A stretch of 33,058 bases of DNA, from positions 1-33,058 of the forward strand of contig JAAYGG010000090.1 in NCBI GenBank assembly GCA_012727895.1. Reading direction: 5' to 3'. Source of the stretch: Bacillota bacterium. Lineage in GTDB: Bacteria; Bacillota; UBA4882; UBA10575. A model generated the notes under the pieces. It had not been told where the DNA came from. It was given only the letters and a program-made list of their open reading frames with translations, and did no database searches. The position numbers were made by a program, and so were the translations under genes. Below are positions 1 through 33,058 of the stretch, one piece after another (position 1 is the stretch's first letter; each line of letters opens with the position of its first letter).

Positions 1-2
1 AG

Positions 3-536
3 ATCAGCGATATAAGCAAGCTGTCGAGTTTGACAAATTTGTCTATTCTCCGTATTAATTTCAATAATATTAGCAACATAAGTGTGCTCTCAAATCTAAG
101 GAATTTACGCTCCCTCGGTCTGGATTCCAACCCGATCGATGACATAAGCGTGCTGTCGGAGTTGACACTTTTATCATCTCTCCATCTTGATTCCACAAAT
201 ATCGAAGACAGCGATCTCGAAGTGCTATCAAATTTGGAAAATTTGTCGCATCTTAGTCTTCGTTTAAACGGACTCAGCGACATAAGCGTATTGAAGGATT
301 TGAAGAATCTCTCATACCTTAATCTTCATTCCAACCAAATCAGTAAAATAGACGCACTGGCGGATTTGACTAATCTGTGGTATCTCGATCTTAGCTCCAA
401 CCAGATCAGCGACATAAGCGTATTACTGGATTTGCCGAATTTGTCGCGCCTAGTCATTGATGACAATCCCCTTGATGACACTGCCAGGGAGATCATCAAT
501 GAATTAAGGAAAAAAGGTTGCGAAGTGTCTTCGTGA
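3..536 (+). CDS. Leucine-rich repeat protein, 3' end (internalin/SDS22-like repeats)
   Basis: The reading frame is open from the first in-frame codon of the window, already inside a repeat (ISDISKLSSL...), so the gene starts upstream and only its C-terminal part is present. It consists of about seven repeats of 22 residues with the pattern LxxLxNLxxLxLxxNxIxDIS, followed by a short cap ending NELRKKGCEVSS. The repeats are also similar at DNA level (ataagcgt recurs), which points to recent tandem duplication. Such SDS22/internalin-type repeats bind protein or carbohydrate partners; no partner or anchor can be named because the N-terminus is missing. The codon use is visibly more A+T-rich than in the genes that follow, which may indicate a separate origin. 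A TTG at 30 could start a shorter product but sits mid-repeat and is unlikely to be the true start. Confidence 0.85.
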   Translation: MSDISKLSSLTNLSILRINFNNISNISVLSNLRNLRSLGLDSNPIDDISVLSELTLLSSLHLDSTNIEDSDLEVLSNLENLSHLSLRLNGLSDISVLKDLKNLSYLNLHSNQISKIDALADLTNLWYLDLSSNQISDISVLLDLPNLSRLVIDDNPLDDTAREIINELRKKGCEVSS

Positions 537-561
537 CATCAAACCGGTTGCTCCCGATCTG

Positions 562-602
562 AAAATAGTGATGTTCATCATGACGAGCGTCACTATTTTT
601 TT
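562..602 (+). terminator. Intrinsic terminator of the LRR gene
   Basis: A perfect 10-bp stem, AAAATAGTGA (562-571) and TCACTATTTT (590-599), closes an 18-base loop and runs directly into a T tract. It lies 26 bases after the LRR stop codon. Confidence 0.85.
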
Positions 603-847
603 ATGAAAGATTCCTTTTTTTGTTACAAAGAAGATGCTTGCCACTGTACGCCTGTAGACTGCAGTTAGGAAAAGCGGCACCAAATCCGCCGGGTATGCTT
701 ACCCCTCCGGTTATGCTATAATAGGATTGCAATATAAAAAACACGCGGTGGCTTAGGGCTGGTTTCCCGCATATGCGACCGCGGCCCCGTGCAGGTGCAT
801 GCTGACGTGAACATGTAGATAAGGGCAAGAACTGGGGAGGGGATACG
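603..847. other. Intergenic region with a possible folded leader
   Basis: No coding sequence is supported here; the open frames on the minus strand have no homologue-like character and no good ribosome-binding site. Around 742-790 the sequence can fold: CGCGGT (744-749) pairs with ACCGCG (778-783), enclosing a short GGG/CCC arm and the palindrome GCATATGC (769-776). It lies downstream of the candidate -10 box and would be in the 5' leader of the DUF3006 gene. I do not recognise it as any known riboswitch. Confidence 0.4.
713..722 (+). promoter_or_regulatory. Candidate extended -10 promoter for the DUF3006 gene
   Basis: TATAAT at 717-722 is preceded by TATGC, giving an extended -10 (TG-n) arrangement. 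No good -35 box is seen 16-18 bases upstream. It points toward the gene at 848. Confidence 0.45.
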
Positions 848-1072
848 GTGAAAGCCGTTGTCGACCGGTTTGAAAATGGTTACGCCGTGGTCTTGCTCGG
901 GGATGAGGAGATTGAGTTGACCGTGGCCAGGGAGTTCCTCCCGCAAGAGGCGGGAGAAGGCAGTTGGCTTAAAGTCCGCTTTGAACTTGACCGGGAAGAA
1001 ACAGAAAAACAGGAGGCGAGGGTCCGGGAGTTACTGGGAAAACTACAGAAGAAAAACTCCGGGCTGAAGTAA
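848..1072 (+). CDS. DUF3006 family small protein
   Basis: This 74-residue protein begins MKAVVDRFENGYAVVLLGDEE, the typical opening of DUF3006: a short beta-rich N-terminal half in which a conserved DRFE/G motif is followed by an alternating hydrophobic pattern. The second half is a charged helix (DREETEKQEARVRELLGKL). The family has no established biochemical role; in other bacteria its genes often sit beside metallo-beta-lactamase-fold or ComEC-like genes, which are not seen here. The start is GTG at 848, with the purine-rich site GGGGAGGGG just upstream. It is followed by 115 bases before the next gene, so it may be a single-gene unit or the first of two. Confidence 0.75.
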   Translation: MKAVVDRFENGYAVVLLGDEEIELTVAREFLPQEAGEGSWLKVRFELDREETEKQEARVRELLGKLQKKNSGLK

Positions 1073-1187
1073 GAAGCTGGTTCCCTGGGGAGGCTTCTGG
1101 GAGTCGGTTAGCGAAGGCTAAAACTGAGACAATATTTTGAACAGGGTTGTTATAAATACCTAAAAATTGTTTAAGAGAGGTTTATGC

Positions 1188-3572
1188 ATGGACCGGGAGA
1201 AACGTTTTCCTGAAAAACGCCGGAGCATTGGTGTGCTGACCGATTGGTTCAATTCACAATGCCATGCAAGTATTATCCATGGCGCCTTTGCCTGCGCCCG
1301 GGAAAAAGGGGTCGATATATTTTGCTTCGAAGGCGGGGCGATCAATTCCAACCGCGACTATGAAGCCCAGCGGAATATGATCTATGACTATGTCGGGGAG
1401 GAAAATGTGGACGGCCTGGTGGTTTTATCCGCCATTATCGGGCATTTTTCCACCAGGGAACAGGTGGCGGAGTTTTGCCGGAAGTTCGGTGATCTCCCCC
1501 TTGTCAGCGTGACCATGGAACTGGAGGGGATCCCAACCATTATGGCGGATAATGCCAGCGGCTTGCAAGAACTCTTGGAACACCTGATCAAAAAACACGA
1601 ATACAAGAAGTTCGCTTTTATCAGCGGCCCCGAAGACAACCAGGATTCCATGGAGCGGCTTGCCACTTTCCGGGATACCCTTGAAAAGCACGGCCTGGTT
1701 TTTAACCCCGGCCTGGTGGTGGCGGGGGATTTCACCCTGGAAGGCGGGGAGGCCGCCGTCCGCAGGCTTTTGGCGGAGAATGCCGTGGAAGAGATCGATG
1801 TGATTGTTGCGGCCAATGACAACATGGCCTTGGGGGCTTTGAAAGAACTGCGGGAACGGGGGATCCCTGTCCCCGAAGAGATCTCCGTTGTTGGTTTTGA
1901 CGACCTGGAAGAGGGGGTTTATTCTTCACCGACTCTGACCACGGTCAACCAGCCCTTATACGAGCAGGGCTGGTTGGCGGTGGAGACGCTTCTTGCGCTC
2001 TTGGACGGGCGGGAGGTCCCGCCGAAGATTGTCGTACCGACAAAACCGGTTTTCCGGGAATCATGCGGTTGTTTCTCCGAAGCGGTAATTACCGCCGGGG
2101 AGGGGGTAAATCCTAACGGGAACAAGGGTTGCGCCACAACGGTTGCGCCGGGGAAAGAAGGGAGCAACCCGGAGGCGGCCGCCGGACTCCTGGGGAGCAC
2201 TGCCGCTTCCCAGGGAGGGAAGAAAGAGCTAAAAGAGGAACTGGCGCAGTTGCTGGTCGTCTTGGAAGAGCAGGGGATTCCCGCCGATAACCGGTCTTTT
2301 TTACAGAAAGTCAGCACCCTTTTACAGGAAGCCTTATGGGCCGACGAGGATCTCCTTTCCTGGCAGACCCTCCTTTCCCGCCTTCGCCGGCAGTTGTTGG
2401 CCAATGGCATTGACCACGGGGTTTATCTAGAGGTTGAAAACCTCTACCACCAGTTGCGGGTGATGATCGCCGAAAAGGCGGCGTTAAAAGAGAGGATAAA
2501 ATACCGCCAGCTGATTCATACCGAAGAAGCCCTTGACCGGCTCCGGATGGAGATTCTCCTTGCTTCGGAGTTAAATTGGTTGATAAACATCCTGGCAGAG
2601 CGCCTCCCGGAACTGGGCATCACCAGCTGTTACATTTCCGAATTTTGTGGCGACCGGACCGGTGACGGCAATGAACTCCGGTTGCTTTTAGGCTACAATG
2701 CTCAGGAAAGGATCAGGATCGAACCTGAGCGGCCGGTTGTTTTTTCCGCCCGTGAATTGCTCCCGCCCTCTGCTAAAATCTCCGGGAAACCCCATGCTTT
2801 TATCGTTGTTCCCCTTTGGTTTGAGCAAACACCGTATGGGATAGCTCTTTTTGAATATGCCAGCCCGGATAGTGCTTTGCATACCAGCCTGCCCCGGATG
2901 CTCCACAACGCCCTGCAAGGAGTCTTCATGGCCAAACGCCTGAAGAGCCAGGAGATGGAGTTGGTGATCCAACGGGAACACTTGCGGAGCCTGAATGAAA
3001 TGCGCCGGATCATTGAGGGCTTTATTGAGACCATCTCATTGGCTGTGGAGAAGCGGGATCCGTATACCGCCGGCCACCAGAAACGCGTAGCCCATCTGGC
3101 GTGGGCGATCGCCAAAGAGATGGGGCTTCCCGCGGAAGAGGTTGAAGCGGTACGAATGGCCGGGATGGTCCATGACCTGGGAAAAATTTTTGTGCCCGCC
3201 GAGATCCTGAACAAACCCGGGCGCCTGCACGAACTGGAGTTCAGCCTGATCAAAACCCACCCGCAGATGGGCTATGAAATTTTACAAGGGGTGGATTTCC
3301 CGTGGCCGCTCGCGGATATAGTCCGCCAACACCATGAAAGGCTGGACGGCTCCGGGTACCCGTCGGGCATGAAAGATGAGGAGATTCTTCCGGCCGCCAA
3401 GATCCTTGCCGTGGCTGACGTGGTGGAAACGATGGCCTCGCACCGCCCGTACCGGCCGGCCTTGAGTATTGGGGAGGCTTTGGCGGAGATCGAAAAAAAC
3501 CGGGGGGTTCTTTATGAGCCGGAGGCAGTTGACGCCTGTTTGCGTCTTTTTGCCAGTGGGTACAGGTTTTAA
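1188..3572 (+). CDS. LacI-type sensor domain fused to HD-GYP (putative c-di-GMP phosphodiesterase)
   Basis: The 794-residue protein has no DNA-binding helix-turn-helix. Residues ~10-300 are a periplasmic-binding-protein fold of the LacI/GalR sensor type (IGVLTDWFNSQ..., ...ISVVGFDDLEEGVYSSPTLTTVNQP, ending in the RESCGC motif that closes such sensors). A helical linker and a GAF-like region (~440-600) follow, then an HD-GYP domain with VHDLGK (His662-Asp663) and HHERLDGSGYP (His715-His716), the metal and catalytic motifs of c-di-GMP phosphodiesterases. With no signal peptide or membrane segment it should sense a cytoplasmic ligand, perhaps a sugar, and change c-di-GMP. I chose ATG 1188 because AAGAGAGG lies 7 bases upstream; an in-frame TTG at 1167 has no such site. 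The LacI sensor is more often joined to GGDEF or histidine kinase modules, so this pairing is less usual. Ligand unknown. Confidence 0.85.
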   Translation: MDREKRFPEKRRSIGVLTDWFNSQCHASIIHGAFACAREKGVDIFCFEGGAINSNRDYEAQRNMIYDYVGEENVDGLVVLSAIIGHFSTREQVAEFCRKFGDLPLVSVTMELEGIPTIMADNASGLQELLEHLIKKHEYKKFAFISGPEDNQDSMERLATFRDTLEKHGLVFNPGLVVAGDFTLEGGEAAVRRLLAENAVEEIDVIVAANDNMALGALKELRERGIPVPEEISVVGFDDLEEGVYSSPTLTTVNQPLYEQGWLAVETLLALLDGREVPPKIVVPTKPVFRESCGCFSEAVITAGEGVNPNGNKGCATTVAPGKEGSNPEAAAGLLGSTAASQGGKKELKEELAQLLVVLEEQGIPADNRSFLQKVSTLLQEALWADEDLLSWQTLLSRLRRQLLANGIDHGVYLEVENLYHQLRVMIAEKAALKERIKYRQLIHTEEALDRLRMEILLASELNWLINILAERLPELGITSCYISEFCGDRTGDGNELRLLLGYNAQERIRIEPERPVVFSARELLPPSAKISGKPHAFIVVPLWFEQTPYGIALFEYASPDSALHTSLPRMLHNALQGVFMAKRLKSQEMELVIQREHLRSLNEMRRIIEGFIETISLAVEKRDPYTAGHQKRVAHLAWAIAKEMGLPAEEVEAVRMAGMVHDLGKIFVPAEILNKPGRLHELEFSLIKTHPQMGYEILQGVDFPWPLADIVRQHHERLDGSGYPSGMKDEEILPAAKILAVADVVETMASHRPYRPALSIGEALAEIEKNRGVLYEPEAVDACLRLFASGYRF

Positions 3573-3631
3573 AACCCCTTGCCGGAAACGGGAGACCGGG
3601 AATTTTTCAAAAAAGCAGTTTCAGGAACGCG

Positions 3632-3665
3632 CCGGGGTTAGCCTTTCTTACCCCGGTTATTTTTG
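3632..3665 (+). terminator. Intrinsic terminator after the HD-GYP gene
   Basis: CCGGGGT (3632-3638) pairs with ACCCCGG (3650-3656) across an 11-base loop and is followed by TTATTTTT. It lies 60 bases beyond the stop codon. Confidence 0.7.
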
Positions 3666-3722
3666 CCATGGAGCGGGAGGGGTTTTTAAGGGCGCCGCGA
3701 ATTAATAGATTGCGGCAAATAG

Positions 3723-3751
3723 TTGCGATATGGCGAGGGATATTATATAAT
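3723..3751 (+). promoter_or_regulatory. Promoter of the GTPase/CofE-like gene pair
   Basis: TTGCGA (3723-3728) and TATAAT (3746-3751) are separated by 17 bases, a good sigma-A arrangement. It lies between the terminator above and the GTPase gene, leaving a leader of about 180 bases. Confidence 0.7.
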
Positions 3752-3832
3752 ATGCCGGGGGAAATGAGCAAGGTTTTTACTGGCGTGCATTCTTCCTCCT
3801 CTGTAGTTTGGTTCTTTTTTCAACTAACCTGA

Positions 3833-3897
3833 TGACCCTCTTTCTCCGGGAAAAGAATAAAGGCTACTCCGGTGCAGAGGTGGAGGAGGGTCTTTTT
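3833..3897 (+). promoter_or_regulatory. Attenuator-like hairpin in the GTPase leader
   Basis: GACCCTC (3833-3839) can pair with GAGGGTC (3887-3893), extended by neighbouring CTCC/GGTGG pairs, and is followed at once by TTTTT. The arms are 47 bases apart, so this could be a terminator formed only when the intervening RNA folds or binds something. It lies between promoter and start codon. No T-box or known riboswitch signature is seen. Function is inference. Confidence 0.4.
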
Positions 3898-3939
3898 ACT
3901 GTTGGGAGGCGTGCGTGTGAACAAGGCAGGTGAGCATTA

Positions 3940-4935
3940 ATGCCCGCCAATCTGACACCCCAGTACCTGGCGGCGGAAGAAAAATACCGCCGGGCGCGGG
4001 ATAAAGCAGAGAAGATTGCCGCGCTTGAAGAGATGCTGGCGGTCATCCCCAAACATAAAGGGACCGATCATCTCCAGGCGGATCTGAAAAGACGCCTTTC
4101 CAAACTGCGCCAGATGGAAGAGAAGAAGGGCGCGGGCAAAAGCGCGGATCCTTTCCAAATCCCCAAAGAAGGAGCGGGGCAGGTAGTTTTAATGGGTTAC
4201 CCGAATACGGGAAAGTCGGCGCTGGTCGGGGCCCTGACCAGGGCCAAGGTCAATGTGGCCGAATACCCCTTTGCCACCCCGCTGCCGGTGGCCGGGATGA
4301 TGAGTTACGAGGATATCATGATTCAATTAGTCGACCTCCCGCCGGTGACAGCGGGGGAGATGCCCCGGGGAATGGCGGGGACTTTGCGCCAGGCGGACCT
4401 GCTCCTTATAATCGTTGACGGCGGCAGTGATAATTGCCTCGAGCAGTTAACCGGTTGTTATGAACTCTTGCAAGAACGGGGGATCCTGGTTGCCCCCGGG
4501 GAGGAACCGGGGCCGCAGGTTAAGACCGCCCGCGAACTGATGACGGTGATAACCAAATCCGACCTGCCGGGAGCAGGGGCCCGCATGGAACTCCTTCAGG
4601 AGTTGGGGAAAGAATTGTATACCGGCGACGGGTGGGAGACGGTGGCCGTCTCCGTTGAGAAACCGGAGAGTTTGGAGGTTTTGCGGGAACACATTTTCAG
4701 GCGCCTGCGGGTGATCCGGGTCTATACCAAGGTTCCCGGGAAAGAGGCGGATCTCTCCAAACCCTTTATCTTAAAGGACGGCGGGACCGTGTTGGACCTG
4801 GCAGAGTTGGTGCATAGGGATTTTCCCGGCAAATTGAAGCGGGCAAGGGTATGGGGGTCGGTAAAATTCCCCGGACAGCCGGTGGAGAGGGATTACCGCC
4901 TCGCGGATGGCGATATCGTGGAACTCCTTGTTTAG
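3940..4935 (+). CDS. DRG/Obg-like GTPase with C-terminal TGS domain
   Basis: The 331-residue protein has a charged N-terminal helical region (1-70), a GTPase domain (~83-260) and a C-terminal TGS domain (~272-331, FILKDGGTVLDLAELVHRDF...). The P-loop is clear (GYPNTGKS). The G3 motif reads DLPP where DxxG is usual, and G4 reads TKSD rather than NKxD, so nucleotide hydrolysis may differ from canonical Obg-type enzymes. DRG-like GTPases bind ribosomes or RNA-associated factors, and TGS domains usually mediate such contacts. The start ATG has AGGTGAG five bases upstream. The next gene, a CofE homologue, starts 73 bases after this stop with its own ribosome-binding site and is probably co-transcribed. 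The exact cellular role is not known to me. Confidence 0.85.
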   Translation: MPANLTPQYLAAEEKYRRARDKAEKIAALEEMLAVIPKHKGTDHLQADLKRRLSKLRQMEEKKGAGKSADPFQIPKEGAGQVVLMGYPNTGKSALVGALTRAKVNVAEYPFATPLPVAGMMSYEDIMIQLVDLPPVTAGEMPRGMAGTLRQADLLLIIVDGGSDNCLEQLTGCYELLQERGILVAPGEEPGPQVKTARELMTVITKSDLPGAGARMELLQELGKELYTGDGWETVAVSVEKPESLEVLREHIFRRLRVIRVYTKVPGKEADLSKPFILKDGGTVLDLAELVHRDFPGKLKRARVWGSVKFPGQPVERDYRLADGDIVELLV

Positions 4936-5008
4936 CCGCGTGACCGGGTGGGCCTACCGGCGGCTGACGGGGTCCCGGGTTAATTCTAGTAGAGCGGGAG
5001 GAACGGAA

Positions 5009-6238
5009 ATGAGAAGAATTGGTGTGCACGTGCGGAGTTTGCGGACTCCAATCATCAGGGAAGGTGATGATGTAGCCCGGATCGTGGTGGATACCCTTAT
5101 GAGTTCTCTTAGGGAAGACGGTTATGAACTCAGGGACCGGGATGTGCTGGCGATCACCGAGTCGCTGGTGGCCAGGGCGCAGGGGAATTACGTCACCCTT
5201 GACCAGGTGGAAAAGGCCCTGAAAGCCCAGTTTCCCGTTGCTGAGATCGGCGTGGTCTTTCCCATTTTGAGCCGGAACCGGTTTTTCCTGATCCTTAAGG
5301 CGATCGCCAGGGCCTTTTCCCGTGTTTATCTCCTGTTAAGCTATCCCTATGACGAGGTCGGGAACCCCATTATGGATATGGAACAGATGGACGAAGCAGG
5401 GATTAACCCTGGTACCGACTACCTTACGGAAGAAGATTACCGCCGGCTGCTGGGCAATGGGTTCAAACACCCCTTTACCGGTATTGACTATGTTGAGCTT
5501 TATAAGACAGCAGCCGTTAATGATAATATTGTCATCGGGTTTGCCAATGACCCGGCGGCGATTTTAAGGTTTACCCGGGATGTGCTGGCTGCGGATATCC
5601 ACAGCCGCGAGCGGACAAAGCGGCTTTTGCGGAAGGCCGGGGCCCGGCTGGTCCACAGCCTCGACGAGATCTGTACAGCACCGGTGGACGGCAGCGGTTA
5701 CCATCCCCAGTTCGGGCTCCTCGGTTCCAACTTCGCGGCTGAAGAGAAGCTAAAACTCTTCCCCAGGGACGGGCAGGCCTTCGTTGAGGAGGTCCAGGAG
5801 CGGATTAGGATGCTGACCGGGAAAAATGTGGAGGTCATGATCTACGGGGACGGGGCATTTAAGGATCCGGTAGCGAAGATCTGGGAGTTGGCCGATCCGG
5901 TGGTGGCCCCGGCCTACACCAGCGGGCTCTCTGGCACGCCCAATGAGGTCAAACTGAAATACCTGGCTGACAGCGAATTGAGCGGCCTCCCGCAAAGCGA
6001 GATCGAGGAAGCGATGAAAAAGCGGATCAGAGAGAAGAAAACCACCCTGGTAGGGCAGATGGAGGCCCAGGGCACGACGCCCCGGCGGCTAACGGACCTC
6101 TTGGGCAGCCTGGCCGATCTCTCCAGCGGCAGCGGGGACAAGGGCACGCCGGTAGTCTTGATCCAGGGGTATTTTGACGATTACTCGGTGGATGATTCCG
6201 CAGGCAACCTCGCGTCCGTAGTACAAAAGGCGATCTGA
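5009..6238 (+). CDS. CofE/FbiB-like coenzyme F420-0:L-glutamate ligase family protein
   Basis: The 409-residue product has the F420-ligase fold signature: an early REGDDVARIVVDTL segment, RDRDVLAITESLVARAQGNYVT, then a conserved GFANDPAA stretch, ALTER-like acidic pockets and YGDGAFKDP late in the chain. In methanogens and actinobacteria CofE adds glutamate to F420-0; in many Firmicutes the homologue has no proven substrate. No other F420 gene is visible here, so a glutamate-ligase role on another acceptor is possible. The frame is open from 4907, overlapping the GTPase, but ATG 5009 is chosen because GGGAGG lies 6-7 bases upstream and the family similarity begins there (MRRIGVHVRSLRTPI). The gene is convergent with the EAL-HDOD gene, whose stop lies only 9 bases away. 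Confidence 0.75.
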   Translation: MRRIGVHVRSLRTPIIREGDDVARIVVDTLMSSLREDGYELRDRDVLAITESLVARAQGNYVTLDQVEKALKAQFPVAEIGVVFPILSRNRFFLILKAIARAFSRVYLLLSYPYDEVGNPIMDMEQMDEAGINPGTDYLTEEDYRRLLGNGFKHPFTGIDYVELYKTAAVNDNIVIGFANDPAAILRFTRDVLAADIHSRERTKRLLRKAGARLVHSLDEICTAPVDGSGYHPQFGLLGSNFAAEEKLKLFPRDGQAFVEEVQERIRMLTGKNVEVMIYGDGAFKDPVAKIWELADPVVAPAYTSGLSGTPNEVKLKYLADSELSGLPQSEIEEAMKKRIREKKTTLVGQMEAQGTTPRRLTDLLGSLADLSSGSGDKGTPVVLIQGYFDDYSVDDSAGNLASVVQKAI

Positions 6239-6247
6239 GCGGCAGGG

Positions 6248-7489
6248 TTATCCGAATGACGTGTGGGGATTGCTGAAAACCGACGCAAACAACTGGTTTG
6301 TCCATTGGACCGATTGGAAGAAAAACTGGGGGATTTTTTCCTCTCCCACATTTAGCCGGCTGGAATAGGTGTGCACCTCTTCCCAGTCGGCTTTTTCGTA
6401 GGCCAGGATCAAGCGGTAGACCATGCCGAAAAGGTTCATCCTCCCGGTCAGGGCATCCTTTATCTCGTTGGCGAGAGGAAGTTCAGCCAGGATTTCTTGC
6501 ATCGGCCGGTCCAGGAAAGCATCGATCAGCGAGAGGAGGCCCATGAGGAAAAATTCCGAACTGCGGTTCTGCAAACCGATTATGGAGGCGATCAACTCTC
6601 CAAACCTGGCCCTCACCACTGAGTTGACTATTAACTCATCGGGCTTGTCCTGGCCCATGTTGGAGAGGGCCAGGAGGGTAATCCATTTTTTGATCTCTTC
6701 GAGCCCGAGGATTACCAAGGCGTGTTTGATCGAGCTGATCCGGCAGCGAAAACCGAAGATTGCCGAGTTGACCAGGCGTAATAGCTTGTAGGAAAGGGAG
6801 AGGTCTGCAGTGACAATCCGGGTGATCTCTTCAAAATCCGGATTGGTACTGTGCAGTTCCTGTAAGATCCGGAGGTAGGTAAGGCGGTGGGAGGGGATGT
6901 CTTTCCTACTGATAATATGGGGACGGGAAAAAAAGAAACCCTGGAAATAGGTATAACCCAATTGCAGGGCTTCTTCAAAATCGGCCATGGTTTCCACCTT
7001 TTCGGCCAGGAGTTTTATCCTGCTGCCGGCAAACTTTTCGGCCAGGGCGGCCCGGTCTTCTTTTGCGGTGGCCAGGAAATCCACTTTGATAATATCAGCC
7101 ATCTCCGCCAGCGCGGCCCGTTCCCCGCTTAAGGCAAAGTCGTCCAGGACCAAAAGGTAACGGGAGTTCTTCAGCTTTTGACAGGCGTAGAGGATATCTT
7201 CATCCAGTTCGATATCTTCCAGGATTTCCACGCCAATCAGGTCCGGCGGGAAGATGGTGGGGATTTCGTTCTTAATCATATTGGCGGTGAAATTGATGAA
7301 GGCCGGTTTGCCGTTGGTCAGGGTATCAATCCCCAAGAGCATAAAACTGTCGGTGATGACCCGGGCGGTAGCCAGGTCGCCGTCCACACCGGGATAGCAG
7401 TTTTCCAGCCCATGGCGGAAAAGAAGCTCATAGGCGAAGACCTGCTGCCTGCTGTCGAAGACCGGCTGTCTGGCAACATACACTTCCAT
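6248..7489 (-). CDS. EAL-HDOD signalling protein (YuxH/CdgJ type)
   Basis: The 413-residue protein has an N-terminal EAL-like domain (1-~200; opening VARQPVFDSRQQVFAYELLFR) and a C-terminal HDOD domain (~205-400; YLRILQELHSTNPDFEEITRI...). In the EAL half several catalytic motifs are altered: DDFA replaces DDFG and AEKVE replaces EGVE, while the KVD and QGFFFSRP elements remain. Proteins of this type usually do not degrade c-di-GMP but act as scaffolds controlling motility or polysaccharide. No signal peptide or membrane segment is present. The ATG has AGGAGG upstream with a spacing of nine, and a good promoter lies at 7540-7568. It is transcribed alone, convergent with the CofE-like gene, and adds a second c-di-GMP-linked protein to this window. 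Confidence 0.85.
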   Translation of the reverse strand: MEVYVARQPVFDSRQQVFAYELLFRHGLENCYPGVDGDLATARVITDSFMLLGIDTLTNGKPAFINFTANMIKNEIPTIFPPDLIGVEILEDIELDEDILYACQKLKNSRYLLVLDDFALSGERAALAEMADIIKVDFLATAKEDRAALAEKFAGSRIKLLAEKVETMADFEEALQLGYTYFQGFFFSRPHIISRKDIPSHRLTYLRILQELHSTNPDFEEITRIVTADLSLSYKLLRLVNSAIFGFRCRISSIKHALVILGLEEIKKWITLLALSNMGQDKPDELIVNSVVRARFGELIASIIGLQNRSSEFFLMGLLSLIDAFLDRPMQEILAELPLANEIKDALTGRMNLFGMVYRLILAYEKADWEEVHTYSSRLNVGEEKIPQFFFQSVQWTNQLFASVFSNPHTSFG

Positions 7490-7539
7490 GTGGAAATGCC
7501 TCCTGTCCGGAAAGGGGTAAAACTCATCTATGCATTATA

Positions 7540-7568
7540 ATTGTACTAAATTTCCCATCATTAGTAAA
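7540..7568 (-). promoter_or_regulatory. Promoter of the EAL-HDOD gene
   Basis: On the minus strand TTTACT (7568-7563) and TACAAT (7545-7540) are 17 bases apart; an overlapping TATAAT lies at 7539-7534. It is about 40 bases upstream of the ribosome-binding site. Confidence 0.6.
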
Positions 7569-7587
7569 GATAAACAAGGAAAAAACT

Positions 7588-8343
7588 TTATATTTGCCGT
7601 TTTTCTTCCTGTAAAAGGTCACTTGTGATCTCCCTTTCCAAAGAGAGGAGGGTGTAATCGTCAAGACGGCGCTGGGAACGGGGGATTGGCACCGCATAAC
7701 GGCGCCGGATAACCGTGGGTTTGGCGGAGAGGAGGTAGATCTCATCAGCCAGCAGGAGGGCTTCTTTAACATCATGGGTAACATAGAGGACCGTCCGGGG
7801 CTCCGCCTCCCAAACCTGTAAAAACTGGCGGATCAATTCCAGTTTCAGCCCCAGGTCGAGGGATTTATAGGGTTCGTCCATGAGGAGGAGTTGGGAAGGG
7901 TAGGCCAGGGCGCGGGCCATGGCCACCCGTTGGCGCTGGCCGCCGCTTAACCGGCGGGGATAGGAGTTCCGGTAAGCTGTAAGTTCCACCTGGCGGAGAA
8001 CGGTGGCAACCCTTGCCTCCACTTCGGCGGGGGGAAAACGGTCTTTCAGGACAAAGGCGATGTTCCCGGCCACGGTCAACCAGTCGAGGAGGCGGGGCTC
8101 CTGGAAGAGAAAACTGACGGCCTTGCCGTCCAGGCCCAGGATCTCGCCGCTGTCCGGTAAAAGGGCGCCGGCGAGTATGGAGAGGAGGGTGGTTTTGCCG
8201 CACCCGGAAGGGCCCAGGATGGCGGCGATCCGGTTTTTCTCCACCGCCAGGGAGATCCCGTCCAACACCCGCAGGTTCCCGTAGGATTTAGTGATCTCTT
8301 TCAGCACAAACTCGTTTTGCGCCAGCTCTGTACCGTTCTTCAC
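7588..8343 (-). CDS. ABC transporter ATP-binding protein (SsuB/TauB-like)
   Basis: The 251-residue nucleotide-binding subunit contains Walker A (GPSGCGKTT), a Q-loop (FQEPRLLDW), the signature LSGGQRQR, Walker B (LLLMDEP) and the switch histidine (VTHD). The EPRLLDW form is typical of importers for nitrate, sulfonate, taurine or thiamine-precursor substrates. The frame is open far upstream, but that part is only the shadow of the permease gene; the real start is GTG at 8343, whose bases overlap the permease stop codon (GTGA), with a TTG at 8349 as a weaker alternative. It is the last gene of the operon regulator, binding protein, permease, ATPase, so all parts of one importer are present. Confidence 0.9.
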   Translation of the reverse strand: MKNGTELAQNEFVLKEITKSYGNLRVLDGISLAVEKNRIAAILGPSGCGKTTLLSILAGALLPDSGEILGLDGKAVSFLFQEPRLLDWLTVAGNIAFVLKDRFPPAEVEARVATVLRQVELTAYRNSYPRRLSGGQRQRVAMARALAYPSQLLLMDEPYKSLDLGLKLELIRQFLQVWEAEPRTVLYVTHDVKEALLLADEIYLLSAKPTVIRRRYAVPIPRSQRRLDDYTLLSLEREITSDLLQEEKRQI

Positions 8344-9113
8344 CGCCAAGCAATCCCTTTCTCCACCAGATTTTCGAGGACCCGGTCGAATAAGAGTCCA
8401 AGGAGGACCACCACCAGCGTCCAGGCAAAAACCTCCGGGGTCTGCAAGAAGATCCGGGCGGCGTCCATCCGGGCGCCGATCCCCAGGGCGGGCGCGGCCA
8501 TTACCTCCGCCATCACCGTCACCTTCCAGGTCAGGCCCAAACCGCTGGCCGCGGCCGTCGCGAGGTAAGGGATGATTGCCGGCAGGTAAAGCTCGCGAAA
8601 GATCCGCCAGGGCTTGACCTGGTAAATCCGGGCCATCTCCACCAGTTGGGGATCGATATTTTTCACCCCGTCCATCACGTTCTGCGTGACCAGGGGAAAG
8701 ACCATCAAAAAGGTGACAAAGACCGCCACCAGATCCGCCCGGAACCAGATTAAGGCCAGCAGGATCCAGGAGGCCGAGGGGGTGCTGCGCATCGTCACCA
8801 GTAAGGGGCGGAAGATAAGACTGAAGGGGCGGCTGAGCCCGGAGAGGAGTCCGAGGACCAGCCCGGCCAGGTAGGAGAGGCCGAAGCCGGTGAGGCCCCG
8901 CCATAAGGTGGCGCCCAGGCTGCGCCAGAAAACGGCGCCGGCCAGGAGGTTTTTTAGCGCCCGGAAGGTGGCGGCCGGGCCGGGCAAGATAATCTCCTTC
9001 CCGGTTACCGCCGCCGCAACGAACCAGAGCAATACCAGACCCAACAGGGAAAGAAGGGTCAGGAAGCTATTTTTGCTTTTGCAAATACTATTGCATTTGC
9101 TTTTACTTTGCAA
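8340..9113 (-). CDS. ABC transporter permease (SsuC/TauC-like)
   Basis: The 257-residue inner-membrane permease has six hydrophobic segments and the cytoplasmic EAA loop (ELYLPAIIPYLATAAASGLGLTWKV) that contacts the ATPase. The domain arrangement and length match BPD-type permeases of the nitrate/sulfonate/taurine family. The first 17 residues are polar and rich in Lys, Ser and Cys (QSKSKCNSICKSKN), encoded by short repeated ttttgc/tttgca words; this head is probably non-conserved. It overlaps the binding-protein gene by 11 bases and the ATPase gene by 4, showing tight translational coupling. Confidence 0.9.
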   Translation of the reverse strand: MQSKSKCNSICKSKNSFLTLLSLLGLVLLWFVAAAVTGKEIILPGPAATFRALKNLLAGAVFWRSLGATLWRGLTGFGLSYLAGLVLGLLSGLSRPFSLIFRPLLVTMRSTPSASWILLALIWFRADLVAVFVTFLMVFPLVTQNVMDGVKNIDPQLVEMARIYQVKPWRIFRELYLPAIIPYLATAAASGLGLTWKVTVMAEVMAAPALGIGARMDAARIFLQTPEVFAWTLVVVLLGLLFDRVLENLVEKGIAWR

Positions 9114-10110
9114 GATAAAATCCGGAATCGGGGAGTTTTCCCCCTGTTGTCCCGGGGTTAAATTCGTAAAGTTTCTCCAGGTAATGATCGATCTCCTCCT
9201 TGATCTCCCAGACCGGCACGAGATGCAGGTTGCAGCGGGGAATGGCTTCGCGCGCGGCTTCTGCGGAGATGAGCAGGTGCTCCTCGGCGTACCGGCCGGC
9301 CTCGTCCGGGTGGTTGTTGACCCAGGCGGAGGAAGCGGCGGCAGCAGCCAGAAAATCGTCCACCAGGTCCGGGTTTTTCTCCACCAGTTCCGCCCGGACC
9401 ACCAGGCAGGTCTGGGGATATGAGTACTCTTTACCCTCCAGGCGTTTCCATGCCTCCTGGTAGTCCAGGACTACGGTCATCTCCGGGTTTTTCCGGATCA
9501 CCTCGGTGACCCAGGGTTCAGGCAAGGTCGCCAGGGCGGCTTTCCCGGCGATGACCAACTGGGCCAGTTCAACCGGGGCCGCGTAGTACCGGAGTTCAAG
9601 GTCTTCATCGGGGTTTAGCCCCTCGGCTGTTAAGAAGTAGCGCAGGAGGATATCGGGTGTGGTTCCCCGGCCAGTAACCGCCAGTTCGCGGCCTTTCAGA
9701 TCCCGCCAGCTTTGTACTGAGGGATCCCGCCCGACAACGTACATCACTCCCCAGTTGGTAACGGCCGCCAACCGGATCGCGACTCCCCGGTTGTAGAGGA
9801 CGGCCGCAAGGTTGGTGGGGAGCGCGGCAATATCCGCTTCCCCCGAGACCAACCGGGCTGTTAATTGTTCCGGTTTGGTGGCGACGGAGTAATTGAGTTT
9901 CACCCCGGACAACTCCGGCTCTTCCGCGATCATTTGCAGGAGGGAGAGGCCGGTCGGGCCGGAGAGGACCATCACATTAAGCTCCGCGGGCTTTTCTTCC
10001 CGGCCGTCCAGGACGGCGGGGAGGAAGAAGAGAACCAGCAGGGCGAGGATGGAAAGGGCTGTTTTGGAAAAGGCTGTTTTCTTGAAGATTCTCTTGAACA
10101 TCCTGATCAT
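9103..10110 (-). CDS. ABC transporter substrate-binding protein, NMT1/THI5-like
   Basis: The 335-residue binding protein has a basic N-terminus and one hydrophobic export segment (TALSILALLVLFFLPAVLDG), then a periplasmic-binding fold: LNVMVLSGPTGLSLLQMI, ...GEADIAALPTNLAAVLYNRG, ...GRELAVTGRGTTPDILLRYFL, ...ATLPEPWVTEVIRKNP. This pattern belongs to the NMT1/SsuA/TauA group, whose ligands include sulfonates, nitrate and pyrimidine precursors of thiamine. The ligand cannot be read from the sequence. No cysteine follows the export segment, so it is not a lipoprotein; it is either anchored by the uncleaved helix or free in a periplasm. The start ATG is close to a strong GAGGAGG; ATG 10101 is an alternative. 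It follows the TM1266-type gene by 19 bases. Confidence 0.85.
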   Translation of the reverse strand: MIRMFKRIFKKTAFSKTALSILALLVLFFLPAVLDGREEKPAELNVMVLSGPTGLSLLQMIAEEPELSGVKLNYSVATKPEQLTARLVSGEADIAALPTNLAAVLYNRGVAIRLAAVTNWGVMYVVGRDPSVQSWRDLKGRELAVTGRGTTPDILLRYFLTAEGLNPDEDLELRYYAAPVELAQLVIAGKAALATLPEPWVTEVIRKNPEMTVVLDYQEAWKRLEGKEYSYPQTCLVVRAELVEKNPDLVDDFLAAAAASSAWVNNHPDEAGRYAEEHLLISAEAAREAIPRCNLHLVPVWEIKEEIDHYLEKLYEFNPGTTGGKLPDSGFYLAK

Positions 10111-10129
10111 AAACCTCCTCTCTGTCCAT

Positions 10130-10381
10130 TCAGGCCTTGGACAGGGCTGCCCGGACTTTTACTCCAGGGAGGGAGCCCAGCAGGCCGGTGAGGGTGTTGA
10201 TTTGATCGTTGGTCCCGTCCACCAGGATGGCCAGAACCGCCACGTTCCGCGTGCGGTAGGGAATTCCCAGCCTGCCAATGACAATATCACTGGCCTGGCT
10301 GATATAATTGTTCAGTTTTTCCTGGACATTTTGTGGGTCTTCAATGACGACACCGATGACGCCCACCCGTTTCTCTTCCAT
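10130..10381 (-). CDS. TM1266-family iron-only hydrogenase system putative regulator
   Basis: The 83-residue protein (EEKRVGVIGVVIEDPQNVQ... LNNYISQASDIVIGRLGIPYR... VAVLAILVDGTNDQINTLTGLLGSLPGVKVRAALS) matches the TM1266 family: a single ACT/NikR-C-like ferredoxin-fold domain without a DNA-binding part. These genes are usually found with [FeFe]-hydrogenase maturation genes and are thought to sense a small molecule; the function is not proven. Here it is first in an operon with an NMT1-type ABC importer, which suggests that the importer serves the same pathway. GGAGG lies 8 bases before the ATG. The upstream region carries a direct repeat and a folded leader described separately. Confidence 0.85.
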   Translation of the reverse strand: MEEKRVGVIGVVIEDPQNVQEKLNNYISQASDIVIGRLGIPYRTRNVAVLAILVDGTNDQINTLTGLLGSLPGVKVRAALSKA

Positions 10382-10411
10382 GGTGGAAGCCTCCTTTTTT
10401 GGATACTTGCA

Positions 10412-10442
10412 GTGTATATTAATTTTTGTTGTGTATATTAAT
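10412..10442 (-). repeat. Two direct copies of a 12-bp operator-like sequence
   Basis: GTGTATATTAAT occurs exactly twice, at 10412-10423 and 10431-10442 (plus-strand reading), 19 bases apart start to start. The pair lies just upstream of the ribosome-binding site of the TM1266-type gene, where a promoter or operator is expected. Each copy contains the partial palindrome ATTAAT. Confidence 0.65.
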
Positions 10443-10471
10443 AATTATTGTGGGTTGCAGCGTATGAGTCG

Positions 10472-10502
10472 AATAATAATAAAACCTATCCCAAGGGATA
10501 GG
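10472..10502 (-). terminator. Intrinsic terminator-like hairpin before the TM1266-ABC operon
   Basis: CCTATCCC (10485-10492) and GGGATAGG (10495-10502) form a perfect 8-bp stem. Read on the minus strand the stem is followed by TTTTATTATTATT. No minus-strand gene ends just before it, so it would stop transcription of a leader rather than of a gene. Confidence 0.6.
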
Positions 10503-10582
10503 CCGGAAAAAACAACCTTTCCGTCCTTCGCTTCAGGAAACCCTTGGCTTCAGGCGGGGTTTATTGTTACCCCTATTGTAAC
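10485..10582 (-). promoter_or_regulatory. Structured leader candidate (unrecognised cis-regulatory RNA)
   Basis: Upstream of the terminator hairpin, in minus-strand order, are GTTAC/GTAAC (10566-10570 with 10578-10582), an alternative GGGGT/ACCCC pairing (10556-10560 with 10569-10573) that uses the same bases, two near-identical 13-mers CCTTCGCTTCAGG (10525-10537) and CCTTGGCTTCAGG (10542-10554), and a CGGAAA/TTTCCG hairpin (10504-10523). Mutually exclusive pairings followed by a terminator are the layout of a riboswitch or attenuator. It does not match the TPP, SAM, cobalamin, GEMM or fluoride consensus I know. No promoter is identified upstream of it on this strand. Confidence 0.4.
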
Positions 10583-10655
10583 GCAGCCTGCCGGTAAAAG
10601 CAATGAAAATTTTCGTGCGGGTTATACGGTGAAAAAAAGTTGCCGGTTCTAATTA

Positions 10656-10684
10656 TTGACATATGCCCAAAAGTGCTTTAAACT
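10656..10684 (+). promoter_or_regulatory. Promoter of the Mrp-type ATPase gene
   Basis: TTGACA (10656-10661) and TAAACT (10679-10684) are separated by 17 bases. The sequence just after the -35 box, CATATGCCCAAAA, matches 11 of 13 bases of the repeated sequence at the DUF5320 promoter and sits at the same position, so the two promoters are probably co-regulated. Confidence 0.75.
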
Positions 10685-10716
10685 TAAAGTAAAACAGTTA
10701 AAAGAGGGGATTTAAA

Positions 10717-11499
10717 TTGTCAGCAGAAAAAAGAGGCATTGAAAAATTGGCGCCTAATAAACTTAATAAAATAGGCCATGTAATTGCGGTAATGAGCGGT
10801 AAGGGCGGGGTCGGCAAATCTTCCGTGACTTCACTGGTTGCGGTGGAACTGGCCCGCCAGGGATATAAGACAGGGATCCTTGATGCGGATATCACCGGTT
10901 CCAGTATTCCCAAGATGTTTGGCCTACGCACGAAACCTGAAACCACCGAATTCGGCCTCCTGCCGGTCGAGAGCCGGATGGGGATCAAGGTGATTTCCAT
11001 CAATTTGTTGTTGGAGAATGAAGAAGACCCGGTAATCTGGAGAGGGCCGCTTTTGACCGGAACAGTCAAGCAATTCTGGACGGACGTGGTTTGGGATGTC
11101 CTGGATTACCTGGTGGTGGATTTGCCGCCGGGAACAGGTGATGTTCCGCTTACGGTAATGCAGAGCCTCCCGGTAGACGGTTTGATTGTTGTTACGTCCC
11201 CGCAGGAACTGGCGGTGATGATCGTGAAGAAGGCCGTTAAAATGGCGGAGATTCTAAAAGTTCCCCTTTTAGGGCTGGTAGAAAATATGAGTTATGTGCA
11301 GTGCCCAAACTGCAAAACCACTATTGACCTGTTCGGCCCGGGACGGGGAGAAAAAGAGGCCAGAGAGGCGGGGTTGGCTTTTTTGGGCCGCCTGCCGGTG
11401 GACCCGGAATTCGCCACCCTGTGTGACCGGGGGGAGATCGAAAAATATCCGGGGTTTTCGACTCTGGACCTCTCTGCGGTATTGGAAAAGCTCGGCTAA
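10717..11499 (+). CDS. Mrp/NBP35-family P-loop ATPase, Fe-S carrier type
   Basis: The 260-residue cytoplasmic protein has the deviant Walker A MSGKGGVGKSS (residues 26-36), DADITGSSIPKMFG, VDLPPGTGD, and the C-terminal CPNC pair (Cys196, Cys199) used by Mrp/ApbC proteins to hold a bridging Fe-S cluster in the dimer. Family members transfer Fe-S clusters to target proteins. The start is TTG at 10717, with GAGGGG about 8 bases upstream. It is followed after 64 bases by an unusual membrane protein and then by a DUF5320 protein whose promoter carries the same operator sequence. In other anaerobes such ATPases also neighbour NifX/NifB-domain and DUF134 proteins; a DUF134 gene is present here 9 kb away. 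Confidence 0.9.
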   Translation: MSAEKRGIEKLAPNKLNKIGHVIAVMSGKGGVGKSSVTSLVAVELARQGYKTGILDADITGSSIPKMFGLRTKPETTEFGLLPVESRMGIKVISINLLLENEEDPVIWRGPLLTGTVKQFWTDVVWDVLDYLVVDLPPGTGDVPLTVMQSLPVDGLIVVTSPQELAVMIVKKAVKMAEILKVPLLGLVENMSYVQCPNCKTTIDLFGPGRGEKEAREAGLAFLGRLPVDPEFATLCDRGEIEKYPGFSTLDLSAVLEKLG

Positions 11500-11563
11500 G
11501 GCCCATGCGCGATTGTGCTCAGCGCGGAGAGCGCAAGAATAGAAAAAGAGAGGGGAATGACCT

Positions 11564-12232
11564 ATGAAAAAGCTCGCACATATACGGGAAGAACTCCGTG
11601 CCCACCTGCCGTACACCATCTTCAGTTCCGCTTTTGGCCTGATTATGGTGGGTATTTTAAGTTTTGTCGCTTTTTTCTTTGATGAAGCACGGTTTCCGGA
11701 GGCATCCGCCGGGTTGTTCCATATCTTCCACCCGGTGCACGTCCTTTTGAGCGCCACGGCCACCACGGCCATGTTCTGGCGGCATGAGAAAAAACTCCTC
11801 AAAGCGGTCCTTGTCGGCCTTTTCGGCTCCGTGGTCATCTGCGGGATCAGCGATGTCTTTATCCCCTTTATCAGCGGCCGCATATTGGGGGTGGCCATGG
11901 ATCTCCATATTTGCCTCTTTGAACACCCGGGGATCGTTCTTCCCTTTGCGGCTGCCGGTGTTTTTGTCGGGATTACCGCCCCGGCGGTGATCAGGGAGAC
12001 CACGGCTTTCTCCCACGCCATGCACGTCTTTATCAGCAGCATGGCTTCCATCCTCTACCTGGTTTCCTATGGTTTGACCAACTGGATGGAGCATTTCGGC
12101 ATGGTCTTTTTCTTTAACATCCTGGCGGTGTTGCTCCCTTGCTGCATCAGCGATATCGTCTTTCCCCTGCTTTTCTGTGGGACCATGGATCATGAAGCCC
12201 ATTGCCCGCCTGGTCCGGGAGTCTCCGGTTAA
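11564..12232 (+). CDS. Six-helix membrane protein with internal duplication, function unknown
   Basis: I do not recognise this 222-residue protein. It has six hydrophobic helices (about 18-40, 50-70, 78-103, 113-137, 145-166, 173-200). Helices 2-3 resemble helices 5-6: FHPVHVLLSATATT with SHAMHVFISSMASI, and CGISDVFIPFISG with CCISDIVFPLLFCG. Each half therefore carries an HxxH motif in one helix and an ISDxxxP motif in the next, plus cysteines. These His, Asp and Cys residues inside the membrane suggest metal or haem binding or metal/proton transport, but that is inference. The tail (HEAHCPPGPG) is also a possible metal site. GAGAGGGG precedes the ATG. It lies in the Mrp - membrane protein - DUF5320 cluster. 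Confidence 0.8.
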   Translation: MKKLAHIREELRAHLPYTIFSSAFGLIMVGILSFVAFFFDEARFPEASAGLFHIFHPVHVLLSATATTAMFWRHEKKLLKAVLVGLFGSVVICGISDVFIPFISGRILGVAMDLHICLFEHPGIVLPFAAAGVFVGITAPAVIRETTAFSHAMHVFISSMASILYLVSYGLTNWMEHFGMVFFFNILAVLLPCCISDIVFPLLFCGTMDHEAHCPPGPGVSG

Positions 12233-12240
12233 AAAAGTTA

Positions 12241-12269
12241 TTGACATATGCTCATAAAGCGGGTATAAT
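12241..12269 (+). promoter_or_regulatory. Consensus sigma-A promoter of the DUF5320 gene
   Basis: TTGACA (12241-12246), 17-base spacer, TATAAT (12264-12269): a perfect consensus. Transcription should start near 12276. Confidence 0.9.
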
Positions 12270-12290
12270 ATAATCAGCATATGTTCATAA
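12245..12290 (+). promoter_or_regulatory. Paired operator-like sequences around the DUF5320 promoter
   Basis: CATATGCTCATAA (12245-12257) and CATATGTTCATAA (12278-12290) differ at one base and are 33 bases apart, about three helical turns. Each contains the palindrome TATG-NN-CATA. One overlaps the -35 box, the other lies at the expected transcript start, so a bound protein would block the promoter. A related sequence overlaps the -35 box of the Mrp-type gene. Confidence 0.7.
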
Positions 12291-12313
12291 CTAAGGAAAA
12301 GGGGGTAAGTGTA

Positions 12314-12685
12314 ATGCCGTTTGGAGATGGTACCGGACCGATGGGCTATGGCCCCATGACCGGCCGGGCTGCCGGGTACTGCGCCGGTTACCCGGTTCCG
12401 GGGTATATGAACCAGTGGGGAGGATACCGTGGTTTTGGCCGGGGACGTGCCCTTGGTTGGGGCCGCGGCCGTGGTTGGCGCCACATGTACTACGCCACCG
12501 GTCTTCCCGGTTGGGCCCGCGGTGGAGTATGGCCGGCAGTGCCGCCGGCGGTGGCGCCCGGTTTCGATCCTTCCCAGGAGGCCGAATTCCTTAAGCAACA
12601 TGCTTCTTTTTTGGAACAGGAGTTGACAGAGGTCAAGAAGAGGCTGGCGCAGTTGGAGGCGGAAAGTAAAGAAGAGGGAGAATAA
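12314..12685 (+). CDS. DUF5320 family protein
   Basis: The 123-residue protein opens MPFGDGTGPMGYGPMTGRAAGYCAG, the hallmark of DUF5320, and continues with a Gly/Arg/Tyr/Trp-rich segment (GFGRGRALGWGRGRGWRH) and a C-terminal coiled coil (FLKQHASFLEQELTEVKKRLAQLEAE). The role is unknown; genes of this family accompany Mrp-type ATPases, NifX/NifB-like dinitrogenase cofactor proteins and DUF134 regulators in anaerobes. An in-frame ATG at 12281 lies only about five bases after the predicted transcript start, so I use ATG 12314, which has AAAGGGGGT upstream. It has its own perfect promoter and ends before a strong terminator. Confidence 0.85.
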   Translation: MPFGDGTGPMGYGPMTGRAAGYCAGYPVPGYMNQWGGYRGFGRGRALGWGRGRGWRHMYYATGLPGWARGGVWPAVPPAVAPGFDPSQEAEFLKQHASFLEQELTEVKKRLAQLEAESKEEGE

Positions 12686-12750
12686 GAAGAAAGGGAGAAA
12701 AACAATTCAACCCGCACGGGCGTCGCGGGCAAATGCCGCGAAAAAGTGCC

Positions 12751-12778
12751 AAGACCGGTAAGAGGACCGGTCTTTTTT
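12751..12778 (+). terminator. Intrinsic terminator after the DUF5320 gene
   Basis: AAGACCGGT (12751-12759) pairs perfectly with ACCGGTCTT (12766-12774) over a six-base loop and continues into a T run. Confidence 0.9.
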
Positions 12779-12881
12779 CTGTTCTTACCTTGCCTCCGGG
12801 AATGGCGTCTGCTCCAGCGGGTGGAGGTTAAATACCTATGGGTTTCTCCACGGCGTTGGTTAAAAAGCGGTTTCCCGGGGT

Positions 12882-13592
12882 TTATTCCTCCTCGCTCCAG
12901 AAGATATCGAAGATCCCCAGGCGTTTGAGGCGCTTGACCACATCCCGGGCGGTGGGTTCCTCGAACTTCTTCAGGATATTCGACATATGCGTGCGCATGG
13001 TGGACGGGGCAATATGTCGGATCTCCGTAATCTCTTTTTGGGTCTTCCCCTCCGCCAGCAGCCGCAGTAACTCAAGTTCGGTTGGGGTCAAGCGGTAGAC
13101 GATATTCAAGGTGGAGACCAGGGCGGCCCGTTCGGCCCGCATGGCCTGGAATTCTTTACGGATCAACTCGGCGATCCGCGGCCGGATTGGCGACATCCCC
13201 CGCGCCGCCGAGCGTACCGCCTCCAGGATCTCGGCGACAGAGGCGTCTTTTAGCAGGTAGTCGACGGCGCCGGCCTCGAAGGCGTTGAAGACGGTTTCGT
13301 CATCGGCAAAGTGGGTCAGGACCACGCAGCGGATACCGGGGGCTTTTTGCGAAAGGGTTTCGATGGCCTCCACACCGGCCCGCGGGGTTTCCATCTCCAG
13401 GTCCATTAAGACCACATGCGGGATGGATTGATTGCGTTTGTAGGCATTCATAGCCTCTGCCACCGCCTCTTTGCCGCTGCCAACCGCGGCGATGATCTCC
13501 ATATCCGGTTCGTGGCTGAGCACTGTCTGGAGATATTCCCGGATCGGTAACATATCATCGGCAATGACGACACCGATTTTCTCCTCTTTCAT
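12882..13592 (-). CDS. LuxR/NarL-type response regulator
   Basis: The 236-residue regulator has an N-terminal receiver domain (VVIADDMLPIREYL; acceptor Asp64 in VVLMDLEME; VVLTH; LLKD) and a C-terminal LuxR helix-turn-helix (LTPTELELLRLLAEGKTQKEI... APSTMRTHMSNILKKF). A short polar insertion (NAYKRNQSIP) lengthens the loop before the acceptor Asp. ATG 13592 is chosen because GGAGGTGG lies 9 bases upstream; the open frame extends further only into non-coding sequence. It is the last gene of the minus-strand sugar-transport region, whose first gene is a histidine kinase, and the two are likely partners controlling the transporter genes between them. Confidence 0.9.
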   Translation of the reverse strand: MKEEKIGVVIADDMLPIREYLQTVLSHEPDMEIIAAVGSGKEAVAEAMNAYKRNQSIPHVVLMDLEMETPRAGVEAIETLSQKAPGIRCVVLTHFADDETVFNAFEAGAVDYLLKDASVAEILEAVRSAARGMSPIRPRIAELIRKEFQAMRAERAALVSTLNIVYRLTPTELELLRLLAEGKTQKEITEIRHIAPSTMRTHMSNILKKFEEPTARDVVKRLKRLGIFDIFWSEEE

Positions 13593-13640
13593 CTGCTTCC
13601 ACCTCCGGTAGATCCTCCGCCGGATCTCCCGATTATTCCC

Positions 13641-13668
13641 TCCGGTACCGAGGGTTTTTGGTACCGGA
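13641..13668. repeat. Perfect 9-bp hairpin between binding protein and response regulator
   Basis: TCCGGTACC (13641-13649) and GGTACCGGA (13660-13668) form a perfect stem with a ten-base loop. There is no T run on the minus strand, so it may be a processing or stabilising hairpin rather than a terminator. Confidence 0.6.
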
Positions 13669-13720
13669 TTACCCGCTCCCTTTCTCCGTACGGAGCCTCC
13701 CGCTGGGATGGGTTCCTGCC

Positions 13721-15172
13721 TTAATGGCCGGCAGGGAAGAGGTCCTTTGCCACCGCCACCCACTCGGCGATGAGACCGGGTTTCAGGACCCCTCTATAAA
13801 GATGGGGGGTCTGCGGCGGCCCGAACCGGCCGGTCCGGCGGTCGAATTCCGGGTAGGTGTTCCATCCCCGGCCAACCCAGGCATGGGCGGCAAAATACAG
13901 GTCCAACTGCCGGTTCCAGATCTCATCCACCTTCCGCAATTCAGCCGCCAGGTCGCCCCCTTCCGCAAGAACCTGCTGGAAGACGGTGCAAGGGCTGATC
14001 TCCGGCGCCTCCCAGCCGGGGAGGTACGGGTAGGTGGCCAGGTAATCCTGGTCCAGAGTGGCGGCGAAGGCGGCAAAGCCGCTGTTTTGCAGCGGTTTTT
14101 CCACATAGGAAAGGACTTTGGGGTCAAGATCGATGTTCTTCGCTGCGGCCAGCATTTTCCCGCGGATTTCATAGCGGGCAAACCACTTGACAACTTCCCA
14201 GGCTGCCAGTTTGTAGCGGCTTTGCTGGTTGATGTTCCAGAAACCGCCCAGCAGCATTGCCCGGGGTTTGCCGTGGAAGTTCCCGTCATAGGTGGGGATG
14301 GGAGCCACCCCCCAGTCGCATTTTGCCGGGAACTGGTCGGTCAGCACCCCAATATCCCAGGCTTCACCCATGAACATGCCGATCCGGCCCTGGGCAAAAT
14401 GGGCCCGGAGCGCATCGTTGGTGAGGGTGGCGGCGCCGGGGAAGAGGGAGCCGTCCTCCTTCATATCGAGGATCAACTGGAAAACCTTTAGGTATCCTTC
14501 CATGGCCCAACGGCCGTTCTTCCAGTCCCAGTAGGCCGGGTCGCCGTTGGCTTCCGCCCACTGGCTGGGCATCCATTCCAGGGGCCAGCAATCCGCGCCA
14601 CAGTAGGCAAAGCCGTAGGCCAAACCGCCGCCGCTTTCTGTAATTTTCTTGGCGAACTCCCGGACCTCATGGTAGGAACGGGGCGGCCGCTCCGGGTCCA
14701 GCCCGGCCTGGCGGAAAAGGTCTTTATTATAAATCAGGCGGGAGTTAAAGACCTGGGTGGGAACGGCATAAACCCGCCCCTGGTAAGTAGTGAGGCCTTC
14801 GATCCAGTACCAGTCAGGCCACTGTTCTTTCCATCCGGCGAAACCGGGCATATCGTCAAAGAAGGCGATTACCCCTGCTTCGAAGGGGTTGGCATACCCG
14901 GTGACAAAGCCGCTGCTATAGAGGTCCGGCCCTTCTCCCCGGCTTTGGGCGTTCTGAAAGATATCCCAGGCATCGTCGCCAATGATCCGCAGGGAGATTT
15001 CAATCCCCTTCTCCCGGCCGGCGGTGCGGTTGAACTCGGCAACCAGTTGTTGCAGGTGGTCCGCCATATGGCGGTGGTGGGTCCACATGCTTAGCTTTAC
15101 CGGTTTGGCGCCGGCGCCGGCGGTTAAGACGGATGCAATGAGCGTAAGGACCAGAGCGGTTTTCCAGCGCAT
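13721..15172 (-). CDS. Second extracellular sugar-binding protein, family 1
   Basis: The 483-residue protein starts with a signal peptide (RWKTALVLTLIASVLTAGAGA) with a signal-peptidase-I-type site before KPVKLSMWTHHRH. The mature part is a family-1 solute-binding protein: MADHLQQLVAEFN, GPDLYSSGFVTGYANPF, VYAVPTQVFNSRLIYNKDLFRQAGL, ...GEAWDIGVL, ...AMLLGGFWNIN. Many exposed Trp and Tyr residues suit a sugar ligand. It has its own promoter and operator-like repeats at 15233-15275, apart from the permease genes upstream, so it may be made on its own cue. It could be an alternative binding protein for the same permeases, or an extracytoplasmic ligand receptor feeding the two-component system; the response regulator gene follows directly. 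No lipobox cysteine is present. Confidence 0.85.
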   Translation of the reverse strand: MRWKTALVLTLIASVLTAGAGAKPVKLSMWTHHRHMADHLQQLVAEFNRTAGREKGIEISLRIIGDDAWDIFQNAQSRGEGPDLYSSGFVTGYANPFEAGVIAFFDDMPGFAGWKEQWPDWYWIEGLTTYQGRVYAVPTQVFNSRLIYNKDLFRQAGLDPERPPRSYHEVREFAKKITESGGGLAYGFAYCGADCWPLEWMPSQWAEANGDPAYWDWKNGRWAMEGYLKVFQLILDMKEDGSLFPGAATLTNDALRAHFAQGRIGMFMGEAWDIGVLTDQFPAKCDWGVAPIPTYDGNFHGKPRAMLLGGFWNINQQSRYKLAAWEVVKWFARYEIRGKMLAAAKNIDLDPKVLSYVEKPLQNSGFAAFAATLDQDYLATYPYLPGWEAPEISPCTVFQQVLAEGGDLAAELRKVDEIWNRQLDLYFAAHAWVGRGWNTYPEFDRRTGRFGPPQTPHLYRGVLKPGLIAEWVAVAKDLFPAGH

Positions 15173-15232
15173 GAAATCCCTCCCGTCTTCATTCCAGTTT
15201 TTTTACCAAAAGGCAAGAGGGCCACCCAAGAT

Positions 15233-15275
15233 ACTTGGTGACCCTATTATATAAGACTTGGTGACAGTTTGTAAA
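15233..15275 (-). promoter_or_regulatory. Promoter and repeated operator of the second binding protein
   Basis: On the minus strand TTTACA (15275-15270) and TATAAT (15251-15246) are 18 bases apart. The decamer GTCACCAAGT occurs twice on the minus strand (15265-15256, inside the spacer, and 15242-15233, just after the -10 box), 23 bases apart. The downstream copy also forms a hairpin with AGGGCCACC-CAAG at 15218-15230. These are good candidates for regulator binding sites. Confidence 0.65.
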
Positions 15276-15299
15276 CATTCCGGATCCCTCCGGCCCTTC

Positions 15300-16217
15300 C
15301 TATTCTTTCAGGCTGCCGGATAAACCCTCCAAAAAGTGCCTCTGGAAGAGGAGGAAAAAGACGATGGGAATCAGTATGGCAATGAACCCGGTGGCGATCA
15401 TGGCGTCGTAATCCTTGGCTATGGTGATACTATCCATCACCTGCAGTTTAATCGGGAGGGTATGCAGATTTTTACTGCGCAGGAGGATGAGGGGGACCAG
15501 GAAGTCATTCCAGACATACCTGAACTGGTAGATCGCCAGGGTGGAAAGGACCGGTTTTCCCAAGGGAAGAACTATCCACCACCAGATCCGGAATTTGCTG
15601 GCGCCGTCCACCACCGCCGCTTCAATCAGTGATATGGGCAGCCGTACATAGTACTGGCGCAAGAGGAAGACGCCAAAGGCGGAAGTTGAATAGAGCAGGA
15701 TCAGGCCGATATGTTTATTGTACAGGCCGTAACTTTGCATCACTTTGAATAACGGGGCCAGCATGGTGGTTATGGGCAGCATCATTGTGGCCAGGATGCA
15801 GTAGAAAATGACGTCCCGTCCGGGAAATTTTAAGAGGGCAAAGGCATAGGCCGCAAGGGAACAGACGAGCAAAGTCAGGATGATGGCGCCGGCTGTGACC
15901 AGAACGGAGTTGAGAAATCCTTGGTGCATCTGGTAACGGCCGATGGCCACCTTGAAAGATTCCAGTGAATAACTGCGAAAAGTCTCCCAGGGCGGCCCTT
16001 GTAAAATCCTGGGCGGGACATTAAAAATCTCCACTTTTGGCCGGAAAGAGGTGTCAAAGAGCCAAAGCAAAGGGGCAAGGTAGAACAGGGCAATGAAGCA
16101 CATCACCCCGATGGCCAGCCCGCGCCGGATCTTTTTCGCTTTTATCTTTGCGGTAATCTTCCGGGTAAGCCCAAACAGTCTCGTTTCCCTTTCCGGCGCC
16201 GGTTTGGATAGTGCCAT
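15300..16217 (-). CDS. Carbohydrate ABC transporter permease, MalG-like
   Basis: The 305-residue permease has a long polar head, six membrane segments (about 37-56, 100-125, 133-155, 165-185, 210-235, 270-290) and the EAA loop EAAVVDGASKFRIWWWIVLPLGKPVLS. The extended periplasmic loop after helix 1 (FDTSFRPKVEIFNVPPRIL) is typical of the MalG/UgpE class of CUT1 sugar importers. It forms the heterodimeric channel with the MalF-like permease 15 bases upstream. No ATPase gene lies in this operon. Confidence 0.92.
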   Translation of the reverse strand: MALSKPAPERETRLFGLTRKITAKIKAKKIRRGLAIGVMCFIALFYLAPLLWLFDTSFRPKVEIFNVPPRILQGPPWETFRSYSLESFKVAIGRYQMHQGFLNSVLVTAGAIILTLLVCSLAAYAFALLKFPGRDVIFYCILATMMLPITTMLAPLFKVMQSYGLYNKHIGLILLYSTSAFGVFLLRQYYVRLPISLIEAAVVDGASKFRIWWWIVLPLGKPVLSTLAIYQFRYVWNDFLVPLILLRSKNLHTLPIKLQVMDSITIAKDYDAMIATGFIAILIPIVFFLLFQRHFLEGLSGSLKE

Positions 16218-16232
16218 TACTTACGACCTCCT

Positions 16233-17183
16233 TTATACTTCATCTTCCGCCCGTCCCAGGCCGATCACGCGGATTTGCAAGAGGCTGACGGCCAGGATGA
16301 TGAGGAAGAGGATCCACCCGGCGGCAGTCGCGTAGCCAAACCGGAAATTACTGCGAAACGCGTGGTAGTAGATGTACGGGATCCCGGTCATGGCCTTCAT
16401 CCCCGGGCCAAAGCCGGCGTTGGGAAAGAGCATGAAGGAGTATTCAAACTGCATTAAGCCCCCGATGGCCGACATTACGGAGACAAAGGTCAAAGCCGGC
16501 CGCATCAAAGGGATAGTAATCTGCCAGAGGGTCCGGAAAGGCGATGCCCCGTCCAAATTGGCCACCTCGTAAATGGTGGGGTTAATTGATTGCAGGGAAG
16601 CAAGAAGGTAAACCATATGGTAACCGGTCCACTGCCAGAAGGAGACGATAATCATCAATAGGAGGCTGAGTTTGGGCTCGTAAAGCCAGTTGGTCTTATC
16701 CGGTAAACCCAAAACCCCCAGAAACCAGTTGACCATCCCGGTATCCCGCAGGAACATCATGCGGAAGAGCAGGGCGGCCACGACTGTGTTCATCAGGACC
16801 GGCACATAAAAAGAGGCCCGCAGGGCTCCCCGCAGCCGTCCGAAGATTTTGCTGTTCAAGATGACCGCCAGGACCAGTGCTGCCGGGATCTGTGTGATCA
16901 GGCAGCCGAAGGTATAGAGGAAAGTCCGGCCGATGGCCGGCCAGAAGTCCTGCTTGTCGGCGATGAGCTCGGCGAAGTTCGCCAGGCCGATCCACTCGCC
17001 GGGGTTAATCCCCTGCGCGTCGGTGAAGGCCAGCCGGATCCCGGAGAAATAGACATAAAGGTTAAAGGCGGCCATCAGGGCGACAAAAGGCAGGATAAAA
17101 AGATAGGGTTCAACCTGGGAAAACCGGATTCTTTTCCTCTGGTGCCTGCTGCGCAGGACGGCAATGGAACTCACCTGTCTCAA
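16233..17183 (-). CDS. Carbohydrate ABC transporter permease, MalF/UgpA-like
   Basis: The 316-residue permease has the usual CUT1 pattern: a cytoplasmic basic head (SRHQRKRIRF), first helix PYLFILPFVALMAAFNLYVYF, five further helices, and the EAA loop EVANLDGASPFRTLWQITIPLMRPAL. It sits between the solute-binding protein (upstream, separated by 121 bases with two hairpins) and the MalG-like permease. Together they should import an oligosaccharide, powered by a shared ATPase encoded elsewhere. Confidence 0.92.
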   Translation of the reverse strand: MRQVSSIAVLRSRHQRKRIRFSQVEPYLFILPFVALMAAFNLYVYFSGIRLAFTDAQGINPGEWIGLANFAELIADKQDFWPAIGRTFLYTFGCLITQIPAALVLAVILNSKIFGRLRGALRASFYVPVLMNTVVAALLFRMMFLRDTGMVNWFLGVLGLPDKTNWLYEPKLSLLLMIIVSFWQWTGYHMVYLLASLQSINPTIYEVANLDGASPFRTLWQITIPLMRPALTFVSVMSAIGGLMQFEYSFMLFPNAGFGPGMKAMTGIPYIYYHAFRSNFRFGYATAAGWILFLIILAVSLLQIRVIGLGRAEDEV

Positions 17184-17194
17184 CTCCTTTTTTA

Positions 17195-17232
17195 CGACGG
17201 CAGGGAAGCAAGATACTGCTTCCCTGCTGTCG
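17195..17232. repeat. Long intercistronic hairpin between binding protein and permeases
   Basis: CGACGGCAGGGAAGC (17195-17209) pairs with GCTTCCCTGCTGTCG (17218-17232) with a single non-Watson-Crick position and an eight-base loop. No T run follows on the minus strand. Its place after the binding-protein gene recalls the malE-malF hairpins that protect upstream mRNA and lower downstream expression. Confidence 0.8.
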
Positions 17233-17278
17233 CCTGCTCAGTTGCTCGTGTATGTCTGTTCTTTAGAGGAGGATGATT

Positions 17279-17294
17279 CGCGCGCTTGCGCGCG
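17279..17294. repeat. GC-only hairpin next to the binding-protein stop codon
   Basis: CGCGCGC (17279-17285), TT, GCGCGCG (17288-17294): a perfect inverted repeat 11 bases past the stop codon of the binding-protein gene. Similar GCGCGC runs occur at about 25299-25309 and 32473-32490. Confidence 0.55.
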
Positions 17295-17304
17295 CCGGTT
17301 TTTA

Positions 17305-18567
17305 CTACTTGAGACGCTTCAAAGCGCGCGCCTGTGCCTCTTTTAACCCTGCTTCCACTGAGACGTTGCCTGCGGCGATCTCTGTGAACTGGGTGTTGAA
17401 ATCAATGGAGACCGCGTCCCAGAAGATGTCGCCCGTGTTGATCCAGGGGATCTCCTTGGCCAGCTCAATCTGGAGCAAGCCCAGTTTCTGCCCGCCAAAC
17501 CGCGGATCCGGCTGTTTGAAGACTTCATGATCCCAGACCGAGGAGAGCGGCGGGAGCATTTTCGCGTCCTTATAACGGATATGCAGGTATTCCTCTTCGT
17601 ATTGCATGTATTCGATGATTTTGTAAAGCTTGTCGGGGTTCTTGGCCAGCCTGGTGATGGCCATGAAGGACCCGCCCCAGGATGAGGTCCGCGGCCCGCC
17701 TTCCTTATAGAGCGGCAGGTCTCTGACGCGGAACTCGTATTTCCCGGTCTCCACTGCGGCATCCACCTGGCTAATCCACCAGTCGGGGCTGGTATACGAA
17801 GCCATTGTCCCGTTGGCCAGCAGGGCGCTGAAGTTACCCCAGTCCCAGTTGCACATTACTCCGGAATTGATCTTGTCGACCCACCATTTCACGAATTCCC
17901 GCATTTCCGGGGTGTCCAGGGTGGGACGGCCTTTGTCGTCCAGGACCTGGATCCCGGTCTGCTGCCAGATCATCCACATGGTGGCCGCCAACCCCGCTGC
18001 GTCGTAAGGCAGGGCATAGACCTTCTTTTCAGCGTATAATTTCTTGGCCGCTTCAAAGAACTCGTCCCAGGTCTTGATCTTGGCCATATCTACGCCAACG
18101 GACTTCCAGATGGTGTCGTTGTAAACCAGGACAACCGGGTGCACGTCGTGGGGAAGCCCGTAGACATGCCCGCCGTAGGTGGTCCAGGCGACACGGCCTT
18201 TGGGAACCTTCGCGAAGACCTTGGATTTCTTCACATATTTATCCAAAGGAATGACCAGGCTTTTTTTCGGGTCGGCGTCGAGGATCTGGTTCTGCTCAAT
18301 CCGCCACTCAATGATATCCGGGTAATCAATACCGGCCATCATTGTTGCCTGCAATGTTTCGACAAAGGCGGTTTCGGGGACATTTTCAATCACAAGGGTG
18401 ATGCCGAATTTCTTCTCGATCTCCGCTTTTCTGGCTTCCCACTCCTCAATGTTGTTCGCGGCAAAGCTCCAGAAAACAACCTTATCTTTGGCCAGCCCGT
18501 TATTGGCGAAAAGGGCAACGGCCAAAACCAGTGTCAACAGGACGACCGCCAGTTTCCTCCGTGACAT
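17305..18567 (-). CDS. Extracellular sugar-binding protein, family 1 (operon-leading)
   Basis: The 420-residue protein has a signal peptide (SRRKLAVVLLTLVLAVALFANNGLA) and a mature part starting KDKVVFWSF, with family-1 features: VETLQATMMAGIDYPDIIEW, VYGLPHDVHPVVLVYNDTIWKSVGVD, TWDEFFEAAKKLYAEKKVYALPYDAAG, MASYTSPDWW. It has no lipobox Cys. It should deliver an oligosaccharide to the two permeases encoded downstream. The ATG is preceded by AAAGGAGGAG. It follows the histidine kinase gene by 111 A+T-rich bases that may hold a promoter, though I cannot define one. Confidence 0.9.
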   Translation of the reverse strand: MSRRKLAVVLLTLVLAVALFANNGLAKDKVVFWSFAANNIEEWEARKAEIEKKFGITLVIENVPETAFVETLQATMMAGIDYPDIIEWRIEQNQILDADPKKSLVIPLDKYVKKSKVFAKVPKGRVAWTTYGGHVYGLPHDVHPVVLVYNDTIWKSVGVDMAKIKTWDEFFEAAKKLYAEKKVYALPYDAAGLAATMWMIWQQTGIQVLDDKGRPTLDTPEMREFVKWWVDKINSGVMCNWDWGNFSALLANGTMASYTSPDWWISQVDAAVETGKYEFRVRDLPLYKEGGPRTSSWGGSFMAITRLAKNPDKLYKIIEYMQYEEEYLHIRYKDAKMLPPLSSVWDHEVFKQPDPRFGGQKLGLLQIELAKEIPWINTGDIFWDAVSIDFNTQFTEIAAGNVSVEAGLKEAQARALKRLK

Positions 18568-18678
18568 AAGAAGTTCTCCTCCTTTTAATAATATTTTAAC
18601 AATCTACATTTATTATCCGATGGGCGGCCGTTTTTTGCCAGGGGGATTTTTCTTCAACAAAAGGAGGAGACTTTTTCA

Positions 18679-20229
18679 CTAATTCCCAGAGGTGTCGATT
18701 TTTTCTCGGCAGCGCAGCACCACCTCGACGGTGGTACCTTCGCCCGGGGTGGTGAAGAGGTTGAGGAAGCCCTGGTGCGCCTTGATTACCCGGTGACAAT
18801 AGGCAAGCCCCATGCCCCAGTTGGTCTTTGAGGATTTGGTGGAGAAAAAGGGGCGGAAAACTTTCCGCAGGTTTTCCCGGGAAATTCCGGGCCCGTTATC
18901 GACTATCCGGATATAACCCCATTCATACTCCCGCCCGGTTTCCACGACAATCCGGGGGGAGAAGTTCCCGTTGAAATTTTGCTTTACCGCGTCGGTGGCG
19001 TTTTGCACCAGGTTCTCCAGGACGGAGACCAGGTGCTCCCGGTCGCCCCAAACATAGACCGGTTTCCCGGCCGACTCCTGGATGGTAATGCCGGTAAGGC
19101 GCCCGGCACACCGGTGCTTGGCCTCTTCCCATAATTCGTTCCAGGACAGAACTGCCGTTTTCACCTGCAGCCTCCCGGATTGGATATAGAGGATGTCCAG
19201 GTGGGTCAGGGTCTCGGTGCAGATCTCGTCGATCCACTGGATATGCCGGTGGATTTTCTCCATCTTTTCGTCGCTGGGCGGCGGTAATTCGCGGGTGATC
19301 ATCTTAACCGCCGTTTGAATGGCGAAAAAGCGGTTTTTAAAAGTATGCAAAGCCAGGCGAACGGCCCTGTTGGCCATGGTGATCTGCCAGTCCAGGTCCA
19401 GGGGGCCGATCCGCCAGGTCCCTAAGAAACCGTATTTAATGATGGAGAGCATCACCGCACCCAGCGCCGCCAGGCCCGCAAAGGGAAGGGCCTGCAGGTA
19501 AGTGGTGTCAAAGATCGGGTAATCAACAACGGGCAACAGGGTGGTGGCGAGGGAATAGGCATTGAAAATACTGGCCGGTCCCAGACCGAAGAGGACCACG
19601 GAGAAGATGGAGAGGATCCCGCAGCCGATGGCGACCCCCAGCGCTTGTGCGCGCTTCTGCAAAATCGAGGTTGTTGCCATTAACCGGAAGATCCGGAAGA
19701 GGGAATAGGATAGCATGAGAATAACCGTCCAGAGGGCTGCGGTATCCATCAGGCGGAGGGAGTTCTCCCATTTCGCCCGTGCCGGGGTCCCCAAGAGCAC
19801 CGCGCCTTTTTTGAAAAGATGGAAGAGGCGCAAGGGGTCGTAGAGCCACAACAGGAGGCCGGCCAGGGCCAGGAGGATCCCGGCTGCTGCATAGTGGCCC
19901 GGCCCCCATTTTTTCACCGTGTACGAAAAAGCAAACCCGACCACGGAGATGACGAACCAGATCATACTCCATAAACGGAAACGGATAAAGCTGTCGAGGG
20001 AGAAATGGGACAAGAGACGCCAGGCCCAACTGGGCTTGTCCAGGGGGATGATAAGCATAAACCCTTCCAGTTGGTAATTGCCAAACCTTGCAATATACCC
20101 GGTTAGCCCCAGGATGCAGCAGCCAAAGGCAAAAAGGATCATCCCCAGCCAGATCGCCTGGTATCCCCGGGGCACTCTGGCCAACATAAAGAGGGCAAAG
20201 ACCAGGAATAAAATGGCAATTAGCGGCAA
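18679..20229 (-). CDS. Membrane-bound sensor histidine kinase
   Basis: The 516-residue protein has an N-terminal membrane region of about seven or eight helices (1-~270) without a large extracytoplasmic domain, then a kinase core: phosphoacceptor His295 in RLALHTFKNRF, N-box ENLVQNATDAV (~405-415), G1 DNGPGI (~444-449), F-box FRPFFSTK and G2 GMGLAYCHRVI (~472-482). The membrane-embedded sensor suggests it detects a membrane signal or the transporter itself. The start is TTG at 20229 with GGAGGG ten bases upstream. It opens the minus-strand region that ends with the LuxR-type response regulator, with the sugar-transport genes between them. No receiver domain is present, consistent with that separate partner. 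Confidence 0.9.
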   Translation of the reverse strand: MPLIAILFLVFALFMLARVPRGYQAIWLGMILFAFGCCILGLTGYIARFGNYQLEGFMLIIPLDKPSWAWRLLSHFSLDSFIRFRLWSMIWFVISVVGFAFSYTVKKWGPGHYAAAGILLALAGLLLWLYDPLRLFHLFKKGAVLLGTPARAKWENSLRLMDTAALWTVILMLSYSLFRIFRLMATTSILQKRAQALGVAIGCGILSIFSVVLFGLGPASIFNAYSLATTLLPVVDYPIFDTTYLQALPFAGLAALGAVMLSIIKYGFLGTWRIGPLDLDWQITMANRAVRLALHTFKNRFFAIQTAVKMITRELPPPSDEKMEKIHRHIQWIDEICTETLTHLDILYIQSGRLQVKTAVLSWNELWEEAKHRCAGRLTGITIQESAGKPVYVWGDREHLVSVLENLVQNATDAVKQNFNGNFSPRIVVETGREYEWGYIRIVDNGPGISRENLRKVFRPFFSTKSSKTNWGMGLAYCHRVIKAHQGFLNLFTTPGEGTTVEVVLRCREKIDTSGN

Positions 20230-20409
20230 GGCTGCCTCACCCTCCTTCTCCCAAGTAATATTTCTTTGTTTTCCACCGTATTCCTGCCGGAATTTTCCGC
20301 CGCAGCTATAATCAGGTTTGATGCAGGCATTTTCCCGGCTTTAGGGGTACCTTTCCGGCATACGGTTTGGATCCAACCATGCCCGCATTTGGTTATCCGG
20401 GGGAAAGAT

Positions 20410-20438
20410 TTGTTTTTGCTGTGCGGATGCGGTATAAT
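20410..20438 (+). promoter_or_regulatory. Promoter of the DUF134 gene
   Basis: TTGTTT (20410-20415), 17-base spacer, TATAAT (20433-20438), 26 bases before the start codon. Confidence 0.75.
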
Positions 20439-20464
20439 CAAAGAAGAGAGAAGGGGTGAGTGCA

Positions 20465-20935
20465 GTGGCCAGGCCGCCAAAAGAGCGCCGTGTAGAGTAC
20501 CTGCCGGTGGTGACAGCCTTTAAACCCGCGGGTCTCCCCAAGGCCGCCCTGGAAGAAGTAGTACTTACCGTAGAAGAGTTGGAAGCTGTGCGCCTTAAGG
20601 ACCTGGAAGGGCTGGAGCAAGAAGAATGCGCCGCCAGGATGGAAATTTCCCGCCCAACCTTCCAGCGGATTTTAGGGACAGCCCGTGCCAAGATCGCGGA
20701 TGCGCTTATTAACGGCAAAGGGCTGCGGATTGAGGGCGGTAATTACCAGTTGGCCGCCGGCAGGTTCCAGTGCCGGTCCTGCCTCTCCTATTTTGATCTT
20801 TCGTTCCCGCCCGGGCGTCCGGTGGCCAAACTAGTCTGCCCCCGGTGCGAGTACCCGCACCCCCGCCGGGTGGAGGACGGGCCCGGCCATGGCCGCCGTT
20901 TCCGGGGCCGCCACGGCCGGAGAGGTCCCGGATAA
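20465..20935 (+). CDS. DUF134 putative DNA-binding protein fused to a zinc ribbon
   Basis: The 156-residue protein begins ARPPKERRVEYLPVVTAFKPAGLP, the standard DUF134 opening, followed by a sigma-70-region-4-like helix-turn-helix (LTVEELEAVRLKDLEGLEQEECAARMEISRPTFQRILGTARAKIADALING). Residues ~100-135 carry a CxxC ... CxxC pair (CRSC, CPRC), a probable zinc ribbon, and the tail is Arg/Gly/His-rich. The usual family member is shorter and lacks one or both additions. GTG 20465 is chosen because GGGG lies eight bases upstream and the family begins at ARP; GTG 20456 is the alternative. It is a candidate regulator of the Mrp / DUF5320 genes, since the families co-occur, but no shared operator is seen at its own promoter. 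Confidence 0.85.
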   Translation: MARPPKERRVEYLPVVTAFKPAGLPKAALEEVVLTVEELEAVRLKDLEGLEQEECAARMEISRPTFQRILGTARAKIADALINGKGLRIEGGNYQLAAGRFQCRSCLSYFDLSFPPGRPVAKLVCPRCEYPHPRRVEDGPGHGRRFRGRHGRRGPG

Positions 20936-21045
20936 AAGATTGCAGAGCCGCTAACGCGGCGGATAACCGCATGGGGCCGGAGGGCTTGTCTTTTTGACTG
21001 GTTAAAACCGATCAAATTAAATTGGTTAGATTAAAATAAAAACAA

Positions 21046-21090
21046 AAACCGGGCTTTGGCTCTTAACCAAAGCCCGGTTTTTTCTTTTTT
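21046..21090. terminator. Bidirectional terminator between DUF134 and aspartokinase genes
   Basis: AAACCGGGCTTTGG (21046-21059) and CCAAAGCCCGGTTT (21067-21080) form a perfect 14-bp stem with a seven-base loop. T runs follow on both strands, so it serves both convergent genes; it reaches the aspartokinase stop codon. Confidence 0.93.
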
Positions 21091-22405
21091 ATTCAACAAA
21101 GGCCTGATAAATCGCGCGGATTGATGCTTCAAAATCCTCGGTGGCCACCCCGACAATGATATTAATCTCACTGGAACCCTGGTCGATCATACGGACGTTG
21201 ATCCCGGCATTAGCCAGCGCAGTAAAGAGCCGAGCGGCGATCCCGGGGGTGTAGGCCATGCCCCGGCCGACCGTGGCGATCAAAGCCATGTTGGAAAAGA
21301 CCTCAAGGGTGTCGGGGTCAAACTCCTCCCGGATCGCGGCCAGGACCGGTTCGAGTTTCCCGTCCAACTGGGAATCGGCGATCACCACCGAAATGGTGTC
21401 GATCCCCGACGGCATGTGTTCAAAGGAGATTTCATGCTCCTCAAGGATGGAAAGAAGCCGCCGGGCAAAACCCAACTCCGAATGGATTAAGGCTTTTTCC
21501 AGGGCGATAACGGTAAAATCCTTGCGCCCGGCGATGCCGGTAATCTTCCCCGGTTTGGTCAGGGGTTCATCATCACTGACAATGAGCGTGCCGGCAGCCT
21601 CCGGATCGTTGGTATTCCGGATCCATACCGGGATGCCGGTCTCGCGTACGGGAAAGATCGCCTCGTCATGAAGGACGCCGGCGCCCATATAAGCGAGCTC
21701 GCGCAGTTCACGGTAGGTGATCCTCTCAATCGGTTTGGGGTTTTCGACGATCCGGGGGTCCGCCATCAGGAAACCGGAGACATCGGTCCAGTTTTCATAG
21801 ACGTCTGCCTGGACCCAGCGGGCAATGATGGCCCCGGTGATATCGGAACCGCCGCGGGGGAAGGTCTTGATCTCGCCGTTGGGCAGCGTGCCGTAAAACC
21901 CGGGGATCACCGCCCGCGGGTGTTGCGCCAGGCGGCTGGCCACCGCTTTCCCGGTCCGTTCGGGGTCGTAGGTCCCGTTGGCATTGAAAAAGATAATCTC
22001 CGCTGCATCGACAAAATCATACCCTAAGAGTTCGGCCAGGATCAGCCCGCCGAGAAACTCCCCCCGGCTGGCCGCGTAATCGGCCGTCGCCCCGGCGGCG
22101 ATTTTCCCTTTAATCTCTGCCAGGTGGTCCTGGAGGTCAAGGGAAAGACCGAGTTCACGGATGATCTCCAGGTAACGGTGGGCAATGAGATTAAAGGTAT
22201 CGTCAAAGGGCTTGCCCTGCCGTGCCTGGTCGTGACAGAGGTAAAGCAGGTCGGTGATTTTCTGGTCACCGGGGTGACGCTTGCCCGGAGCAGAATTGAT
22301 GATGTAACGCCGCTTTTCATCGGCAGTGATGATCTTTTGCACTTTCCGGAATTGTTCGGCAGAAGCCAGGGAAGTCCCGCCGAATTTGGCCACTTTGATA
22401 TCCAT
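21089..22405 (-). CDS. Aspartate kinase (monofunctional, two ACT domains)
   Basis: Aspartokinase phosphorylates aspartate, the first step toward lysine, threonine, methionine and diaminopimelate. The 438-residue protein has KFGGTS at its N-terminus, the SAPGKR...DQKITDLL segment, RGGSDITG in the active site, and two C-terminal ACT domains (~305-438; ending GINVRMIDQGSSEINIIVGVATEDF), which normally bind lysine or threonine as feedback inhibitors. Length and motif order fit the clostridial single-function class. The ATG has AGGAGAGG upstream. No lysine-riboswitch signature is seen in the short leader, only the hairpin at 22447-22472. It stands alone, with no other pathway gene nearby. Confidence 0.93.
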   Translation of the reverse strand: MDIKVAKFGGTSLASAEQFRKVQKIITADEKRRYIINSAPGKRHPGDQKITDLLYLCHDQARQGKPFDDTFNLIAHRYLEIIRELGLSLDLQDHLAEIKGKIAAGATADYAASRGEFLGGLILAELLGYDFVDAAEIIFFNANGTYDPERTGKAVASRLAQHPRAVIPGFYGTLPNGEIKTFPRGGSDITGAIIARWVQADVYENWTDVSGFLMADPRIVENPKPIERITYRELRELAYMGAGVLHDEAIFPVRETGIPVWIRNTNDPEAAGTLIVSDDEPLTKPGKITGIAGRKDFTVIALEKALIHSELGFARRLLSILEEHEISFEHMPSGIDTISVVIADSQLDGKLEPVLAAIREEFDPDTLEVFSNMALIATVGRGMAYTPGIAARLFTALANAGINVRMIDQGSSEINIIVGVATEDFEASIRAIYQAFVE

Positions 22406-22446
22406 GCCGTTATCCTCTCCTGTTCCGTGCGGGCGAAAATTTGGAC

Positions 22447-22472
22447 AACGCGGCGCATTAAGGCGCCGCGTT
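22447..22472. repeat. Strong GC hairpin upstream of aspartokinase
   Basis: AACGCGGCGC (22447-22456) and GCGCCGCGTT (22463-22472) form a perfect ten-base-pair stem with a six-base loop. It lies 42 bases before the aspartokinase start in its leader; no T run adjoins it. Confidence 0.7.
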
Positions 22473-22647
22473 CACGTACCGCTGACATTACTTCCTATAT
22501 TAAGTTTTTCCACTGCAGATGTCAAGGGGTTCCGCAGGTATTTGTGTTTTAAGGCCGGTCCCAGCCTTCAAACAAACGAATATATTAAATTATCCGGCGG
22601 ATAAAAGCGTAATGACGCGATTATCTAAAAAGGCAGGGATAACAACC

Positions 22648-24087
22648 ATGGGTAAAAAGTCGGCCAAGAAAAAGGAGAAGCCGGGTGCCCGCGCAGATGC
22701 ACACGGGCGCGGGAAGGTTGCCACAAGCGGCAAGAAGAAAAAGCAACCGGCGGTTCTCACCGAAGAACAGATAAAAATGATTACGCAGAGGCGAAAAATC
22801 ACCAAGGCTATCCTGGAAAAGCAGAAGAGCCTGGAGAAGGAGAGAGAAAAGAAGAAGAAAGAGAAGGAAAAAGAGAAAAAGAAAAAAGCCGGGCACCCGG
22901 CGGCGATAGAAGATCTTTTCTCTGAAAAGAAAAAGACCAAGAAGAAGGATAAACACAAGGCAGAAGACCGGGAGAAAAAGGCAAAAAAAGAAGGGAAAAA
23001 AGAGAAGGAAAGCGGGGTAATTCTCCCGGCCTCTTGGGAGAAGTTGGAGGGCTATGTCCCACCGCAGCTTGAAAAGGTCGCTGATCGGGTTCTGGACCAT
23101 TATGATCTGAAACCCAAAAGCAGGGTGGTAGTGGCCACCAAGCCGCTGAAAGGCGGGGCCATCTGGCAGGTGACAACGGAGAAGGGCCGCCACTACAGCT
23201 TGAAACTCTTGCACCGGCGGCCGGAAAGAAGTCTCTTCAGTATCTGGGCGCAAGAGTATTTGGTGAAGAAGAAGGCCCGTGTCCCGGCTTTTCTCCCCAC
23301 AAAGGACGACCGGTTATATGTGGAGATGGGGAATAAGCTCTGGATCGTCTGCGAGTGGATCGAATCGCTGCGCGAGGCGACAAAGGATCTCAAAGGCGCC
23401 CAGGCTATCTGTTACGGCCTGGGAGAGTTTCACCGCCTCTCCCGCGGTTACCAGCCGCCGGCGGAAGCCGAATATTCATCAAGGCTAAGGCGGTGGCCTG
23501 ATTATTACGAAAAAATCATCACCAAGTTCGGCTGGTTCCGCCGGCTGGGCGAGGCCTATCGTGATACCCCCGCCGGGCCCGAGTTATTAAAGGCGCTGGC
23601 GGTCTTTGAAAAACAGGCCCACGAGGGTTTAGCCCGTTTGCAGCGTTCACCCTATGCCCGTTTGGCAGCGCGCGGCGAAAGCTATTGGGGCCTTGCCCAC
23701 CAGGACTACGGCTGGGGCAACGCCCAAATTGGCCCCGGCGGTGTCTGGATCATCGACCTTGACGGGGTCGTTTTCGATCTGCCCATTCGCGACCTGCGTA
23801 AATTAATCAGCAGTTGCATGGATGAGAAATGGGATCTCCAGTGGGTAAAAGGGATGATCAGCGCTTATCATAAGGCAAACCCGATCGAACCCGACCTCTA
23901 CGAGGTTTTCCTGATTGATCTGGCCATGCCGAACGAATTCTACCAGTTTATTAAGGAAGTGGTCTATGACCCGGTTACTTTTTTAAATGCCGGGACCAAA
24001 AATGAGTTGACCAGAATGATCCAGCGGGAAAAAAGCAAACGCTCGGTTCTAGCGGCGTTAAGCGACTGGAAGGTGGGAAAAGAATGA
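22648..24087 (+). CDS. CotS-like spore-coat kinase-fold protein with lysine-rich head
   Basis: The C-terminal ~350 residues have a CotS/aminoglycoside-phosphotransferase-type kinase fold: GGAIWQVTTEKGRHYSLKLLHR (ATP-binding beta strands with a Lys), then GLAHQDYGWGNAQI (HxDxxxxN catalytic loop) and WIIDLDGVVFD (metal-binding DxD). CotS proteins act in spore-coat assembly, and a CotSA-like glycosyltransferase overlaps the 3' end by four bases, as in the Bacillus cotSA-cotS pairing. The first ~120 residues are a run of Lys/Glu/Arg-rich repeats (KKKEKEKEKKKK-type), unusual in the family and encoded by a long purine tract; they may bind polyanions or dipicolinate-rich layers. The start is uncertain: ATG 22648 (AGGCAGGG upstream) is used, ATG 22612 is possible, and the frame is open from 22519. 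Confidence 0.8.
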   Translation: MGKKSAKKKEKPGARADAHGRGKVATSGKKKKQPAVLTEEQIKMITQRRKITKAILEKQKSLEKEREKKKKEKEKEKKKKAGHPAAIEDLFSEKKKTKKKDKHKAEDREKKAKKEGKKEKESGVILPASWEKLEGYVPPQLEKVADRVLDHYDLKPKSRVVVATKPLKGGAIWQVTTEKGRHYSLKLLHRRPERSLFSIWAQEYLVKKKARVPAFLPTKDDRLYVEMGNKLWIVCEWIESLREATKDLKGAQAICYGLGEFHRLSRGYQPPAEAEYSSRLRRWPDYYEKIITKFGWFRRLGEAYRDTPAGPELLKALAVFEKQAHEGLARLQRSPYARLAARGESYWGLAHQDYGWGNAQIGPGGVWIIDLDGVVFDLPIRDLRKLISSCMDEKWDLQWVKGMISAYHKANPIEPDLYEVFLIDLAMPNEFYQFIKEVVYDPVTFLNAGTKNELTRMIQREKSKRSVLAALSDWKVGKE

Positions 24088-25220
24088 ATGTCCTCATGAT
24101 TGCCACGGAAAAACTGCCGGTCCCGCCAGTGCGCGGCGGCGCCATCCAGGCCTATATCGCGGGGGTTACGCCAATCCTCGCCCGTCACCACCGGCTGACC
24201 ATCCTTGGGCGGACGGATCCGGCTCTCCCCAAACGGAACACGGAGGGGAATATCACCTATGAAAGGGTGGAGAGCGAGGGGTCGTTCAAGAAGTATAAAA
24301 AAGCGGTTGCCGCCTTTCTGAAGGGGAGATCCTATGATATAATCCATATTTTCAACCGTCCCCGGCTGGTGCTGCCGGTCGCGGAAGCGGTCCCGGGGGC
24401 CAGGATCATCCTGAGCATGCATAATGATATGTTTATCCCACGGAAGATCGATCCGGAAGAGGGCGCCGCGGTCATTGAGAAAGTGGAACGGATCATCACG
24501 GTCAGTAATTATGTGGGCCGCACCATCCAAGCCCTGTACCCCCAGGCTGCGGGGAAACTGCGGACCGTCTATTCAGGGGTCGACCTGAACAGGTTTTCCC
24601 CGGCTGTGACCGGGAAAGCCCGGGAGATCCGGGAGTCATTACGGAAAAAGCACAATTTAGAAGGGAAGAAGGTCATCCTCTTTGTCGGGCGCCTCTCGCC
24701 AAAGAAGGGCGCGGACATTCTCCTTGAGGCCGTGCAGATCCTGGCGAAGAAAGGTTACAAGCTCGGGCTGGTGCTGGTAGGGAGTAAATGGTACGGGGAG
24801 AGCAGGAGGACCGCCTATGTCGCCTACCTCCAGGCCCTGGCCCAACGTTCCCGGGTGCCGGTGGTAGCCACGGAATTTGTGGCACCGGAAGAGGTTCACC
24901 ACTGGTATTGGACGGGCGATATTTTCGTCTGTCCCTCCCAGTGGCAGGAACCCTTGGCGCGGGTCCTCTATGAAGCCATGGCTTGCGGGCTGCCCATTGT
25001 CACAACCAACCGGGGCGGGAACCCGGAAGTCATCAGCGGTAACGGGTTGGTGGTGGAGAACGCGGGGGACCCCGGGGAACTCGCAGAAAAGCTCGCTGTT
25101 CTCCTGGATGACCCGGTCTTATGCCAGCAAATGGGGGAGAAAGGCCGGGCTTTTGCTGAAAGAAAATTCGGCTGGGCGCGGGTGGCCAGGGAGATCCTGG
25201 TGGTCTGGGGCAACCCGTGA
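24084..25220 (+). CDS. GT4-family glycosyltransferase (CotSA-like)
   Basis: The 378-residue enzyme has the GT-B fold: N-terminal domain with PPVRGGAIQAYI and a donor-proximal HNDMF, then the C-terminal domain with VGRLSPKKGADILLEAV, and the nucleotide-sugar site QEPLARVLYEAMACGLPIVTTNRGGNPEVI (EX7E motif). It should transfer a sugar from a nucleotide donor, here probably onto a spore-coat component or surface glycan. The ATG overlaps the stop of the CotS-like gene (ATGA). B. subtilis CotSA and CotS form a comparable pair, so a coat role is the best guess. A terminator follows at 25341. Confidence 0.88.
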   Translation: MNVLMIATEKLPVPPVRGGAIQAYIAGVTPILARHHRLTILGRTDPALPKRNTEGNITYERVESEGSFKKYKKAVAAFLKGRSYDIIHIFNRPRLVLPVAEAVPGARIILSMHNDMFIPRKIDPEEGAAVIEKVERIITVSNYVGRTIQALYPQAAGKLRTVYSGVDLNRFSPAVTGKAREIRESLRKKHNLEGKKVILFVGRLSPKKGADILLEAVQILAKKGYKLGLVLVGSKWYGESRRTAYVAYLQALAQRSRVPVVATEFVAPEEVHHWYWTGDIFVCPSQWQEPLARVLYEAMACGLPIVTTNRGGNPEVISGNGLVVENAGDPGELAEKLAVLLDDPVLCQQMGEKGRAFAERKFGWARVAREILVVWGNP

Positions 25221-25239
25221 GTCTTGCCGTACCGGAATT

Positions 25240-25302
25240 GATTCCGGTTCCGTGTAGCTCGATTCCGGGTCCGTGCAAATCGATTCCGGTTCCACGAGGG
25301 CG
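25240..25302 (+). repeat. Three tandem 21-bp repeats
   Basis: GATTCCGG starts units at 25240, 25261 and 25282, exactly 21 bases apart; the unit reads about GATTCCGGTTCCGTGTAGCTC, with changes in the 3' part. A degenerate fourth (ATCCCGGTTCC) follows at 25314. They lie between the glycosyltransferase stop codon and its terminator. There are no spacers, so it is not a CRISPR. Confidence 0.75.
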
Positions 25303-25340
25303 CGCGCGCATAAATCCCGGTTCCGCGTCGGCTTTGCTAA

Positions 25341-25371
25341 AAAACCGCTTTTCCAGCGGTTTTCATTTTTT
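25341..25371 (+). terminator. Intrinsic terminator after the glycosyltransferase gene
   Basis: AAAACCGCT (25341-25349) pairs with AGCGGTTTT (25355-25363), five-base loop, followed by CATTTTTTT. Confidence 0.88.
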
Positions 25372-25463
25372 TGCCCGGGAAAATCCCCCTTTGGCTCGGA
25401 AAAACCGGCGGGTATACCCCATAGGATAGATAAATCAAAAATTCAAGGTCAAGGGAGATTACA

Positions 25464-26314
25464 ATGGAAATTACCGTCATTGGCTGTGGTTATGTGGGGC
25501 TGGTCACAGCGGCCTGCCTGGCGGGTTTTGGCCACACGGTCACCGGGGTGGAAAAAGACCCGGCCAAAGTCAGTGCTTTAAAAGAGGGAAAAATCCCTTT
25601 TTATGAAGAAGACCTGGCACCGCTGGTCGCCGATGGCCTGCAGAACAAAAGACTTTTTTTCCAGGAAAGAATCGATGAGAGTATTGGCCGGGCGGAAGTG
25701 GTCTTTATTGCCGTGGGCACCCCGTCCCTCCCAAACGGCGCGGCCGACCTGCGCCAAGTATTCAGGGTTGCGGAGGAGATCGCCCCTTATCTTAAAAAAT
25801 ACACGGTGATTGTGAATAAATCCACCGTTCCCGTGGGCACGGCAAAACGGGTGCAAGAGATTAGAAAGCCCGGATGGTGCGAAAAATCCGGGACGCCGCC
25901 GGCGGCTTGAAAGGGAAAACCATCGCCCTTTTGGGCATGGCCTTTAAACCGGGCGTTGACGATCTCCGGGAGTCGCCGGCGGTTGATATTGCCAAGCGGC
26001 TGCTGGCGGCCGGCGCCAAGCTTCAAGTTCACGACCCCATGGCATTGGAAAGGGTAAAAGAGGTCTTCGGGGCCAGGATAAACTGCTGCCAGGACCCGTA
26101 CGCAGCGGTCACCGGCGCCGGCGTCCTGGTGATTGCCACCGATTGGCCGGAATACCGGGAACTTGACCTGGCGACTGTCAAAAAACTGATGAATACGGGG
26201 GATACCCCGGTCCTGCTCGACCTGCGCAATATCTTTACCCCGCAAGAGGTGCGCGGTTACGGCTTCCGTTACCAGGGCGTGGGGAGAGGTTGGAAAGGTG
26301 ATCCGGAAAAATGA
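25464..26314 (+). pseudogene. UDP-glucose 6-dehydrogenase with the central third deleted and a frame change
   Basis: The first frame (25464-25910) encodes the NAD-binding N-terminal domain: EITVIGCGYVGLVTAACLA, VEKDPAKV, FIAVGTPS, NKSTVPVGTAKRVQEIRK, then an unrelated tail. A second frame (25874-26314) continues VRKIRDAAGGLKGKTIALLGMAFKPGVDDLRESPAVDIAKRLL, the UDP-binding C-terminal domain. In intact enzymes (about 430-450 residues) about 170 residues lie between these points, holding the dimer helix, the catalytic Lys and the active-site Cys; they are absent here. The frames differ (phase 0 then 2), so no single protein spans the join near 25870. The enzyme would normally make UDP-glucuronate, the substrate of the next gene's product. 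It may be a pseudogene, two independently made halves, or an assembly error. AAGGGAG precedes the first ATG. Confidence 0.85.
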
Positions 26315-27333
26315 CTTGGCAAGATAGACCCCCTACCGCCCTGCCAAAAGCCCTTGGTTTTTCCGGCAGGAAGATCTTGGTCACCGGCGGCGCCGGTTTT
26401 ATCGGGTCCCATCTTTGCGAGGCCTTGTTGGCACATGGGGCGGAAGTCATCAGCCTTGATAATTTCAGTGACAACTACCCGCCGGCCATAAAGAAGCGGA
26501 ATATCAGCGGGTTGTTGAAAGCGGCCGCCTTCTCTTCCTACCCCGGTGATATCAGGGATTACTCCCTGCTCGTAAGGATAAACCGGCGCCATGGTCTGAC
26601 CGATATCGTGCATCTTGCCGCCTTGGCCGGGGTTCGTAAATCCCTCCTGGACCCCCTCGAATATGTTGATGTGGACATCAAAGGCACAGTAAATCTTTTG
26701 GAATTTGCCGTAAAACACGGGATTCAGCGTTTTATCTTTGCCTCCTCCTCCTCTGTTTACGGCGCCGGCCCCCTGCCTTTCCGGGAGACGGACCGGGTGG
26801 ACCGGCCGGTTTCGCCTTATGCCGCTGCAAAACGGGCCGGGGAACTGTTCTGCCGGGTTTACCATGAACTTTACCGGCTCCCCGTGGCTTGCCTGCGCTT
26901 CTTTACCGTTTATGGCCCGCGGCAAAGGCCCGACATGGCTGTTCACTACTTTACCCGGCTGATTGCCCGGGGGCAAAAGGCGCCGGTCTATGGGTTTGGC
27001 AAAGTGAAAAGGGACTTTACCTACATCAGCGATGTGGTCGACGGGATCCTCCGCACCCTTCTGGTTCCCCTTGCCTACGACCTGTTTAACCTGGGCAGCG
27101 CCGAGGCCACCCCTGTCAACCGGTTGGTGGCGATGATCGGTAAGGAGTTGGGGAAAAAACCGCAGGTTACCCATTACCCGCTGCAGGCGGGGGATGTCCC
27201 GGCAACCCTGGCCGATCTGAGCCATTCCTATAATACTCTAGGTTATAAGCCAAAGGTTCCTTTGGCTGAGGGGATTAAAAGATTCGTCGCCTGGTTTCTC
27301 CGGGAAAGCGGGGAACCGGCCGGCCAGAACTGA
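26311..27333 (+). CDS. NAD-dependent epimerase, UDP-glucuronate 4-epimerase-like
   Basis: This 340-residue extended-SDR enzyme has the Rossmann motif TGGAGFIGSH, the catalytic Ser/Tyr/Lys set (ASSSSVYG; SPYAAAKRAGE, YxxxK) and the RFFTVYGPRQRPDMAV and DFTYISDVV segments typical of CapI/UDP-glucuronate 4-epimerases. It should interconvert UDP-glucuronate and UDP-galacturonate for capsule, coat or wall polysaccharides. An ~18-residue polar extension precedes the fold. Its ATG overlaps the stop of the broken UDP-glucose dehydrogenase (ATGA), so the pair was built as an operon; without an intact dehydrogenase here, its substrate must come from another locus. UDP-glucose 4-epimerase activity cannot be excluded. 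Confidence 0.85.
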   Translation: MTWQDRPPTALPKALGFSGRKILVTGGAGFIGSHLCEALLAHGAEVISLDNFSDNYPPAIKKRNISGLLKAAAFSSYPGDIRDYSLLVRINRRHGLTDIVHLAALAGVRKSLLDPLEYVDVDIKGTVNLLEFAVKHGIQRFIFASSSSVYGAGPLPFRETDRVDRPVSPYAAAKRAGELFCRVYHELYRLPVACLRFFTVYGPRQRPDMAVHYFTRLIARGQKAPVYGFGKVKRDFTYISDVVDGILRTLLVPLAYDLFNLGSAEATPVNRLVAMIGKELGKKPQVTHYPLQAGDVPATLADLSHSYNTLGYKPKVPLAEGIKRFVAWFLRESGEPAGQN

Positions 27334-27381
27334 CGTGCCAGCGGTTATCCTGCGGAGTGGGGACGGATACCAAATTACCTG

Positions 27382-27409
27382 TTGAGAAATGGCGAATCTG
27401 ATCTATAAT
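27382..27409 (+). promoter_or_regulatory. Promoter upstream of yjbQ
   Basis: TTGAGA (27382-27387), 16-base spacer, TATAAT (27404-27409). The leader to the yjbQ-like gene is about 180 bases; I see no known RNA in it. Confidence 0.6.
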
Positions 27410-27596
27410 ATATCTTAACAATATATTTTAAACGAGCCGGTTCTGTGCCAACGTCCCGGTTATTCGCGCATGTGTTACCACTGGTGGGCCCGGCGCTTTT
27501 TCCAGAGAGCGCATTTGCACCGGTACGCGCACGGGCGTTCTATTGCCGGGGACAAACCCATCTCTGAAAACGGCTAAAGAAAGTAAGAAAAAGGGG

Positions 27597-28004
27597 ATGA
27601 TTAAGATCTGGCATGAGTTGAGTTTTTCCACAAGAAGGCAGGTGGATTTTTATGAGATCACCGGCGCCCTGCGGGAGGACCTTCGCCGGAGCAATGTCAA
27701 AAACGGGGTGGGATATTTGCTTGTCCCGCACACCACCGCCGGTTTGACCATTAATGAGAACGCTGATCCCGATGTGATCCATGACTTGATTGTTGCCCTT
27801 GACCGGCTGGCGCCCGCCTCCGGCGGGTACCGGCATATGGAGGGGAACTCGCCTGCGCATATAAAAGCCTCTTTAATGGGGCCTTCACTGACGCTGCCGG
27901 TTGTCGACGGCGACCTCCGCCTGGGGACATGGCAAGGGGTTTTCCTCTGTGAATTTGACGGGCCCCGCCGCCGCCGTTTATTCGTCAAATGGCTGGAATG
28001 CTAG
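27597..28004 (+). CDS. yjbQ: YjbQ/UPF0047 family protein
   Basis: The 135-residue protein (IKIWHELSFSTRRQVDFYEIT...) has the family hallmarks HTTAGLTINENADPDV, GNSPAHIKASLMG and LGTWQGVFLCEFDGPRRRR. The conserved His and Glu residues form a metal-dependent site; some members show weak thiamine-phosphate-synthase activity and the true role is unsettled. The start is taken at ATG 27597 because family similarity begins there. Oddly, the purine run AAAAAGGGG abuts that ATG with no spacer, so a TTG at 27543 or a poorly translated start remains possible. It is not clearly linked in function to its neighbours. Confidence 0.85.
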   Translation: MIKIWHELSFSTRRQVDFYEITGALREDLRRSNVKNGVGYLLVPHTTAGLTINENADPDVIHDLIVALDRLAPASGGYRHMEGNSPAHIKASLMGPSLTLPVVDGDLRLGTWQGVFLCEFDGPRRRRLFVKWLEC

Positions 28005-28109
28005 GACAAATATTTACATATCCCGTCCTGGCACAGGCAGAACCGGGACTGGATAAATAAGCCTTGCCGCAAGGATAAAGGGGAAAAAGAAAAAAGGAGG
28101 AAAAAGGTT

Positions 28110-28601
28110 TTGGGGAGGGAGAACGGGTACATGCGGGCCGAAGCCCGTGTGACCGCAGTAGAGAAGAATACCGTCCGGGTCCGTTTTCGCCGCACGTCCG
28201 CATGCGCCGGCTCTTGTAAGAACTGCGGGGCCTGCGGCGTGTTGGCCAATCTTGAGACCGAGGTTTCCCTCCCCGCTCCTCCAGGGCGCCGCCTGCAGCC
28301 GGGTGACCGGGTCTTGGTAGCGATGGCGAGCTCCGGTTTTCTCCGGGCCGCCTTCTTGCTCTACCTGGTCCCGCTGGTTTTCTTCTTTGGCGGGTACGCG
28401 GTGGGCGACCGTCTTTTCGCCCGCCTGGGCCTTTCCGGGCTGGGGGAGGCCGGAGGGGCGCTGGCCGGTTTTACCCTGATGGCTTTGGCATTCCTTTTCA
28501 TCCGGAGGCTCGACCGCCGCTTGGCGGGTACCGGCCGCTACCGGTTGGAGATCATCGATGACAGGGAGAAACAGGGAGAGAAGGAAAGATTTCTTAACTG
28601 A
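28110..28601 (+). CDS. RseC/MucC-like membrane protein (SoxR-reducing family)
   Basis: The 163-residue protein has an N-terminal cytoplasmic beta domain with the four-cysteine motif CAGSCKNCGACG (C-x3-C-x2-C-x2-C), probably an Fe-S site, followed by two membrane helices (AAFLLYLVPLVFFFGGYAV and AGFTLMALAFLFI) and a short basic tail. RseC proteins accompany Rnf electron-transport complexes or SoxR reduction; no rnf genes are in this window. Two start sites are possible: TTG 28110, nine bases after the strong AAAAAAGGAGG, and ATG 28131, after GGGGAGGG. I list the longer form. Confidence 0.85.
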   Translation: MGRENGYMRAEARVTAVEKNTVRVRFRRTSACAGSCKNCGACGVLANLETEVSLPAPPGRRLQPGDRVLVAMASSGFLRAAFLLYLVPLVFFFGGYAVGDRLFARLGLSGLGEAGGALAGFTLMALAFLFIRRLDRRLAGTGRYRLEIIDDREKQGEKERFLN

Positions 28602-28696
28602 AAAAAGAAAATCTCAAGTAAATAGCCGTAAGCATCTGGAACTCCAGAAATTTGCCGGTATTTTCCTCTGGCGCCGGTGAGTTTTTTGTGATAAAT

Positions 28697-28712
28697 TTGA
28701 CATCGATGACAA
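28697..28712. promoter_or_regulatory. Palindromic LacI-type operator
   Basis: TTGACATCGATGACAA is a 16-bp palindrome, perfect except for one symmetric pair, centred on CG as LacI-family sites are. It ends about 8 bases before the ribosome-binding site (GGAGG) of the LacI-type regulator gene, a position suited to autoregulation. Confidence 0.65.
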
Positions 28713-28731
28713 CTCTCTCCGGAGGGATAAG

Positions 28732-29799
28732 ATGGCGACCATTTACGATGTGGCCAAAAAAGCCGGCGTTTCTCCAAAGACAGTTTCCCGGGTGATCAAC
28801 GGCAGCCGGCATGTGCGGGAGGAGACAAAAAACAAGGTTCTGGAGGCCATCCGCGAGCTTGATTATTATCCCCATGCCATCGCCAAAAGCCTTAAAAAGA
28901 AGATCACCCGTAATGTCGGCTATGTTGTGCCCTACGGTTCGGATTTTGTTTTTCGCGACCCGGGCCAGTTGGAACAGTTAAAAGGCGCCCATAACGTCCT
29001 CACCGGCGAGGACTATAACTTGATCCTTTCCGTCCCCAATAACGGCAGGGAAGCGCTTTTTGAAGTCAACCGCCTCCTGAAGCACAGGGAAGTGGACGGG
29101 TTAATCCTCTACGCCATGGAGGGAGTAGAGACCCTGGCCAAGGATTTTGAGGAAAAGGGCTTGCCCTATGTTTCCTTGGGAAAATGCTACCCGGAGCAGG
29201 AGTATAATTTTGTCGAGATCGACTCCCCTTCCGGCGGGTATTTGGCCACCAAATACCTGCTCAGCCTGGGACACCGCAGGATTGGGTTTATCACTGAACC
29301 GGCGCGGTTTTTAGCTCCAGCCAAAGAAAGCATGATTATGGGCTGTATGAAAGCCTATGCGGAGGAGGGTTTGGAATTCCCCCACCACCTGGTCTTGGAA
29401 GGGGATTACACCGTGAGCTTTGCCGAGCAGGCAACCGGGTGGTTTCTCAGTAAGGACCCCCGCCCGACGGCGCTCTTCTGCGCCAGCGACCCAATGGCCT
29501 GGGGGCTGATGCGCGGGCTCCGCAAAAAGGGGTTGACCCCCGGCGTGGAGATTGATCTTTTGGCCGGGGATGATCTCCCTTTCACCCGGGTTCTGGAACC
29601 GGAACTCAGCGCCGTCAATTCCAGACTCCATGAACTCGGCGCCGAAGCCGCCGAGATGCTCCTGGTTATCCTGCGCAAGAAACAGGAGACCGGAACCAGG
29701 ACAAAGATCCCCGGGCGCTACCTCCGGAGCGAACTGGTGATCAGGGGGACGACCACCGGCCGGTCCGTTCAAAGGGAAACCGCCGGCTTCCACCGGTGA
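28732..29799 (+). CDS. LacI-family transcriptional regulator
   Basis: The 355-residue regulator has the LacI helix-turn-helix at residues 1-50 (TIYDVAKKAGVSPKTVSRVIN; hinge YYPHAIAKSLKKK) and a C-terminal sugar-binding domain (~60-340; VDGLILYAMEG, GYLATKYLLSLGHRRIGFI, TALFCASDPMAWGLMRGL). The ATG is six bases after GGAGG. It lies directly upstream of cellobiose phosphorylase in the same orientation, with 116 bases between, so it very likely controls that gene in response to cellobiose, glucose or a phosphorylated product. The palindrome at 28697 suggests autoregulation. I do not see a matching palindrome before the phosphorylase gene, so the two may share one transcript. Confidence 0.92.
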   Translation: MATIYDVAKKAGVSPKTVSRVINGSRHVREETKNKVLEAIRELDYYPHAIAKSLKKKITRNVGYVVPYGSDFVFRDPGQLEQLKGAHNVLTGEDYNLILSVPNNGREALFEVNRLLKHREVDGLILYAMEGVETLAKDFEEKGLPYVSLGKCYPEQEYNFVEIDSPSGGYLATKYLLSLGHRRIGFITEPARFLAPAKESMIMGCMKAYAEEGLEFPHHLVLEGDYTVSFAEQATGWFLSKDPRPTALFCASDPMAWGLMRGLRKKGLTPGVEIDLLAGDDLPFTRVLEPELSAVNSRLHELGAEAAEMLLVILRKKQETGTRTKIPGRYLRSELVIRGTTTGRSVQRETAGFHR

Positions 29800-29915
29800 T
29801 CCTATTGTGTGCCTGTACCGCCCGGGCTCGCGCCCCCGGACTCCGGGGAAAGGGCAACGGGCGAAAACCCCCTTTTTCCCGGGGAATAAATACATAAAAG
29901 AAAGGAGATTGCCCC

Positions 29916-32354
29916 TTGCAATTTGGTTATTTTGACGATGCCAACAAAGAGTACGTGATTACCACCCCCCGGACGCCGTTCCCCTGGATTAATTACCTGG
30001 GGACGCAGGAATTTTTCGGCTTGATCTCCCATACCGGCGGTGGCTATTGCTTTTACAAGGACGCCCGGTTACGGCGGATTACCAGGTACCGGTATAATAA
30101 TGTACCGCCGGATTCCGGCGGGCGCTATTTTTACCTTTATGAAGACGGGAAGGTCTGGTCGCCCGCTTGGCGCCCGGTTAAAACCGAATTGGATCATTTT
30201 GAATGCCGTCACGGCCTGGGTTATACGAAGATCCAGGGGATGAAAGACCGGATCAAGGCGGAGATCCTCTTCTTTGTCCCCTTGGACCGGAACTGTGAAG
30301 TCCACCGGGTCCGCCTCACGAACCAGCGGGAGACCGCGGCTTCGCTCAAGTTATTCTCTTTAGTGGAATTTTGCCTCTGGAACGCCTTTGACGATATGAC
30401 CAATTTCCAGCGGAACCTGAACACCGGCGAAGTGGAGGTGGAGGAAGGCGTCATTTACCACAAGACCGAGTACAGGGAACGCCGGAACCATTATGCCTTC
30501 TACGGGGTAAACCAGCGGCCGGCCGGTTTTGATACCGACCGGGAGACCTTTTTCGGGCCCCATAACGGGTTTGAGGCGCCCAGAGCGGTAATGGAGGGAA
30601 CCCCCGGCAACTCCCTGGCGGAGGGGTGGTCGCCCATTGCCTCCCATTGCCTGGAGGTGAACCTCGCCCCCGGGGAGTCCCGGGACCTCATTTTTCTCCT
30701 GGGTTACGCGGAGAACCCCCCGGAAGAGAAATGGGAGAAACCCGGGGTAATTAATAAAAGCGTGGCCCGGCAAATGCTTCAGGAGTTTTCCAGCAGCGCC
30801 CGGGTGGATGAGGCCTTGCAGGAATTGAAAGACTACTGGCAGGAGCTCCTGTCGGTGCTGGAGGTCCGGACCCCGGATGAGAAGCTGAACCGGATGGTCA
30901 ACATCTGGAACCCCTACCAGTGTATGATCACCTTTAACCTGGCCCGCAGCGCCTCGTTGTTCGAGTCGGGGATCAGCCGCGGCATCGGGTTCCGCGATTC
31001 GAACCAGGATTGCCTGGGGGCGGTCTGTCTCATTCCCGGCCGGGTCCGGGAGCGGATCCTGGATTTGGCGGCCACGCAGTTCCCGGACGGCAGTGCCTAC
31101 CACCAGTACCAGCCGTTGACAAAGAGAGGGAACACCGATATTGGCAGCGGTTTTAATGACGACCCCCTCTGGCTCCTCTATTCAGTGATCGGGTATATCA
31201 AGGAGACCGGCGACTATAGTATCCTCGAGGAAGAGGTGCCTTTTAATAACGACCCGGAGCAAGTTGCCACCCTGCATGAGCATTTGCGCCGGTCGTTGCA
31301 GCATGTCCGGGATAATTTGGGCCCCCACGGCCTGCCGCTCATCGGCCGTGCCGACTGGAATGATTGTCTTAACCTGAATACCTTCTCCGACGACCCGGAT
31401 GAATCGTTCCAAAGCGGGAAATTCCGGGGCGGGCGGACGGCGGAGTCGATCTTTATCGCTGCGATGTTTGTTGGGATCACCGCGGAATATGCGGAGGTCT
31501 GCCGGCGCTTGAAACTGGAAGAGGAGGCGGCGGCTGTGGAAGAAGAGGGCCGGCAGATGCGGGAGCTTGTGATGAAGTACGGTTTTGACGGCGAGTGGTT
31601 TCTCCGGGCCTATGACGACAGCGGGCGCAAGGTGGGGAGCAAGGAGAATGAGGAGGGGCGGATCTTCATCGAACCGCAAGGTTTTTGTGTGATGGCGGGG
31701 ATCGGTATTGAAGACGGGTCCGCCTTGAAGGCCCTGGAGTCGGTGAAGAAGTATCTTGCCACCGATTATGGGATCGAACTGCACGCCCCGGCCTTTACCT
31801 ATTACCGCCGGGAGATGGGGGAGATCACTTCTTACCCGCCGGGGTATAAGGAGAATGCCGGGATCTTTTGCCATGCGAATCCCTGGGTGATTATTGCCGA
31901 GACTAAGTTGGACCGGCCGGAGGAGGCCTTTGCCTATTACCGGAAGATCACCCCGGCCTACCGTGAGGATTCGATTGCCCTGTATAAGATGGAGCCGTAT
32001 GTCTATGCGCAGATGATTGCCGGTTCCGCCGCCCGCCGGCACGGGGAGGCCAAGAATTCCTGGCTTACGGGGACTGCGGCCTGGAGTTATGTGGCTGTGA
32101 CCCAGTATATACTGGGGATCCGCCCGGATTTTGACGGGCTGGTGGTTGATCCGTGTCTCCCGGCGGAGATCAAGGAGATCCGGGTTACCCGGAAGTTCCG
32201 GGGAGCCGAGTACCATATCCATATCAACAACCGGAGGTCCGGTGCGTACCGGCTGGTGGTTGACGGCGAGGAGATCCAGGGGAAGACCATCCCGCCGGCG
32301 CCGGCCGGGGCGAAGGTGGAGGTCTATTGCGAGACGGGGAGCAGTAGGGTGTAG
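29916..32354 (+). CDS. Cellobiose phosphorylase, glycoside hydrolase family 94
   Basis: The enzyme splits cellobiose with phosphate into glucose 1-phosphate and glucose in the cytoplasm, saving ATP. The 812-residue protein matches known cellobiose phosphorylases along its length: [101 protein letters not shown] and [15 protein letters not shown]. The general acid is probably Asp483 in DWND. An N-terminal beta-sandwich (1-~270) precedes the (alpha/alpha)6 barrel. The start is TTG at 29916 with AAAGGAG nine bases upstream. No signal peptide. Cellobiose may enter through the CUT1 transporter of 13.7-18.6 kb, though that link is inference. Confidence 0.95.
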
Positions 32355-32442
32355 ATGAAGAAGTAGCGAGTAATGAGCGACGAATCCGAGCGAAGAGAGA
32401 TGAGTGACCAGCGGCGAGTGGGAGAGGACTGATGGCTTTTTG

Positions 32443-32789
32443 CCGGATTGCCGGCAGACGCGGCGTAATTAGTCGCGCGCTGCGCGCGCGTACGCATGGC
32501 TGCGTTGCTCGGTGCGGGCGGTGCTCGAAGCTGGCGGGGGCTCCAAGAAACCGGAACCAAGGAATCCGGCAGGGCTGCTAAGGCTCGGTGGGAAGGAAAA
32601 CCGGGTACGTGGCTTACGGGACCTCCGTGTCCCGGAAGCCACCGCGCCGCCTCCTGCGGCTTGCCCCGGTTTTCCTTCCCCCCTCGCCAAGCACGCCCAG
32701 GGCCGTCTTCCCAGGCTCCTGTTTCCCGGAGCCCCCGCCAGGCTGTAGAATTCTAGTGAGTGCTGGGGGTTGTCCTGCCGGCAATCCGG
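32443..32789. repeat. 347-bp foldback element with nested inverted repeats
   Basis: Three nested perfect inverted repeats share one centre: CCGGATTGCCGGCAG (32443-32457 with 32775-32789), CTGGCGGGGGCTCC (32531-32544 with 32728-32741) and GGGAAGGAAAACCGGG (32590-32605 with 32665-32680). The outer arms are the element's ends; there is no transposase and no clear target duplication. It has the form of a MITE-like or structured-RNA element. Confidence 0.7.
32584..32688. repeat. ~105-bp structured repeat, copy 1
   Basis: It runs from CTCGGTGGGAAGG to CCCCCCTCGCC. Within the 16-bp outer stem are two inner hairpins: GTGGCTTACGGGAC (32609-32622) with GTCCCGGAAGCCAC (32629-32642), one mismatch, and GCCGC (32646-32650) with GCGGC (32656-32660). 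The whole folds as a three-way junction and forms the core of the 347-bp element. Confidence 0.85.
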
Positions 32790-32952
32790 TAAGGGCATCC
32801 CCCGGCGCGCTGGGGTTGGGCGCCGGGCCTGGGCCTGGTTTTGTACATAAACGTTACGTTGTTAGTTAGTACCGGGGGTCAAGTGGTAAACAACCAGCGG
32901 CGAATGATGGGTGATGAGTAACGAGTAGTGAGTGGGCGAGTGATGATGGCTA

Positions 32953-33058
32953 CTCGGTGGGAAGGAAAACCGGGTACATGGCTTACGGGACCTCTTTGTC
33001 CCGGAAGCCACCGCGCCGCTTCCTGCGGCTTGCCCAGGTTTTTCTTTCCCCCCTCGCC
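32953..33058. repeat. ~105-bp structured repeat, copy 2
   Basis: A second copy in the same orientation, differing at a handful of positions (for example ACATGG for ACGTGG and CTCTTTG for CTCCGTG). The inner hairpins are kept, while the outer stem has changed on its 3' side (TTTTTCTTTCCC). The outer 15-bp and 14-bp arms of the 347-bp element are absent on its left flank. It ends at the window edge. Confidence 0.85.

Follow-up and report, generated by a model that had tools for sequence, protein, structure and literature searches.

The window, i.e. the whole 33,058-nucleotide stretch of DNA analysed here, carries a gene whose predicted product is a small membrane protein of six helices with related strings of conserved residues in its two halves. 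The locus raises the question of what such a protein does and to which family it belongs. We assign it, with a probability of roughly 0.6, to a hitherto undescribed transporter family for divalent transition metals (Ni2+ or Fe2+), with uptake as the most likely direction; transport is what we infer from the invariance of His, Asp and Cys residues, the internal duplication, the inverted halves and the recurrent adjacency of metalloregulator genes. Anaerobes with nickel- and iron-dependent enzymes are limited by metal supply. A compact, widespread family that has no profile in the main protein libraries and is linked to NikR, Fur and Feo would represent a route of metal transport that has so far escaped notice, and its simple duplicated scaffold would help to study how a pathway is built from inverted repeats and metal sites.

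Internal duplication in a family without a name

The purine-rich gagaggggaatgacct lies just 5' of the start codon. The strings on which the initial annotation had based a duplicated three-helix unit, HPVH (residues 56-59), CGISDVFIPF (93-102), HAMH (151-154) and CCISDIVFPL (193-202), are all present in the protein; helices 2 and 5 contain HPVHVLLSATATTA and HAMHVFISSMAS, respectively. Using profiles from 96 homologues, hhalign matched residues 4-107 to residues 108-208 with a probability of 92-97% and P values of 7e-8 to 5e-10, the two values coming from slightly different settings. By comparison, reversal of the second half yielded a P of 0.12, and the best among 60 column shuffles reached 1e-3. 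The half-to-half offsets are regular, at +95 for HxxH...S and +100 for SDxxxP. Collectively, these profile alignments demonstrate, well beyond chance, two homologous three-helix halves and bear out the proposed duplication. The AlphaFold2 model, computed from an alignment of 15 homologues, consists of six long helices with no seventh (mean pLDDT 86.6, pTM 0.83).

Coordinates of the gene, its half-repeats and neighbouring features in the window
Feature	Position	Strand	Basis or remark
Candidate metal-transporter gene	11564-12232	+	222 aa, ATG start, open reading frame call
First half-repeat, residues 4-107 (H14, HPVH 56-59, CGISD-P 93-101)	11573-11884	+	hhalign vs second half; conservation
Second half-repeat, residues 108-208 (H115, HAMH 151-154, PCCISD-P 192-201)	11885-12187	+	hhalign vs first half; conservation
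Mrp/NUBPL-type Fe-S carrier ATPase	10717-11499	+	65-bp gap; Pfam PF10609 E 8e-92
DUF5320 gene	12281-12685	+	49-bp gap; PF17253 E 5.5e-30
Sigma-70-like promoter of the DUF5320 gene	12241-12269		perfect
TM1266-like putative regulator	10130-10381	-	divergent from Mrp gene; PF21699 E 1.3e-25; TIGR03959 over its cut-off
20-bp pseudo-palindrome	10653-10672, 12238-12257, 12271-12290		candidate operator
EAL-HDOD gene and ABC transporter	6248-10110	-	beside TM1266-like regulator
DUF134 gene	20456-20935	+	8 kb off

No described family with this pattern had been known to the initial annotation, and our searches agree. At lax E-values, Pfam and NCBIfam returned only chance-level matches for the window protein and its homologues, about 15 members in all (the 14 homologues scanned here and against the PDB share 48-86% identity with the window protein). 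A PDB sequence search found no match with the single sequence and one irrelevant match (E 0.66) with a profile. Foldseek of the model against viral models, tblastn against a plasmid collection and a literature search with family-level words were likewise negative. In profile searches of sampled genomes, which give approximate rates, members were present in 93 of 285 Omnitrophota, 30 of 294 Planctomycetota (the phylum of the Scalindua locus described below), 24 of 247 genomes of the archaeal phylum to which the Methanocellales locus belongs and 3 of 398 genomes of the window's own phylum. As judged from these searches, the family is widespread and unnamed in anaerobic bacteria and archaea. Only 2 of 101 relatives of the window have a member, a sparse presence that would be compatible with gene transfer into the lineage. 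At the end of a second contig of the sister genome, beside Mrp, the coding sequence for the first 58 residues recurs, through either tandem duplication or an overlap between contigs in the assembly.

Conserved residues and a proposed two-site model

Conservation was assessed across 96 diverse sequences, whose identity has a median of 39% and a minimum of 26%. Thirteen positions are invariant in all 96 sequences (L11, H59, D97, P101, H115, G132, H151, H154, V189, P192, C193, D197 and P201) and a further ten are kept in at least 97% (E10, H14, P16, F52, H56, T67, G85, S158, C194 and S196; H14, H56 and C194 at 98%). If E10 is left aside, the near-invariant residues that are charged, His or Cys coincide with H14, H115 and the His/Asp/Cys set of the repeats, and conservation in the family is highest at the His/Asp set. 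Conserved positions fall on one face of helices 2 and 5; a similar one-sidedness, sought in helices 3 and 6, does not hold there. Of the paired His, Asp and Cys residues emphasised initially, His and Asp are kept across the homologues, whereas the pairing of Cys is incomplete, since C193-C194 of the second half occurs in essentially all members and C93 of the first half only in the clade containing the window, being mostly Ala in the other.

The tree of the 96 sequences has two deep clades (support 100/98). In the clade of the window, H53, C93 and C117 are additionally present; these positions are mostly Tyr, Ala and Gly in the other clade, where Y165 is often replaced by His. Covariation of H53, C93 and C117 was considered as a sign of proximity and rejected because the change tracks a single deep split and so counts as about one event.

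The mean number of Lys plus Arg residues is 2.6 at the N-terminus, 0.8, 3.2, 0.9, 1.6 and 0.25 in loops 1-5, and 1.1 at the C-terminus. These counts fit an N-in/C-in topology in which the two halves would be inverted, so that the two related sites would be placed towards opposite faces of the membrane. We propose two pseudosymmetric 3His-1Asp metal sites, each combining an HxxH and an Asp with a His from the other half. The outer site would be formed by H56 and H59 of helix 2 and D97 near the end of helix 3, with H115 contributed by the second half; for the inner site, helix 5 would supply its HxxH and helix 6 D197 and C193/C194, with H14 contributed by the first half. Arranged in series, the sites could serve as entry and exit for an ion that passes by alternating access or through a gated channel.

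Four His residues in two helices, in symmetric sites near both faces, would also suit a membrane haem protein with a b-type, His-ligated haem on each side, engaged in electron transfer or haem handling, and in three members the next gene downstream encodes porphobilinogen deaminase. Haem, which had initially been named beside metal, is nevertheless the less likely ligand, and we regard a haem protein as improbable: the invariant Asp and the CC motifs are atypical of b-haem sites, Pfam gave no match to a haem protein family, and only a few Omnitrophota have haem genes next to the family gene, as against neighbours of the NikR, Fur, DtxR and FeoB type.

Gene neighbourhoods and the likely metal

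Metal genes next to the family were sought in 107 loci, covering about 7 kb on each side of a member with simple gene calls. The gene directly upstream (91 scanned with Pfam) matched NikR_C in 12 cases, FeoB_C in five and FUR in three; directly downstream (87 scanned), FUR was matched in five. NikR is directly adjacent in 13 of the 107 loci, and all 13 NikR genes among the 1190 neighbour genes are immediately adjacent; 10 of the 12 Fur genes lie within two positions of a family member. By chance, no more than about one adjacency would be expected over the 107 loci, an estimate that assumes one or two such regulators per 1500-2000 genes and is to be read with the non-independence of related genomes in mind. 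On the tree, NikR and Fur adjacency each require at least three changes, and the NikR-adjacent members fall in both deep clades. Single checks confirmed a NikR downstream of one Omnitrophota member as well as the CsoR-type, CDF, ArsP_1 and DtxR-type neighbours. In Methanocellales, the gene order is DtxR, FeoA, FeoB (split) and, last, the family gene; ZnuABC-like genes, read from sequence, occur near Scalindua members, and an ArsP_1 permease adjoins a single member. About two thirds of the loci have no recognised metal gene next door. Taken with the conserved His and Asp residues, the recurrence of the gene beside NikR, Fur, DtxR/FeoAB, CsoR-type, CDF and Znu-like genes supports the metal site or transporter suspected at the outset.

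Since the regulators differ by lineage, the physiological metal probably differs too: probably nickel where NikR adjoins, and iron where FeoAB/DtxR or Mrp-type Fe-S genes adjoin. The NikR neighbours keep the His/His/His/Cys pattern of the nickel ligands of E. coli NikR, making nickel likely at those loci. A CbiM/NikM-type system is likewise encoded in most of the archaeal genomes with NikR linkage, so that the family would be an additional route there. For the protein of the window, nickel was lowered: its genome has no match over cut-off to CbiM, [NiFe]-hydrogenase or NikR and three matches to FeoB, which together with the Mrp neighbour makes iron the likelier metal.

An AT-rich conserved element of about 26 bp lies between nikR and the family gene in 11 of 11 aligned regions and could represent an operator or just part of a promoter. 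An inverted repeat common to these intergenic regions scores above shuffles but is only suggestive, because the same data had served to select it and a TATA-like box lies within its overlap. At 10 archaeal loci, a single-helix protein of 53-78 aa with the core KIVTIIVLVVIALFxLLPILSG is encoded directly downstream; it has no Pfam match and is a possible small subunit. At three archaeal loci, the family gene is preceded, at a distance of 9-27 bp, by a gene for a 410-aa protein that has four CBS domains.

As to direction, two Omnitrophota members have a CsoR-type repressor next to them, and 4 bp upstream of another lies a CDF efflux gene; such neighbours would suit export too. In our judgement, a protein of the same architecture that serves metal efflux or resistance and is induced by metal excess is unlikely. 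The FeoAB/DtxR context is typical of uptake. The same is true of the NikR context (PMC2667541), and both contexts are more frequent than those pointing to export; uptake is therefore favoured.

In the window itself (see the table), the Mrp/NUBPL gene is the probable co-transcribed partner of the family gene, and both its family and DUF5320 recur near other members. The putative TM1266-like regulator has weak similarity to the metal-binding domain of NikR, with NikR_C below cut-off. The pseudo-palindrome of the form TTATNNNCATATGNNNATAA, a candidate for a dedicated operator, overlaps the -35 box as one imperfect copy before the Mrp gene and as two copies before the DUF5320 gene; exact copies of CATATGYTCATAA are confined, genome-wide, to the two DUF5320-gene sites, and the sister species has retained the element. 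DUF134 also adjoins members in Methanocellales. The ABC transporter on the other side of the regulator, of the aliphatic-sulfonate/nitrate type, consists of substrate-binding protein, permease and ATPase.

Here and at several other loci, the family gene lies among Mrp/NUBPL, MinD-ferredoxin, NifX-like, DUF134 and DUF5320 genes, as might a membrane component of Mrp/MinD-ferredoxin Fe-S or metallocluster assembly that hands over or senses metal and is not a transporter. We give this reading little weight, because many NikR- and Fur-linked loci are devoid of these genes and a pair of inverted halves is an architecture typically seen in transporters and channels.

Comparison with known transporters and channels

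Small metal exporters with 3+3 helices, such as MntP and UPF0016, are built from two copies of a three-helix unit, both of which carry conserved acidic residues. The present protein likewise has six helices from a duplicated three-helix unit, but it has no Pfam match to them and its conserved set is mainly His, with Asp and Cys. With FeoB, the family gene shares the operon of DtxR, FeoA and FeoB in Methanocellales; its sequence, however, is unrelated and lacks a G domain, and neither FeoB_C nor Gate domains were found by Pfam in the window protein or other members.

The nickel/cobalt transporters (NikABCDE, Cbi/NikMNQO, NiCoT, UreH, HupE/UreJ) have in common with a subset of the family the adjacency of nikR, and His and Asp residues in membrane helices. 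They differ from it in motif and layout, the family having HxxH and SDxxxP in each three-helix half. Pfam gave no match to any of these transporters, and neither Pfam nor NCBIfam profiles of CbiM/NikM, NiCoT/NicO and HupE/UreJ matched any of 15 members. In archaea, only three nickel/cobalt transporter families were found, Nik/CbiMNQO, NikABCDE and NiCoT (PMC2667541), none of which matches the present family. The assignment of nickel transporters in that study likewise drew on adjacency of nikR (PMC2667541), and on this circumstantial basis the NikR-linked members may transport nickel.

The best Foldseek matches of the model are TRIC cation channels, at weak similarity (5wtr_A, probability 0.92 but E 0.37, TMq 0.38; 5h35_C, TMq 0.44, rmsd 4.5; TM range 0.38-0.49). 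TRIC channels consist of two inverted triple-helix bundles that form the cation path, with a glycine-rich GGG motif in helices 2 and 5 (PMC5477506). As judged from the duplication and the charge counts, the present protein would also have two inverted three-helix halves. It differs, however, in having no sequence-profile match to TRIC, no GGG motif in helices 2 and 5 and no seventh helix, and the TRIC pore is mostly hydrophobic, in contrast to the His, Asp and Cys residues conserved here. Because the match is weak and the glycine motifs and the seventh helix are absent, we do not file the family under TRIC. It may still work like a TRIC-type pore with metal-selective residues. Tentatively, and with somewhat less than even confidence, we suggest a new superfamily of metal transporters or gated metal channels, built from TRIC-like inverted triple-helix bundles with two domain-swapped 3His-1Asp sites, one per membrane face, that would carry nickel in some archaea and iron in other anaerobes.
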